Source: Candidatus Scalindua arabica (lineage in GTDB: Bacteria > Planctomycetota > Brocadiia > Brocadiales > Scalinduaceae). From it: a stretch of 58,400 bases of DNA. The notes beneath the pieces are model-generated. The model worked only from the letters and a program-made list of their open reading frames with translations. It did not search any database and had not been told where the DNA came from. The position numbers were made by a program, and so were the translations under genes. This document shows, in pieces, positions 1 through 58,400 of the stretch; within the stretch, counting starts at the first letter, position 1; each line of letters begins with the position of its first letter. The stretch spans positions 1-58,400 of the forward strand of contig JAANXD010000100.1 of NCBI GenBank assembly GCA_018263435.1. The letters run 5' to 3'.

Positions 1-2
1 CC

Positions 3-1571
3 AATGCATTGGGCGCCTATTACGACGTTCCGCATGTGGACTTGGATAATTACGACATTGATACAAACGTATTAAAACTGGTTTCCGAACGATTAGCCCG
101 TAAATATAAATTCCTGCCGCTCTTTAAGATAATTAATAACCTGACAATAGCCATCTCGAATCCCAGGAATCTATACGGTATCGATGAGATCAGGGACATC
201 CTGGGCTGTGATATAGGGATTACTGTTTCAACGGAATACCAGATACTCCAGTCCCTGGACAGGTTTTATGGAAGTACAGTAGAAGACCTGACTGATATTG
301 TGGACGAGATTGTACAGAATGAGTTTGAGGGGATTGACGATGAAGACGACATTGAAGTAGAGAAGGTCAAGGAGATAGACCTTGAAACAGTCTCAGAGGA
401 GATGCTGGAGAAGTCCCCTGTTGTAAAACTACTTAATACAATCGTTCATCGAGCTATCATAGAAGGTGTGAGCGATATCCATATTCAGCATGAAGCAGAT
501 TCAATGCTTGTCAGGTACCGATTAGATGGGGTCTTGTACCATGCCTCTACTCTGCCAAAAAAACTCCGTAATACCTTAATCTCCAGAATAAAGGTTATTT
601 CAGGAATGAATATTGCCGAGAGCAGGTTACCGCAGGATGGCCGGTTTAAAGTAAAAATAACGGATCGTGAATACGACTTCCGGGTTTCTACCATGCCGAC
701 TGTATTAGGAGAGTGTGTTATACAACCAACATCTAATAAAAGAACTGCTACTATGAAATTAAGCCAACTTGGCCTTTCAACCGGATCCCTTGAGACATAT
801 CAATCATTTATAGAAAAACCAAATGGTATTGTCCTTATTACAGGGCCTACCGGTAGTGGTAAGACTACAACACTGTACTCATCCCTGAACAGAATTAATT
901 CTCCTGATAAAAACATAATAACCGTGGAGGATCCTGTTGAATATCATTTGAACCTTATCCGCCAGACCCAGATCAACGTTAAGGCAGGTGTTACATTTGC
1001 CCAGGCAATAAGGAGTATACTTCGCCAGGACCCGGATGTAATTATGATAGGAGAGATGAGGGATCGTGAGACAGCAGAGATTGCCATTCAAGCCGCAATG
1101 ACAGGACACCTGGTTTTCAGTACACTTCATACCAACGATGCTCCCGGAGCAATCAGCCGCCTGATAGATATGGGTATAGAACCGTTTCTTATTGCATCTT
1201 CCGTGATAGGTATTGTTGCGCAAAGATTAGTAAGGGCAAATTGTAAACATTGTACAGAAACCTATATACCCGGTGAAAAACTATTAAATGGTATAGGATT
1301 GCAGGACAAAGCTGACATTACTTTTGCAAAAGGAAAAGGTTGTGATCATTGCAGGAAGACGGGATACAAGGGCCGAATCGGTCTTTACGAAATCCTTGTG
1401 GTAGATGATAAAGTGAGGGATTTAATAATAAAGCAGGAGGCTCCACACATTATTGCAAAGACAGCCAGAGAAACTCAGGGCTTTAAAACACTGGTAGATG
1501 ATGGTGTAGATAAAGTGGAAAAAGGATTAACCTCTGCAGAGGAAGTCCTTACAGTCGCATCTGCAGTATAG
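3..1571 (+). CDS. pilB: Type IV pilus assembly ATPase PilB (5' partial)
   Basis: This is the hexameric ATPase that powers pilus extension (GspE/PilB family), acting on the cytoplasmic face of the inner membrane. The frame is open to the window edge and the first visible residues (NALGAYYDVPHVDL) match the middle of the N-terminal MshEN domain, so the start lies upstream. Walker A GPTGSGKTTT is near residue 280 of the visible part. Walker B (DPDVIMIGEMRD), the His box (GHLVFSTLHTND) and a CxxC pair typical of PilB zinc sites (CKHC, CDHC) follow. After PTVLGE, where the family usually has V-x-R-I/L-L, this protein reads CVIQPTSNKR, so the usual arginine is missing. pilT and a pilU relic follow on the same strand, separated by repeats. 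Confidence 0.9.
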   Translation, partial: NALGAYYDVPHVDLDNYDIDTNVLKLVSERLARKYKFLPLFKIINNLTIAISNPRNLYGIDEIRDILGCDIGITVSTEYQILQSLDRFYGSTVEDLTDIVDEIVQNEFEGIDDEDDIEVEKVKEIDLETVSEEMLEKSPVVKLLNTIVHRAIIEGVSDIHIQHEADSMLVRYRLDGVLYHASTLPKKLRNTLISRIKVISGMNIAESRLPQDGRFKVKITDREYDFRVSTMPTVLGECVIQPTSNKRTATMKLSQLGLSTGSLETYQSFIEKPNGIVLITGPTGSGKTTTLYSSLNRINSPDKNIITVEDPVEYHLNLIRQTQINVKAGVTFAQAIRSILRQDPDVIMIGEMRDRETAEIAIQAAMTGHLVFSTLHTNDAPGAISRLIDMGIEPFLIASSVIGIVAQRLVRANCKHCTETYIPGEKLLNGIGLQDKADITFAKGKGCDHCRKTGYKGRIGLYEILVVDDKVRDLIIKQEAPHIIAKTARETQGFKTLVDDGVDKVEKGLTSAEEVLTVASAV

Positions 1572-1583
1572 CCGCCCGGCCGG

Positions 1584-1660
1584 AAAGTGTCTTAAGTGAA
1601 CTAAAGTTTGAAGTGAGCTAAAGTTGCGGTTAAAAACAAATCTCTTTTTAACTTGTTGTG
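1584..1660. repeat. Dispersed repeat family C, copy 1
   Basis: This segment just after the pilB stop contains the words 'gaactaaagtttgaagtg' and 'agctaaagtt'. They recur at 8820-9060, 16618-16752 and 32158-32276. It is non-coding. The remaining bases to about 1778 are AT-rich and show nothing recognisable. Confidence 0.6.
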
Positions 1661-1778
1661 TCACCAAAAAAACTTCCAGAAAAAAAGAAGATTTTATGGT
1701 GTAATAGTATAAATTCTATATAATAATCAGAATTAAATTTTAAATGTCCAAACAATATGATTTAGAAGAGCGGACATT

Positions 1779-1966
1779 TCAGTTTTGAGATTTGGAGTCT
1801 CCGCCCAGGCGGATCTGCCTCGGGCATGACTTACGAAAGTAAGGCAGCCTCACTCTCGCCCGCCCGCCTGACTGATTGTCGGGCAAGTGAGGATTCCAGG
1901 GTTCATAGCTGGAATCCCCGTGAAAGCGGGGTTGGCACTTGCGCTAAATGGCGTGACATTCCAGAT
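1779..1966. repeat. Dispersed repeat family A, copy 1
   Basis: About 120 bp (1779-1900) is nearly identical to 15104-15220. Both carry 'gagatttggagtctccgc', 'cttacgaaagtaag' and 'gactgattgtcgggcaagtg'. It is rich in short palindromes and is followed by the hairpin ccccg-tgaaag-cgggg near 1916-1931. An ORF that runs across it into pilT (1826-2056) is a chance frame. Shorter inverted copies lie at 21590-21715 and 54181-54250. Confidence 0.75.
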
Positions 1967-2042
1967 TTTATAAATTGGAATTTATTTGTAGTTTGTAATT
2001 CCAGATTTGTTATTTTTTACTCACAGCTAAATAGAGAGAACT

Positions 2043-3095
2043 ATGGATATTGGTAAAATTCTTGCCTTTGCAAGTGAAAAGGGTGCTTCTGATTTACACA
2101 TAAGCTCCGGCGAGCCACCAATTGTCAGGATTGATGGCGAAATCCAGAAGGTAGATATGCCTTCCCTCCCCGGAGATGAAGTTCATTCAATGCTCTATGA
2201 TATTCTCAATGATCAGCAGCGAAAGATTTTTGAGGAGAAAAAGGAGATAGACTTTGCACTGGACGTCAAGGGGATAGCCCGCTTCAGGGTAAATGCCTTC
2301 TACCAGTCCAGGGGGGAGGCGATAGTATTCAGGACGATTCCTACTAAGATAATGTCACTGGAAGAACTGGGCCTTCCCGCGTCACTTGCAGACCTGACCA
2401 AGAAAACCAAGGGGCTCGTTCTCGTAACAGGCCCCACTGGCTCCGGTAAGTCTACAACACTGGCAGCTATGATGGACTTTATAAATCAGAACGAAAAGGC
2501 TCATATTCTGACTATAGAAGACCCTATAGAATTTATTTATGAACCAAAGCTCAGCCTTATAAACCAGAGAGAATTGGGAACCAATACACATGGTTTTGCC
2601 AATGCACTGCGTTCTGCCCTGAGAGAAGACCCGGATGTTATTCTGGTTGGCGAAATGAGAGACCTGGAAACAATTTCTCTGGCTATGACGGCGGCAGAAA
2701 CCGGTCACCTTGTTTTCGGCACGTTACATACTTCAAGTGCTGCCAAAACCGTGGACAGGGTTATAGACGTGTTCCCCCCCGAACAGCAGAACCAGATAAG
2801 GACCATGTTCTCTGAATCTATTATAGCAGTCATTACCCAGAACCTGCTGAAAAGGAGTGATGGTAAAGGGCGGATAGCTGCTTTAGAAATAATGATCGGA
2901 ACACCTGCTGTAAGGAACCTGATAAGAGAAGGTAAGATTGCTCAGATACCCGGAATGATGCAGACCGGGAAGAAGTTTGGTATGCAGACAATGGATGCTA
3001 CTCTTGTAGAACTGTTACAACAGGGTGTTGTTTCTAAAGAGACAGTAACACCCTACCTGACCAATCCATCAGCCCTCTCTTCCTATGGTGCATAA
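2043..3095 (+). CDS. pilT: Twitching motility retraction ATPase PilT
   Basis: PilT drives pilus retraction. At 350 residues it has the normal family length. The N-terminal PAS-like domain begins MDIGKILAFASEKGASDLHI. Walker A GPTGSGKSTT is near residue 130, followed by the Asp box, Walker B (DPDVILVGEMRD) and the His box (GHLVFGTLHTSS). The C-terminal AIRNLI-like motif reads AVRNLIREGK. The ATG follows a weak purine stretch (agagagaact). It sits between pilB and a deleted pilU copy, so the locus once carried the usual pilB-pilT-pilU set and retains the two main motors. Confidence 0.95.
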   Translation: MDIGKILAFASEKGASDLHISSGEPPIVRIDGEIQKVDMPSLPGDEVHSMLYDILNDQQRKIFEEKKEIDFALDVKGIARFRVNAFYQSRGEAIVFRTIPTKIMSLEELGLPASLADLTKKTKGLVLVTGPTGSGKSTTLAAMMDFINQNEKAHILTIEDPIEFIYEPKLSLINQRELGTNTHGFANALRSALREDPDVILVGEMRDLETISLAMTAAETGHLVFGTLHTSSAAKTVDRVIDVFPPEQQNQIRTMFSESIIAVITQNLLKRSDGKGRIAALEIMIGTPAVRNLIREGKIAQIPGMMQTGKKFGMQTMDATLVELLQQGVVSKETVTPYLTNPSALSSYGA

Positions 3096-3294
3096 GCAGG
3101 CAAGAAGTTAGAGGCAAGAAGCATGAAGCGAGAGTTACGTGTTGCAGGTTGCGAGTTACGAGTTGCGGGTTGCGAGTTGGGATTTAAGAGGCAAGAAGCG
3201 AGAAGCAAGAGCCAGTAGTCAATGGTCATTCGTAAATCTTAACTCGTAACTTGTAACCCGAAACCTGTAACGTATTTTTGCGGTGAACTAATTT
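3096..3294. repeat. Low-complexity 'gagttgcgggttgcgag' repeat
   Basis: The gap between pilT and the pilU relic is filled by tandem variations of gttgcgagttacgagttg (3130-3180) and gaggcaagaagc. An inverted version (aactcgtaacttgtaaccc) lies at 3240-3275, so the unit can fold back on itself. No gene is seen. Confidence 0.6.
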
Positions 3295-3809
3295 ATGAAT
3301 ATAGAAGAGCTGTTAAAATTAATGGTAGAGAAAGCCGCCTCTGATATTTATATAACGGTTGACTCTGCACCTGCCTATCGTGTGGAAGGCAAGACGGAAC
3401 CAATACCCGAAGAGGCATTGAAACCGGAAGACACGAACAGATTTATCTGCTTCTATCGCTTAACCTCAAGAGTATTATTTCTCAGCGGCTTATCCCTACG
3501 GTAGACGACACGAGGGTTGCTGCCCTGGAGATACTATTGGACACTCCCAGGATAAAGGATCTCATCCTCAAAAAGGAGATTGATCTTTTGAAGGAAACAA
3601 TGAAAAAAGGCGAGCAGGAGGGTATGCAGACATTTGACCAGGCTATCTATAACTTTTATATGCAGGGAGAAATAAATTATGATACAGCAATAGCATATGC
3701 GGACAGCGCAAATGACTTACGTCTGAGAATTAAATTTGATACTCCCGGCCACGAAGGACAGGAAGAAGAGACAGAAAACAAATCTACTTTTAAAATCAGA
3801 GAACAATAG
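3295..3809 (+). pseudogene. pilU-like retraction ATPase with deleted core
   Basis: The first 50 codons (MNIEELLKLMVEKAASDIYI...) are the N-terminal domain of a PilT/PilU paralogue. Around 3440 the reading frame switches. The new frame encodes QIYLLLSLNLKSIISQRLIP and then a PilU-type C-terminus (LDTPRIKDLI, EGMQTFDQAIYNFY). The central ATPase core, including Walker A and Walker B, is absent. An internal deletion that also changed frame best explains this. The two halves are separately open (3295-3504 and 3537-3809), but neither could be a motor. Confidence 0.85.
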
Positions 3810-3814
3810 TTAAT

Positions 3815-3955
3815 TCTCAAGAAACAGAGGAAGAATGGCTCCCTTCCCCGGACAAAAAGCGCCGAGGACTTTAATCCCCTCCTTGCGAAGGAGGGGAAAT
3901 GGGGTGGTTAAAATTCCGCAAGTCTTCATCTGCTTATTGAGAGCAGAGGAACAAT
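3815..3955. repeat. MITE-like repeat family B, copy 1
   Basis: The core 'cccctccttgcgaaggaggg' followed by 'aaatggggtggtta' is the reverse complement of the core at 10165-10210 and 52859-52905. Imperfect outer arms (ctcaagaaacagaggaaga on the left, tcttcatctgcttattgag on the right) resemble the terminal inverted repeat of the 52818-52926 copy. Confidence 0.65.
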
Positions 3956-3960
3956 AAAAA

Positions 3961-5277
3961 ATGGAAAATAACATTGAAGAGAAAACACTTGAACTGGCCT
4001 TAAAAAATTCTGATTCAGCCGAGGTGATTTATGAAGAGGGTGAATCCAGGTCAATCAGTTTCGAGAACAATAAATTAAAATCTGTATACACCAAGTCAAT
4101 CAGAGGCATCGGCCTGCGCGTAATCAAGAATGGAAAAATCGGATTCTCCAGCACCACCGATTTCAGGAAGCTCGAACAGCTTGTTACAAATGCTATAGAA
4201 AGCGCTGAGTTCGGACAGGAAGCAAGGTTCGAGTTTCAGTCGAAAAACCAATATAAAGATATCAAGCTGTTTGATGAGAATGTAGTGGACTATCCTATCG
4301 AAAAAGGGATACAGATCGGAAAGGACAATATAGAAAAAGCCTTATCTGTAAATCCGGATTATGAATGCGGAGTAAGTATTGGAAAAGGCTCCTGTAAAAG
4401 CCGTCTGATCAACTCAAGCGGTTTAGACATAAGCAGTCGATCAACTTCTTTTGGATCAAGTATCGATATATTACTTGTTAAGGATAAAGGTTTATTGTGG
4501 ATCGGAGAGGGTGAGAGCTCTGTAAAAGTAGTTGACGATCTTGATAAACATACAACGAAGGCGCTTCGTGATCTGAAACTGGCAGAGAAAGAGGTCGAAA
4601 TATCTACAGCCGGCTATCCGATAGTTTTTACTTCCAAGGCTGTTGGAAATCTGTTATCAACATTTGAATCCGGATGTAATGGAAAACTGGTACAGAAGGG
4701 AGTCTCTCCGCTGACAGGTAAACTGGGGGAGAAAATGTTAGACGAAAGATTTAGTATGTACGATGATCCGACAATCGATTACGCAGATGGAAGCTATATC
4801 TGCGATGATGAAGGAGTCTCTGCCCGGAGGACTCCGCTTTTCGAGTCAGGTGTACTCAAGAATTATATATTTGACATGCAGACTGCAGGTATTATGAATA
4901 CCCAATCCACCGGTAACGGGACAAGAAGTTTTGCTTCCCAACCTTCTCCGGGAAACTCTAATGTAATAATCGAACCGGGAGATATGAAATTTGAAGATAT
5001 GATTAAAGACATGAAGAGAGGAATACTGGTAGACCAGGTCCTTGGCGGAGGCCAGAGCAACGTCCTTGCCGGAGAGTTTTCTGTAAATATTGATCTAGGA
5101 TATTTTGTAGAGAACGGGGAAATAGTCGGAAGGGTTAAAGACTGCATGGTTGCAGGAAACGTCTTTGATGCATTTAATAATATAATTGCCCTCGGTGACA
5201 AATCGGATTGGCATGGATCTCTGAAAGTTCCACCATTCTATTTCAAGTCTATAAACGTTGCAGGAAATAAAGGCTAA
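3961..5277 (+). CDS. pmbA: TldE/PmbA-type metalloprotease subunit
   Basis: This is a member of the TldD/PmbA (U62) family, in which TldD and TldE form a zinc protease complex that cleaves unfolded peptides and modified-peptide precursors. At 438 residues the length is typical of PmbA/TldE. The N-terminal EEGESRSISFENNKLKSV and the C-terminal segments GVLKNYIFDMQTA, PGNSNVIIEPGD and LGGGQSNVLAGEFSVNIDLG fit the family. I see no HExxxH motif, which agrees with TldE rather than the catalytic TldD. No TldD is in the window. A GAGG lies 12 bases before the ATG. Confidence 0.88.
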   Translation: MENNIEEKTLELALKNSDSAEVIYEEGESRSISFENNKLKSVYTKSIRGIGLRVIKNGKIGFSSTTDFRKLEQLVTNAIESAEFGQEARFEFQSKNQYKDIKLFDENVVDYPIEKGIQIGKDNIEKALSVNPDYECGVSIGKGSCKSRLINSSGLDISSRSTSFGSSIDILLVKDKGLLWIGEGESSVKVVDDLDKHTTKALRDLKLAEKEVEISTAGYPIVFTSKAVGNLLSTFESGCNGKLVQKGVSPLTGKLGEKMLDERFSMYDDPTIDYADGSYICDDEGVSARRTPLFESGVLKNYIFDMQTAGIMNTQSTGNGTRSFASQPSPGNSNVIIEPGDMKFEDMIKDMKRGILVDQVLGGGQSNVLAGEFSVNIDLGYFVENGEIVGRVKDCMVAGNVFDAFNNIIALGDKSDWHGSLKVPPFYFKSINVAGNKG

Positions 5278-5445
5278 CTGGAATTATAAATTCCAAATGA
5301 CAAATCACAAATAAATCACAATACCAAATGACCGAATGATCAAAATCAGTTTGTTTGGAATTTTGAATTTTTTTATTGGAATTTGTTTGTTATTTGGATT
5401 TTATTATTTGGTGCTTATTCTTTCCCTTCGTCTTTAACCTATAAT
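5278..5445. repeat. AT-rich 'ggaatttgtttgttatttgg' repeat
   Basis: The gap after pmbA contains variations of 'aaattccaaatgacaaatc' and 'tttggaattttgaattt' in both orientations. Related words occur at 1966-2010 and 15052-15103. No gene is apparent. Confidence 0.5.
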
Positions 5446-5482
5446 ATATTTTTTCTCTGCGCCTCTGCGTTAAGAGTTCTTT

Positions 5483-6229
5483 ATGGAAATCTGGCATATC
5501 CCTGTTGTATTCATCGTCGGCGTCATAGCCGGATTCGTCAACACTCTTGCAGGTGGCGGTTCACTGCTCAGCCTGCCGATACTCATCTTCCTTGGTTTGC
5601 CTACAGCAGTAGCAAACGGCACTAATCGTATTGCACTCATAGCTCAATGTATATTTGCAGTTGCCGGCTTTAAGAAAAATGGTGTCTCTAATTTTAAGTT
5701 AAGTCTCCTGTTGTCACTTCCTGCAATTGTAGGTGCCGTCTTAGGTTCACTAATTGCCATTGATATTTCCGACATCCTGTTCAAAAGAATTCTTGCCGTT
5801 GTCATGCTGCTTGTACTCGGCATTATCCTCTGGCACCCTCTTCAAAGTAGTGATGGTAACCCGAGCAGTTTAGGACGCAAGCATCTCATTACTACAATGA
5901 TAGCCTTCTTCTTTATCGGAGTCTATGGCGGGTTTATTCAGGTTGGTGTCGGTTTTATAATAATTGCCGCTCTAACCATGATTACAAGACTTAATCTTGT
6001 GGAGACAAACAGCCACAAGGTATTTATTGTGGGCGTCTATCTGGTCTTTTCATTAATTGTCTTTGCATTAAATGACAAAGTGCGTTGGGACATTGGATTA
6101 TGCCTGGCTGCCGGGATGGGACTTGGGGGGTGGATGGGGAGCCATTGGGCGGTTGCCAGGGGTGAACGCTGGATAAGATGGGCGATTACAATCTGTGTCG
6201 TAGCAATGGTAATAAAACTTTTTGTTTGA
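5483..6229 (+). CDS. Sulfite exporter TauE/SafE family permease (TSUP)
   Basis: This is a 248-residue polytopic membrane protein of the TSUP family, whose members move sulfite, sulfonates or other small anions. The N-terminal segment GVIAGFVNTLAGGGSLLSLP is the family signature, with the repeat-half counterpart at GVYGGFIQVGVGFIIIAALT. About seven or eight hydrophobic helices can be counted. The charged turn R-x-N-L-V-E-T-N-S-H-K in the second half is also typical. The substrate cannot be read from sequence. Neighbours on both sides are repeats, so it is probably transcribed alone. Confidence 0.88.
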   Translation: MEIWHIPVVFIVGVIAGFVNTLAGGGSLLSLPILIFLGLPTAVANGTNRIALIAQCIFAVAGFKKNGVSNFKLSLLLSLPAIVGAVLGSLIAIDISDILFKRILAVVMLLVLGIILWHPLQSSDGNPSSLGRKHLITTMIAFFFIGVYGGFIQVGVGFIIIAALTMITRLNLVETNSHKVFIVGVYLVFSLIVFALNDKVRWDIGLCLAAGMGLGGWMGSHWAVARGERWIRWAITICVVAMVIKLFV

Positions 6230-7073
6230 TTGTATAGAACAACGAGGGGCATTGGACGCGGATTAACGCTGATAAACGCTGAGGTTAAAGGCAAGAAAAT
6301 AGTCGCTGTCCTTATTTATGATACACCAAGTTAAGTCGCTATCGCGACAGAAATTTCACACTACCAAATTTATTTTAATTATTCTATACTTCTAACTTAT
6401 GGATTAAAACTCAATTCAATTCCCTTCCAAGAACTAAATGGCAGCACATTACTTTCACTATTGACGAACGCCTTTGGCCATTTTTCTGGCATAACAGATA
6501 CCTTATGAACAGGATACCTGCCATTGCCGCCAATATAATAAGGTTCATTTTGCCCTACAACTTATGCGATTTCGTTACTTCTTCAGCGATTCATTTGCAT
6601 TCATGTCTTAAAGTCACACCTGATGAGTCGTCCTCACCTTTTCTCTATCCGTTCACCACAGCAGCTTTGCGGCTTTTGCAGCGTAGAGCGGTTTGGCAAT
6701 CCCACCTGTATAGTGTTGCCGATACTTCGCAATGGGTAGCGCTTCCATTGGTGTATCATCTTTATTACGACATGTTAAAGAACTTCGTTCTTTAACTTCA
6801 CGGCACAAGCAGAGCTCGCAGAGAACGGAGAGAAAAAATGCAATAAGAAAGAAGATTTATCCTGTTATCCTGTCTAAAAAAAGCCTTTCTCTTTGTGTCT
6901 TAGTGGCTTCGTGTGAGGAATTGAGGATTGAAGATTTGGAAAGTAAAAGTTAGAATAATTAACACGACCATAAAAGGATTCACCGCGAAGACGCTAAGAG
7001 CACAAAGGAAAACAAAAATATAGGTAAAAAACGAAGAAAGAAATAAGAAACAAAAGAAAGAAGAAAAGGAAAG
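6230..7073. other. Non-coding gap with gene debris
   Basis: No intact gene is supported in these 840 bases. On the minus strand a frame at 6397-6561 has protein-like composition (IGGNGRYPVHKV, MPEKWPKAFVNS) and ends at a stop, but it begins after an in-frame stop, so it looks like the tail of a broken gene. A perfect hairpin, gttaaagaac-ttc-gttctttaac, lies near 6774-6796. From 6960 to 7070 there is a purine-rich 'cgcgaagacgctaagagc' repeat also seen at 7620-7760. Confidence 0.4.
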
Positions 7074-7631
7074 ATGAAAATGGAAAAAATGATTGGTAAG
7101 ACCAGACTCAATCTGATCCAGGGTGATATAACCCTGCAGGAAACTGATGCTATAGTCAACGCCGCAAATACCGGACTGCTGGGAGGTGGAGGTGTCGACG
7201 GCGCGATTCACCGCGCGGGAGGGCCAAAGATCCTCGAAGAGTGTAAGAAGATTCGTGCAAAACAGGGAAAATGCCCTACCGGTGAGGCAGTAATAACTAC
7301 AGGTGGAAATATGGCAACTGATTATGTAATACACACCCCGGGCCCTGTATGGAATGGTGGCAACCGCAATGAAGAACAGCTTCTTCGCAATTCTTATTAT
7401 AACTGCCTGAACCTGGCGAAGGAAAACGGTATTAAATCAATCTCATTTCCATCTATCAGCACCGGTGTCTACAGGTTTCCAATAGATAAAGCCGCGAGGA
7501 TTGCCCTTACAACTGTAAAAGAATTTATTCAGGAATATAGCTTTGAGGAGGTCCGATTTGTGCTGTTTAGTGAAAGAGACTTGAAGGTTTATGAAGAAGC
7601 GCTAAAAAAAACAAATCTTAACGCCGAGTAG
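7074..7631 (+). CDS. Macrodomain protein, O-acetyl-ADP-ribose deacetylase type
   Basis: This is a stand-alone macrodomain of the MacroD/YmdB class, which hydrolyses O-acetyl-ADP-ribose or removes ADP-ribose from proteins. The motifs are ordered as expected: IQGDIT, DAIVNAANTGLLGGGGVDGA (ADP-ribose and catalytic loop), HRAGG, and SISTGVYRFP (diphosphate loop). At 185 residues it is full length. Start codons at 7074 and 7083 are both possible; the upstream bases are a long purine run, so no distinct ribosome site can be chosen. It lies just upstream of a toxin-antitoxin remnant, but on the opposite strand. Confidence 0.92.
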   Translation: MKMEKMIGKTRLNLIQGDITLQETDAIVNAANTGLLGGGGVDGAIHRAGGPKILEECKKIRAKQGKCPTGEAVITTGGNMATDYVIHTPGPVWNGGNRNEEQLLRNSYYNCLNLAKENGIKSISFPSISTGVYRFPIDKAARIALTTVKEFIQEYSFEEVRFVLFSERDLKVYEEALKKTNLNAE

Positions 7632-7820
7632 GCAGAGAACACAGAGAAGAACAAAAATGTTGGTTAAAAGCAAAAGGCAGGTTTCACACAAAGGCGCGAA
7701 GAACACAAAGGAAAGATATAATGTAGGTAAAAGCAAGGAAAAAGAAGTAAAAAGAAATTAACCGTGGAGGCGCAAAAAAAAGATTGAGGATTTGGGATTT
7801 ACGATTTTAGAACCTATAAG

Positions 7821-8063
7821 TCATCGTAGGGTTTTTTCTACTAAATCAATAGGAAAGGTTTCATCTTCTCCCTTAAAACTATCAAGCATAGAAAGAAATT
7901 TGTGATTTCTACGTAAAAGCTCTACTTCAGAATTGAATTCATCTGTTGAACTTATAACAAAAGAATCTCCATCTTTTGTTGTTACAAGAATCGGTTCTTC
8001 TTTGGCCATATTTAAAAGTTCATTAATAGATGATTTCTTTGTCGATATATCTATTGTTTTCAT
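7821..8063 (-). CDS. Phd/YefM-like antitoxin
   Basis: An 80-residue protein with the beta-alpha start common to Phd/YefM antitoxins: KTIDISTKKSSINELLNMAK, then EPILVTTKDGDSFVISS. The C-terminal part is polar and would wrap the toxin. Its ATG overlaps the TGA of the upstream toxin frame (ATGA), so the order is toxin first, antitoxin second. The partner toxin frame is interrupted (next entry), which leaves the antitoxin as the only intact member. Confidence 0.75.
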   Translation of the reverse strand: MKTIDISTKKSSINELLNMAKEEPILVTTKDGDSFVISSTDEFNSEVELLRRNHKFLSMLDSFKGEDETFPIDLVEKTLR

Positions 8064-8365
8064 AAGATTATCTCCTCTCCCTCAATAATTATTTTTTCAT
8101 GATCTTTAATACCAATCGCAAGAATTCGTACTATTTCTTTAGTCTCGTCTATATCATAAAATATTCTATATGTATCAATTCTTAATTCCCAATCTGCCAG
8201 AGGATTTTCTCGTAGAAACTTCTTATTCCTGGTTTTTTCCTATGGTTTATAAGTAAGTTGGTCTTTTATACCATCAAGAATTTTATTTCTATCAAATCGT
8301 CGGAATGCTTCAAGATGTCTATATGCTGATTTACCAAATTTAATTGCATATGTTTTTGGCCCCAT
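8060..8365 (-). pseudogene. RelE/ParE-family toxin, in-frame amber stop
   Basis: Read from the ATG at 8365, the frame gives a typical RelE/ParE toxin: IKFGKSAYRHLEAF, KDQLTY, then after codon 42 KTRNKKFLRENPLADWELRI, TYRIFYDIDE and VRILAIGIKDHEKI. Codon 42 (8240-8242) is TAG. The rest of the frame stays open to TGA at 8060. The total, 101 residues if read through, is normal for the family. One substitution from a sense codon such as TTG or GAG would create the stop. Unless read through, the toxin is inactive. Confidence 0.85.
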
Positions 8366-8398
8366 AGTAACATATTATAAATCAAAGGCTTATAAGTT

Positions 8399-8497
8399 TT
8401 ATATTTGCCCTTTTTGTTTTCCCAAGCCTGGTTTTTTGCCGTGGTTTGCTTTTTTACTACGCCATTTCAGTTTTCGTCTCTTTCTGGTTTGTGCCAT
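8399..8497 (-). CDS. Small basic protein downstream of tatA (32 aa)
   Basis: A 32-codon frame begins with ATG seven bases after the tatA stop codon. The ribosome site AAAGGA overlaps the last tatA codons. The product begins MAQTRKRRKLKWRSKKANHG and ends KPGLGKQKGQI. Fifteen of its 32 residues are Lys, Arg or His, so it probably binds RNA or another polyanion, like very small ribosome-associated proteins. I do not recognise a named family with certainty. The spacing suggests co-transcription with tatA. Confidence 0.65.
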   Translation of the reverse strand: MAQTRKRRKLKWRSKKANHGKKPGLGKQKGQI

Positions 8498-8503
8498 AAT
8501 TTA

Positions 8504-8767
8504 TTATCCTTTCATTTCGTTTATATGTTCTTTATCTGTTTCTGTCTTTTCGCTTTTGTTTTCGTTTTTATTTTCAGCTGTTTCTATTTTATCAGGTTTT
8601 TGTTCTGTCGCATTTTCTACATCATCTTCCACGCCTTTCACACCCTTTTTGAATTCAACGATACCTTTTCCCATAGATTTCATCACTTCCGGAAGCCTTT
8701 TACCAAAGATAAGCAGCGCCACAATAAGGATTATTATCCATTCAATACCTCCCGGCATGCCAAACAT
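8504..8767 (-). CDS. tatA: Sec-independent translocase protein TatA/E
   Basis: This is the pore-forming subunit of the twin-arginine translocase. At 87 residues it has one N-terminal transmembrane helix (GGIEWIIILIVALLIFGKRL), the conserved FGxxLPE-type hinge, an amphipathic helix (VMKSMGKGIVEFKKG) and a charged Lys/Glu-rich tail. No tatB or tatC is nearby. A 32-residue basic protein gene follows immediately. Confidence 0.93.
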   Translation of the reverse strand: MFGMPGGIEWIIILIVALLIFGKRLPEVMKSMGKGIVEFKKGVKGVEDDVENATEQKPDKIETAENKNENKSEKTETDKEHINEMKG

Positions 8768-8819
8768 TTTTCTATCCTCCGTTACTTATAAATTTAACGT
8801 CTAAAAAATTCAAAGTTTA

Positions 8820-9060
8820 TTTGAAAGTGCCTGAATTGAACTAAAGTTTGAAGTGCCTAAAGTTTCGGAAGCACTTTCAGCTCTTATTGTTTTAGTAAAG
8901 CTAATAGTGCCAAAGGCACAAACGTTAACCTTAGCTCACTTTCCTTGCCTACCCCTGCCCGTCCGGCAGGCGGGCGGGGGCGGCAGGAGTTCACTTTATA
9001 CTTCCCACCTAACAGACCGGTGGGCAGGTAGACACTTTTTACAAAGTTGCCGAAGGCAAC
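8820..9060. repeat. Dispersed repeat family C, copy 2, with hairpin at the rluD 3' end
   Basis: It contains 'gaactaaagtttgaagtg', a GC-rich palindrome (cccgtccggcaggcgggc), 'cccacctaacagaccggtgg' and 'acactttttacaaagttgcc', shared with 32158-32276 and partly with 16618-16752. Its edge is the hairpin gttgcc-gaa-ggcaac (9046-9060), directly after the rluD stop codon on the minus strand. The run after it (TTTGT) is a weak terminator tail. Confidence 0.7.
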
Positions 9061-10116
9061 CTAATTTAAAAGAGCCTTAATCTTCCTGAGAGTCGCAATT
9101 AAATTGTGCATATCTTTCGGTATCTCAGCCGTAAATTCCATCGCCTTATTATAGACCGGATGGGTAAATCCGATTTTATAGGCATGCAGTGCCTGTCTCT
9201 CAATAATCGGATCGCTTGTATTATTACACAATTCCGTCAATTTTGCAAGGCTGTGTATATCTTTATTTGAAACAGGTTTAGTTAAGTCTTCTATACAGCA
9301 GGCGTCACTATTACCGTATTCTGAATCGGCTATGACGGGATGGCCTATAGTCTTCATGTGAACTCTTATCTGGTGCGTCCTTCCGGTCTCCAGGATAACC
9401 CTGACTAATGTATAACCCGGAAAGCGTTCTATTACTTCAAAAATGGAGACAGCGTTTTTACCGATATCATGACGAATGGCCATTTTTTTCCTGTCCCTCT
9501 TATCCTTTCCAATCGGCAAATCTATCTTATCAGAGTCCAGTTCCGATTCACCCTTAACCACAGCAAGATACTCTTTCTTTACCGTCCTCTCTTCAAATTG
9601 CAATGCCAGATGCTTATGTACTTTTTCGTCCTTTACCACAAGAATAGCTCCGCTTGTATCCCGATCCAGCCGGTGAACTATTCCCGGCCTTAAAGGGCCG
9701 TTTAATGCAGAAAGAGTATTACAGTGAAAGGCCAGGGCGTTTACCAATGTCCCACTGGCATGGCCGCATGCAGGATGCACCACCATGTCCGGAGATTTAT
9801 TCAGAACCATTAAATATTCGTCTTCGTATATAACATCAAGCGGGATGTCTTCCGGAGTAATATGGTCGTCGGATTTTTCCGGCAGTTGGATTGAGATAGC
9901 ATCGTTTAATTTTATTTCGTAATTATTTTTTACAGCATTGTTGTTTACCTTGACCGCCCCTTCCTTTATAAGCTTCTGTATGCTGCTGCGGGAATAATCC
10001 TGTAACCGCGAAACAAGGTACTTGTCAATTCTCTTTGAAGAATATTTATGTTTGATTACTAACTGAAGTTGACCTGTTTCTTCAAATTCCAGTGTAGCTG
10101 TTTTGCTTAAATTCAT
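9061..10116 (-). CDS. rluD: 23S rRNA pseudouridine synthase RluD-like
   Basis: RluA-family pseudouridine synthase; RluD makes the pseudouridines of helix 69 in 23S rRNA. An S4 RNA-binding domain spans residues 20-80 (KRIDKYLVSRLQDYSRSSIQ). The catalytic motif HRLDRDTSGAILV, with the essential Asp, lies near residue 148. RxHQIRVHMKTIGHPVIADS follows, as in the family. At 351 residues it is slightly longer than usual because of an insert after the Y-G-N-S motif (about 40 residues, Ser/Lys-rich). Confidence 0.92.
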   Translation of the reverse strand: MNLSKTATLEFEETGQLQLVIKHKYSSKRIDKYLVSRLQDYSRSSIQKLIKEGAVKVNNNAVKNNYEIKLNDAISIQLPEKSDDHITPEDIPLDVIYEDEYLMVLNKSPDMVVHPACGHASGTLVNALAFHCNTLSALNGPLRPGIVHRLDRDTSGAILVVKDEKVHKHLALQFEERTVKKEYLAVVKGESELDSDKIDLPIGKDKRDRKKMAIRHDIGKNAVSIFEVIERFPGYTLVRVILETGRTHQIRVHMKTIGHPVIADSEYGNSDACCIEDLTKPVSNKDIHSLAKLTELCNNTSDPIIERQALHAYKIGFTHPVYNKAMEFTAEIPKDMHNLIATLRKIKALLN

Positions 10117-10136
10117 TGTATTTTAGTAGATATTAA

Positions 10137-10224
10137 TAAGCTGAGGAAGACTTTTAAATCATTAACCACCCCATTTCCCCTCCTTCGCAAGGAGGGGATT
10201 AAGGGGAGGTCTTCCTCGATTTAT
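10137..10224. repeat. MITE-like repeat family B, copy 2
   Basis: The core ccaccccatttcccctcctt-cgc-aaggaggggattaagggg is the same as at 52859-52900. Inverted arms flank it: aataagctgaggaagac on the left and gtcttcctcgatttatt on the right, matching at about 14 of 17 positions. It sits between rluD and the TPR gene. Confidence 0.7.
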
Positions 10225-10239
10225 TGAAATTTACGTATT

Positions 10240-10896
10240 TTATTCAATATCTTCCAGTCGGTATGCAGCCATTTTTGCACTACTGCTTTCAGGGAATGAA
10301 CCGATTACATCTTTGTATGCCGCCACGGCGGAAGTCAATTCTCCTAATTTCTCATAGCACCTTCCAGCATCCAGCTTCACCTGTGCTTTAAGGTATGTGG
10401 ATTCCGGTGCCCTTGCAATCTCTTCAAATTGTTCGATGGCCTCTTTCAGCTCTCCCTTTTCCTCAAGAGCGTAACCTAAAGAGTGCCTTATGATGGGCGC
10501 CAGTGGATGTTTGCCAAAACGTGCCAGGAACTCCCTGTATGTGACAATTGCCTCATCGTGTTTTTTTGCCTTATATTGTGCATTGCCCAGTTCTAAGAGC
10601 AGCCAGGGAGTAGCGTCTGTCGTTGATAGATTATCCTTTAGAAACGTATACTCACTAATGGCGCCTTCGAGTGCTTCTGTCTTTTTTTCAGGTCCCTCAT
10701 TCTCAGCAACTGATAATTCGTAGTTAATCTGGTAAACCCGACTCCAGACTTCGTTGAAATCTTTAGCCCCCTTCTGGCTGAACAGATATGTGGGTACGCC
10801 GGCTGCGACAGCTACGCCAATGCCGATAGCTATCCATAACCCATAATCTTGAAAAAACTTTGTAAAATTCCGAATTCTCTCTTTTGTAGCTTCCAT
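10240..10896 (-). CDS. Membrane-anchored TPR protein (YfgM-like)
   Basis: A 218-residue protein. One N-terminal transmembrane segment (LWIAIGIGVAVAAGVPTYLF, residues about 20-40) is followed by a periplasmic-type helical region. At least three TPR units can be seen: AQYKAKKHDEAIVTYREFLA, LGYALEEKGELKEAIEQFEE and AGRCYEKLGELTSAVAAYKD. The architecture matches YfgM, the SecYEG-associated periplasmic chaperone partner, but single-helix TPR proteins are common and no bamB or similar neighbour supports the name. Confidence 0.75.
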   Translation of the reverse strand: MEATKERIRNFTKFFQDYGLWIAIGIGVAVAAGVPTYLFSQKGAKDFNEVWSRVYQINYELSVAENEGPEKKTEALEGAISEYTFLKDNLSTTDATPWLLLELGNAQYKAKKHDEAIVTYREFLARFGKHPLAPIIRHSLGYALEEKGELKEAIEQFEEIARAPESTYLKAQVKLDAGRCYEKLGELTSAVAAYKDVIGSFPESSSAKMAAYRLEDIE

Positions 10897-10986
10897 AGGA
10901 TTTTATATATTATTGTGTAACGTAAACTTGTATCAAGGACCAAACCCTGTTATTTACGAAAACGTTTTAAAAAAGTAAATTATAAA

Positions 10987-11060
10987 TACGCCCGAGAGGA
11001 TTCGAACCTCTGACCTACGATTTAGGAAACCGTTGCTCTATCCATCTGAGCTACGGGCGC
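10987..11060 (-). tRNA. tRNA-Arg (anticodon CCU)
   Basis: The minus strand folds as a standard cloverleaf. The acceptor arm is GCGCCCG with CGGGCGT. The D arm is in AGCTCAGATGGATAGAGC, and the anticodon arm is ACGGT-TTCCTAA-ATCGT with anticodon CCT (11024-11026). The T arm carries GGTTCGAATCC. The CCU anticodon reads AGG (Arg). The 3' CCA is not encoded; genomic bases after the discriminator are TTTATA. It lies between the TPR gene and apt on the same strand. Confidence 0.96.
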
Positions 11061-11084
11061 TTTTTCAATTGTTCAAGTCAAATT

Positions 11085-11117
11085 GAAAAAGGCCGGCAAT
11101 CAATATAATGCCGGCCT
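11085..11117 (-). terminator. Rho-independent terminator after apt
   Basis: On the minus strand, AGGCCGGCA pairs with TGCCGGCCT across a ten-base AT-rich loop and is followed by TTTTTC. It lies 28 bases past the apt stop and just before the tRNA gene. This fits transcription stopping after the rpsA-apt run. Confidence 0.85.
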
Positions 11118-11144
11118 CAATATCGAACACCCTGAATTATTACT

Positions 11145-11654
11145 TCAGTATTGAATTAGAGAGAAGACATCATATTTGCTTAACATCTCTTTTCCATTCA
11201 GGAAACCCAGTTCGATTAAGAAAGCACATCCCGCAATCTTACCGCCAAGCGATTCTACTAATTTACAACTGGCAGCCATGGTTCCACCGGTTGCCAGAAG
11301 ATCGTCCAGCATCAAAACATTATCACCGGCTTTTACTGCGTCTTTGTGTATCTGAAGTGTATCGGTACCATATTCCAGATCGTATGTCATGCTGGCTGTT
11401 TCATAGGGAAGCTTTCCCGGTTTCCTGACGGGTACAAATCCTGCATTTAAGTTTATGGCGACTGCGGGGCCAAAAAGGAATCCCCTCGCCTCTGCACCCA
11501 CGATTACATCGATTTTCTGGTTCGCGTAGTGATCAGAGAACTTGTCGACAATTTCCTTCAAACTCGAAGGATTTTGTAATAGTGGAGTTATATCTTTAAA
11601 AACAATTCCCTCTTTGGGAAAATCGGGAATATCACGAACCAGCTCTTTAAGCAA
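11145..11654 (-). CDS. apt: Adenine phosphoribosyltransferase
   Basis: Salvages adenine to AMP using PRPP. It is 169 residues, normal for the family. The start LVRDIPDFPKEGIVFKDITP and the PRPP loop VLMLDDLLATGGTM are characteristic, as are VGAEARGFLFG and PVRKPGKLPYET. It follows rpsA by 64 bases on the same strand and ends at a strong terminator. Confidence 0.96.
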   Translation of the reverse strand: MLKELVRDIPDFPKEGIVFKDITPLLQNPSSLKEIVDKFSDHYANQKIDVIVGAEARGFLFGPAVAINLNAGFVPVRKPGKLPYETASMTYDLEYGTDTLQIHKDAVKAGDNVLMLDDLLATGGTMAASCKLVESLGGKIAGCAFLIELGFLNGKEMLSKYDVFSLIQY

Positions 11655-11718
11655 TTTTTATTCTTCCTTTTATATAACCGTTCAGTTCGCGTAGAACTGC
11701 TTTTTAACTTGAGAACTT

Positions 11719-13515
11719 CTAAGCTTTATCTTTCGCTTCATCAGGTTTTTCTTCAGTAGCGTCTTCAACAACTTCTGCTTCTGCAGCTTTTTCTTCAACA
11801 GTGTCTTCGATAACTGCTTCAGGAGCTGCTGCTTCAGCTTGTTCTTCCTGCGGTTTTTCTTCCTTCCCTGACGCATTCGCAACACCTTTAAGGCTAAGGC
11901 CTATCTTTCTCGCCTCAGGTTCTATCTTTACAATCTTTACATCCAGTTCCTGTCCGATGGAAAGAACACTTTCAAGGTTTTTAATCTTTTCATTGGACAC
12001 CTCTGAAATATGCAATAATCCTTCCAGGCCGTTACCCATGTCTATGAATGCACCAAAATCGGTCATCTTGGTAACCTTGCCTTTTACAGTATCACCGACG
12101 GCATATTTTTCCGGTATCTCTTTTTTCCATGGATCTTCTGTGAGCTGTTTAATACCTAATGATACCCTCTTTTTCTCCTTATCAACTGAGAGTATTTCAA
12201 CTTCTATCTTATCACCTTTTTTGATTATTTCTGAAGGGTGTGTAACTTTCTTTGACCATGACATGTCTGATATATGCAGAAGGCCATCTATGCCTTCATC
12301 GATTTCTATAAATGCCCCGTAATTCGTCAAATTCCTGACCCGTCCCTTTATCTTATGTCCGGGCTGGTATTTTTCTTCTATATTTGTCCATGGATTCAGT
12401 TCAACTTGTTTAATACTCAAGGAAATTTCTTCTTTATCCTTGTTTATATTTAATACTATGGCCTCAACAGAGTCTCCAATGGCAACCACTTCCGAAGGAT
12501 GATTTATACGTCTTGTCCACGACATTTCAGAAATATGCACCAACCCTTCGATACCAGTTTCCAGTTTGACAAATGCACCATACGACATAATGTTCACTAC
12601 CTGCCCTTGAATTTTTGAACTAATCGGATATCTTTCCTCTACGTTTGCCCATGGGTTTTCTGTCTTCTGTTTTAATCCAAGAGAAACCTTGTCCTTTACT
12701 TCATCAATGTCGAGTATCTTTACTTCTGTCTCATCACCGATCGCCAGCATTTCCGAAGGATGACTAATCCTCCCCCAACTCATATCTGTAATGTGAAGCA
12801 GCCCGTCTATACCTCCAAGATCAATAAACGCACCAAAGTCTGCAATGTTCTTAACTACGCCATTCACAACCTGCCCGACCTCAACACTGCTCAGGAACTC
12901 ACGTTTCAGTTTATTTCGTTCTTCTTCTATAAGTTTTCTTCTTGATACTATAATATTCTGTTGTACTTCATCGATTTTTAATATCTTGCACGTCACTTCA
13001 GTACCAATATATTCGGCAATCTCACCTGGAGGTTTAACATCGATTTGTGATGCCGGTAAAAAGATTGGAATGCCCACATCAACCAGCAATCCACCTTTTA
13101 TTTTTCTTACCACCTTGCCTGTTACTACGTCTCCCTCTTTATATTTATCAACTATTTTTTCCCAACCACGAATACGATCTGCCTTACGTTTTGAAATCTG
13201 GATTAAACCTGTGTCATCTTCAAATGACTCCAGCATTACCTCTATCTCATTTCCAACTTCAACATCCTCAGCGCTGTCAAATTCAGAGAGCGGAACTGTT
13301 CCTTCTGATTTATATCCTGTATCTAATATTACATTATTACCTATAACACCCAGTATCCTGCCTTTTAAGATCGTTCCTAAATCGAACTTTTTAACTGAAG
13401 TGTCGAAGACTGCCTCAATCTTTTCAAGGCTGTCGCCTCCTATTATTTCCTCAAGTTCCTTCTCTATCTCTTCCTGATTAATCTCGTATTCTTCTAAAAT
13501 AATTTTATTGACCAT
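11719..13515 (-). CDS. rpsA: 30S ribosomal protein S1
   Basis: It binds mRNA on the small ribosomal subunit to aid initiation. The 598 residues hold six S1 domains, at roughly 50-120, 135-205, 215-285, 300-370, 387-457 and 474-545. The last four repeat the FGAFIDLGGIDGLLHITDMS / HPSEMLAIGDETEVKI pattern. The C-terminal 45 residues are Glu/Ala-rich (EEKPQEEQAEAAAPEAV) and low in complexity. It follows cmk by 59 bases, the cmk-rpsA order seen in many bacteria. Confidence 0.95.
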   Translation of the reverse strand: MVNKIILEEYEINQEEIEKELEEIIGGDSLEKIEAVFDTSVKKFDLGTILKGRILGVIGNNVILDTGYKSEGTVPLSEFDSAEDVEVGNEIEVMLESFEDDTGLIQISKRKADRIRGWEKIVDKYKEGDVVTGKVVRKIKGGLLVDVGIPIFLPASQIDVKPPGEIAEYIGTEVTCKILKIDEVQQNIIVSRRKLIEEERNKLKREFLSSVEVGQVVNGVVKNIADFGAFIDLGGIDGLLHITDMSWGRISHPSEMLAIGDETEVKILDIDEVKDKVSLGLKQKTENPWANVEERYPISSKIQGQVVNIMSYGAFVKLETGIEGLVHISEMSWTRRINHPSEVVAIGDSVEAIVLNINKDKEEISLSIKQVELNPWTNIEEKYQPGHKIKGRVRNLTNYGAFIEIDEGIDGLLHISDMSWSKKVTHPSEIIKKGDKIEVEILSVDKEKKRVSLGIKQLTEDPWKKEIPEKYAVGDTVKGKVTKMTDFGAFIDMGNGLEGLLHISEVSNEKIKNLESVLSIGQELDVKIVKIEPEARKIGLSLKGVANASGKEEKPQEEQAEAAAPEAVIEDTVEEKAAEAEVVEDATEEKPDEAKDKA

Positions 13516-13574
13516 TAAAAAAGTTCTCCAAAAACAAAGTTAATGTACTGCTAAATAAAGTTTAAAATATAAAG

Positions 13575-14243
13575 TTAATCTGTTTGCTGCTCTCTTCCAA
13601 TCTCTTTAATCAAGATGTCAACCACTCCCTCTGCATTCATGTTAGTCGTGTCAAGGTAAAAGGCGTCAGGTACTCTTTTAAGAGGAGCGAACTGTCTTGT
13701 CGAATCTCTGTGATCCCTCTGGCTGAGATCCTCTGCTACATTATCTATGTCGCTTTCGTCGTCACATGTCTCCAGTTCAGAATGACGCCTCTTCGCTCTC
13801 TCCCTGATGTCTGCATCCATGTAAATCTTTTTATCTGCATCCGGGAAGACAACCGTACACATGTCTCTGCCTTCGGCAACAATGTCTTTTCCCCTTGCAA
13901 AGTCTCTCTGAAGTTTAACCATTTTCTTCCGGACAAACTCCAGGCCGGATACATGATGAATGTTTTCAGTTATAGACGGCTGTCTTATCTCTCCTGTTAC
14001 ATTAACACCATCTACAAATACCTCTGAGCCATTTGCTGAACAGTCTATCCTGATATCGGTCTCATTCACCAGCTTAAGGAGCCCTTCCTTATCACTGAAA
14101 TCAATACCCGCACTGCGGGCTTTCCATGTAAAAGCCCTGTACATGGCACCACTATCAAGATACGTAAATCCAAGGCGCTCAGCCAATCTTTTTGCTGCAG
14201 TACTCTTTCCAGACCCGGCTGGCCCATCGATCGCTATGATCAA
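13575..14243 (-). CDS. cmk: Cytidylate kinase
   Basis: Phosphorylates CMP and dCMP with ATP. It is 222 residues with the P-loop GPAGSGKST at residue 6, LGFTYLDSGAMYRAFTWKA, the RQPSITENIHHVSGLEFVRK segment and EGRDMCTVVFPDADKKIYMD. All are standard cmk motifs. It heads the cmk-rpsA-apt run on the minus strand. Confidence 0.95.
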   Translation of the reverse strand: MIIAIDGPAGSGKSTAAKRLAERLGFTYLDSGAMYRAFTWKARSAGIDFSDKEGLLKLVNETDIRIDCSANGSEVFVDGVNVTGEIRQPSITENIHHVSGLEFVRKKMVKLQRDFARGKDIVAEGRDMCTVVFPDADKKIYMDADIRERAKRRHSELETCDDESDIDNVAEDLSQRDHRDSTRQFAPLKRVPDAFYLDTTNMNAEGVVDILIKEIGREQQTD

Positions 14244-14356
14244 TAGGTATCTCCGATACTACTAATAAGCTTTTAGAAGAGGCGAAACTTTCTTTTATAA
14301 CAAAGCGTATTTATTAATGCAAGATATTTTTATGTTACTATTATTACACTACTTAG

Positions 14357-14947
14357 CTAACGGTTTTTCTCTATTTTCTTAAATTTTTCTTCAAATGCAA
14401 CTGCTACGCTCCCGGACTTTATCATTACAGACGCCTCATGGTTTTTTCTCAATGCACTGTAGGTCCAGTTTGTACTTCCAATGATCGTTATATACTTATC
14501 AATAATCAGTACCTTGTTATGGGTTACCCTGTTTTCGTTATCATAAAAGACGGGTACACCATTTTCTGAAAGCAGTTCATATGCGTATTCACTCTTTCTC
14601 TCTATTACATTACGATTTTTGCCTTTTTCCCAGAATTTAACATTCTGATCAAAAATTACCTGAACTTCCACTCCCCTCTTATGAGCATTTATGAGGTCAA
14701 GAACCAGTTTATACTCATCACCTCCCTTATGTTTTGGATCCAGTTTTGCCATGAACATAACACACAGTATAGACTTTTCGGCATTGGCCAATGCCTTATG
14801 GACTGCCGGATAATATTCTGTGTCAACGAGAGGGATTACGTCATCTACCGGTAGAGAATAAACAGGCTTTGTCCCGAGTGATAAAACCGAAATGAAAATG
14901 AGGATTAAGTATACTAAGACGGTGGATATTTTATTTTTAAGCTTCAT
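14357..14947 (-). CDS. Exported PLD-family nuclease/phosphodiesterase
   Basis: A 196-residue protein with an N-terminal hydrophobic signal (TVLVYLILIFISVLSLGT) and a single HKD motif, HNKVLIIDKYITIIGSTNW, near residue 145. Single-motif members such as the Nuc endonuclease dimerise to form the active site and act on DNA or phospholipids outside the cytoplasm. The segment NAEKSILCVMFMAKLD fits the family. No partner gene is obvious; the flanks are repeats. Confidence 0.82.
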   Translation of the reverse strand: MKLKNKISTVLVYLILIFISVLSLGTKPVYSLPVDDVIPLVDTEYYPAVHKALANAEKSILCVMFMAKLDPKHKGGDEYKLVLDLINAHKRGVEVQVIFDQNVKFWEKGKNRNVIERKSEYAYELLSENGVPVFYDNENRVTHNKVLIIDKYITIIGSTNWTYSALRKNHEASVMIKSGSVAVAFEEKFKKIEKNR

Positions 14948-14965
14948 TTTGTAGTTTAATATATA

Positions 14966-15222
14966 GATAACACTTCGACTCCGCTCAGTGTGACGTCATC
15001 CTCCGCCTAACTGACTGGCGGACAGGTGAGCGGAGTCGAAGGATAACAAACAAATTCCAATTACTAAAATTCAAAATACCTAAACAAACTGATTTTGGTC
15101 ATTCCTGTTTTGAGATTTGGAGTCTCCGCCCAGGCGGATCAGCCTCGGGCATAACTTACGAAAGTAAGACTGCCTCACTCTCGCCCGCCTGACTGATTGT
15201 CGGGCAAGTGAGGATTCCAGAT
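14966..15222. repeat. Palindrome plus dispersed repeat family A, copy 2
   Basis: First comes the inverted pair cttcgactccgctca / tgagcggagtcgaag (about 14972-15041). Next is an AT-rich stretch related to 5278-5445. Then comes the family A unit at 15104-15220, nearly identical to 1779-1900 except for small changes, including a four-base cgcc difference. No gene lies in this 326-base gap. Confidence 0.75.
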
Positions 15223-15273
15223 TTGAGTTTTGCCCGTCCGAACGGATTCATCCAGGCGGGTAATTTTATACTG

Positions 15274-16608
15274 TTAGACACGGCACTTACCCATAACAAA
15301 CTGGGGCAAGGCACTTTCGACATATACATCTACAATTTCATTCATTAAATCATCAGTACCGTCAAACAGGACCTTTATATACCTGTCTGAATAACCGCAC
15401 AGTTTTCCCGTTTTCCTGTCTCTGGTTCCTTCTACCAGGATACTTATGTTTCTCCCGATAAATGACTCCTTATATCTTAAAGATGTTTCTGCTGTCAGAG
15501 ATTCAAGTTCTTTCTTTCGTGCCTTAATCTCGGAAGGTTTGCAATGGCCAGGCATTTTAGCGGCAGGAGTGTCTTCACGTGGGCTATATGGGAAGATGTG
15601 TGTTCTGCTGAATCCGGCCTGTTCACAAAGCCTCAGTGTATTTTCAAAATGTTCCCTCTCCTCCCCAGGAAAGCCAACCATTACGTCTGTCGATATTGAC
15701 GGCAGTTCCAGTCTTTCTCTGATCTTTTCCAATGTACTGAGATATTGAGCAGAGTTATACTTTCTGTTCATCCTCTTCAGGATATAATTATCTCCGCTCT
15801 GCAGAGGCAGATGAAAGTGAGGGCAGACCTTATCCGAATTCGCAATTAAGTCAATCAGGCCATCCGTAATCTCATTTACCTCTATAGAGCTAAGTCTTAT
15901 TCTCTCTAATCCCGGAAGAGTTTGAAGTTCTTCTAATACGTTTATAATACTTACCTGATATCCCACCTCCTTGCCGTATGCTCCAAGATGAATACCGGTA
16001 AGCACAATCTCCTTATAGCCATTGCTTATCAGATGTTCTGCTTCAAAAAGAATATCATCTATCTTTTTGCTTATGACTTTACCTCTGACATAAGGAATTA
16101 TGCAGTAAGAACAGAAAATGTCGCATCCGTCTTCAATCTTTAGAAACGCCCTAGTATGACCGTCAAACTTACTGATCTTCAGGTTGAATGCAGATTCATT
16201 ACGGCGTAGTTTCTTTGTGTGCGGCTCTCTAATGTTGCTTGAAACCGGTACGGAATTATTATCGGAAAGAAAACCGTTTTTTACAAAATCAATTATCCTG
16301 CTCTCTTTGCCCTTTTCAAAGACATAGCCGACGCCATCAATCTTCTTAATTGCCTCTGCATCTGATTCAGCATAGCATCCTGTAACGATCACGGTTGCGT
16401 CAGGGTTATTCCTCACAACCTTCCTGATTTGTTGACGTGATTTTTCATCACTTGTAGAGGTAACCGTACACGTGTTTATAACGCATAAATCAACAGGAGA
16501 GCTAATAGGAGTTTCTTCATATCCACTTGACATAATGGCCTCCCTTAGTGCCTGGGTTTCGTATTGGTTTACTTTACATCCAAGAGTAATAAAGGTACAA
16601 GTTTTCAT
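15274..16608 (-). CDS. mtaB: tRNA t6A37 methylthiotransferase MtaB
   Basis: A radical-SAM enzyme that adds a methylthio group to t6A37 of tRNAs. The N-terminal domain has the three cluster cysteines in TLGCKVNQYE, INTCTVT and VTGCYAES. The SAM cluster motif is CDIFCSYCIIPYVRG near residue 160, and a C-terminal TRAM-like part ends the protein. At 444 residues it is family length. The short start (TLGCKVNQYET rather than the MiaB form) and the motif CYAES favour MtaB over MiaB or RimO. Confidence 0.92.
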   Translation of the reverse strand: MKTCTFITLGCKVNQYETQALREAIMSSGYEETPISSPVDLCVINTCTVTSTSDEKSRQQIRKVVRNNPDATVIVTGCYAESDAEAIKKIDGVGYVFEKGKESRIIDFVKNGFLSDNNSVPVSSNIREPHTKKLRRNESAFNLKISKFDGHTRAFLKIEDGCDIFCSYCIIPYVRGKVISKKIDDILFEAEHLISNGYKEIVLTGIHLGAYGKEVGYQVSIINVLEELQTLPGLERIRLSSIEVNEITDGLIDLIANSDKVCPHFHLPLQSGDNYILKRMNRKYNSAQYLSTLEKIRERLELPSISTDVMVGFPGEEREHFENTLRLCEQAGFSRTHIFPYSPREDTPAAKMPGHCKPSEIKARKKELESLTAETSLRYKESFIGRNISILVEGTRDRKTGKLCGYSDRYIKVLFDGTDDLMNEIVDVYVESALPQFVMGKCRV

Positions 16609-16617
16609 GGCATAAAA

Positions 16618-16752
16618 AAGTTAAAAGTGCCTACCCGCCCACCGGTCTGTTAGGTGGGAAGTTTGAAGTGAGCTAAAGTTATGGTAAAAGACAAATCTCT
16701 TTTCTTAACTTTAGGCGTTTTAGTTCACTTTAGACACTTCAAACTTTTTAAG
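16618..16752. repeat. Dispersed repeat family C, copy 3
   Basis: It contains 'gtgcctacccgcccaccggt', 'gtttgaagtgagctaaagtt' and 'acaaatctctttt', then the inverted 'gttcactttagacacttc'. The first and last parts face each other, so the unit is itself an imperfect inverted repeat. It sits between mtaB and a small unknown gene. Confidence 0.65.
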
Positions 16753-16880
16753 ATATTAAAAACATCACTTGACACTATATTACGACAGATATAGACTTTA
16801 ATTCAATAATAAACTTGCCAAAATATAACGACATAATTATTGACTGGAATGAAACCCCTAAAAATTGCGGAGGATAAAAT

Positions 16881-17078
16881 ATGGGAAATAATACACTAAA
16901 TAACCAGTATATTTTGTATTCGATCAACGTTGAAGATGCCCAGGCCGTAGCAAACGAAATCATTGATAGGGATTTGACTGATAGCGAAATCAAAAAAGTT
17001 GAAGCAAGACTGGGTGACTATTTGCCGAATTGGTTTGATTTGCTGGAGATGGCAATTGATGATGTTGTTGAAGAATAG
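16881..17078 (+). CDS. Unknown small acidic protein (65 aa)
   Basis: A 65-residue frame preceded by a good ribosome site (GCGGAGG, about nine bases before ATG). The product is acidic and predicted helical (VEDAQAVANEIIDRDLTDSE, WFDLLEMAIDDVVEE). I do not recognise the family. A possible promoter (TTGACA at 16769, TAGACT at 16792, spacing 17) lies upstream. It is the first gene of the restriction-related islet. Confidence 0.6.
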   Translation: MGNNTLNNQYILYSINVEDAQAVANEIIDRDLTDSEIKKVEARLGDYLPNWFDLLEMAIDDVVEE

Positions 17079-17161
17079 TATTTGGTCAAATTTTCAAAAA
17101 GTTTAAAATGGAAATTCTATCAATTTATGTGTAAGCAGTAGAAACGGATTAAAGAGTAATT

Positions 17162-17581
17162 ATGGAATACACAGAAGCAAGACAACTTGTATGCAATTAT
17201 CTGGCAAAGCATCATAAAAAGATTGCTTCAAATGAAGAAATAGAGGCAATTATTACGCATTGGTTTCTTAACCCCAGTATTCGTCCGCCATATTTTTCAA
17301 GTGCAGCATATAAGGCCTGTAAACAACTGTTCGGTTTGTCCCTGACAGAGATAAGCAATAAATCACTCGTAAGAGAAGAATCAGCACCCTACCAACTAAA
17401 ATTTGATTTTGTTTATAACCGTATCCCGTATCCCCCTCCTGAAAAATATGAATTCAGTTTTATTGATCTGTTTGCTGGAATTGGTGGATTCAGGATTGCG
17501 TTACAGAATGTTGGAGGAAAATGTGTTTTTACAAGTGAATGGGATAAACATGCAAAAAAGACATCATTCAAGGAAAAGTAA
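17162..17581 (+). pseudogene. Truncated DNA (cytosine-5) methyltransferase
   Basis: The first 95 residues are an N-terminal extension seen in some type II methyltransferases. Motif I then appears as [16 protein letters not shown], followed by [13 protein letters not shown] (motif II). Six residues later the frame ends. A complete enzyme would carry a further 250 or so residues, including the PCQ catalytic loop and target-recognition domain, and none of this is found downstream. The protein cannot methylate DNA. A deletion fused the motif II end to the region before the next gene. Confidence 0.85.
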
Positions 17582-17582
17582 T

Positions 17583-17924
17583 ATGAACACGAATACACAA
17601 TTTATTTATCAATACAGAGATGCAGCCAATTATAAGGTTTTTGACATAGTAATCATTCGTGGAGTTTTTTCTTTATTCGATATTGAGGAATATTTATACG
17701 AAAAAGATTTCTTTGTTCCCTCAGAAATTGGTTTGAAGGATTTGCAACCGAAAAAGCTAACCCATGATGACCATATCTGGCATGCAATATTTGAAATCAG
17801 TTACACAAAGGAAAAACCTACTGTAAATATTTCTGCTGAAGAAATAGTACTAAATTTTAACAGAGCGTTTTCTGAAGAATGGAATATACTTGAAGCTTCA
17901 AAAAGATTAGGATTATTAGTATGA
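17583..17924 (+). CDS. Unknown protein in restriction islet (113 aa)
   Basis: The frame starts at ATG 17583, two bases after the stop of the truncated methyltransferase, with aaggaaaag upstream. It shares the ATGA overlap with the HNH nuclease gene, so translation is probably coupled. The product (FDIVIIRGVFSLFDIEEYLY, HDDHIWHAIFEISY) has no motif I recognise. It may be a subunit or accessory factor of the HNH enzyme. Confidence 0.65.
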   Translation: MNTNTQFIYQYRDAANYKVFDIVIIRGVFSLFDIEEYLYEKDFFVPSEIGLKDLQPKKLTHDDHIWHAIFEISYTKEKPTVNISAEEIVLNFNRAFSEEWNILEASKRLGLLV

Positions 17925-18658
17925 GAAGGAATTGGACACGGACGGAATTGATTCTTGCGATTAATTTATATTGCAAAACACAATTTGGTCGAATTCATAA
18001 TAGAAATCCAGAAATTATAAAATTGTCTAAACTTATTGACCGCACACCAAGTTCCGTTAGCTATAAATTAGCAAATTTTGCCAGTATAGATCCATCATTG
18101 CCGCGTAAAGGAGCTTCTAACGTTAGTAAGCTGGATATTGAGGTGTGGAACGAATTTTTTAATGACTGGGAAAAGCTTGCTTTTGAAAGTGAAAAACTTG
18201 TTTCCAAATATGATAAAAAAAGCCTTGCTACCGATATTGAAATATTGCCTTTGGAAGGTTATGACCGTGAAAGTGTTGTAAAGAGACGTGTTAATCAGGC
18301 ATTTTTTCGAAAAACTGTTTTAGCATCATATAATTTTAGTTGCTGCATAACAGGTCTTTCAATTACAGAATTACTTGTGGCAAGCCATATAATCCCATGG
18401 TCAAAAGATGAGAAAAATCGCTTGAACCCAAGAAACGGTCTTTGCTTGAATGCTCTTCATGATAAGGCATTCGATAAAGGAATTATAAGCATAACTGAAA
18501 AGTTCAGGATAATCGTTTCAAGTAGACTAAAAAAAAATACAAAATTCCCTGAAAAAGAATTGATAAATAAATATGATGGCCAGCTTATCTCATTGCCAAA
18601 TCGATTTCTTCCTGACAGTGAGTTTCTTTCTTATCACAGAAAGCATATTTTTAATTGA
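17921..18658 (+). CDS. HNH restriction endonuclease-like protein
   Basis: A 245-residue protein with a C-terminal HNH domain (HNH_2 type): CCITGLSITELLVASHIIPW followed by LNPRNGLCLNALHDKAFDKG, residues about 140-190. The His of the SHI box, the Asn of RNGL and the His of LHDKAFD are all present. The N-terminal 100 residues contain a helix-turn-helix-like region (KLIDRTPSSVSYKLANF). This arrangement is found in Type II enzymes next to cytosine methyltransferases. The companion methyltransferase here is truncated, so an active nuclease would be harmful unless another methylase protects the host. Confidence 0.85.
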   Translation: MRRNWTRTELILAINLYCKTQFGRIHNRNPEIIKLSKLIDRTPSSVSYKLANFASIDPSLPRKGASNVSKLDIEVWNEFFNDWEKLAFESEKLVSKYDKKSLATDIEILPLEGYDRESVVKRRVNQAFFRKTVLASYNFSCCITGLSITELLVASHIIPWSKDEKNRLNPRNGLCLNALHDKAFDKGIISITEKFRIIVSSRLKKNTKFPEKELINKYDGQLISLPNRFLPDSEFLSYHRKHIFN

Positions 18659-18701
18659 TAACTTAGCGGTATGGATAGAATACTAAAGTAGTTTCCCATT
18701 A

Positions 18702-18953
18702 GTTTTTTCAGCAATTTGTACATTCGTTTATTAATGGTGTTTCTGGCATAGACATAAAGGATGTAATTTTGCCTATAACCCGAAAAGCAGGATAAATTTC
18801 TGGCAGAAAAAATTTATTGAAAATATAGAGAGAGATAAAAATAATAAAAAAGAATTAAGAAAAATGGGGTGGAGAGTTATAGTTGTCTGGGAATGTGAGT
18901 TAAGAAATCTGAACAAGCTTATAAAAAAACTGACAATAGCTTTGAAAAGCTGA
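18702..18953 (+). pseudogene. vsr: Very short patch repair endonuclease (vsr) remnant
   Basis: One frame reads FVY, then a TAA stop at 18732, then WCFWHRHKGCNFAYNPKS and FWQKKFIENIERDKNN, ELRKMGWRVIVVWECEL, ending at TGA 18951. This is the C-terminal two thirds of Vsr, including its FWH-x-H zinc/active-site region. The upstream part, with the catalytic Asp, is missing and a stop interrupts what remains. Vsr genes normally accompany cytosine-5 methyltransferases, matching the truncated one upstream. Confidence 0.88.
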
Positions 18954-18988
18954 AAGAACACGTAAAATCTTCAATAGAGGTAATTGTT

Positions 18989-19273
18989 ATGTATGAAACC
19001 GTAATAACTTCAAATGACCAAAAACTATATCTTGCAACCTTTGAATTTGTTAGTGGTGAATATGAACAGATATTTGAAAAGGCTTTTTATGCAGAAGATG
19101 ATGAAGAATTAGAGAATAAAATCCACGAATACCTTATTAATTACTATGGTGAAGGTAGTACTCCAGAGATAGATGGGGATGTTTATTATTACTGGAATGG
19201 TGAGGTTACAGTTAAAGAACTTGGGCGGCAAGTAATCACAAACTTTAAACAGCTTATAAACAAACTTCTTTAG
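18989..19273 (+). CDS. Unknown acidic protein (94 aa)
   Basis: A 94-residue frame with TAGAGGTAATTGTT before the ATG, a plausible ribosome site. The product is strongly acidic (EKAFYAEDDEELENKIHEYL, GEGSTPEIDGDVYYYWNGEV). No family is recognised. It closes the restriction islet and may be cargo of the same transfer event. Confidence 0.6.
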   Translation: MYETVITSNDQKLYLATFEFVSGEYEQIFEKAFYAEDDEELENKIHEYLINYYGEGSTPEIDGDVYYYWNGEVTVKELGRQVITNFKQLINKLL

Positions 19274-19409
19274 TATCGTTAAGGAAAATCACATGTAGAC
19301 TAATTAGTTTCCGTGACAATAATTAATTAAGGATTTGTAATGAGCAAGAAATTGGTGAAAGAGTATGGATTTATGAGAGTGTATAATAATTTCAATAAAG
19401 GGAAATAAT

Positions 19410-20375
19410 ATGACAAGCTTGACTAAGGTCTCATTGGTGAAATGTACAAATTACTCTAAAGAAGAGACACGTGATGCAGTAGATAAAACATTTTCTTTCT
19501 TTGGCGGGATTGAATCCATTGTCAAAAAAGGGTCTAAGGTACTACTGAAACCTAATTTCCTGAGGGAAAGTGAAGTTGAAGATTGCGTAATTACACATCC
19601 TGTTGTTATAGAGACAGTTGCAGAAATAGTCCTCGAAGCTGGCGCTATACCGATTATAGGAGACAGCCCGGGATTTGGTTCTGTAAGAAAAGTTGCCAGA
19701 CGTGTAGGGCTTGATAAGGTTGCGGAAAAACTGGGTATAGATATCATCGAACTTGACAAGCCCAGAAAGGTATCCATTAACTGTGGGGGTAAAGACTTTT
19801 CCCAGACAGTATCTGGCAAGGCACTGGATGTTGACGCCATAATCAACCTCCCCAAACTAAAGGCCCATGTTCAGGCTCTTTTTACTGCAGGAGTCAAGAA
19901 CCTGTATGGATGTGTCAGCGGCAAGCATAAGGCATGGAGACATTTCCAGGCAAAAAACAGTATGGACTGGTATACGGACATGCTAATCGCTAATTATCAG
20001 TTAGTTAAACCGGTATTCACCATTGTTGACGGAGTTATGGCGATGGAGAAGACAGGGCCTTCCGGCGGCCTTCCCAAGGCTGTTTCGTTACTTATTGGTG
20101 GAATAGACGTTATAGCAGTAGATCGAGTGGTTGCAGAATCACTTTCGGTTCGTCCGGAAGACGTCCCCATACTCAGGGCTGCAAAAAGGTTGGGAGTAGG
20201 TGAACAGGATTTATCAAAGATAGAAGTTGCCGGCGAAGACATGTCTTCCGTTAAAGTACACGACTTTATCTTCCCGGAACTATCACCAATAGGCTTTGAT
20301 TTCATTCGTGTAATTAAGAGCCTTTTAAGACACCTGTGGCTTAAGACTGTAGGCAAGGCAGAACCACAAACATAA
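19410..20375 (+). CDS. DUF362 domain protein
   Basis: A 321-residue member of the DUF362 family, whose biochemical role is not settled. Visible family features are KKGSKVLLKPNFLRE, the acidic loop GAIPIIGDSPGFGS, LPKLKAHVQALFTAGVKNLY and TIVDGVMAMEKTGPSGG. Many relatives carry a ferredoxin domain; this one has no CxxCxxC cluster, so it is the cluster-free form. Its stop codon lies within the left arm of a 21-bp inverted repeat. A purine-rich aaagggaaataat precedes the ATG. Confidence 0.85.
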   Translation: MTSLTKVSLVKCTNYSKEETRDAVDKTFSFFGGIESIVKKGSKVLLKPNFLRESEVEDCVITHPVVIETVAEIVLEAGAIPIIGDSPGFGSVRKVARRVGLDKVAEKLGIDIIELDKPRKVSINCGGKDFSQTVSGKALDVDAIINLPKLKAHVQALFTAGVKNLYGCVSGKHKAWRHFQAKNSMDWYTDMLIANYQLVKPVFTIVDGVMAMEKTGPSGGLPKAVSLLIGGIDVIAVDRVVAESLSVRPEDVPILRAAKRLGVGEQDLSKIEVAGEDMSSVKVHDFIFPELSPIGFDFIRVIKSLLRHLWLKTVGKAEPQT

Positions 20376-20513
20376 TTAGTATCTGTTGCGGGAATACGGT
20401 TCTGTCACCCTGAACTCGTTTCAGGGTCTCTTAATATATAGACACATATAGATTCTGAAATAAATTCAGATGACACTTTAGGGCTTTTGGGTTTCCCGCA
20501 ACAGATACTAATT
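20374..20513. repeat. 140-bp element with 21-bp perfect inverted ends
   Basis: The arms at 20374-20394 and 20493-20513 are exact reverse complements over 21 bases (core tagtatctgttgcgggaa). The interior contains two shorter palindromes, ccctgaactcgtttcaggg and ctgaaataaattcag. No ORF is present. It looks like a small non-autonomous (MITE-like) element or a long transcript hairpin at the DUF362 3' end. Confidence 0.85.
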
Positions 20514-20639
20514 GCAAACGTAAATTTGCCTTACAACGTTATTAAAAGCTTACATGATTAATGATGGCAAAAAGTTTAATATCCTCTATCTTCATAATGA
20601 ATCAATAATGGGTGGGGCCGAGATAAGTTTATCAAGTTA

Positions 20640-21527
20640 CTAAAAGAACAACTTCATGGCGTCAGCCTCTTCTTTCATACTCTCAGTCAGGGTGTTTTGA
20701 AACCTGCTCAGATCAGACACCTTCCAGTTTATTCCAAATGACTTTGACAGAGTCACAATGTCACTGTAAAAAAGCCCCTCATCCAGAGAATCGTCTTCAT
20801 CATCTTCCGACTGCATCTCGTAAACATGAGCAAGGATATCAGCAATATGTACAATTATTGGAAAAGGAGATTTTTTGTCTACTTCCTGGGTGTGATGATG
20901 AAAACCAACAGCCGTAATCAGGCTTTCCGGAAACATCCACTTTTCCAGAAGTTTCTTCCCAACTTCATCATGGATCATTTCAAATACGCTCTTCTCAGCC
21001 TCAAAGGCCGTGTATTTTAATTTTAGAGGGCTTATAATATCCACCAGCTTCAAGAATTCGGCAGGAAAGGCAATGTACATAACCAGTTTTCCTATATCGT
21101 GAATGAGGCCTGCCACAAATAATTCATTACTTGAACTTTTTAATTCAACCGCAATAATCTTTGCCGCAAGGCCGCAGCAGAATGAATGCCTCCAAAATCT
21201 TTTAATATCAAATTTATCATCCTGCTTGAAATTTTTAAAACTTTCAAATGCAATGGTAGATATAACCAAGTTTCTTATTTCTTTGAAACCCAAAACAGTT
21301 ACTGCGTGTTGAAGGGAGGCCACCTCTCTTGTGAGGCCATAAAATGGAGAATTGGCAATCTTAAGTATCTTTGCAGTAAGGGATATGTCCGTACCAATAA
21401 TTTCCATAAGGTCATTTGTTGAACTTCCAGGATCAGAAGTAACTTCAAGGACACGAAGAGCCACGGTTGGCAAAGTCGGCATCGATTCAATTTGGGCAAT
21501 GAGTGTTGAAGTTGCATTAGAACCCAT
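20640..21527 (-). CDS. HDOD domain signalling protein
   Basis: A 295-residue HDOD protein, a degenerate HD-type domain used in motility and stress signalling, often together with two-component proteins. Features include IESMPTLPTVALRVLEVTSD, the ILKIANSPFYGLTREVASLQ helix pair and LIHDIGKLVMYIAFPAEF. I place the start at ATG 21527 because GGAGGA lies ten bases upstream; a TTG 18 bases earlier sits next to that same site and is unlikely. It is the last gene of the minus-strand signalling block. Confidence 0.88.
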   Translation of the reverse strand: MGSNATSTLIAQIESMPTLPTVALRVLEVTSDPGSSTNDLMEIIGTDISLTAKILKIANSPFYGLTREVASLQHAVTVLGFKEIRNLVISTIAFESFKNFKQDDKFDIKRFWRHSFCCGLAAKIIAVELKSSSNELFVAGLIHDIGKLVMYIAFPAEFLKLVDIISPLKLKYTAFEAEKSVFEMIHDEVGKKLLEKWMFPESLITAVGFHHHTQEVDKKSPFPIIVHIADILAHVYEMQSEDDEDDSLDEGLFYSDIVTLSKSFGINWKVSDLSRFQNTLTESMKEEADAMKLFF

Positions 21528-21589
21528 GCTGGTTGATTCCTCCAATTATGGTAATAAATTTAAGGATTCAGGAATTAACGGAATCCCTC

Positions 21590-21715
21590 AATCTCTATGT
21601 ATTGTACAGGGGACTGTCAGGCGAGACGCCTGGCCTATGATTGATAATCTATGGGCCAGGTCATGCCTGAGGCAGATCCGCCTATGGCGCGACATCCTGC
21701 CTGACCTTATCCTTT
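21590..21715. repeat. Dispersed repeat family A, inverted partial copy
   Basis: The words gcctgaggcagatccgcc and gccaggtcatgcc are the reverse complement of the family A segment near 1805-1830. The flanking ggactgtcaggcgagacgcc is GC-rich and palindromic. It fills the gap between the HDOD gene and the response regulator gene. Confidence 0.6.
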
Positions 21716-21730
21716 AGCCTCAATCCTTTC

Positions 21731-23350
21731 TCAACTAACCTCACGCAGCCTCTCCTTCGCCTTTGTTAAAACCTCTATCGGTACAGGAAGCAGTTTTTGT
21801 TTCTCAATAATATCAAAAAACAGAGAAATTAGCCAGGGATCAAACTGCTTTCCGGCATTATCAGCAAGTTCTTTAATAATTTCCTCCGGAGAAAGCTTTT
21901 TACTGTATGACCGCTCAGTTAACATTACCGCAATTGCATCGGCTATAGTAAATATTCTTGCACCAAGTGGAATTTCGTTTTCTTTAAGTCCTCCAGGATA
22001 GCCGGTTCCATCAAAATTTTCGTGGTGATACAAAAGTATCGATTTTTCATTACTGAAGAAATCGAACAAACCGATCAGTTCTGACAACATATAGGGATGA
22101 TCTTCAATCTCAATCTTTTCTTCCGTATTCAATACTTTGTCCTTATTCTTTAAATTCTTTCTTAGTAAAACCTTGAAGTTATCGTGAAGGGTTGCCGCAC
22201 GTTTAAAGGTCTCAATAATAGAAGGTGGAAGAGCAAGCCTTTCACCAATGAGGCTAATGTATTGTCCAACATAGTGGTTGTGTTGCTTATATGCATCATC
22301 ACTCATATCACGGGCCAAAAGTTTCAAAGATTCTATAGATGCTCTTTTTGTTTTTTCTAAAACCAATGAAAGATTTTCCTTCAGGTACCTGAAATCTTTG
22401 TTATCAATAGATTTTCCATCCTTAAGCTGTTCGTAATATTCCTTCATGTAAACCTCAACTCTGTTTCTTCCTTCTGTCTTGGCACGGTAGAGGGCCTTGT
22501 CTGCAAATGCTATAAGCTCTTTACTTTCCAGTAGTTGGTTCTGTTTTACAGATGCAATACCTATACTTACGGTTACAGTTGTTGAATTATTGCCATCGTC
22601 ATACGTTTTTTTCTCACATGCAGTGCGGATTTTTTCTGCTACATTTCGTGCTCCGGCAATACCGGTATTTGGAAGAAGTAACAAGAATTCCTCCCCTCCA
22701 TACCGGAATGGAATATCAATTTTTCTCGCCTCCTGTTCCAAACAGTTAGCAAATTCACGCAACACTAAATCACCAAAGGCATGTCCAAAGGTATCATTTA
22801 CGTCCTTAAAATAATCCAGATCAAGCAGAAGACAAGATAAATCGGTTTGGTATCTCAGTGTACGGGGAAATTCCTTATCAAGGATTTCTGACATATAGTT
22901 ACGATTATACAAACCTGTCAGCCCGTCATGGATTGCCTGTTTTTCAAGGTCGTTTCGTACGGCCAGAAGCTCTTCATTCAACTCAACAATACGCTTACCA
23001 GCTCTCAACCGTACTCTGAGTTCATTTTTGTTGAATGGTTTGGTGATATAGTCGTCAGCGCCTGCTTCCATGCCTTTAATGATATCATCCTGCTCGCTTT
23101 TCGAGGTAAGTAACAAGATAAATGTATACGGTTCTCTGGCCAATTTTCTAACCTTACGGCATATCTCCAAACCATCCATACCAGGCATCATCCAATCGAG
23201 GATTAGAAGGTTCGGTGCATTTTCAGACTGAATTGCCTCCCAGGCTTCGATGCCGTCTTTGCATGACGTAACCTCATAATCCATACTTTCCAAAAACTTT
23301 TCTAATCTACGCCGTGAGATATTCTCATCATCCGCAATTAATACTTTCAC
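21731..23350 (-). CDS. Response regulator with GGDEF and HD-GYP domains
   Basis: This 539-residue protein combines a receiver domain (LLILDWMMPGMDG, phospho-Asp near residue 53), a diguanylate cyclase domain (RYGGEEFLLLLP near 219) and an HD-GYP domain (HHENFDGTGYPGGL near 450). An RxxD allosteric I-site lies five residues before GGEEF. Both synthesis and breakdown of c-di-GMP are therefore encoded. The HD motif reads LHDNFKV instead of the common HDIGKI, so hydrolysis could be altered. The ATG overlaps the Hpt stop (ATGA). It likely takes phosphate from the adjacent Hpt protein. Confidence 0.92.
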   Translation of the reverse strand: MKVLIADDENISRRRLEKFLESMDYEVTSCKDGIEAWEAIQSENAPNLLILDWMMPGMDGLEICRKVRKLAREPYTFILLLTSKSEQDDIIKGMEAGADDYITKPFNKNELRVRLRAGKRIVELNEELLAVRNDLEKQAIHDGLTGLYNRNYMSEILDKEFPRTLRYQTDLSCLLLDLDYFKDVNDTFGHAFGDLVLREFANCLEQEARKIDIPFRYGGEEFLLLLPNTGIAGARNVAEKIRTACEKKTYDDGNNSTTVTVSIGIASVKQNQLLESKELIAFADKALYRAKTEGRNRVEVYMKEYYEQLKDGKSIDNKDFRYLKENLSLVLEKTKRASIESLKLLARDMSDDAYKQHNHYVGQYISLIGERLALPPSIIETFKRAATLHDNFKVLLRKNLKNKDKVLNTEEKIEIEDHPYMLSELIGLFDFFSNEKSILLYHHENFDGTGYPGGLKENEIPLGARIFTIADAIAVMLTERSYSKKLSPEEIIKELADNAGKQFDPWLISLFFDIIEKQKLLPVPIEVLTKAKERLREVS

Positions 23351-23697
23351 TCAACAAACTCCTTCAACGCATTCACCAGGCGCTCTATATTTTTTACCAA
23401 AGTACCATAAACCTCTTCAGCCCCATCCAGGTTATTTTCCCTACCCATTGTCTCTAATTTAAAGGCTATGTCAGTTGTGATGTTCTTACCAAAATTAGCC
23501 GCAGATCCCTTCAGTTTGTGTGCTGATGTCACAAGAGCTTCACTATTACGGCAATTAACAGCCTCTTCTATTTCCGACATGTGTTCAGGAGCATCGTTTA
23601 TAAATATTCCTGCCAGTTCTTTTAAAAACTCCTCTTCACCTTCTAACATTTTAAGCGCTTCATCCTTATCAAAGACTGTCTTATCTTCCTGCATCAT
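23347..23697 (-). CDS. Histidine phosphotransfer (Hpt) protein
   Basis: A 116-residue stand-alone Hpt domain. The phosphorylatable His lies in SAHKLKGSAANFGKN near residue 59. The start EALKMLEGEEEFLKELAGIF matches the Hpt helical bundle. It overlaps the REC-GGDEF-HD-GYP gene by four bases, so it is the probable phosphodonor of that protein within a multi-step relay. Confidence 0.9.
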   Translation of the reverse strand: MMQEDKTVFDKDEALKMLEGEEEFLKELAGIFINDAPEHMSEIEEAVNCRNSEALVTSAHKLKGSAANFGKNITTDIAFKLETMGRENNLDGAEEVYGTLVKNIERLVNALKEFVE

Positions 23698-23763
23698 TCC
23701 TCCATTTTGATTAACTTTGCACTCTTAAATTCGGTTCCATATAGAGATCAGGCGTTTTGCGAC

Positions 23764-24192
23764 TCAACGAAATACTTGACTTCCCACTTGTGAAATCATT
23801 TTGTTGCGAATACCCTCCGTCGAAAGAACATAATCTACGTACCCCGTATCTATGGCAGCCTTAGGCATCCCCCCAGATCATACTGGTTTTTTCATCCTGG
23901 GCAAACGTGGTTCCTCCAACTGATTTAATATGACTTATACCGTCTGATGCCGTCAGGAAAATAACAGGAATCGTGCAAAGTGTGGTATCATCCTTCAGGG
24001 TCTGACACACTTCAAAACCGGATATATCCGGCATGTCCACATCCAGCAGATCAAGTCAGGCTTTTCCTTGCGGGCTATCTCTACACAGCGTTTCCCATCT
24101 TCCACGCATAAAATCTCAAGCATCTCCTTCTTCAGACGTGCTTTGGCAATAGCCAGTGCTTTCGGATTATCGTCTACAATTAATACCTTCAT
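23764..24192 (-). pseudogene. Chimeric REC / CheB-methylesterase relic, two frameshifts
   Basis: The frame starts as a receiver domain (MKVLIVDDNPKALAIAKARL to RKEKPDLI). A one-base shift near 24055 gives the rest: LLDVDMPDISGFEVCQTLKD, IPVIFLTA. At that point the sequence changes to the C-terminal part of a CheB methylesterase: DGISHIKSVGGTTFAQDEKT, SMIWG. After a second shift in a run of six C (about 23869-23874) it reads MPKAAIDTGYVDYVLSTEG. A deletion seems to have joined a REC gene to a cheB gene, followed by indels. The homopolymer indel could be a sequencing error; the REC-CheB junction could not. Confidence 0.85.
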
Positions 24193-24197
24193 ATTCT

Positions 24198-24307
24198 TAT
24201 ATTTCGGATTTCAGAATTCGGATTGCGGATTGAAGGTGAATTCACATTTATTCTTATGCTTTATTCATCTCTTTTTCCATTCCGAATTCCGCAATCAGCA
24301 ATCCGAA
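24198..24307. repeat. Dispersed repeat family E, copy at hybrid kinase 3' end
   Basis: Inverted words flank an AT-rich centre: 'atttcggatttcagaattcg' and 'gcaatcagcaatccgaaat'. The right part supplies the last codons and stop of the hybrid kinase. A related unit lies inside the kinase gene at 24622-24806. Confidence 0.65.
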
Positions 24308-27300
24308 ATTGTTATGTTTGTTTCCCTGCCTCGTATCACGGACCGGCAAAATGCTTCAAGCTTGTCTAAAGCCACAGTACCGGCCTTAACATCTTCCGCC
24401 TTTGCCGCTTCCTCAATCGCTTTTGCCGCTTCGGTTAACATCGGGTATCCGTAACTGCCACCCGCTCCCTTCATCTGGTGCGCGAGCCGGCGCAGGCCAT
24501 CATGGTCGCCACTTTCCAATACCTTGCGCATTGACTCTACATCTGCTTCCAACCCGGCAGCAAACTCATCAATAAGTTCCACCAGATCTGCATCATCTGC
24601 ATATTCAGAATAAATTATCTCCGGCATATGAATTTCAGATTTCAGATTTCGCCTGCCTGCCGGCAAGGCAGGGATTTCGGATTTATCTCTTTCATTCTGC
24701 CCGACTGAGTCGGATCTGTGAGACGCTTCAGGGTCGTCCTCAGGCGACAATTCGCAATCCCCGTCCGATCCGGCACGGGCGGGCGCATTCCGAAATTGTC
24801 TTCCGTTCTGAAGATTGCGTTCGATTACATCGGCAAATTCCTGCCTCTTAATGGGCTTGGTTATGTAATCATCCATACCGGCCTCAATGCACTTCTCACG
24901 GTCACCCTTCATGGCATTAGCCGTCATGGCTATAATCGGAATTCTGTGATTCCTGACAGATGAACTTTCATCACGTATGACTCGCGTAGCCTCATAACCG
25001 TCCATCTCCGGCATCTGGCAGTCCATCAATACCAGATCGTAATCCTTCTTTTCAAGATGTTCAATGACTTCCTTACCATTGGCGACTGCATCTGCATGGT
25101 ATCCAAGTTTTTTTTCTATTAGACGAAGGGCAATCTTCTGATTGACCATATTATCCTCTGCCAGGAGGATACTGACACGTTGTTTATGATCTTCTGATAT
25201 AGAATATTGCGTAACTATCTGTCCGGCTGTATATTTCCCGACGCTTGACGATTCTCCGGTAACAAGCCTGAGACAATCTAGCAACTGTGATTTTTTAAGC
25301 GGCTTGGTCAGATACGCCGCAAATCCCATTTTCCCGAAATGTTCGGCATCTCCACGCCTGCCAACAGAAGTCAGCATCACAAGAATCAGATCCTTAAGTT
25401 GTGGGTCCGCCTTGATCTCCCTGCATAGTGATTCTCCATCCACCTCGGGCATACAGTAGTCAAGCAGGGCAATCTTAAATGGATCTTTCACGTTAACAGC
25501 ATCACTCAGTTCCTTGATAGCTTCTGCTGCCGAAACAGCCTCCTCAACCCGGCAATGCCAGGACTCGAGGTGTTTTCTAAAGATATGTCGATTCATGTCG
25601 TTGTCATCAACAACAAGCACACGTATGTTTTCTATAACACCCAGTTCTACCGGCTGCTGCTCAGTAGACTGTTTTCCCAATACTACAGTAAACCAGAAGG
25701 TCGATCCCTTGCCCTCTTTACTTTCCACACCAATCTGGCCGCCCATTGACTCAACAATCTGCTTACAGATTGTCAACCCCAGGCCGGTGCCGCCATACTT
25801 CCTTGTAGTAGAAGTATCCACCTGTGTAAATGGCTTGAACAGACGATCCATACGATCAGCAGGAATACCAATACCTGTATCTCGAACAGCAAACCTCACC
25901 GTGGCGTGCGATTCTGTTTCTTTCTCCAGGTTTGCACTTATTGCCACCTCACCATCATTAGTAAATTTCATGGCATTGTTAACCAGGTTAATGATCACCT
26001 GTCTCAACTTGCCGGGATCACCATGTAATAAAAACGGAACTTCCGGATCAATAAAGCAGGATAATTCCAGATTCTCCTCATGTGCCCTGATAGCGAGGAT
26101 GTCGATGGTACCATCCACAGCGATTTTTAGATCAAAATCTATGTTCTCCAATTCCATCTTTCCTGCTTCTATTTTGGATAAATCCAGGATGTCATTGATA
26201 ATAGTCAATAACGCGTTGGAGCTGTTACGAACGGTAGCTGTAAATTTACGCTGTTCATCAGTCAGCTTCGTGTCCAGCAAAAGGTCTGTCATGCCCATTA
26301 TACCGTTCATTGGCGTGCGTATTTCATGACTCATGTTAGCCAGAAACTCACTCTTGGCATTGGTGGCAACTTCTGCCTTTCTTTTTGATTCATTTGCTTC
26401 CTTCATCTTAACCATAGCAACTTTTTCACTCCTCTTTAACATTTCCTCCATCTGCCTGCGTTCTGTAACATCTTCGTTAACCGCAACAAAATGAGTGGTG
26501 TTGCCTTGTTCATTATTAACGGGTGAAATAGATGTATGCTCCCAGTAAAGTATACCGTTCTTCTTCTTATTGCAGAATTCCCCGTGCCATTCGTTACCGG
26601 ATTTAATAGTCTCCCACAGCTTTTTGTATTCTTCAAGCGGGGTCTTGCCTGATTGTAATATACGCGGGGTATGACCAAGAGCATCTTCAGAGGTGTAACC
26701 GGTCAGTTCTGTAAACTTGGAATTGATATATTCGATTTTCCCTTCGATATCTGTAATCATTACCGTAACAGGACTTTGCTCAACAGCCTGAGACAGCTTA
26801 CGTAAATTTTCTTCAATTCGTTTACGTTCGGTAATATCTTCTTTAACAGCAATGAAATGAGTAATAACACCTGCATCGTTTTTGACCGGAGAAATAGATG
26901 CAGATTCCCAATAGATTGTCCCATTCTTATCCTTATTGCAGAATTCTCCCCGCCACTCTTTTCCGGATATAATAGTTTCCCAAAGGTCCTTGTATTCTTC
27001 AGGTGTTCTGTCATCTGATTTCAGTATCCTTGGATTCTGCCCTATGACCTCTTCGTAAGAATACCCGGTTACCTGCGTAAACTTCTTATTAACATATTCG
27101 ATATCGCCTTCGATATTCGTAATAACAACCGTAACAGGACTTTGCTCAACAGCCTGAGACAGCTTACGTAAATTTTCTTCATTTTGTTTGCGTTCGGTAA
27201 TTTCATCAGTAAGACTACTGGTCATTTTGTTAAAGTTGGCGGCCAGGGAGCCTATCTCGTTTCCTGACATAATTTCGGCTCTATATGAAAGGTCGCCTTC

Positions 27301-29205
27301 AGCTATCTTTTGTGTAACCCCGGTTAACTGCAGAATGGGTTTTAAAACTCGATTTCTTGACCACCAGATAAAAAAGCCAAAGGCCAAAACACTAAAGGCA
27401 AAAACAGAGATATTGGTTACTGCTTTTCTTTTTGCAGCAAATCCCATTTCTAATATAATTGTATTTACCTCGTCACCGGCAACATTTGAGATAGCCAATC
27501 CCGAATTGATCGCCTTTGTCGCTGTATCAAACCAGGCTGAAGCGCTTATCGGATAATCCACTCCTTTGATCTGTTTAAAGAAGACCCAGAACCTATTACT
27601 GTCAGATCCTGAATTGGGGAAGAGTGGCTTATAAATAATTATATCTCCAGAAGGTAAATATACTTTTCCTTCTTTACCTGAAAGAATCTGTTCCGCAATA
27701 TGCGGATAGTCACGCCTTACATTATGATGTGATCTGTTGAGCGAGTTCATCATTCCCCACTCTTTCTTTTTATCCGGATGGTGGAGATAAAATCCGTCTT
27801 TATTAACTAAAATATAGTCTTCAATCTCTTCCCTCTCCATCTTTCTATGCAAAAATAACGGAATGTCAGCCTTCAAGTTGAGGACAACAACCCCTGCCTG
27901 TTTTTCGTCTATAAAAACGGGTGTTGCAAAACGCATAACAGGCTTATATGGATACTCAATCTTGCCATGTTCCACGTTAAGATCAAGTGGAGAAATATAT
28001 ATTTCCCATGGTTGTAAATTTATGGCCTCTTTGAAATAATATCTTTCACTTTTATCCTGTAATTGTGTGCCTTTAATTATTCTGGCTGTATCATCATCAA
28101 AACTAACACGCACACGTTCATGTCCGGTATTGTCTAAAAACCGGATCTGGTCATATATCCTTTTTACTTGAGAGAATGTGCTAAAGAGATTTTCCACATC
28201 ACCAAGCAAATCTAATGTATGGCCATCATATTCTGTCTGCAGGGCCCTGGCTAATGTCATTATACTTTTATGTTTGCTTAGATTAGATAAATCAGCAAAC
28301 GTTCCATGCATAAAACTTTGAAAACCCTCTTTTCTCTCTACAATCTGCGTATTCTCAGTGCTTACTTCAGCTTCTTGTCTCTGACTCGATAAAAAAACTT
28401 CTCCTCTTAAGATCTGAAATGTTTGCAGAAATTCCTTCTCAAATGTCTCAATAGCCTGTTTCATCCGGTTTGAAGTAGATGGCTGGTGTTTTAAAAGCAG
28501 TAACTGTCTAATAGAGTTCTCCACTATGGAATGGCGGCGCTTAATTTCATTTTTGGACTCACTGGAAATAGGCCGCCTTGACGCAATGGCATTGCCAATA
28601 AGAGCGCGTTCCAGACCTGCATTCTCGCACAACTTTGCAATATTGGGACGCAGAACAGTATTAAAGTAGATTATTTCGTCTTTACGTTTTTGTGGGGTAA
28701 AGATAGTATTGCACAGTTCAAATTCACTGTTTATGTTATGGGTGGCTAATCCGTTCCACTCATCTTTGGAAATGGATTTATATGCAATTCTGTTTCGGCT
28801 ATTCTGAAGATGCAAGTGACTAAGTGTCCAACTACTCAATATATCCTCAAACATTTCGCCTTTGTTTAAACTCAATAGTTCTTTCGTCAGCTTGCGGGCC
28901 TGTAAGACTTCGGCATCTCCTTTCTTGCCCATTTCAAGGAATTTTGGGTAGAGAGGCGACGAATCACCTTCGCCACTTCCTATTATTGTGGCTCCGTAAC
29001 CACTTTCAATAGCCTGCCAGCCTGCAGCAGCATTCAAGTGACCGTTTATCTTATTTCTTAAAGCATATTCTTCTGAATGCTTATGCACTTCAAAAGATCT
29101 TCTTAAAGACATCACAAACAGTACAATCAACACGCTTAATAAAATCGCAGTAATAAATATGATTTGAAATTTTAGTGATTTAATTTTTGGTATCTTCATG
29201 GTCAT
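24295..29205 (-). CDS. Hybrid sensor histidine kinase (NIT/Cache-PAS-PAS-HK-REC-REC-Hpt)
   Basis: A 1636-residue membrane kinase. A transmembrane helix at about 13-34 precedes a large periplasmic part. That part has a stretch resembling the NIT nitrate/nitrite-sensing helical domain (ERALIGNAIASRRPISSESK, near 185-205) and then a Cache-like domain. The second helix is at about 595-617, followed by HAMP, two closely similar PAS domains (about 678-797 and 802-918), HisKA with NMSHEIRTPMNGIMG (about 955), and HATPase with GIGIPADRM and GGTGLGLTICKQI. Two receivers follow (LLDYCMPEVDG, LMDCQMPEMDG) and a final Hpt (LAHQMKGAGGSYG). The linker before the Hpt is encoded by repeat DNA. It probably feeds the downstream Hpt and GGDEF protein. 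The NIT assignment is tentative. Confidence 0.9.
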   Translation of the reverse strand: MTMKIPKIKSLKFQIIFITAILLSVLIVLFVMSLRRSFEVHKHSEEYALRNKINGHLNAAAGWQAIESGYGATIIGSGEGDSSPLYPKFLEMGKKGDAEVLQARKLTKELLSLNKGEMFEDILSSWTLSHLHLQNSRNRIAYKSISKDEWNGLATHNINSEFELCNTIFTPQKRKDEIIYFNTVLRPNIAKLCENAGLERALIGNAIASRRPISSESKNEIKRRHSIVENSIRQLLLLKHQPSTSNRMKQAIETFEKEFLQTFQILRGEVFLSSQRQEAEVSTENTQIVERKEGFQSFMHGTFADLSNLSKHKSIMTLARALQTEYDGHTLDLLGDVENLFSTFSQVKRIYDQIRFLDNTGHERVRVSFDDDTARIIKGTQLQDKSERYYFKEAINLQPWEIYISPLDLNVEHGKIEYPYKPVMRFATPVFIDEKQAGVVVLNLKADIPLFLHRKMEREEIEDYILVNKDGFYLHHPDKKKEWGMMNSLNRSHHNVRRDYPHIAEQILSGKEGKVYLPSGDIIIYKPLFPNSGSDSNRFWVFFKQIKGVDYPISASAWFDTATKAINSGLAISNVAGDEVNTIILEMGFAAKRKAVTNISVFAFSVLAFGFFIWWSRNRVLKPILQLTGVTQKIAEGDLSYRAEIMSGNEIGSLAANFNKMTSSLTDEITERKQNEENLRKLSQAVEQSPVTVVITNIEGDIEYVNKKFTQVTGYSYEEVIGQNPRILKSDDRTPEEYKDLWETIISGKEWRGEFCNKDKNGTIYWESASISPVKNDAGVITHFIAVKEDITERKRIEENLRKLSQAVEQSPVTVMITDIEGKIEYINSKFTELTGYTSEDALGHTPRILQSGKTPLEEYKKLWETIKSGNEWHGEFCNKKKNGILYWEHTSISPVNNEQGNTTHFVAVNEDVTERRQMEEMLKRSEKVAMVKMKEANESKRKAEVATNAKSEFLANMSHEIRTPMNGIMGMTDLLLDTKLTDEQRKFTATVRNSSNALLTIINDILDLSKIEAGKMELENIDFDLKIAVDGTIDILAIRAHEENLELSCFIDPEVPFLLHGDPGKLRQVIINLVNNAMKFTNDGEVAISANLEKETESHATVRFAVRDTGIGIPADRMDRLFKPFTQVDTSTTRKYGGTGLGLTICKQIVESMGGQIGVESKEGKGSTFWFTVVLGKQSTEQQPVELGVIENIRVLVVDDNDMNRHIFRKHLESWHCRVEEAVSAAEAIKELSDAVNVKDPFKIALLDYCMPEVDGESLCREIKADPQLKDLILVMLTSVGRRGDAEHFGKMGFAAYLTKPLKKSQLLDCLRLVTGESSSVGKYTAGQIVTQYSISEDHKQRVSILLAEDNMVNQKIALRLIEKKLGYHADAVANGKEVIEHLEKKDYDLVLMDCQMPEMDGYEATRVIRDESSSVRNHRIPIIAMTANAMKGDREKCIEAGMDDYITKPIKRQEFADVIERNLQNGRQFRNAPARAGSDGDCELSPEDDPEASHRSDSVGQNERDKSEIPALPAGRRNLKSEIHMPEIIYSEYADDADLVELIDEFAAGLEADVESMRKVLESGDHDGLRRLAHQMKGAGGSYGYPMLTEAAKAIEEAAKAEDVKAGTVALDKLEAFCRSVIRGRETNITISDC
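24622..24806. repeat. Repeat family E inside the hybrid kinase frame
   Basis: The segment has intergenic-repeat composition: tttcagatttcagatttcgc, the palindrome cctgcctgccggcaaggcagg, and cgcattccgaaattg. It is read in frame as a Pro/Ser/Asp/Arg-rich linker between the second receiver and the Hpt domain. Similar words occur in the non-coding unit at 24198-24307. Confidence 0.65.
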
Positions 29206-30170
29206 TTTTATCTATCAGTTTTTGTGACCCGCCAAAAAGCGGGCTGTATCGCAATAGCAAAAATACATAATATACATTCTGAATTTATTTCAGAATCTAA
29301 TAATTTCAATAACTTAGTAACATTAGAGATCCCGAAACAAGTTCGGGATGACAATTGTGACACAGCCTCAAGCACGTGTCTGGCAAGTGGTCTGAATCCC
29401 TTGCCTATTGTCATCTCTCAGGTGTTAGCTGAAGAATCTCTCATGTTGCTGAGACCTAAATCGATCGATTTGTGCCCGCCCGTACCGAACGATACGTTCG
29501 GGCGGGTAGCTGCATCCTTTAGGTTGCGTAACTTAAGTGAAATTCACAGCCACCCATCGGATGCCGAGAAATGCAGGCTACCCGCCTGAAAGACGTAGTC
29601 GGGCAGGAAGCCTGTAGCTACTAGAATATAGAAAACAAAATCGCTCAATTTTGGCGAGACTCTCTCTATTTCATGATAATACCACTGCAAACTACCTTAT
29701 ACTCCCCATAGAAAGGTTAGCTTAAAGAGCAAAACAGTTGCCAACTTCTGATGCCAGGGAATGTTTAATAAACGGACATTTTTTACTACACCTGGGCACC
29801 GGGCAAACTCTCAAATATCTTGCTGATTGAACAAAAAACTACTGGAATGATTCAGGAAGGTATCTGTTTATAAGCATTTGTTTTACAAATATTTATAGGT
29901 ATAGTTTTACAGGAGGATTTCCCCATATTTTTATCAATCAATAGAAAATCCTGTTTACGAATTAATTTCTAAGAGGGTTTAAATTTAAAATGGAATGCCG
30001 ACAACTAAATAATCTATGAATAAGAGAAATTATTGCAGTAGTTTTTGTTGTCATTTTAAACAAAAAGTTTATATCTTAGGCAATCTTATATAGATACTTT
30101 TATATAGGTAACCATAATACTCACAATTTAGATTATACTAATTTACAATATTATTAATCTGGAGGTCAAA
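29206..30170. other. Intergenic region with repeats, no gene
   Basis: The first 420 bases hold repeats: gattctgaaataaattcag-like words shared with 20374-20513, the palindrome cccgaa-caagtt-cggg near 29331, and the inverted pair cccgcccg / cgggcggg around 29476-29506. From about 29640 to 30170 the DNA is AT-rich and I see no gene. A clear ribosome site (CTGGAGGTC) precedes the next ORF. Confidence 0.5.
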
Positions 30171-30722
30171 ATGGCTCTACTGAAATCAATAAATGTACCA
30201 TTAGGAACGAAGGCAATCGATTTCTGCTTGAAGGGCGTAGACGGTGAAATGCACTCTCTTGCTGACTATGACGACAAAGAAGTTTTAGTTGTAGTCATTA
30301 TGTGTAACCACTGCCCCTATGTTCAGGCTGTGGATGACAGGCTTGTCCAGCTGCAGGAGAAATTTGCAGAACGAAATGTCCAGTTTGTGGGAATCAATCC
30401 GAATGACAGTATCAAGTATCCTGAAGATAATTTTGAAAATATGGTTAAAAGGGCAAAAGAGAAAGGTTACAATTTCCCCTACTTAAGAGACGAGGATCAA
30501 TCTGTAGCAAGGAAATATCAGGCTCAATGCACTCCCGACATATATGTTTACAACAAGGAAAGAGAACTATGCTATCACGGCCAGATAGATGACAACTGGC
30601 AGGAACCGGATAAGGTAACGTCGCATGATTTAAGCGATGCAATTGGAGCACTACTTGAAGGAAAGAAGCCATCTCCCAATCAATATCCATCAATGGGATG
30701 TTCGATTAAGTGGAAAGAGTGA
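30171..30722 (+). CDS. Thioredoxin-fold (redoxin/AhpC-TSA) protein
   Basis: A 183-residue cytosolic protein of the AhpC-TSA/redoxin group often annotated as thioredoxin family. The motif VIMCNHCPYVQAVDDRL places a CxxC pair at the active site. KYQAQCTPDIYVYNKERELC carries the cis-Pro region and further cysteines. GTKAIDFCLKGVDGEMHSLA is the usual N-terminal strand pair. It likely reduces peroxides or disulfides; the substrate is unknown. GGAGG lies seven bases before the ATG. It is alone on its strand. Confidence 0.9.
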   Translation: MALLKSINVPLGTKAIDFCLKGVDGEMHSLADYDDKEVLVVVIMCNHCPYVQAVDDRLVQLQEKFAERNVQFVGINPNDSIKYPEDNFENMVKRAKEKGYNFPYLRDEDQSVARKYQAQCTPDIYVYNKERELCYHGQIDDNWQEPDKVTSHDLSDAIGALLEGKKPSPNQYPSMGCSIKWKE

Positions 30723-30822
30723 TTAGTTTAGAGGATATGTGTTTCAGATTATATTCTTAAGTAGTCTAACATTTACTTAATAACTACTAATTGATAATTG
30801 AATATTGATGATTTTATCAAGA

Positions 30823-31521
30823 TTAAAGACCTGACTCCGTCCTGCCTTTCTTCTGTGCGATCAAACTTGCTACTGATTTATTCTCTGCAATCTCACCTTC
30901 TCTATAATAAAGAATATGAAAATCTTTGAAGAAATTACGAAGTTCATTATGCTTCAGCAGATAGTCCGGATTCTTAGGCCCGTGTACATCATCTCCGTAC
31001 TTTAACTGATCAATGGTATACGTCTCAAACATAACCATACCGCCTTCCTTCAAACCTTCCTTAATTTGAGGAATAAGATCTCTTTGTGTGTAATAAAAGC
31101 ACGTAATAAGATCGTATTTACCGGCAGAAATCTTATATTCCTCCAGATCTGCCGTAAATGCATTTAGTGTCACACCGCTTTCCCAGGCTAAAGATTTACA
31201 CTTCTCGACAGCTTTCTCAGAGATATCACAACAATCAACGTCAAATCCATTTCTGGCAAGAAATACCGCATTTCTACCTTCTCCCATAGCCAGGACCAGT
31301 GCCTTGCCTTTAGTCAGAAGGTCAACATTTTCCTTAAGGAACTTGATAGGCTCTTTCCCGTATATATACTCCATGGAATCATAACGTTTGTTCCATTTCT
31401 TTCTATCATCTTCACTGGCATTAACAGTCTGGCCAATAGAAAAGAATAAGAGAGCAGTTATTATTGTAGGGATTAGTGCCATTTTTATTAACAGGACGCA
31501 GATCGTCGCAGATATACACAA
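30823..31521 (-). CDS. TehB-like SAM methyltransferase with hydrophobic leader
   Basis: The body is a class I methyltransferase of the tellurite-resistance TehB type: KALVLAMGEGRNAVFLARNG (SAM loop), DVDCCDISEKAVEKCKSLA, then YDLITCFYYTQRDLIPQIKE. Unusually, it is preceded by a hydrophobic signal-like stretch (LIPTIITALLFFSIGQTVNA), implying export or membrane attachment where SAM would not normally be present. Starts at 31521 or at the internal ATG 31482 are both possible; both retain the leader. No strong ribosome site is visible for either. Confidence 0.78.
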   Translation of the reverse strand: MCISATICVLLIKMALIPTIITALLFFSIGQTVNASEDDRKKWNKRYDSMEYIYGKEPIKFLKENVDLLTKGKALVLAMGEGRNAVFLARNGFDVDCCDISEKAVEKCKSLAWESGVTLNAFTADLEEYKISAGKYDLITCFYYTQRDLIPQIKEGLKEGGMVMFETYTIDQLKYGDDVHGPKNPDYLLKHNELRNFFKDFHILYYREGEIAENKSVASLIAQKKGRTESGL

Positions 31522-31670
31522 ATAACAACTTAGAATTAAGGATTATTGTTTATGCTTGTAATTTGTATCGTAGGGTAAGACAGTGCCTGAGGTAAGTATG
31601 CCCATGGTGAGGTTTCAGCCTCATTTTTAGCCATGTGTTGCAAACCTGAAGTCGATATTGCAAGATATAC

Positions 31671-32117
31671 CTAAAAATCCGGTGCGTTGACTCTTTGCCT
31701 TAACTCTTCCGCATTCTTTAATAGCTTTTCCTGTCGTTCCTTTATCGGCGGTGGGTTTAGTTTAACTAAATCATAACTCAAGACATGGTCATCTTCTAAC
31801 TCGATCGGCAATAATATTTCGGAGAAAAAATCCAGCGGAAATTTATTATATAATGGCGCCTTTATTTTCTCATATGTAGTCATTCTTTCATGGGTAAGCC
31901 TTCCTTCCCCATCCCTTTTCTCTATCATTATTTTTCTGGTACCATAATATGTAAAAGGTATCGTAACGGGACTTTCACCTTCAAGCTCATTATCAATATA
32001 TACCAGCGCATTACTGGGATTTGTCTTTACAGTTATTGTCCTGGTCACACAACCGGCTGAAACAAAAATAATTGCAACAATAGCCAGAAAACTGAAATAT
32101 TTTATATTTTTGATCAT
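31671..32117 (-). CDS. PEGA-domain lipoprotein
   Basis: A 148-residue lipoprotein with a type II signal ending in VSAGC (lipobox) near residue 22. It continues with a PEGA-type beta domain: ITVKTNPSNALVYIDNELEG, ESPVTIPFTYYGTRKIMIEK. PEGA domains occur in surface and cell-wall associated proteins. The C-terminal part is charged and helical. It is separated from guaB by repeat C. Confidence 0.87.
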   Translation of the reverse strand: MIKNIKYFSFLAIVAIIFVSAGCVTRTITVKTNPSNALVYIDNELEGESPVTIPFTYYGTRKIMIEKRDGEGRLTHERMTTYEKIKAPLYNKFPLDFFSEILLPIELEDDHVLSYDLVKLNPPPIKERQEKLLKNAEELRQRVNAPDF

Positions 32118-32157
32118 GACAAAGTTTACTCTATAAACTACAAGTTAAATAATACGC

Positions 32158-32276
32158 GCTGAAAGCGCCTCCGAAACTTTAGGCACTTCAAACTTTAGTT
32201 CACTTTAGACTTCCCACCTAACAGACCGGTGGGCGGGTAGGCACTTTTTACAAAGTTGCCGAAGGCCCAACTTGAT
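32158..32276. repeat. Dispersed repeat family C, copy 4
   Basis: Shared with 8820-9060: cgaaactttaggcacttc, 'cccacctaacagaccggtgg' and 'cactttttacaaagttgcc'. The outer edge abuts the guaB 3' end just as copy 2 abuts rluD, and forms a similar hairpin (aagttg...caactt). Confidence 0.7.
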
Positions 32277-32280
32277 ACTA

Positions 32281-33807
32281 TCACCTTTTTCTATCATGAG
32301 GGTAAAACAATGCAGCGTCAGGTAAAGTATATGAATGTAAATCATGGACAGCCCCTTCTCCCTGAGCAGAGGGAGATCTGGCCTCAAAAGCAAGAGTGCC
32401 GTCATAAATCCCGTTATGCAGATCTTTTATTGTCTTGTAACCAAGATTTTGCATCGCATGCAGTAAGCTTTTTATAATATACTCACCAAAATGAGCTACT
32501 GAACCTTTATCAACTACCGTACCAGACACTCCCTGTGCAATTTTAACTTTATTATTGTCTTCTGCATAATATCTCTTGTCGCCACCTTTGTCCATCGCTT
32601 CCAAGGAAGCCATCCCTCTATATTTCTTCAGCCTGACACCCCCCTCATAATAATAGTCACCGGGGGCCTCGTTTGTACCGGCAAGCATAGCGCCAAGCAT
32701 TACAGTACTCGCACCCAATGATAATGCCTTAACAATGTAACCTATATTTGCTATCCCTCCATCCGCAATTACGGGTATTCCCGCATACTCTCTTGCAAAC
32801 TTTGCACAGTGGTAAACCGCAGAACCCTGAGCCCTTCCCACTGCCATGGCATCCTGTGTAATACAGATAGAACCTGAACCCATTCCTATACGCAGAGCAT
32901 CTACTCCCTTATCAATGAGCGATTTACATTGTCTGGCAGTTACAACGTTTCCACCCACGACTTCTATCTCCGGGTAATTCTTCTTTATATGCTCTATCAT
33001 ATTATGCTGATAAATTGAATCTCCCTGAGAAGCATCAATTACTATTACGTCTACTCCCGCATCTACCAGTTCTTTGAGCCTCTCCCTGTCTTCATCCCGT
33101 GTTGAGACTGCGGCTCCGACCAACAACTGTTTTTCTTTATTTTTTGAAGCAAAAGGAAAATCTTCATTCTTCAATAAATCTGTCCTGCTCATTAAGGATA
33201 CAAGGCATCCATTTTTGTCCACTAACGGCAGCTTGCCTTTCCTGGACTCTTTCAGTATTTTATTTCCCTCTGCAAGTGAAATACCGGCACTTGCCGTAAC
33301 AAGCTGGTCGACCATAACTTCACGCAACTTTTTTGTTCTATCTGTTTCGAAATCTATATCTCTCCGCGTAACGATACCAATTAATTTAGTTTTTAATGTC
33401 CCATCTTCAGTTATTGGAATACCGGAGAATCCGTATGTCTTCTTAATCTCGTCAACATCTGAAATAGTATTTTCAGGGCGGAGTGTTACAGGTTCAGTAA
33501 TGAATCCGTTTTCAAATCTTTTTACCAGTCTGACTTCCCTGGCATGCTCTTCAATAGAATTGTTATAATGTATAATGCCTATCCCACCCAGCAGGGCCAG
33601 ATAGATTGCCATCTTAGACTCAGATACGGTATCCATTGGAGAACTGACGAGAGGCCTTTTTATCCGGATATTTCTTGTAAGGTTTGTTTCAATATCGACA
33701 TCTTCCGTAGGAAAGCCTATATGTCCCGGCAACAGGATAAAATCACTGTATGTCAGTCCGCCGCCATCTCCGAAAAATTCTTCTGCACTAAAACCATTTT
33801 CTGGCAT
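32281..33807 (-). CDS. guaB: IMP dehydrogenase
   Basis: Oxidises IMP to XMP, the first committed step to GMP. It is 508 residues. The N-terminal barrel begins with LTYSDFILLPGHIGFPTEDV. The CBS pair spans about 95-215 (TRRDIDFETDR; KGKLPLVDKNGCLVSLMSRT). DASQGDSIYQHNMIEHIKKN and the catalytic-Cys loop GMGSGSICITQDAMAVG follow. The C-terminal tail (RSPSAQGEGAVHDLHSY) is longer than that of E. coli. It starts 11 bases after priA, so the two are probably one transcript. Confidence 0.95.
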   Translation of the reverse strand: MPENGFSAEEFFGDGGGLTYSDFILLPGHIGFPTEDVDIETNLTRNIRIKRPLVSSPMDTVSESKMAIYLALLGGIGIIHYNNSIEEHAREVRLVKRFENGFITEPVTLRPENTISDVDEIKKTYGFSGIPITEDGTLKTKLIGIVTRRDIDFETDRTKKLREVMVDQLVTASAGISLAEGNKILKESRKGKLPLVDKNGCLVSLMSRTDLLKNEDFPFASKNKEKQLLVGAAVSTRDEDRERLKELVDAGVDVIVIDASQGDSIYQHNMIEHIKKNYPEIEVVGGNVVTARQCKSLIDKGVDALRIGMGSGSICITQDAMAVGRAQGSAVYHCAKFAREYAGIPVIADGGIANIGYIVKALSLGASTVMLGAMLAGTNEAPGDYYYEGGVRLKKYRGMASLEAMDKGGDKRYYAEDNNKVKIAQGVSGTVVDKGSVAHFGEYIIKSLLHAMQNLGYKTIKDLHNGIYDGTLAFEARSPSAQGEGAVHDLHSYTLPDAALFYPHDRKR

Positions 33808-33818
33808 TCTTTAACACC

Positions 33819-36110
33819 TCATAACAACATATACGGGTCCACATCTATCATAATCTGAACCTTTTTTGACTGTCTGTTTTCACTTTCAATATTCTTTAAA
33901 ATCGCACTCAAGTTTTCAGAATTATCCGCCTTCACTATTAAGTGCCACCTGAAATTATCTTTAACCCTTGCAATCGGCGCAGGTGCAGGCCCCAAAACTT
34001 CTACTTTATCTTTGTGCCTGTCTGATTGAGCCACTCCGGCAGTCAATCGTATTGCTTCTCTCAATTTTTCAGCAATATTCATAGACTTTTTTTTAACATC
34101 CTGGTCATTCTTTCCGCGCAAGACAATCCTTGCCAATCTTTCATACGGAGGATAATAAAGTTGCTTTCTATATTCAAGTTCTTTTTTGGCAAACCCGTCA
34201 TAGTCATGTAAAGCGGCACACTTAATACTGTAATGTTCCGGATTATAAGTCTGAACTATAACCTGTCCCCCCTTGGAGCCTCTTCCAGTTCGTCCCGCTA
34301 CCTGACAAAGCAGTTGGAACGTTCTCTCACCTGCCCGGAAATCAGGCATATTGACAATTGTATCAGCAGAAAGCACACCAACCAATGTGACGTTTGGAAA
34401 GTCAAGGCCTTTTGCAATCATCTGGGTACCCAGAAGTATGTCTATATCACCACGCCTGAAGGCGTTCAGCGCCTTTTCATGAGAGTCCCTTCCCCTCATG
34501 GTATCGCTATCCATCCTCAAAAGTTCGTGCTGGGGGAATCTGGCCCTGATGTCTTCCTCCATCCTTTCTGTTCCAACACCTAGAAAACTTATACCGGGAG
34601 CACAGCATTCAGGGCATTCTCCGGGAACAGGTTCATCTGAAAAACAATAATGACATATTACGGCATCCTTCTTTTTATGATAAGTAAGAGAGATATCACA
34701 TCTTTTACATTTTAGTACAAAACCACACCTTCTACAACTTATAAAAGGTGAGAATCCACGCCTGTTCAAAAACAACAGCACCTGCTCCTTTCTAGAAAGA
34801 CACTGCTTCATACAAAGTTCCAGATAATTAGATATATAGTACAAATTTTTACCTCTGTACTTTTCGTGGCGCATATCAATTACTTCCACCCTGGGAAGCG
34901 GTTTATTACCAACCCGATTTTTCAGTGTGACATATTCATATTTACCAATACTGGCATTATAAAAACTCTCAAGAGACGGTGTAGCGGAACCAAGTACAAC
35001 CAGTGCATTTTCATGCTCCGCCCTGATCATGCTCACGTCACGGGCATTATAACGTGGGGAGGTATCCTGCTTGAATGTGTTCTCATGCTCTTCATCGATT
35101 ACGATCAATCCTACATTTTCTAAAGGGGCAAATACTGCTGAACGCGCGCCAATAACAACGTCTGCATTACCATTCTTGATATCCCACCATTGATCGCTTC
35201 GCTGCCTGTCAGTCAAACTGCTGTGCAGGACGGCTACTCTATCAAAACGAGATTTGAATCTTTCAATAGTTTGTGGTGTGAGAGATATTTCTGGAACCAG
35301 AACTATTGCCTTAAGTCCCATAGTAATTACCTCTGAAATTGCCTGCAGATAAACCTCTGTCTTGCCGCTTCCTGTAACCCCTTTCAACAAAATAGCGCCG
35401 AACTGCCTTTCCCTTAATTTCCTCTTGATGAGGTTAATAGCTGTTTCCTGTTCTCCTGTTGACTGTAAATGGCATGTCTTCTTGAAGTGTTTTCCGGCGA
35501 AGAGGGAATCACTTACTTTTCTTTTATCAAGAGTAATCAGTCCTCTATCTCGAAGCCTGTTAATACTGTCCATTTTACAGTCGCTGATACCAGCTAATTC
35601 AGGAAATGTTATTTCGCCTACCTCAGAGAGAACCTCCAGTACCCTTGCCTGTTTTGGCGCTCTCTTTTTGATTGTGGAAATCATATCTTTTACGGATGCT
35701 CCATCTTTACATAATCTGACTACGCTTACTGTCCTGGAGTTAATGCCCTTTCTTACAACGGATGGAAGAAAGGTTTCCAGAGCTTCACCCCATCCACAAA
35801 AATAAAAATTGGCCAGCCATTCCGCAATCCCCAGCATCTTGGAATTTAATATAGGCTTTGTATCAATTACGCGGATTATATCCTTAATTTTTTTAACATC
35901 CGATTTGTCGGTTAGCCCAACGCAATACCCTACGGCTGTTCTCCCTCCGAAGGGAACTTTAACCCTTTTACCAATCTCGATCTGGTTTATAAAAGATGGT
36001 GGAATCTTGTAGTGAAATTTCTTATTCAGAGGTATGTCCAATACGACTTCAGCAAACTTTTCATAAGCCATTGATGTGCAATCCTTTACAGGCAAAATAA
36101 ATCCTGACAT
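33819..36110 (-). CDS. priA: Primosomal protein N' (replication restart helicase PriA)
   Basis: A 3'-5' helicase that reloads the replisome at stalled forks. The 763 residues carry Walker A GVTGSGKTEVYLQ, the DEEH box (LIVIDEEHENTFKQD), GSATPSLES and zinc-binding cysteines (CRRCGFVLKCKRC, CHYC, CPECCAPG). The C-terminal helicase motif is QVAGRTGRGSKGGQVIVQTY. The frame begins MSGFILPVKDCTSMAYEKFA; a second start at MAYEKFAEVVLDIPL would match the usual PriA start better. Confidence 0.95.
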   Translation of the reverse strand: MSGFILPVKDCTSMAYEKFAEVVLDIPLNKKFHYKIPPSFINQIEIGKRVKVPFGGRTAVGYCVGLTDKSDVKKIKDIIRVIDTKPILNSKMLGIAEWLANFYFCGWGEALETFLPSVVRKGINSRTVSVVRLCKDGASVKDMISTIKKRAPKQARVLEVLSEVGEITFPELAGISDCKMDSINRLRDRGLITLDKRKVSDSLFAGKHFKKTCHLQSTGEQETAINLIKRKLRERQFGAILLKGVTGSGKTEVYLQAISEVITMGLKAIVLVPEISLTPQTIERFKSRFDRVAVLHSSLTDRQRSDQWWDIKNGNADVVIGARSAVFAPLENVGLIVIDEEHENTFKQDTSPRYNARDVSMIRAEHENALVVLGSATPSLESFYNASIGKYEYVTLKNRVGNKPLPRVEVIDMRHEKYRGKNLYYISNYLELCMKQCLSRKEQVLLFLNRRGFSPFISCRRCGFVLKCKRCDISLTYHKKKDAVICHYCFSDEPVPGECPECCAPGISFLGVGTERMEEDIRARFPQHELLRMDSDTMRGRDSHEKALNAFRRGDIDILLGTQMIAKGLDFPNVTLVGVLSADTIVNMPDFRAGERTFQLLCQVAGRTGRGSKGGQVIVQTYNPEHYSIKCAALHDYDGFAKKELEYRKQLYYPPYERLARIVLRGKNDQDVKKKSMNIAEKLREAIRLTAGVAQSDRHKDKVEVLGPAPAPIARVKDNFRWHLIVKADNSENLSAILKNIESENRQSKKVQIMIDVDPYMLL

Positions 36111-36222
36111 TATTGCTGAATCCTATCACAATAATAATAAAGTGTCAAGGCAAGCATTGATTTGGTGGTGTCCTAATTTGAAATACTTTTTTGTTAGCAA
36201 TAATAACAGGCAAAATGTGGTT

Positions 36223-37002
36223 TTAGGGAGTGGATAAGGTGGATTGCTTGCTTATGTTTGGCGAGGCAGATTGTTCGTTTTTAGTGTAATTATTAATAAT
36301 AAAATAAACCAAAAGACCTCCTATCGTGGAGCCTATTATACCTGCAATTATAGCAATTGCCCAAGGTCGCCGTTTATTTTGTTTATATTCTTTTAGGCGT
36401 TCTACTAAAAGAGGCCCATCGCTTAATATGTTCTCATGAACAATTTTTGGACTTTCAATATCGGCTACGTAATTATCAAATATTTCTCCAGTTCCAGTGT
36501 CTCCTCCAATATCTTTTTTTTCTCGGTGAGAAGAAACATTGTTTACAAGTTCATTGAGTTTGCGTTTTACATTATAATAATCAGGATAAATTTCTTTTAT
36601 TATTTCAATTGGAAAGCCCCTTAGTTCTTCTTCTACTTTGCTTTTAAGTGTTAACACTGTACCATCAAGCGCATCAAAAGCGGCTCTATATATATGCCCT
36701 TTTGCTTTATCTAATTGTCCCTTATGGTAACCTTCTTCATCACAACTTTCATTACCATCTTCTTCCTCATCTTCCCCCTCTTCTTCTTTACTTTTTATAA
36801 AAGGAGTACCCGGTATCAACTTCCTATGAAGAACTCGCATGAAATGGTCGAATGCATTTCTTAATTCATTTATGATTTGGAGATTTGATTTGTTCTGTAC
36901 GTCGATTTCTTCGGCATAAAGGATTAATGCCTTGGCTTGTAGATATAACTGCGTTATATCTTTAACATCCGCAACTTCACCTTCTGAGAAAACTCGTGAC
37001 AA
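36223..37002 (-). CDS. Unknown protein, C-terminal membrane anchor (259 aa)
   Basis: The N-terminal 170 residues are predicted helical and charged, with an acidic cluster (EEEGEDEEEDGNESCDEEGY). A single transmembrane segment lies near the C-terminus (AIAIIAGIIGSTIGGLLVYF), leaving a short tail. The part LQIINELRNAFDHFMRVLHR resembles helical bundles of unknown function. It lies 35 bases after the next gene on the same strand. No family is recognised. Confidence 0.65.
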   Translation of the reverse strand: MSRVFSEGEVADVKDITQLYLQAKALILYAEEIDVQNKSNLQIINELRNAFDHFMRVLHRKLIPGTPFIKSKEEEGEDEEEDGNESCDEEGYHKGQLDKAKGHIYRAAFDALDGTVLTLKSKVEEELRGFPIEIIKEIYPDYYNVKRKLNELVNNVSSHREKKDIGGDTGTGEIFDNYVADIESPKIVHENILSDGPLLVERLKEYKQNKRRPWAIAIIAGIIGSTIGGLLVYFIINNYTKNEQSASPNISKQSTLSTP

Positions 37003-37037
37003 TAGAAATCCTCATCATTGTAACTAAATAAATATTC

Positions 37038-37283
37038 TTATGGCATCTTAATACGCTTTACCTTGTCCGCCCATTCTTTAAATTCTCGTGCTGTGTAATA
37101 TAAGCCTTTGCTTAAGCGAACAGATCCTCTAAATCTACCAGAGAATATTTTTGCTTTTTCACGATTTACATCAGATTTAGGTGTGATGTCTTGATATTCC
37201 CTTCCTAAGATCTCATTAAATCTTTTGAGTTTTAGTCTATTTTGAATGGTCTTTTTTGTGGTGTTGCTTAAACTGATGGACAT
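37038..37283 (-). CDS. Unknown basic protein (81 aa)
   Basis: A short Lys/Arg-rich protein (KKTIQNRLKLKRFNEILG; FSGRFRGSVRLSKGLYYTAR). It could bind nucleic acid, but no motif identifies it. It is upstream of, and co-directional with, the 259-residue unknown protein inside the inverted-repeat-bounded segment. Confidence 0.6.
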   Translation of the reverse strand: MSISLSNTTKKTIQNRLKLKRFNEILGREYQDITPKSDVNREKAKIFSGRFRGSVRLSKGLYYTAREFKEWADKVKRIKMP

Positions 37284-37826
37284 GGAAGAACCCCTGAAAT
37301 GTAGTTTTGAAAGTACGCTTTAAGAAACATAAAATGTACATTCTCCGGGAATATATCCGAAAATCAACAAATGTCAAGTAAAAAACGACCCAAATGGGTA
37401 AAAATGGTCAACATTATTGAAAAATCGTATCTATATACTTTACCTCACCTCGCAAGGTGTATGCCGTATCACCTTAATACGCAAGTTATAACATAATTTT
37501 AGCTTTTTTTGCAAAAAATGCTAATTTTGTGTCAATTCTTGCATTCAAGTAGTAATTACTATAAAATATCCTCACATTTCAAATATGATCTGTGATACCT
37601 GCTACCGTTGCTGGTATATATCTCAATGATCTATGAATCCTCATAATGAGTAAAATATAAGGCTACGGCTATTTCAAATTAGGACATCACCATTGATTTA
37701 CAGGCATATTAACCTTGATTTAATATTCCAAAATTTCTCAGCAGTGTCCGGTTAGGTTTTTGCAGGTACCAATATCTGAAATAAAACAATATAAATCACG
37801 GTATTCATACCCCACTGAATGATGCT
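37284..37826. other. Intergenic region, no gene
   Basis: AT-rich DNA between divergent genes. A hairpin cacct-cgca-aggtg lies near 37446-37460 and the right arm of the 22-bp inverted repeat is at 37670-37691. No ORF, RNA gene or confident promoter was found. Confidence 0.4.
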
Positions 37827-38441
37827 ATGAAGATAGTTGAACGGCACGTTATAATATTTTCAATTGCTATGTATGTTACTGCAATAGGGCTTTTAATTTA
37901 CCTGCAGTTTATTGGGAAAGAGAGGCAATTTACAGTAGCTATAGATATTGAAAAATTATGTAAGGTAGATGTAGATGAAAACGAATGGGAATATGTAGTA
38001 TTACATCACAGCGCCACTGACGAGGGAAATGCAATACGCTTTGACAAGTATCACAGAGAAAAGAGAAAGTGGCCGGAAGGCCTGGCCTATCATTTCGTTA
38101 TTGGTAATGGTAGCGGCTCAGGCAATGGCGAGATTGAAGTGGGAGATAGATGGAAAAAGCAGATTTATGGTGCACATACCGCTAATATGGATCTTAATCA
38201 AATCGCTATTGGTATCTGTCTTGTTGGAAATTTTGAAGAGGAAAATGAGCCCACAAACAACCAGTTGGAATCTCTGACAAGTCTGGTAAATTACGTTTCA
38301 AAAAGATATAAAATATCCGAATCAAACGTCATCATGCATAATCAGGTTAATCAAAAAGGCACAGCATGTCCCGGTAAAAACTTTCCCTACGAACAACTTA
38401 TTGATAGAGTAACCAGGTCAGAACCAGAAAGAACGTTATAA
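37827..38441 (+). CDS. Membrane-anchored N-acetylmuramoyl-L-alanine amidase (PGRP fold)
   Basis: A 204-residue Amidase_2/PGRP-type enzyme that cleaves the amide between MurNAc and the stem peptide. The N-terminal helix IIFSIAMYVTAIGLLIYLQF should anchor it with the catalytic domain outside. Zinc ligands are visible: the first His in WEYVVLHHSATDEG, and the second His and Cys in NVIMHNQVNQKGTACPGKNF. LAYHFVIGNG and NLNQIAIGICLVGNF-like strands complete the fold. It implies peptidoglycan in this organism. Confidence 0.9.
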   Translation: MKIVERHVIIFSIAMYVTAIGLLIYLQFIGKERQFTVAIDIEKLCKVDVDENEWEYVVLHHSATDEGNAIRFDKYHREKRKWPEGLAYHFVIGNGSGSGNGEIEVGDRWKKQIYGAHTANMDLNQIAIGICLVGNFEEENEPTNNQLESLTSLVNYVSKRYKISESNVIMHNQVNQKGTACPGKNFPYEQLIDRVTRSEPERTL

Positions 38442-38490
38442 TGTGGTGAAATTTATCCCGGCAATGCCACAACATATAAAACTTCATTAA

Positions 38491-39843
38491 CTATCGGCTA
38501 TTGTTAGAATAAAGACTATGCTTATACAACAATGCCTTCATGTATTCTACATGTGACCACATCAACGGGGTAACGAACATGATATATCCATCTTCTTCCA
38601 TAGTACTATCAGATATCATACACCTGTCTGCCACTTCGTTGTAAGCCCTTTGCATATTATTAGCTTCTTCTAAAATCTTATCAAAATCCAGATTGTCTTG
38701 AAGAATATGCTTATCAAATTCCTTGGAGAAATCAAGACCCGTCTTCCATTCAGATTCTATAAATGCATCGAATCTTTTACAGGTTGAAATATGTTCAGGG
38801 ATTTCTCCTTTTTCGTTTTTGTAGCTATCAATGAGGTTCATTAATTCATCACCTCTCTTATCATTTTTGCACCAGTAGTGGTATTGGGCCAGTATCGCAG
38901 TATACTGAAGCCAGGGGCCATTACCGGCATGAGTGTGTATTTCAATATCTCCACTGAATGGAAGGTACCGTTGAATCATCCCTAACTCAGGGTCCCATAG
39001 CTGTCTTTCAATAAAGTCTACACTATTATCAAGATAATCTTTAACCTCATTTCCAAATTCAAAATAGAACGGACTTAATAGTGTAAAATCCGGCTTAAAA
39101 TCATAATTACCTTTTTCATCTATACGTCTCAGGAATCTGTTGTTTTCCACCATGATACTAAACAGGTTGTGCTTAAATGCTGATTTAAAGGTAAGTATCT
39201 TATCCGGAATAATATCCGGAGCATCAAACTCATCGTTTACCCTGGAAACAAGAGTAAAGGCTCTTAGATATGCAAAATTAGTCCAGCAACTGAACCCTTC
39301 TTCAAGAGCAGATTCGTGAATAGATGTAGTGGAATGAAAAAGATTTATCTCCGGACGATAATAATTTTTAATGGCAAATTGTGAGGCATTCTTTATTGAG
39401 AGGAGAAATTTATTTATGTCCTGTATCTCTTCTTTTTTCGACTTTGCAGTAAGTAGATAATTGGAAAGGATGATTAAGCCGTGTGCATTATTATCTTCCT
39501 GCTTATAAACACTTTTTTCCTCACCAGAGAGGGCATATCTTTGTCCAAGATAACCATCATATCCAATGCTCCTTAATACAAAGTCTGCAATAGATTTGAG
39601 TAATTCGTATGAATCATCAGCAATAGAAAGATCGGATGTTGAAATATATGCTAAAAGCCCGGATGCACAGGCAGCATCACGCGGATAAAAATAAGGGTAT
39701 CTTGACTCAGGCCTTGCGGCCAGTAATATTTTTTCTCCACCATCTGTTTCTACCGAACATGATTGTATAACCTTGAAATGTGCCTCAAGCTCATTATTAA
39801 TATTTTTTTGGGATGATTGTTTGCCAGGATTAGAATCAGTCAT
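38491..39843 (-). CDS. GH15-like (alpha/alpha six-barrel) glycoside hydrolase
   Basis: A 450-residue cytosolic protein with the look of a glucoamylase/GH15-type barrel: RYPYFYPRDAACASGLLAYI near the start, DGYLGQRYALSGEE, EEGFSCWTNFAYLRAF and AGNGPWLQYTAILAQYHYW. The substrate cannot be read directly. As the last gene of an operon for glucosylglycerate synthesis it may hydrolyse that solute, or glycogen. Known glucosylglycerate hydrolases (GH63) have a similar length, which is only suggestive. Confidence 0.75.
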   Translation of the reverse strand: MTDSNPGKQSSQKNINNELEAHFKVIQSCSVETDGGEKILLAARPESRYPYFYPRDAACASGLLAYISTSDLSIADDSYELLKSIADFVLRSIGYDGYLGQRYALSGEEKSVYKQEDNNAHGLIILSNYLLTAKSKKEEIQDINKFLLSIKNASQFAIKNYYRPEINLFHSTTSIHESALEEGFSCWTNFAYLRAFTLVSRVNDEFDAPDIIPDKILTFKSAFKHNLFSIMVENNRFLRRIDEKGNYDFKPDFTLLSPFYFEFGNEVKDYLDNSVDFIERQLWDPELGMIQRYLPFSGDIEIHTHAGNGPWLQYTAILAQYHYWCKNDKRGDELMNLIDSYKNEKGEIPEHISTCKRFDAFIESEWKTGLDFSKEFDKHILQDNLDFDKILEEANNMQRAYNEVADRCMISDSTMEEDGYIMFVTPLMWSHVEYMKALLYKHSLYSNNSR

Positions 39844-40059
39844 AGTGATTTGGCTTTAAACGTTTCAAAAATTCTATAGTATTTATATTGAACGACTTAT
39901 AATTTGTGTTATTTTCGCTTTCCGTTACCTTTTAAATCACAATATACAAACCACAAATTACAATCAATACATAATTACAAAATTACTGAACCTAAACTTA
40001 TACGAGTACATTTTAGCTGTACTTACTGCACGGCTTGGTGTCCAATTACACAAAGCAAA

Positions 40060-41313
40060 TCAAGCGTGTTCATCCATCCCCTTTTCTGACCATCTTTGCA
40101 GCAAATAGTCTTTACTCTCTTCAAACACCTCTGCCTGTTTCTCAACAACCCGTTCAGCTTCACCGTTTGTCATATCTTTCGTCTCAGTAATAAACCCGGC
40201 TATCCTTGCAAAGTACAGCGGCGTCATCATATTAACCAATTTTACCCTGTTTCTCTTCCAATTACGAAAAGTTACAGCTATATCATAAAGTATCCTGCAC
40301 CATAAATCTGTCGGAAATGTAAAATTTTCAGCACTTAAAGAGTTCATTTTCTTTAACTCTTCAAAATTGTCTTTCTCTATTATATTTTCCCATAGTGCAC
40401 CGAAATGATTGAGTCCTGTCTTGAAATATTCTACAAGATTGTCCATGCTGACATCAAAGGCCTCCGGCTTCGTACCGGTTTCCTCTCCCAGGATTGGCAC
40501 GGGAGAGCTTCCCTTTATGTCCTTCCAGTAATCATAATTTTGCTCCATGAGGACAAAGAGTGTGGTGACGACCTGCTGAAACATCGGCCCCAATGATTCA
40601 CTCGGGTCCTTAACATCATGAACCTTCGTTCCCAGCCGTGTTTGACAAATTCTGAACCCCTGAATGATTGCAGTAGTGGTAAGCCAGATGTCTATTCCGA
40701 ACTTAGCCACATCAGTCTCCCAGACATCCTGATCATTGTAAAATTTTATGAGTTTCGCTGAAAAGGCAAAATCACCGCCTATTGGCTGCCTGACCCTCAG
40801 GCCATAGAGTGTGCGTGTGAGGTTATATACAATATTATTGGTAATAGTACCGTCATACTTATATCGTTCATAATATGGAACAACAAACTGATACTCCTCA
40901 TCGTAAACAGGTGTAATAAGGTTTTTAATCCATTCAGGCGTAATAGACCTTAAATCAGAATCGCAGACAACACATACCCTTGCTCCAAGGTATTCGGAGG
41001 CCTCAAATATTGCCCGTAATGCAGTACCCTTACCGGGGATCCCTCTGTATATTGTGATTAGTTTTTCAATCCACGGTTCGACCTGCACAGCAAGGGTTTG
41101 TTCTCGTGAATCGTCTGTCGAACCACCATCTCCAACCATAATAAGGGCCTTTGAATCAGGAAAGTAGGTAGACAGCCCTTTACCGACGGTTTTCACTACA
41201 TATGAGACCGTGGAATCGTTATTATAACATGGTATGCCTACGACAATGTCTGCATTCTTTATTTTCTCAATCCTTCTTCTTGAATATTGCCTTAATGCTG
41301 TGCTGAATTTCAT
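40060..41313 (-). CDS. Glycosyltransferase, mannosyl/glucosylglycerate synthase-like
   Basis: A 417-residue GT-A enzyme. It contains ADIVVGIPCYNNDSTVSYVV, GDGGSTDDSREQTL, a VCDSDLRSI DxD metal site, and then RQPIGGDFAFSAKL and FGIDIWLTTTAIIQGFRICQ. The order of QP-x-GG-[DE] and GID-x-W resembles single-step mannosylglycerate synthase (GT78) and glucosylglycerate synthase, which join a sugar nucleotide to D-glycerate. This makes it a second, phosphatase-independent route beside GpgS. Other sugar acceptors are possible. Confidence 0.72.
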   Translation of the reverse strand: MKFSTALRQYSRRRIEKIKNADIVVGIPCYNNDSTVSYVVKTVGKGLSTYFPDSKALIMVGDGGSTDDSREQTLAVQVEPWIEKLITIYRGIPGKGTALRAIFEASEYLGARVCVVCDSDLRSITPEWIKNLITPVYDEEYQFVVPYYERYKYDGTITNNIVYNLTRTLYGLRVRQPIGGDFAFSAKLIKFYNDQDVWETDVAKFGIDIWLTTTAIIQGFRICQTRLGTKVHDVKDPSESLGPMFQQVVTTLFVLMEQNYDYWKDIKGSSPVPILGEETGTKPEAFDVSMDNLVEYFKTGLNHFGALWENIIEKDNFEELKKMNSLSAENFTFPTDLWCRILYDIAVTFRNWKRNRVKLVNMMTPLYFARIAGFITETKDMTNGEAERVVEKQAEVFEESKDYLLQRWSEKGMDEHA

Positions 41314-41403
41314 TTAGATATCCTTTCTGCTTAAGCCCTGGATTCCCCTCGAGAGAGGGGTATCCACCTCCCTTTCAGTAGGAGTCCAGGTTATTATGAA
41401 AAA

Positions 41404-42735
41404 CTAATTTATTAAGGAGATCATTATATCCATCACATTAGTCAGAGTGGGGCCCGTAATTATGTGTTCTCCGGTCTTATTAAAAAAATTGTAAGAATCA
41501 TTTCTGCTCAAATAGTCTTCTGGTTTCAGGCAAAATTTTTCTCTGGAATCTTTACATGTATTAGAGTCAACGATTGCGCCTGTAGCATCCGTCGGGCCGT
41601 CAGTACCATCGGTGCCTGCACTTAAAATTACTATGCCGTCATATCCCTCTATCTCCATGGCCGCAGAAAGTGCAAACTCCTGGTTTCTTCCACCCTTTCC
41701 ATTGCCCTTTATAGTAACAGTGGTTTCACCTCCTGCAATTATACATGCGGGTTTAGAGAGAGGCGTTCCTGTGTGGCATACTTCTTTTGCAATGGCAGAG
41801 AAAAATATTGCAGCCTCTTTACTTTCTCCCTGTACCATAGATGAAAGGATTATGGTGTTATATCCTAAATCTGCAGCCTTTTCTTTCGCCGCTTCCAGCG
41901 CTATCTTGTTGGAACCAATGATTACGTTTTGTGTATTAGCAAATACTTTGTCTCCCTGTTTAGGATTCTCTTTAGTCTCTCCACTTTGTCCCTTCTTTAA
42001 AAGTTTACAAACGCTGTCAGGTATCCTGTCTTCCAGAGAGTACTTTCCAATTACTTTACAAGCATCGGCAAAAGTGCTCTCGTCCGGTACGGTAGGACCG
42101 GACGCTATAATATCCAAAGGGTCACCGATCACATCTGACAGTATCAGTGTAATCAATGTTGAAGGGTATGAAGCATGTGCAAGGTGTCCGCCCTTTATTA
42201 TCGACAAATGTTTTCTTACGGCATTAATTTCATCAATCGTAGCGCCGCAGGCCAGTAGTTCATTTGAAGTTGTTTGTATATCCTGTAAAGCTATTTCCTT
42301 ATGCGGTTGTACCAGTAAGGCGGAACCACCACCAGAGATAAGGCAAATAACCAGGTCTTTTTCGCCTGTTCTGGATAAAAGTCTGAGGATCTCAGAAGTG
42401 CCTTCTAAACCGTTTGTGTCCGGGATTGGATGTGATGCCTCAATGATGCTAATCTTCTTAAGTGGCAGACTGTGATCGTACTTCACAACGACTATACCCT
42501 CTTCCAGTCTCTCTCCCAGAATCTCCTCAACTGTTTTAGCCATCGGAGCACATGCCTTGCCGCCGCCGATCACATAGATATGCTCATAATCTTTGAGGTT
42601 ATATTCCCTTTGATCCACTAAAAGTGTTGAATCATTAATACTGACTTTCTTCTTAACTAACGACTCTGAGTCTAATGTACTTAATACATGCTTGAAAATT
42701 TCATCTGCGTGCTTTCTGAGATTAAGCATCGTCAT
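41404..42735 (-). CDS. Glycerate 2-kinase (MOFRL family)
   Basis: A 443-residue glycerate kinase of the GckA/TtuD type, which phosphorylates D-glycerate to 2-phosphoglycerate. Motifs: IYVIGGGKACAPMAKTVEEI, LVICLISGGGSALLVQPH, LSDVIGDPLDIIASGPTVPD, GKGGRNQEFALSAAMEI and SAGTDGTDGPTDATGAIVDS (MOFRL). In this operon it could return glycerate released from glucosylglycerate to glycolysis. It follows fprA by 24 bases. Confidence 0.9.
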   Translation of the reverse strand: MTMLNLRKHADEIFKHVLSTLDSESLVKKKVSINDSTLLVDQREYNLKDYEHIYVIGGGKACAPMAKTVEEILGERLEEGIVVVKYDHSLPLKKISIIEASHPIPDTNGLEGTSEILRLLSRTGEKDLVICLISGGGSALLVQPHKEIALQDIQTTSNELLACGATIDEINAVRKHLSIIKGGHLAHASYPSTLITLILSDVIGDPLDIIASGPTVPDESTFADACKVIGKYSLEDRIPDSVCKLLKKGQSGETKENPKQGDKVFANTQNVIIGSNKIALEAAKEKAADLGYNTIILSSMVQGESKEAAIFFSAIAKEVCHTGTPLSKPACIIAGGETTVTIKGNGKGGRNQEFALSAAMEIEGYDGIVILSAGTDGTDGPTDATGAIVDSNTCKDSREKFCLKPEDYLSRNDSYNFFNKTGEHIITGPTLTNVMDIMISLIN

Positions 42736-42759
42736 CTTATATTCTTTATAATATTATAT

Positions 42760-43944
42760 TTATTTTTGTTCCAGTGCGGTTACAAACTTTTTCCCAAATT
42801 CCTGACACTCTTTTAAAATACTATCATCCGGAATTAGTTTTATTTTTAAGGAAGGTTTATGAAGTTTTATGTGCAGCCCGCTTAATCTGTCTTCAATCAT
42901 TTTCACAGCTTCACCGCTCCAACCATAAGAGCCAAAGACAGATCCCAGCTTAATCCCGGACTTAACTGTGGAAAGGAGGGAAAGAGCATCCCAGACAGGC
43001 TTGGGAGCATCACCGGCAACTGTAGGTGCGCCAACAATTATACCATCTGCCCTTTCAATAGCATCCCTGATAAATTGATGATCTGAACTGTTCATATCTA
43101 ATATTCTGGTATTCACACCCGCTTCTAATACACCTTTAGAGATGGCTTCTGCCATATTTTTTGTACTTTCATATATACTAACATACAAAATCAGAACATT
43201 CTTAATTGTATCTGTTTGGGCCTTACTCCAGCTACGATAGCTTTCAATATGTTTCCGGGGATCTTTACGTATAATCGGCCCATGTCCTGTTGCAATAATA
43301 TCTATGTCCAATTCCCCTATCTTATTAATTGCTTTAAGGATATACGGCTTAAACGGACGCATTATGCTGTCATAGTAATAGTGAAAAGGATAGTCAAAAT
43401 CACCGACCAAATCATCAAACATCCTTTCATCACAAAAATGTGAACCAAATGCATCGCACGTAAAAAGAATTTTTTCCTTCTCTAAATAGGCCCACATAGT
43501 ATCCGGCCAATGCAAATAGGGTGCAGATATAAATCTAAGTTCGCAGTTACCAAGATTAATCACGGTACTATCTTCGATGATTGTCAGATCTACCGATATA
43601 TTAATTATGTCTTTAAGTAAATGTCCTCCAGATTTTGAAATCATAATTTTTGCACTGCTTGCATACTTTATCAACTCTGGAAGTGCGCCTGAATGGTCCG
43701 GCTCTGCATGATTAACAATAATATAGTCAATATCCTTGAGATCAACCTGTGATTTAAGCCTTGAAATGAATTCAGATGTAAAAGGTTTTTTAACCGTATC
43801 TATTAATGCAGTTTTCTCATCCTTAATAAGATAAGAATTATAGGTAGTCCCATGGTCAGTCTTGAAAACTATGTCAAATACTTTCATTTCAGGGTCTAAT
43901 GCTCCAACCCAATATATGTTATCTTTTATTTTTATACTATTCAT
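42760..43944 (-). CDS. fprA: Flavodiiron protein (A-type, FprA)
   Basis: A soluble enzyme that reduces O2 to water and/or NO to N2O. The N-terminal metallo-beta-lactamase domain holds the diiron ligands in VNHAEPDHSGALPEL, YLHWPDTM, CDAFGSH and ATGHGPI. The C-terminal flavodoxin domain starts at LILYVSIYESTKNMAEAISK and includes GAPTVAGDAPKPVW for FMN binding. At 394 residues it is a minimal A-type without a rubredoxin tail. It is inserted between the glycerate kinase and gpgS genes with gaps of only 24 and 21 bases. Confidence 0.94.
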   Translation of the reverse strand: MNSIKIKDNIYWVGALDPEMKVFDIVFKTDHGTTYNSYLIKDEKTALIDTVKKPFTSEFISRLKSQVDLKDIDYIIVNHAEPDHSGALPELIKYASSAKIMISKSGGHLLKDIINISVDLTIIEDSTVINLGNCELRFISAPYLHWPDTMWAYLEKEKILFTCDAFGSHFCDERMFDDLVGDFDYPFHYYYDSIMRPFKPYILKAINKIGELDIDIIATGHGPIIRKDPRKHIESYRSWSKAQTDTIKNVLILYVSIYESTKNMAEAISKGVLEAGVNTRILDMNSSDHQFIRDAIERADGIIVGAPTVAGDAPKPVWDALSLLSTVKSGIKLGSVFGSYGWSGEAVKMIEDRLSGLHIKLHKPSLKIKLIPDDSILKECQEFGKKFVTALEQK

Positions 43945-43965
43945 ACTCTATTTTTTTATAAGTAT

Positions 43966-45174
43966 TTATTTATTGTCCTTCTCAACTGTATCAATAAGCT
44001 TTTCAAAAAAACCAGGTATTGCTGAAGTCACCCTGCTCCAATTCGGTATGAGTGGTGAGCCGCCAGGATCTTCAAAAAATTGATCTCCTGCAATCTTAAG
44101 CCCGTTAGTAAACGCCTCTACCGCCTTTGTTTCCATGTGCCTGTCAAAGTATAGCCCGTTAATTGCTGAATCAGTTTCATATTTTTCAATGAAAGCCTGG
44201 GCTGTTCTTAGATATGTGATGCTCAATGTCCGGAAGAATCCTTCATTAAATATTGTACCCGCACTTGCCATCGTAGTAAGAATTGTCCTGGTGATGTCTA
44301 TGCTCATCTTCATCAGTCCTGTTGTAACATCTTCTTCAGAGAGCGGCTGGTGTTTATGTTCATATGTCTCACATAAATCTACCTGACATATCCTTTTCCT
44401 GGAACAATTCCTATATATCTCTGCCAGAACTCCCACTTCCAGTCCCCAATCACCTGGAATTCTATTTACCCTTGCAAGGTCAGCTAACATGGAAAATTCT
44501 CCCGCCAGAGGATACCTGAAACTGTCCATGTATTTCAGGAAATCCAGGTCTCCCAATAATCTGCGCAACGCTCTCAACAGAGGCGTCACAAGGAGCCTGG
44601 TTACCCTGCCATGCATACGATCAGTGATACGGCTGTAATATCCTTTGCAAAATTCAAAATCCAGATCTTGATTGACAACCGGGTAACATAACCGTGCAAG
44701 GAATTCTCTGTCGTATGTCTGGACGTCACAGTCATGCAATACAATTACCTTTGATTTTTCACTTGCCAGAACATAACCGTAAGACATCCATGCAGATCTA
44801 CCCTTACCATCAGCACCTGCTGAAACATTCTTTTCGTCAAGCAGTTTATAAAGTTTCTTCATCCCTGGACCGTCATTCCATATCAACGTTACCTCCTGAG
44901 GCAGGACAGAAAAGAATTTCTTCGCATATTTAAATTGTTCTTTATTAAATCTACCCAGAGTTACTATTATTTGTTTTAAGTACTTAACATCCTTTAATTC
45001 GTTGAGTATTTTTGGTAAAGCGGTACCTTCTAATTCAGAAAAGATGGTCGGCAACACAAGAGCAATAGGTCTCAGGCGTGAGAGTTTCTTTATTTCTGAT
45101 TCCAGTTTGGCAATATCCCTGCTGCCAAATCTGTGTAGTGTTGTAATTTCTCCTGATTGATGAAAGTCCCCCAT
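43966..45174 (-). CDS. gpgS: Glucosyl-3-phosphoglycerate synthase
   Basis: A GT81 glycosyltransferase that transfers glucose from NDP-glucose to 3-phosphoglycerate. At 402 residues the features are IALVLPTIFSELEGTALPKI, GKGRSAWMSYGYVLASEKSK, the DxD site VIVLHDCDVQTYDREFLARL, FRYPLAGEFSMLADL, DWGLEVGVLAEIYRN and CETYEHKHQPLS. Several of these motifs are shared with the Persephonella/Methanococcoides type of GpgS. It is followed by fprA and preceded by the phosphatase gene. Confidence 0.9.
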   Translation of the reverse strand: MGDFHQSGEITTLHRFGSRDIAKLESEIKKLSRLRPIALVLPTIFSELEGTALPKILNELKDVKYLKQIIVTLGRFNKEQFKYAKKFFSVLPQEVTLIWNDGPGMKKLYKLLDEKNVSAGADGKGRSAWMSYGYVLASEKSKVIVLHDCDVQTYDREFLARLCYPVVNQDLDFEFCKGYYSRITDRMHGRVTRLLVTPLLRALRRLLGDLDFLKYMDSFRYPLAGEFSMLADLARVNRIPGDWGLEVGVLAEIYRNCSRKRICQVDLCETYEHKHQPLSEEDVTTGLMKMSIDITRTILTTMASAGTIFNEGFFRTLSITYLRTAQAFIEKYETDSAINGLYFDRHMETKAVEAFTNGLKIAGDQFFEDPGGSPLIPNWSRVTSAIPGFFEKLIDTVEKDNK

Positions 45175-45245
45175 GATACAAACCTCCTTCTATTTCTGAG
45201 TCATAACAGATAGATTGTAATCCCTGGATTCAACTAATAATTGAG

Positions 45246-46070
45246 TTAGTTATTATTAAACAAGTCCAAAACAGCTTTGTTCCAGCCGACCGGCCCGACC
45301 CCATCGGCATAAACAAGGCCTTCAACCTTTATGCGCTCTTCATAGTTTCCCGCTTCTTTCTTCACGAGAAACGCTTTATCTACTACTTCCAACATTGGAA
45401 GATCATTTAAACTATCGCCGAGACCAACAGTAGTTATCCTTGTATCCGGAGAGTTCTTTTTGAAGGTATCCGTCAAAATTTCAACAGCCTTTCCCTTATC
45501 ATTACCGTCCATAAGGTATACAAACCGTGCACCTTCAGTGTAAGTAAGACCGGAGGATAATATCTCATCTTTAATAATCTTAACATCATCTTCTCCACCA
45601 TAAATAATAAAGGGTAATGTATATTCTCTTTTTTGAGCAAGAAGAGCCTCTTCTCTGCTCAAACCTGTTAACTCAACAATTTCGTCAATAGTGAATTCGG
45701 CAATGCTCTTAATATTTATATCTGGTTTTCTCTTTATCTTTTCAAAGGCATCTACAAGCATTTGATATTCAGAACCAATCTCTATCACTAAATAACCATC
45801 ATCAATTTTATCAAATTCGCATTTCAAACCACCATATCCTTCAGGAATAAATATAGCCCCTCCATTTTCTGATATAAATGGTTCATTATTTGACAGTTTC
45901 TTACGATAGGCCTTTATTTCATCCCTGGATTTACTGGAACATAAGACAAGTGGTACGCCCTTTTCTCTCAATAACTCTAAAGCCTCTTCCGCTTCATAAA
46001 AAGAGTAAGTACTATGGTCTAATAACGTACCATCCAAATCCGTAAATACAATTATTTTTCTATTATTCAT
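45246..46070 (-). CDS. gpgP: Glucosyl/mannosyl-3-phosphoglycerate phosphatase (HAD-IIB)
   Basis: A HAD-superfamily phosphatase of the MpgP/GpgP type that releases glucosylglycerate from its phosphate. Motifs: FTDLDGTLLDHSTYSFYEAE (catalytic DLDGT), VPLVLCSSKSRDEIKAYRKK, PFISENGGAIFIPEGYG and VGLGDSLNDLPMLEVVDKAF. I chose ATG 46070 because family members start just before IVFTDLDGT; a TTG at 46112 would add 14 unconserved residues. Neither site shows a Shine-Dalgarno. A promoter-like TTGAAA-17-TAGAAT (46112 to about 46084, minus strand) would put the start of transcription almost at this ATG. Confidence 0.88.
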   Translation of the reverse strand: MNNRKIIVFTDLDGTLLDHSTYSFYEAEEALELLREKGVPLVLCSSKSRDEIKAYRKKLSNNEPFISENGGAIFIPEGYGGLKCEFDKIDDGYLVIEIGSEYQMLVDAFEKIKRKPDINIKSIAEFTIDEIVELTGLSREEALLAQKREYTLPFIIYGGEDDVKIIKDEILSSGLTYTEGARFVYLMDGNDKGKAVEILTDTFKKNSPDTRITTVGLGDSLNDLPMLEVVDKAFLVKKEAGNYEERIKVEGLVYADGVGPVGWNKAVLDLFNNN

Positions 46071-46133
46071 GCCACAAGTGGGAATTCTAGTTCTTTTAGA
46101 TAAATGTTTCAATATTAAAAAGGGAATGGAACT

Positions 46134-46162
46134 TTGACGGAAGTGTATTATTATTGTATAAT
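46134..46162 (+). promoter_or_regulatory. Sigma-70-like promoter P1
   Basis: TTGACG at 46134-46139 and TATAAT at 46157-46162 with exactly 17 bases between them. It points to the DUF1858-like gene 177 bases away. It lies in the divergent gap between gpgP and that gene. Confidence 0.65.
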
Positions 46163-46248
46163 TTCCGACTCGTTTTACTAATTATCTGGATTAGTTATCA
46201 GTTCGTAATAGATTATAGTGTCTATAAAACAGCAATGAATTAAAATTA

Positions 46249-46277
46249 TTGACTCTCTCATCTGTAAATGGTATATT
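46249..46277 (+). promoter_or_regulatory. Sigma-70-like promoter P2
   Basis: TTGACT at 46249-46254 and TATATT at 46272-46277, spacing 17. The predicted transcript would begin near 46284, giving a leader of about 55 bases before the ATG at 46339. It is the nearer and more plausible promoter of the five-gene run. Confidence 0.65.
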
Positions 46278-46338
46278 TTGGTTCTGCTCTTCGCATTGGA
46301 CTCTTTTTTTATAAATTAAGAAGAACGAGGATATCATA

Positions 46339-46608
46339 ATGCAAGAACCAGGGGAAACCCAACCTGAAACATCTGGAACAAACAAAGTCAACATAACAAA
46401 AGAAATGACAACAGGAGAGGTAACGGAAAAATATCCGGCCACGAGAGAGGTGTTTTCAAAACACTTTGGAAAGAGCTGTTTTGATTGTCCCGCATTTGGC
46501 ACGGAAGATGTAAATCTGGCATGCATGATGCACAATACAGATGTTGAGATGTTTGTTAGTGAATTAATTGAAGCAGCCCAAAAAGAGTTAGACTCAAAAG
46601 CATCTTAA
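46339..46608 (+). CDS. DUF1858-like protein with CxxC
   Basis: An 89-residue protein. After a polar N-terminal 20 residues it has the DUF1858 pattern: ITKEMTTGEVTEKYPATREV, then FGKSCFDCPAFGTEDVNLAC. The CxxC plus a third Cys suggest redox or metal binding; this domain is often annotated as hybrid-cluster-protein-associated redox disulfide. It heads a co-directional run with two cupins and a DUF2249 protein. Confidence 0.82.
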   Translation: MQEPGETQPETSGTNKVNITKEMTTGEVTEKYPATREVFSKHFGKSCFDCPAFGTEDVNLACMMHNTDVEMFVSELIEAAQKELDSKAS

Positions 46609-46664
46609 TCGGCCAGGGTATAAGGATTTTTCTAAAGCTGGAAATTTGTTGGGAGGAAGAGTAT

Positions 46665-46961
46665 TTGAATCTTATAAAATTACAGGAAAAAGTACAGTTT
46701 AACGAACAATTTCGTCCACAAATCTTATGTGCCGCCCCTGACGCAAAAGCACCTTTGATATGCTTAGAACCGGGCCAGGAAATACCGGCACATCCCAGTG
46801 GTACCGGCATTTTTTATGTACTGGAGGGAAAAGGTATTATTTACCTGGACGACGAAGAGATAAGCGTGTCAAAAGGCACGGTGGTAATTGCTCCTGAAGG
46901 ATCAAAAAGGGGCATCAAGGGAGTGGAAAGGCTGGTTGCTACAGCCGTTCACGTTAGTTGA
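46665..46961 (+). CDS. Small cupin protein (98 aa)
   Basis: A single-domain cupin. It starts at TTG 46665, supported by a strong GGGAGG eight bases upstream; there is no suitable ATG. Cupin motif 1 is reduced (EPGQEIPAHPSGTGIFYVLE with one His), and motif 2 reads VSKGTVVIAPEGSKRGIKGV. With fewer His ligands than enzymatic cupins it may be a binding or sensory fold. It is followed 11 bases later by another cupin gene. Confidence 0.82.
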   Translation: MNLIKLQEKVQFNEQFRPQILCAAPDAKAPLICLEPGQEIPAHPSGTGIFYVLEGKGIIYLDDEEISVSKGTVVIAPEGSKRGIKGVERLVATAVHVS

Positions 46962-46971
46962 AAGGACTATA

Positions 46972-47274
46972 ATGGGAGCGTTTAAACTAGAAGAAGTTAC
47001 AAAATTTTCTGAAGAAAATGTAGTATCCACAAACTTATATGATTCTCAAAAAGTTTGTACCAACTTCCTTTGTATGGAAGAAGGCCAATCAGCGCTGGAA
47101 GATACCAAAGAACAAAAGGTAATTATCGTAATTAATTCCGGCAGTGGTTCTGTTGTCACAGATGATGGAGAACAGGATATAGAAGAGGGAACCTTTATAT
47201 TATGTGAAAGAGGTGAATCCCGCTTGCTCAAAGCTAAGTCAAAGTTAACGGCTTTAGTGAACTCCATACCTTAA
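46972..47274 (+). CDS. Cupin-fold protein lacking His ligands (100 aa)
   Basis: Starts at ATG 46972 with AAAGGA upstream. An earlier in-frame start would overlap the previous gene and is rejected. The sequence has cupin spacing (KVCTNFLCMEEGQSALEDTK; INSGSGSVVTDDGEQDIEEG), but the usual His ligands are replaced, so metal catalysis is unlikely. Probably co-transcribed with the first cupin and could pair with it. Confidence 0.75.
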   Translation: MGAFKLEEVTKFSEENVVSTNLYDSQKVCTNFLCMEEGQSALEDTKEQKVIIVINSGSGSVVTDDGEQDIEEGTFILCERGESRLLKAKSKLTALVNSIP

Positions 47275-47342
47275 GAGTAGTGGCTTTTAACCTGTCAGAA
47301 ATTTAAGTTAATGCAATTTATAAATAGGAAAGGATAAAGTAA

Positions 47343-47579
47343 ATGAGCGAAGACAACGTTATAACACTGGATGTACAAAATATTCCACCACGCGAAAGAC
47401 ACCCAAAGATTTTTGACACCTTTGATTCTCTTCAACCGGGGGATAAGATGATACTTATAAATGATCACGATCCAAAACCATTAAAGTACCAGTTGGAAGC
47501 AGAACGAACAGGTCAAATGGATTGGGAATATATATTGTCCGGCCCGGAGGAGTGGAAAGTGGAGATACTAAAAAAATAA
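47343..47579 (+). CDS. DUF2249 protein (78 aa)
   Basis: A small protein with the DUF2249 signature: DVQNIPPRERHPKIFDTFDS, LQPGDKMILINDHDPKPLKY and WEYILSGPEEWKVEILK. The family occurs in denitrifying and hybrid-cluster gene neighbourhoods and is predicted to act in redox or cofactor chemistry. GGAAAGGA precedes the ATG. It belongs to the five-gene run. Confidence 0.88.
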   Translation: MSEDNVITLDVQNIPPRERHPKIFDTFDSLQPGDKMILINDHDPKPLKYQLEAERTGQMDWEYILSGPEEWKVEILKK

Positions 47580-47654
47580 TATGTTCATGCCGGAAAAATA
47601 GGGTCTTTAATTTTGATGTCCCCATAATACATTCGCAAAATAATAGGGACTATT

Positions 47655-47885
47655 ATGTTTGATCATGTAATGTTTGATACATTGGCATATGCGAAAAAGC
47701 TCAAATCAGCTGGTTTCACAGAAGATCAAGCTGAAATACAGGCAGAGGCTCTGGCAAGTATTATTGATGAAAAGTTTGCCACTAAACAAGACCTGAAAGA
47801 GCTTGAATTGCGTATGTTAGTCCGTCTTGGAGCTATTCAGGCGGCCGGCATTGCCATTGTAGCCGCATTGGTTAAGCTACTGTAA
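47655..47885 (+). CDS. Small coiled-coil membrane protein (DUF1640-like)
   Basis: A 76-residue protein with an amphipathic N-terminus (FDTLAYAKKLKSAGFTEDQA), a central coiled-coil (ATKQDLKELELRMLVRL) and a C-terminal membrane helix (IQAAGIAIVAALVKLL). It is a short relative of DUF1640/CCDC90-type proteins, function unknown. It closes the five-gene run. Confidence 0.78.
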   Translation: MFDHVMFDTLAYAKKLKSAGFTEDQAEIQAEALASIIDEKFATKQDLKELELRMLVRLGAIQAAGIAIVAALVKLL

Positions 47886-47968
47886 AGGCTATTGCCTCAC
47901 AAACCGATTACGAATTGAGGAATTAATTCCCAACCTGGATAAACCAGAACTAAAAGGCATTTAGTAAA

Positions 47969-49201
47969 TTAACTTTCGTGTGGAATACCTTCGGACAGGA
48001 GTTTTTCCATCCTGTCCAATCCTTCCTTAATATTTTCCATGGATGTCGCGTATGATATCCTGGCGTGGTGATCAGAACCGAAGCATACACCGGGAACAAT
48101 GGCCGTTCTGGCTTTATCCAGGATTAAATTTGCTAAATCGACCGAGTTAGTTGCTGTCTGGCCGCAGATATCACGCCCATACATAGCGGACAAATTTGGA
48201 AATACATAGAAGGCACCTTTGGGTAACATACAGGTTATTCCGTCCATATTATTAAGCCGTTCCACTATGTATCGCCTTCTCTTATCAAATTCTGTAACCA
48301 TATCCTTAATTGCTTTTTCATCTCCTTGTAAGGCAGTTATTGCCGCTTTCTGGGTAAAAGAGTTTGGACCGGAAGTCGAATGATCCTGGATGAGGGTAGC
48401 CGCTTTTATAATATCCGCAGGACCAACTGCATAACCAATTCGCCAACCCGTCATCGAATATGTTTTCGAAAACCCATTTACGGTAATCAGCTTCTCAAAG
48501 AAATCTTTACCAAATGAAGCAGGACTAAAGTGTTCCACTCCGTCATATATAATCTTTTCGTATATTTCATCTGATATAACATACAAACCGGCTTTAATTG
48601 CGACTTGGACTATTTCATAAAGTTCCTCTTTTGTATAAATGCTGCCTGTAGGATTACTGGGACTGTTTATTATAAGGACCTTTGTCTTGTCTGTTATGTT
48701 GCGTTCGATATCGCTTTTTGTAATCTTAAAGTCATTCTCATCGGTCGATTCAATGAATACTGACTTTCCTCTTGCAAGGACAACTTGTTCCGGATAGCTT
48801 ACCCAATATGGCGCTGGGATCAGAACCTCATCGCCATCATTACATAAAGCAAGGAGGCAATTAAAAATTGCCTGTTTGGCGCCGCACGAAGTAAGCACTT
48901 GCTGGGGTGCGTAACTTATATTGTTTTCTTTCGACAGCTTTTCACAGATAGCTTTTTTCAGGTCTGGAATACCGGATGTAGGCGTATATTTTGTAAAACC
49001 GCTTTTTAGAGATTCGATTGCCGCAAGCTTTATATCTTCCGGAGTATCATAATCAGGCTCTCCCGCACTAAGGCCTATTACGTTTACACCCTCGGATCTT
49101 AGTTGCTTTACTTTAGCGGTTATAGATAACGTCGCAGAGGGTTTGATTTTGTTTACTACTTGTGATATCGACATACTGAAGGTTTTCTCTATTAATTTCA
49201 A
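47969..49201 (-). CDS. Class I aspartate/aromatic aminotransferase
   Basis: A PLP-dependent transaminase of about 400 residues. The PLP Lys lies in NGFSKTYSMTGWRIGYAVG. Substrate and cofactor motifs include SAGEPDYDTPEDIKLAAIES, INSPSNPTGSIYTKEELYEI and ISDEIYEKIIYDG. The usual start is probably the internal ATG at MSISQVVNKIKPSATLSIT (49174). It resembles aspartate aminotransferases; the exact substrate is open. Confidence 0.92.
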   Translation of the reverse strand: MKLIEKTFSMSISQVVNKIKPSATLSITAKVKQLRSEGVNVIGLSAGEPDYDTPEDIKLAAIESLKSGFTKYTPTSGIPDLKKAICEKLSKENNISYAPQQVLTSCGAKQAIFNCLLALCNDGDEVLIPAPYWVSYPEQVVLARGKSVFIESTDENDFKITKSDIERNITDKTKVLIINSPSNPTGSIYTKEELYEIVQVAIKAGLYVISDEIYEKIIYDGVEHFSPASFGKDFFEKLITVNGFSKTYSMTGWRIGYAVGPADIIKAATLIQDHSTSGPNSFTQKAAITALQGDEKAIKDMVTEFDKRRRYIVERLNNMDGITCMLPKGAFYVFPNLSAMYGRDICGQTATNSVDLANLILDKARTAIVPGVCFGSDHHARISYATSMENIKEGLDRMEKLLSEGIPHES

Positions 49202-49363
49202 AAATATTAAGTATATAATGTGTTAGTTTATTAAAACAATTTGATATTGTCAATTTGTATTTGTACCTAATATGCTGCTTTTCTTCTTGCACGGTTGAAA
49301 TAACCTTGTAAAATTATGCAGATATCTTGTGAATCTAAGGCCTTATTAAATTAGGATAATAAT

Positions 49364-50299
49364 ATGCGGACACTGATTACAGGGGGCGCCGGCTTCCTTG
49401 GCTCCCACTTATGCGATTATTTAATGAAAAAAGGACATGATGTGATATGTATCGATAATCTGCTGACAGGGTCCTCAGAAAATATTGAACACTGTATTGG
49501 TGATCCGAAATTTACGTTTATTAAACATAACGTTAGTGAGTATATTTATATTGGAGGTGAGATAGACAATGTCCTGCATTTTGCATCGCCCGCAAGCCCC
49601 CTGGATTACCTGAAGTTTCCAATCCAAACCTTAAAGGTTGGTTCACTGGGAACGTTAAATGCTATCGGGGTCGCAAAAAGCAAGAATGCCAGGTTTTTTC
49701 TGGCATCAACATCAGAGGTTTATGGCGATCCTCTTGTTCATCCTCAAACGGAAGATTACTGGGGAAACGTAAATCCCGTGGGCCCAAGGGGTGTCTATGA
49801 TGAGGCAAAAAGGTTTGCGGAAGCTATGGTTATGGCGTATCACCGAAGCCATGAGGTTGATACAAGGATTGTAAGAATCTTTAACACCTATGGCCCCAGG
49901 ATGAGGGTAAATGACGGCAGGGCGCTACCCGCATTTATTTCACAGGCACTTAATGGGGAAGACTTAACCGTTTTTGGTGATGGTTCACAGACAAGAAGCT
50001 TCTGTTACATTTCCGATTTAGTGGAAGGGATATACAGGTTGTTGGTTTCAGATGTTACCGATCCGGTAAATATAGGCAATCCGACAGAAATAAAGTTAAT
50101 AGATGTGGCAAAAGAGATTGTGGAAATGACGGGAAGCAAAAGCAAAATCATCTTTAAACCGTTACCGATCGATGATCCGAAATGTAGACAGCCGGACATA
50201 ACAAAGGCAGAGAAACTACTGGCCTGGACACCTGAGGTGTCACGCACCGATGGATTGAAAAAGACTATTGAATATTTTAGAAGTGTTCTGCAAAAATGA
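49364..50299 (+). CDS. uxs: UDP-glucuronate decarboxylase (UDP-xylose synthase)
   Basis: An extended SDR enzyme making UDP-xylose from UDP-glucuronate. At 311 residues it has the NAD loop [38 protein letters not shown] (a family signature), the YxxxK pair in [20 protein letters not shown], and [19 protein letters not shown]. It supplies a sugar for surface polysaccharide. The ATG follows TTAGGATAATAAT. It is convergent with lysC. Confidence 0.92.
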
Positions 50300-50303
50300 A
50301 AGT

Positions 50304-50352
50304 AGGGGCGAACCCGCCAAACTGCTGTCGGGCAGGTAGCCGTTCGCCCTTA
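50304..50352. terminator. Possible bidirectional terminator between uxs and lysC
   Basis: GGGGCGAAC (50305-50313) pairs with GTTCGCCCT (50342-50350) around a short GC-rich interior, between two converging genes. The right arm touches the lysC stop. No clear T-run is present, so the role is only suggested. Confidence 0.35.
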
Positions 50353-51570
50353 CTCCTCTTTATCAAGCCCGAATGAACTGTGCATTGAGTTTAAGGCTTT
50401 CTCCGCTTGACTTTCTTCAATAACACAGGATATCTTAATCTCCGAAGTACTGATCATCTGTATATTGATTTTCTCATCGGATAATGTTTTGAACATCTTG
50501 TCTGCTATTCCACTATGAGTCCTCATACCGATACCCACGACTGAAAGTTTTGCGATTTTGTCATTGGCAACTATTTCTTTGGCCTGGATTTCCTTTTTTA
50601 TTCTTTCTGTCGTTTCCAGGGCAAGAGGCAGATCATCTTTCTGTACGGTAAATGTTACATCTGTTAATCCATGGGCACTGATATTCTGGATGATCATATC
50701 TACATTTATATTCTCTTTTGCAAGTTCATGAAATATCTTCGCCGCCTGCCCGGGTTCATCAGACACTCCAATTATGGTTATTTTTGCATCATTTTTCGTT
50801 ACTGTTGCTCCACTGACAACGATATCTTCCATTTCCATCACCTCTTTGCATATAAGGGTTCCTATACTATTATTAAAGCTAGACCTTACCCGGATAGGGA
50901 CATTGTATTTTTTTGCCAATTCAACAGACCGTACATGAACTACCTGCGCTCCCATACTTGCCAGTTCCAGGATTTCATCGTAGGATATTTTGTCGAGTTT
51001 TCTCGCCTTGGGGACGATGCGCGGATCGGCTGTGAATATCCCGTCAACATCAGTATATATATCACATATGTCCGCCTTGAGCAAGGCCGCAAGGGCAACT
51101 GCGCTGGTATCAGATCCCCCGCGTCCCAGAGTTGTGATATTGTCATTCTCATCTACTCCCTGATATCCGGCAACTACTACTATTTTATCCTTTGACAACT
51201 CTTCTAATATACGGTCAACTTTCATATTAACTATTCTTGCTTTTGTATGAAAGCTGTCTGTTGTAATTCCAATTTGTCTGCCTACAAAAGATACTGCGGG
51301 AGAGCCTAAAGAGTGAATTGCCATTGCCATAAGCGCGCTTGACATCTGCTCGCCTGTAGAAAGTAGTGAATCAAGTTCGCGCGCTGAAGGGTTATCATTA
51401 ATTTCGTAAGCTAATTCCAATAACTCATCAGTCATTTTCCCCCGCGCGGAAACAACTACAATTACCCTGTTACCGGCAGAATGAGCATCGACAGCGCGTT
51501 TGGCTGCCTCTTTCATGCGTCCGGCATCTGCTACTGATGTTCCACCGAATTTTTGGACAATTAGTTGCAC
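50350..51570 (-). CDS. lysC: Aspartokinase
   Basis: Phosphorylates aspartate in the route to Lys, Thr and Met. At 406 residues it has VQKFGGTSVADAGRMKEAAK at the start, TLGRGGSDTSAVALAALLKA, YTDVDGIFTADPRIVPKARK, and two C-terminal ACT domains (VTKNDAKITIIGVSDEPGQA; KLSVVGIGMRTHSGIADKMF), which bind feedback inhibitors. It is monofunctional, with no homoserine dehydrogenase domain. It follows the SIS gene by 32 bases on the same strand. Confidence 0.95.
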   Translation of the reverse strand: MQLIVQKFGGTSVADAGRMKEAAKRAVDAHSAGNRVIVVVSARGKMTDELLELAYEINDNPSARELDSLLSTGEQMSSALMAMAIHSLGSPAVSFVGRQIGITTDSFHTKARIVNMKVDRILEELSKDKIVVVAGYQGVDENDNITTLGRGGSDTSAVALAALLKADICDIYTDVDGIFTADPRIVPKARKLDKISYDEILELASMGAQVVHVRSVELAKKYNVPIRVRSSFNNSIGTLICKEVMEMEDIVVSGATVTKNDAKITIIGVSDEPGQAAKIFHELAKENINVDMIIQNISAHGLTDVTFTVQKDDLPLALETTERIKKEIQAKEIVANDKIAKLSVVGIGMRTHSGIADKMFKTLSDEKINIQMISTSEIKISCVIEESQAEKALNSMHSSFGLDKEE

Positions 51571-51602
51571 TCTATCCCTCGGGAGTTATGTTTTTTATAA
51601 TT

Positions 51603-52205
51603 TTATTCCAGGTTGGCATGTCTCTTTGTCATTTCGACTTCTTCTCTGTTGAGCAAGCGTACGAGTGTTAAGATCACTGCATCAAGGTACACTAGACACG
51701 CCTGTTCAAACAATGTACTTCGAAATTGTGCCGTAAGCTGAGATTGTATAACCTGATCAGTTTCCCTTGCTGGTATTTCAATAGTTAGGCCTGCATAATT
51801 AGATAGTTCAGAGTCCGGATGTGCAGTGATTACGACAACCTGTGCATTCAGGCGTTTTGCAAGTCCCGCAATATGGCAGGTAATCGAAGTCGTGCCGGAA
51901 CTGCTGCAGGCAATAAGTATGTCACCCTTGTCAATGTTTGGAGTTGTCGTGTCTCCTACTACATAGCATGAAAAACCTATGTGTGTCAGACGCATTGCAA
52001 ACGTTCGGGCAACTAACCCGGAGCGCCCCTGGCCGGTAACAAATATATTATTTGATGAATTGATGGCCTCTATAAATTTTTTAAATTCATCTTCCTTTAT
52101 ACCATCCAGGACATAATCTATTTCGTTTATTATAGTCTTGGTGGTGGACTTAATACCCAATTCATTATTTTTGGATTTCATATTCTTCATAGTTGTGTGA
52201 AACAA
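51603..52205 (-). CDS. 6-phospho-3-hexuloisomerase-like SIS protein
   Basis: A 200-residue SIS-domain protein resembling HxlB, which converts hexulose 6-phosphate to fructose 6-phosphate in the ribulose monophosphate route. Motifs: IFVTGQGRSGLVARTFAMRL, HIGFSCYVVGDTTTPNIDKG and LIACSSSGTTSITCHIAGLA. No HxlA is seen here, so it may act on another sugar phosphate. The start could also be the internal ATG at MKSKNNELG. Confidence 0.85.
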   Translation of the reverse strand: MFHTTMKNMKSKNNELGIKSTTKTIINEIDYVLDGIKEDEFKKFIEAINSSNNIFVTGQGRSGLVARTFAMRLTHIGFSCYVVGDTTTPNIDKGDILIACSSSGTTSITCHIAGLAKRLNAQVVVITAHPDSELSNYAGLTIEIPARETDQVIQSQLTAQFRSTLFEQACLVYLDAVILTLVRLLNREEVEMTKRHANLE

Positions 52206-52374
52206 ATTCTATCAACTAAATATAATAATTTCAAGGAATAGGTTATGCAAGATATGATTTATCCATCAAAACCTGATTACTGATAATAAATTTTTGTTGC
52301 TATGAATAATATTAATTGTTAGTATTCGTCTGTTTTTAAGTTGATAAACTTTCCTTAACTTTTGGGTATTTCCT

Positions 52375-52611
52375 ATGGAACTTGCTTTTATCGGACAAAT
52401 TATAGGACTTTACGAAATAGTACTTATCGTAAGGATCGTCTTGACATGGATCCCACACAATCCACATCATCCGGCAGCAACTCTCCTTTATAAAATAACT
52501 GAACCGGTTCTTGAACCGGTCAGGCGTGTAATTCCTTCTATAGGGGGAATAGATATTTCTCCCATAATTGTGTTTATTGCACTTGGTTTTATCAAAAGGG
52601 CTTTCATTTAG
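52375..52611 (+). CDS. YggT family membrane protein
   Basis: A 78-residue protein with two hydrophobic segments (IGLYEIVLIVRIVLTWIP and ISPIIVFIALGFIKRAFI) and the family motif ITEPVLEPVRRVIPSIGGID between them. YggT proteins are small inner-membrane proteins of uncertain role. GGTATTTCCT precedes the ATG; the ribosome site is weak. Confidence 0.88.
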   Translation: MELAFIGQIIGLYEIVLIVRIVLTWIPHNPHHPAATLLYKITEPVLEPVRRVIPSIGGIDISPIIVFIALGFIKRAFI

Positions 52612-52817
52612 GTACAACGTTATAAACATAATAAGCCTAACGAGACAGGACATTTCTTTACTGCATACCTGATTTCATAACGTTTTATAACTTCGTCAAA
52701 GCGGTCAAAATTGTCTGTATGAGCCGATACCGTCATAGCCTCGCACACAGAAAATCTGCAAGTCTTATTAGCCGGACTTCTCTTCTTACAGAGGTAGTTA
52801 ATAGTAAGATAGAAAGG

Positions 52818-52926
52818 CAAGTTCTCAATAAGTTGAGAAAGACTTATAAATACTTTACCACCCCATTTCCCCTCCTTCGCAAGGAGGGGATTAAGGGGAG
52901 GTCTTCCTCAACTTATTGAGAACTTG
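52818..52926. repeat. MITE-like repeat family B, copy 3 (26-bp inverted ends)
   Basis: The ends 52818-52843 and 52901-52926 are reverse complements at 25 of 26 positions (caagttctcaataagttgag...). The core ccaccccatttcccctcctt, then cgc, then aaggaggggattaagggg, is identical to that at 10165-10205 and inverted at about 3874-3910. The element is 109 bp, non-coding, just upstream of deoB. Confidence 0.85.
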
Positions 52927-52950
52927 CATAGAAAGGTTTTAATCATATTA

Positions 52951-54126
52951 ATGATAGACAGAATAATTATTATAGTTCTTGATAGCGTTGGAATTGGCGA
53001 ATTGCCGGACGCTTATAAATTCGGGGATGAAGGCAGCAATACATTAGTAAACACTGCCAAGGCAGTTGGAGGCCTGAACGTCCCTAACCTTGAAAGCTTT
53101 GGCCTTGGAAAAATAGGGGATATTCCTGGTGTCTCTAAAGAAGTTGACGCAAAGGCTTTTCATGGCAAGATGATTGAAGCTTCCGCTGCGAAAGATACAA
53201 CTTCCGGCCATTGGGAAATTATGGGAGTTATAACAGAAAAACCTTTTCCCACTTATCCGGAAGGTTTTCCTGAAGATGTTATTAAAGAATTTACTACGGC
53301 TATCGGCAAACCAATATTAGGTAATAAAACCGCATCCGGCACGGAAATAATAAAGGAATTAGGTGAAGAGCATATTAAAACAGGTTGCCCGATTGTATAC
53401 ACATCCGCAGACAGTGTCTTCCAGATTGCTGCGTGCGAGGATGTAACACCGATAGAATCATTATACGAAATGTGTGATTGTGCACGGGACATATTAAAAG
53501 GTGAACACAATGTCGGCCGGGTTATTGCCAGGCCGTTCATAGTGGAAAATGGGATTTATACCAGGACAGAAAGACGGAGAGATTTCTCTTTGCTTCCACC
53601 AGAAGAAACGGTGTTGGACAAGGCCGTAAAAAAAGGATATGAAGTTGTTGGTGTCGGCAAAATTGGTGATATTTTCGCACACAGAGGGCTAACAAGAGAA
53701 ATACATGCTACTAATAATCGTGATGGTATTTTAAGGACAATAGAAAGTATCAGGGAAGATTTTAAGGGTATTATTTTTACAAATCTGATTGACTTTGATA
53801 TGAAATATGGGCATAGAAATAATCCGGAGGGTTATGCAGAAGCGTTAGAAACATTTGACAAAAACCTCCCGGAAATTGTTGATGCATTAAAAGCAGAAGA
53901 CGCAATCATTATCACGGCCGATCATGGATGTGACCCTACTACACCTAGCACAGATCATTCTCGAGAATATGTTCCTCTTTTGGTTTTTGGAAAGAAATTT
54001 AATAAGCCAGGATCTCTTGGCATTCGTAACTCCTTTGCTGACGTTGGTGCCACGGTATCAGAAGCGCTGCTGGAATCGAGACTTGATAAAGGGGAAAGTT
54101 TTCTCACTGAATTGGTAAGCAATTGA
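52951..54126 (+). CDS. deoB: Phosphopentomutase
   Basis: Interconverts ribose 1-phosphate and ribose 5-phosphate (also the deoxy forms) in nucleoside salvage. The start at ATG 52951 (MIDRIIIIVLDSVGIGELPD) is the family start; the longer frame adds unconserved residues across repeat B. Metal and active-site motifs are DSVGIGELPDA, AAKDTTSGHWEIMG, and ITADHGCDPTTPSTDHSREY. At about 391 residues it is family length. Confidence 0.95.
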   Translation: MIDRIIIIVLDSVGIGELPDAYKFGDEGSNTLVNTAKAVGGLNVPNLESFGLGKIGDIPGVSKEVDAKAFHGKMIEASAAKDTTSGHWEIMGVITEKPFPTYPEGFPEDVIKEFTTAIGKPILGNKTASGTEIIKELGEEHIKTGCPIVYTSADSVFQIAACEDVTPIESLYEMCDCARDILKGEHNVGRVIARPFIVENGIYTRTERRRDFSLLPPEETVLDKAVKKGYEVVGVGKIGDIFAHRGLTREIHATNNRDGILRTIESIREDFKGIIFTNLIDFDMKYGHRNNPEGYAEALETFDKNLPEIVDALKAEDAIIITADHGCDPTTPSTDHSREYVPLLVFGKKFNKPGSLGIRNSFADVGATVSEALLESRLDKGESFLTELVSN

Positions 54127-54128
54127 GA

Positions 54129-54302
54129 TAATATTTTGTAATCATTCAATATTATAATAATTAATGAGAGCATAAACCCTGCTATCGCAGGTCATGCCCA
54201 AGGCAGATCCGACTGGGCGGAGATTCCAATAGTTAGCACTGGAATCCTTCTGAAAGGAAGGATAAATTATTATATTTAATATTGAATGATTACAAAATAT
54301 TA
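54129..54302. repeat. 174-bp palindromic unit with 25-bp inverted ends
   Basis: Ends 54129-54153 and 54278-54302 are exact reverse complements (taatattttgtaatcattca...). The interior contains an inverted partial copy of family A (ggcagatccgactgggcgga). It lies between deoB and the Mur ligase. The arms differ from those of the element at 20374, so the two belong to different families or the arms were copied from the local sequence. Confidence 0.85.
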
Positions 54303-54322
54303 AGTGTTATATAGTTATTGAT

Positions 54323-55699
54323 ATGTCGGATACAAAAGAAAAATTAAGATATCATTTTGTGGGGATTGGCGGAATCGGTATGAGTGCACTTGCTCAGATT
54401 ATCAAATCACAGGGGCACTTTGTAAGTGGTTCAGATAGGAGACTTGACAAAAAACAAACACCAGAAGTTTTTCATAAACTGGAATCTCAGGGTATCAAAC
54501 TTTATCCCCAGGATGGAACAGGTATAGAAAACACCATAGACTTTACCGTTATCTCCAGTGCGGTAGAAGAAGACAACCCGGACATAAAGATTGCAATGCA
54601 ACTGAACATTCGAATAATCAAAAGGTCTGAATTACTTAGCAGTATTTTCAACAACAAATACGGGATTGCAATAGGCGGCAGCAATGGCAAGACTACTGTA
54701 TGCGGAATGACATCGTGGGTTCTTGATCAGGCTGGCCATGATCCAACAGTTGTTGGCGGCGGGTATGCAAGAAATTATATCACAGAAAAGTCTTTGGGTA
54801 ACGCCAGGTTTGGGAATTCAGAAAAAATTGTAATTGAGGCTGATGAGAGTGATGGCAGCCTGATTAATTATATGCCAAAAGTTTCAGTGATAACAGACTT
54901 ATCCAAGGATCATAAGACAGTAGAAGAACTTGGAGTCCTATTCAGTAAATTTGCCGAGAATACTTCTGGTACAGTGATAATTAATGAAAATTGCTTTCGT
55001 TTTATAAAAATTAACGGTACATCTAAAAAAGTTATAAGATATGGAGAAAGTAGCGAGGCCGATGTCAAGGTTTCTCAAATTTCCTGTAATCCTTTCGGGT
55101 CAAGATTTGAAATGAATGGCAATGATTTTGAGATAAACATCCCGGGCTTATATAATGTTTTTAATACACTTGCCGTTATCGCTGTCGCACGGACAGAAGG
55201 CGTTTCCGATAGGGAGATTAATAAAGCATTGAGATCCTTTAAAGGTACAAAAAGACGAATGGAAATTGTTGGTGAAAAAAAAGGGATAAAAGTGATAGAT
55301 GATTATGCACATAATCTAAGGAAGATTCAGGCTGCAATTGATGCCGTAAGATTGAGCAGTAAAAGATTAATAGTAGTCTTTCAGCCACACGGTTATGGTC
55401 CAACTGAATTTCTAAGAGATGAGTATATATCTGCCTTTGCCGGGAAACTTTTACCTACCGATACTCTTTATATGCCTGAGATTTTCTATGCGGGCGGAAC
55501 TGCACACAGAAGAATATCGTCAAAAGAAATTATTGAAGAACTGAAAGATAAGGGCATAAATGCTTTTTTTATTCCTGAAAGGGATGACATAATAACCGAA
55601 GTTAAGCAAAGAGCAGTTCCTAACGACAGCATACTGGTTATGGGAGCAAGAGATGATTCACTAACTGACTTATGCCATGCAATACTGAATGGATTATAG
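54323..55699 (+). CDS. MurC/Mpl-like Mur ligase
   Basis: A 458-residue ligase that joins an amino acid or peptide to a UDP-MurNAc-type substrate using ATP. The start YHFVGIGGIGMSALAQII is typical. The ATP loop is GGSNGKTTVCGMTSW, and DDYAHNLRKIQAAIDA and VVFQPHGYGPTEFLRDEY replace the common DDYAHHP and FQPHRYSRT. The central DLSKDHKTVEE also departs from the usual H-D-H motif. It is either a divergent MurC or Mpl, or a paralogue with a different substrate. The end is GARDDSLTDLCHAIL instead of GAGDI. Confidence 0.8.
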   Translation: MSDTKEKLRYHFVGIGGIGMSALAQIIKSQGHFVSGSDRRLDKKQTPEVFHKLESQGIKLYPQDGTGIENTIDFTVISSAVEEDNPDIKIAMQLNIRIIKRSELLSSIFNNKYGIAIGGSNGKTTVCGMTSWVLDQAGHDPTVVGGGYARNYITEKSLGNARFGNSEKIVIEADESDGSLINYMPKVSVITDLSKDHKTVEELGVLFSKFAENTSGTVIINENCFRFIKINGTSKKVIRYGESSEADVKVSQISCNPFGSRFEMNGNDFEINIPGLYNVFNTLAVIAVARTEGVSDREINKALRSFKGTKRRMEIVGEKKGIKVIDDYAHNLRKIQAAIDAVRLSSKRLIVVFQPHGYGPTEFLRDEYISAFAGKLLPTDTLYMPEIFYAGGTAHRRISSKEIIEELKDKGINAFFIPERDDIITEVKQRAVPNDSILVMGARDDSLTDLCHAILNGL

Positions 55700-55719
55700 A
55701 AAAATAATTTAGAATGTTA

Positions 55720-55748
55720 TTGACAGTCGTTAGTAGTATATTTAGTAT
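55720..55748 (+). promoter_or_regulatory. Possible promoter of gmd
   Basis: TTGACA at 55720-55725 and TAGTAT at 55743-55748, 17 bases apart, 63 bases before the chosen gmd start. An overlapping TATAAT lies at spacing 20. The perfect -35 makes a promoter likely. Confidence 0.5.
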
Positions 55749-55810
55749 AATTGGCGAAAACTTCTAGTTTTAGCACCAGAATAAGAGTTTTTATAATATA
55801 TATACTAAAA

Positions 55811-56809
55811 ATGAAGACTGCCTTAATTACGGGTGTTACTGGCCAGGACGGTTCCTATTTAGCCGAGCTTCTGCTAAAAAAAGATTATGAAGTTTATGGT
55901 ATCGTTCGTCGTAGCAGTTCAAGTAATTTTGAGAGAATTAAGCATATCCAGGATGACATAAAGCTTCTTCAGGGAGACCTGCTTGATCAAAACTCTTTAA
56001 TAGAGGCAATAGAAGGAAGCTGCCCGGATGAGGTTTACAATTTAGGTGCACAATCGTTTGTCCCCACCTCCTGGAACCAACCGGTTTTGACAGGTGAATT
56101 TACCGCATTAGGAGTTACCAGAGTATTAGAAGCAATAAGATTGGTAAATAAAAGAATACGTTTCTATCAAGCATCCAGCAGTGAGATGTTTGGTAAGGTA
56201 GCAGAAGTACCGCAGAATGAACAAACAGTTTTTTATCCAAGGAGCCCTTATGGAGTTGCCAAGTTATATGCTCATTGGATCACTGTAAATTATAGAGAAA
56301 GCTATGATTTGTTTTGCTGTTCCGGAATACTCTTTAACCACGAATCTCCAAGAAGGGGCTTGGAGTTTGTCACCAAAAAAGTATCAAACGGCGTAGCCAG
56401 AATTAAGATGGGCTTGTCAAACGAATTGAGGATGGGCAATCTTGATGCAAAGCGGGATTGGGGTTTTGCGGGTGATTTTGTAGAAGCCATGTGGTTAATG
56501 CTTCAACAGGATGAGCCCGAAGACTATGTTATATCAACCAACGAAGCTCATTCTGTCCAAGAATTGGTAGAAGTTGCCTTCGATCATGCAGGCTTGAACT
56601 GGAAGGATTACGTTGTAATTGACCCTAAGTTTGTAAGACCCGCAGAAGTTGATTTACTATTAGGGGACTCTACCAAGGCAAGAAAGAAACTAAAATGGCA
56701 GCCTAAACTGAGGTTTGAAGAATTAGTGAGGATGATGGTAGACTATGATGTTGAGAGGTATAAAGCATCAGAATATTCCTCAAAGAATTATGATACTCCT
56801 ACGCTATAA
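55811..56809 (+). CDS. gmd: GDP-mannose 4,6-dehydratase
   Basis: Converts GDP-mannose to the 4-keto-6-deoxy sugar, precursor of GDP-fucose, GDP-rhamnose and similar sugars. I set the start at ATG 55811 ([20 protein letters not shown]); an earlier TTG adds unconserved residues. Motifs: the NADP loop [43 protein letters not shown] (active-site Tyr and Lys) and [20 protein letters not shown]. At 332 residues it is family length. Confidence 0.94.
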
Positions 56810-56891
56810 GCTTAATCCCATTTCTTATCATAATTTTTTACCATTTCCACATAATGCTTATAGCTCCAAGTGAAAGATCGGCTTATAGTGA

Positions 56892-57485
56892 TTATTTTAC
56901 ATTTACCAGGTCGAAGACAAACTCAAGCTCTTTTCCTTCAGGAGAGGTAACTAGCAATTTCGCCTCTGAATTCTGGTTTATGTCGTCAATCGAGAATTTG
57001 TATACACATCCTGCCACAAATGCCGGTTCTTCCGGATAAAAACTGCTGGGTTCTGCAAACTCCGGAAAATACGAATAAACTGGATATACAGCTTTATCTT
57101 CGGAGTAGAGGATAGCGTTAAAGCCTCTTGCAAACTCCATATATTCACCGAAAACTGATATAACAAAAGTCAAGCTTTCCTTGATATGTAACGCCCTTAA
57201 TATTTCTCTTTGAGATAGTTCCCGTCTTTCAACAGCTGCTTTCTTTGCTTTAAAGGCGATATTGTGATATGGTGTCCATAAAGTTGCCCAACCATTTTTT
57301 TCATCAAGGCGAACTACCCAGGGCTTTGCAAAATCTTTTGGGCTTGCCAGCCTGTGAGTTTGCCCGTATTTGACCGCCTCATTTATCTGGTTACTCGTTA
57401 AATCGAGAGACATACAATAAGCTGTATTATAAGTTAAACTCGTTATGGCAAAAAAAGCCAAAACAATAACTGTTTTTCTGCACAT
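56892..57485 (-). CDS. Unknown exported protein (197 aa)
   Basis: A 197-residue protein with a signal peptide (VIVLAFFAITSLTYNTAYCM). It then has an unrecognised domain (KPWVVRLDEKNGWATLWTPY; EYMEFARGFNAILYSED) that ends in a beta-rich part. It follows the TerB-J-domain gene by 17 bases and may be co-transcribed with it. No family assigned. Confidence 0.7.
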   Translation of the reverse strand: MCRKTVIVLAFFAITSLTYNTAYCMSLDLTSNQINEAVKYGQTHRLASPKDFAKPWVVRLDEKNGWATLWTPYHNIAFKAKKAAVERRELSQREILRALHIKESLTFVISVFGEYMEFARGFNAILYSEDKAVYPVYSYFPEFAEPSSFYPEEPAFVAGCVYKFSIDDINQNSEAKLLVTSPEGKELEFVFDLVNVK

Positions 57486-57502
57486 TATGTTTTACCTCCA
57501 TA

Positions 57503-58225
57503 TTAAAATCTTTTTTCCTTCTTTATTTCTTCGTAAGCATTATTAATTTTTCGAAACTTATCACTGGCTAGCGTAGCAAATTCTTCTCCCAGATGAGAAA
57601 CTCTATCGGGATGATACTTCTTTGATAGATGCCGGTACGCTTTTTTGACATCTTCAGCAGAAGCGTCTCTGGTAACGCTCAAGATTTTATAATGTTTATC
57701 GTTATCACTGCAAAATTCTCCTCGTATCTCAAATGCATCTTCTGCATTGATTTCTAAATATCCTATGATGCGGTTTATCATGCTTTCTTCATTTGCATGA
57801 AACTCTTTGTCCGCAAATGCAACCATATAGACAATCCGCAATAAAGAAAGCCTCTCTTCATAATCGGAATACTGTTTGTACTCATAGCATACAGCCTGTA
57901 AATCCAAGTCTGCCCTGGAGGTATGTTGTATTAAATCCCTGATAAAGCTCAGGTCTTCCCCTCTAAAGCCAAAACTTACGAATGCTCTATCTATTACATT
58001 AATTTCCTGTGTACTTAAACGGCCATCTGCCTTAGCAATTGATATAAGAATTCCGACCAGGTGTGTCACGAAATTTAAAGATCTGTCTTGATTACTAACA
58101 GGCCTTCCTGTGCCCGGTGTCGCTTTATCAAAAAAATCACCTGATACAGCACCGAGGATTGCCCCAAAAGGGCCTCCAAACAGAAAGCCCAAACCCGCAC
58201 CGATCGCTTTACCCTTCCATTTCAT
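57503..58225 (-). CDS. TerB/J-domain co-chaperone (DjlA-like)
   Basis: A 240-residue protein with a glycine-rich N-terminal segment (GAGLGFLFGGPFGAILGAVS) that could insert in a membrane, a TerB-like helical domain (residues about 50-170), and a C-terminal J domain (KAYRHLSKKYHPDRVSHLGE, HPD motif near 210). This is the order of DjlA, which activates DnaK at the inner membrane. It begins the minus-strand pair with the exported unknown protein. Confidence 0.9.
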   Translation of the reverse strand: MKWKGKAIGAGLGFLFGGPFGAILGAVSGDFFDKATPGTGRPVSNQDRSLNFVTHLVGILISIAKADGRLSTQEINVIDRAFVSFGFRGEDLSFIRDLIQHTSRADLDLQAVCYEYKQYSDYEERLSLLRIVYMVAFADKEFHANEESMINRIIGYLEINAEDAFEIRGEFCSDNDKHYKILSVTRDASAEDVKKAYRHLSKKYHPDRVSHLGEEFATLASDKFRKINNAYEEIKKEKRF

Positions 58226-58274
58226 AAAGATTCAAACTTCCTCCCAACTTATCCAAACCCCTCTCATGTTTCAT

Positions 58275-58400
58275 TTATTTTCTCTGGGTACGAGAGGATT
58301 TTAAGTCTTCTTGTATTTGTTTTTCTTTAATCCTGTCTTGTGCAATTTCTATGTTAAATTTTGCTTCGAGTTTGCTTGGGTCAAGCGCTATGACTTCTTC
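58275..58400 (-). CDS. C-terminal end of an unknown gene, TPR-like (3' partial)
   Basis: The minus strand is open from the window edge to TAA at 58275-58277. It gives 41 residues, EEVIALDPSKLEAKFNIEIA followed by a charged Lys/Gln-rich tail (QDRIKEKQIQEDLK). ALDP-x(4)-A-x-F-N resembles the last helix of a TPR repeat. The 5' end lies beyond the window. Confidence 0.6.
   Translation of the reverse strand, partial: EEVIALDPSKLEAKFNIEIAQDRIKEKQIQEDLKSSRTQRK

Follow-up and report, generated by a model that had tools for sequence, protein, structure and literature searches.

Gene content of the locus

The DNA analysed here (the window) is a 58,400-nt stretch of Candidatus Scalindua arabica and forms contig C3 of a genome assembled into 102 contigs with a total of 2.69 Mb. 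Scalindua is a member of Brocadiales, and the database records whose cupin 1 (one of the proteins described below) is 91–95% identical bear the names Candidatus Scalindua or uncultured Planctomycetes/Brocadiaceae. The same genome encodes hydrazine synthase alpha, so the host is an anammox (anaerobic ammonium oxidation) bacterium. The PHROGs viral library gave no informative match. The majority of the genomes compared are MAGs, and the names of neighbouring genes lacking a Pfam call were assigned by eye. The features of the locus are as follows.

42760-43944, minus strand: FprA-type flavodiiron protein, divergent neighbour of the module
43966-45174, minus strand: GpgS-like protein, divergent neighbour of the module
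45246-46112, minus strand: MPGP, divergent neighbour of the module
46134..46162, plus strand: promoter-like TTGACG-N17-TATAAT; not conserved (altered in G011 and G009, absent elsewhere)
46249..46277, plus strand: sigma-70-like promoter TTGACT-N17-TATATT with extended -10 TG, ~60 bases 5' of the DUF1858 start; kept in 8/8 aligned Scalindua-type loci
46339..46608, plus strand: DUF1858/TIGR03980 protein, 89 aa (Pfam and NCBIfam profiles; PDB relative 2k53)
46665..46961, plus strand: cupin 1, 98 aa, TTG start after GGGAGG (Pfam Cupin_2; AF2 model)
46972..47274, plus strand: cupin 2, 100 aa (family alignment; Pfam Cupin_2 below cut-off)
47343..47579, plus strand: DUF2249 protein, 78 aa (Pfam profile; fold from a structure model)
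47655..47885, plus strand: CCDC90-like coiled-coil protein with a C-terminal hydrophobic helix, 76 aa (Pfam 24.8 bits, below cut-off)

An earlier note on this DNA had described a co-directional run of five genes. All five reading frames are present on the plus strand at the coordinates given there, but the fifth lies outside the conserved module, and the core of the run consists of the DUF1858, cupin 1, cupin 2, and DUF2249 genes. Putative ribosome-binding sites precede all core starts (GAGG, GGGAGG before the TTG, GAAAGG, and GGAAAGG). The domain assignments of that note were upheld by profile for DUF1858 (42.8 bits, cut-off 32.2; TIGR03980 46.5 bits, cut-off 44.95), cupin 1 (Cupin_2 37.6 bits, curated cut-off 27.2), and DUF2249 (100.5 bits, cut-off 29.5), while the CCDC90-like protein and cupin 2 (Cupin_2 17.9 bits) fell below their cut-offs. 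Cupin 2 nevertheless belongs to the cupins by family: 13 members were aligned, and the profiles of the two cupins cross-match. Ka/Ks values of the four core genes (Nei-Gojobori) were 0.03–0.19 against G003 and 0.04–0.40 against the closest relative; these low values reflect strong purifying selection and show that the four core frames are real genes. In the part of the literature that our search covered, no description of the DUF1858-cupin-DUF2249 set as a unit was found.

The coiled-coil gene was ruled out as a fifth member, as homologues are few (6/24 genomes, the window genome counted) and in the other genomes lie on unrelated contigs, away from the module. The minus-strand run at 41404-46112, which is kept in G009 and G011, encodes mannosyl-/glucosyl-3-phosphoglycerate phosphatase and synthase, the FprA-type flavodiiron protein, and glycerate kinase. 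The module had been said to diverge from a flavodiiron operon; a flavodiiron gene does stand in the divergent run, but the operon is of the mannosyl-/glucosyl-3-phosphoglycerate type. The MPGP-GpgS-FprA operon adjoins the module only in the window genome, G011, and G009, the three closest species, which rules it out as a general functional partner. Since the surroundings vary between genomes, neither the coiled-coil gene nor the flavodiiron neighbour is more than a local feature.

Promoters upstream of the module

Both of the reported sigma-70-like sites with 17-base spacing can be found. The region holds 11 sites of this kind against 8.3 expected, no excess over chance, and of the two reported only the one at 46249-46277 is conserved. 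When the eight Scalindua-type (f1) loci were aligned 5' of DUF1858, a single conserved block was obtained, consisting of TTGAC, 17 bases, and an extended -10 (TATATT or a near form). This block is kept across at least three unrelated upstream contexts. As the DNA beyond it is unrelated between settings, promoter and genes moved as a single unit in the Scalindua-type genomes. The site at 46134-46162 was ruled out as the module promoter by its lack of conservation. In f5, the family that holds Brocadia, Jettenia, Kuenenia, and Loosdrechtia (via cupin 1 records), the module stands closely behind a radical SAM gene, and no common promoter was seen in these loci.

Conservation and genomic settings in Brocadiales

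Among the five families compared (f1 to f5), cupin 1 gave strong matches in f1, f3, and f5 and was not found in f2 or f4; DUF2249 was distributed likewise. Twenty loci of 11–19 kb each carry a co-directional DUF1858-cupin 1-(cupin 2)-DUF2249 arrangement, the exceptions being two g4 genomes without an adjacent DUF1858 gene and G014 without DUF2249. The earlier note had staked its proposal on DUF1858, cupin, and DUF2249 genes occurring together in other genomes, and this is what a scan of public genomes showed: of 38 Brocadiales cupin-1 loci, 36 have DUF1858 and 37 have DUF2249. Cupin 2 was counted in 23/38, a lenient figure that takes in some cupin-1 cross-matches, and is absent from several Brocadiaceae loci.

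Gene order and strand are retained in at least four unrelated settings across Brocadiales: beside dnaA-dnaN-gyrB in most Scalindua; beside the mannosyl-/glucosylglycerate operon (AspAT/MPGP) in the window genome, G011, and G009; beside an HAO gene (HAO-B) in G001 and G004; and within an lpx/bamA/radical-SAM run with HAO in f5. The arrangement within Brocadiaceae is one inherited event and not a series of independent repeats. An Rrf2 gene lies near the module in some Scalindua, several genes distant. No hybrid cluster protein gene was found among the neighbours of the loci read, and no nar gene was recognised beside the module there.

The module is missing from f2, f4, and G013, although hydrazine synthase is present in them; it is therefore not required for anammox. 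Its use as an anammox-specific marker was excluded on the same grounds, and also by the occurrence of the cupin in other phyla. In most f2 genomes, a tandem-DUF1858 protein of 158–160 aa adjoins DUF4438 (L058:6768-8165, L059-L063), and these genomes contain neither cupin 1 nor DUF2249. In G012 (L037, contig C51), cupin 1 and cupin 2 are read as one 204-aa frame; this fusion was set aside as evidence of pairing, as the frame-shifted DUF1858 gene of the same locus makes a sequencing indel likely.

Linkage to HAO-type genes

The HAO-type enzymes of anammox bacteria handle hydroxylamine, NO, and hydrazine. In 25 Brocadiaceae loci, which are all those of the public scan (one truncated where its contig stops), a gene for an HAO-like octahaem cytochrome lies directly 3' of DUF2249 on the same strand, at 42–116 bases in the loci measured. 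G039 departs from this pattern and encodes the enzyme elsewhere. The f5 enzyme has eight haems and 549–615 aa, matches Multi-haem_cyto at 151.7 bits and Hao_C at 42.0 bits, and has as its best solved relatives 6t5e and 4n4j (hydroxylamine oxidoreductase-type, about 600 bits). G001 and G004 belong to the same genus as the window; in both, an HAO-type gene ends 91 bases 5' of the DUF1858 start, on the same strand and before the conserved promoter. In a tree of 26 HAO-type proteins, the two module-linked types fall in separate clades, each supported at 100/99, so the linkage arose twice. The chance of an HAO flank was roughly estimated at ~0.5% per setting (2 x ~8 copies / ~3500 genes), with about 4–10 HAO-type matches counted per genome and the gene number assumed.

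Upstream of the module in Brocadiaceae, the radical SAM protein comes closest to the haem synthases AhbD and NirJ without reaching the cut-off of either. The window genome itself holds a 122-base HAO-type remnant beside a FocA/NirC-like gene (L202:3090-3211; G000:C80). The remnant derives from the G001-type HAO paralogue, which is intact in the sister genome G011 (L082), though an assembly fault may lie behind it.

Relatives outside Brocadiales and other DUF1858 and DUF2249 genes

A further 40 cupin-1 genes were found in MAGs of Deltaproteobacteria, Nitrospirota, Nitrospinota, and Proteobacteria; the tree annotation assigns many of the deltaproteobacterial sequences to Myxococcota. Contamination from anammox genomes is unlikely, because these sequences are only 43–57% identical. 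Mrp/NBP35 and NifU are Fe-S cluster carriers, and both occur beside these relatives. Four deltaproteobacterial loci (L158, L162, L166, and L168) show the co-directional order NifU-ferredoxin-COX1-like-cupin 2-ScdA_N-cupin 1-Mrp, in which Mrp carries FeS_assembly_P and is followed, where read, by NIR_SIR. The small protein between the cupins is an ScdA_N protein (53.1 bits) that also scores to ScdA/RIC repair models; its stand-alone arrangement in this operon was not met in the literature searched. Cupin 1 occurs together with NifU in four Nitrospirota loci, and a DUF2249-hemerythrin protein lies downstream in six non-Brocadiales loci, while 26 of the 40 genes have no partner within about 3 kb. 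In the cupin-1 tree, the Brocadiales sequences join the NifU group and the cupin 2-ScdA_N-cupin 1 group with support of 100/100; because the sequences are short, the finer branches are uncertain, and row L123 stems from a bad frame. Other Planctomycetota encode DUF2249 either as a hemerythrin fusion or next to NnrS/COX1-like proteins.

Nearly all Brocadiales have a second DUF1858 gene (L064:7294-7527, that is G000:C16:19308-19517; also L065-L068). Its neighbours encode a 128-aa COX1-like membrane protein, NifU, an ATC-hydrolase-like protein, ThiF, cysteine desulfurase, a ccsA-like protein, and hemA. A separate 701-aa membrane protein (L069:3125-5230; G000:C39), with homologues in most relatives, combines one ScdA_N, several DUF1858, and COX1/NnrS-like domains.

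Protein features and predicted folds

In the DUF1858 protein, C47-x2-C50 and C62 are invariant. It has one solved relative in the PDB (2k53), and the window protein scores only 12.1 bits against ScdA_N.

The AF2 model of cupin 1 (pLDDT 90) has a cupin fold, with 1v70 found by Foldseek (E 1.6e-8, TM 0.90). The cupins had been suspected of having lost metal ligands, and the sequences bear this out: His43 is the sole survivor of the canonical three-His/one-Glu set in cupin 1, and the window's cupin 2 has no histidine at all. The motif-2 His position of cupin 1 is occupied by Arg82, which is invariant in all Brocadiales and present in 38/40 of the other cupin-1 sequences; Gly48 and Phe50 are almost as constant. 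Cys33 and Glu35 are near-invariant, but positions 28–45 belonged to the search patterns, so that conservation there is partly selection, whereas Gly48, Phe50, and Arg82 lie outside them. An invariant Cys34 in cupin 2 is the equivalent of Cys33.

The DUF2249 protein, the only one of its kind in the window genome, is among the most conserved of the set: 40 of 78 positions are invariant in 15 Brocadiales sequences, including R17, R19, H20, N40, D41, H42, D43, and P44, and none of the 15 contains a cysteine. Its model (pLDDT 92) has the TusA-like order beta-alpha-beta-alpha-beta-beta. Foldseek gave TM 0.62–0.72 and E near 0.03–0.1 against TusA-type structures (3lvj_C, probability 1.00, TM 0.67; 2lxr, TM 0.72), amid many unrelated Rossmann-type matches; the best TusA E-value, 0.03, is not significant, and the sequence had no match to solved structures. 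No obvious signal peptide was found in the module proteins.

Comparison with known systems

RIC/ScdA proteins restore NO-damaged Fe-S clusters. Their ScdA_N-type domain, also that of YtfE, appears to be related to DUF1858, the deltaproteobacterial protein between the cupins is itself ScdA_N, and DUF2249-hemerythrin fusions exist outside the Brocadiales module. The Brocadiales module differs in having no hemerythrin diiron domain; its N-terminal-type domain stands alone. Thermus thermophilus DrpA and DrpB resemble the module in that DUF2249 and DUF1858 proteins are encoded together and next to genes for a nitrogen-oxide enzyme. The Drp system is placed downstream of a respiratory nitrate reductase operon, whereas the module keeps HAO-like or Fe-S company, with no nar gene recognised nearby in the loci read; and in place of the DrpB fusion, the module has separate 89-aa DUF1858 and 78-aa DUF2249 proteins, plus cupins. 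DrpA (DUF2249) and DrpB (DUF1858 with two DUF2249) are required for the nitrate response, and in the double mutant nitrate reductase is poorly active though its subunits are produced (PMC6282519). DUF2249 genes, one of them fused to an Fe-S carrier, rise by 3–9 log2 in denitrifying Haloferax (PMC11218638), and in Bradyrhizobium one of the strongest targets of NnrR is a DUF1858 gene (PMC6710368).

The DUF1858 protein just exceeds the cut-off for TIGR03980 redox disulfide proteins and keeps their Cys-x2-Cys, but the hybrid cluster protein association of that family was not seen at the module loci read. The predicted barrel of cupin 1 is that of Cupin_2 metalloproteins (1v70, TM1459), with three of the four metal ligands replaced. 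DUF2249 matches TusA/SirA in size and predicted element order but lacks the catalytic cysteine of their Cys-Pro motif. On the best reading, the module would share elements with Thermus DrpAB and with RIC/ScdA without belonging to either.

Possible function of the module

We favour, at a probability of about 0.4, the explanation that the module is a small cytosolic accessory for iron centres (Fe-S or haem iron), which it would supply, protect, or repair at places where reactive nitrogen arises, in anammox bacteria around HAO-type octahaem enzymes. In such a system, the DUF1858 protein, which appears related to ScdA_N, could use its Cys-x2-Cys pair for redox chemistry or for docking a metal, the pseudo-cupins could provide a scaffold or ligand pocket with Cys33, His43, and Arg82 in place of the usual metal site, and the cysteine-free DUF2249 protein, with its predicted TusA-like fold, could be a partner-docking or ligand-binding subunit. 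That the proteins form a complex, that an iron centre is the substrate, that NO or hydroxylamine is the stress, and that the role is maintenance and not sensing are what we infer.

The conserved order and strand, the two HAO linkages, and the Fe-S company of the nearest cupin relatives support this explanation. Further support comes from the association of the second DUF1858 gene with NifU, ThiF, cysteine desulfurase, and hemA, and from the radical SAM protein, whose nearest families, at scores below cut-off, are AhbD/NirJ. The ScdA_N protein matching ScdA/RIC models and the nitrate reductase of the DrpAB mutant (PMC6282519) point the same way. Against it, the module of the window genome adjoins no nitrogen-oxide or Fe-S gene except the local flavodiiron gene, and the Brocadiales module contains no hemerythrin or diiron site. 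The Brocadiaceae conservation counts as one inherited arrangement, f2, f4, and G013 do without the module, and most outside cupin-1 genes (26/40) are without near partners. HAO maturation, moreover, occurs outside the cytosol, and the module proteins are without obvious signal peptides. A further-reaching version, in which a laterally mobile repair or protection system has a metal-free cupin pair in place of the RIC hemerythrin and was recruited twice to HAO-type enzymes that make or consume NO, seems to us unlikely.

The main competitor is a split Drp-like sensor, in which DUF2249 and DUF1858, with the cupins as ligand domain, would detect nitrate, nitrite, or NO and act on regulators of the expression of HAO-type or other nitrogen enzymes. 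The need for DrpA/DrpB in Thermus (PMC6282519), DUF2249 induction in Haloferax (PMC11218638), the Bradyrhizobium NnrR regulon (PMC6710368), and the HAO linkage speak for it; yet no DNA-binding or kinase gene accompanies the module (the Rrf2 gene of some Scalindua being several genes off), and the nearest cupin relatives stand in Fe-S assembly operons and not in regulatory ones. We regard sensing as a somewhat unlikely option and rank maintenance above it, because what the findings share is iron centres exposed to reactive nitrogen. The earlier suggestion of a role in redox or NO sensing or cofactor handling is partly supported: nitrogen-oxide redox or cofactor handling agrees with the genes nearby (HAO-like genes in Brocadiales; NifU, Mrp, ScdA_N, and hemerythrin elsewhere), but the data do not firmly separate sensing from the maintenance that we prefer.

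A sulfur or persulfide relay for cofactor or tRNA thiolation, with DUF2249 as a TusA-like carrier, DUF1858 as its redox disulfide partner, and the cupin cysteines as acceptors, would suit the predicted fold (3lvj_C, 2lxr), the cysteine desulfurase and NifU genes in the neighbourhood of the second DUF1858 gene, and the invariant cysteine of each cupin. A DUF2249 protein devoid of cysteine cannot act as TusA does, however, and the structural E-values (best TusA 0.03) are not significant, which makes the relay improbable. We place still lower an accessory for haem supply to, or assembly of, HAO-family octahaem cytochromes: HAO genes adjoin the module twice and the Brocadiaceae radical SAM protein is nearest AhbD/NirJ, but most Scalindua modules have no adjacent HAO, f2, f4, and G013 are rich in HAO-type proteins without having the module, and cupin 1 occurs in phyla with no HAO seen nearby. 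That unrelated small genes stand in a row by chance is scarcely credible. The five genes do belong to different families, and promoter-like sites are common by chance, but the same gene order recurs in at least four unrelated settings, the promoter moves along in Scalindua-type genomes, and the core genes are under strong purifying selection; chance is refuted for the four core genes and stands for the coiled-coil gene alone.

Significance for anammox bacteria

The metabolism of anammox bacteria depends on nitric oxide, hydroxylamine, and hydrazine, and how the iron proteins of their cytosol stand up to these compounds is not settled. The module, kept in two large anammox families and linked to HAO-type genes, offers four small soluble proteins to make and test. 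DUF1858 and DUF2249, orphan domains recurrent in denitrifiers, gain a defined set of partners. Its four genes travel as a set through anammox genomes, and the module probably helps to keep iron cofactors functional in the presence of toxic nitrogen intermediates.
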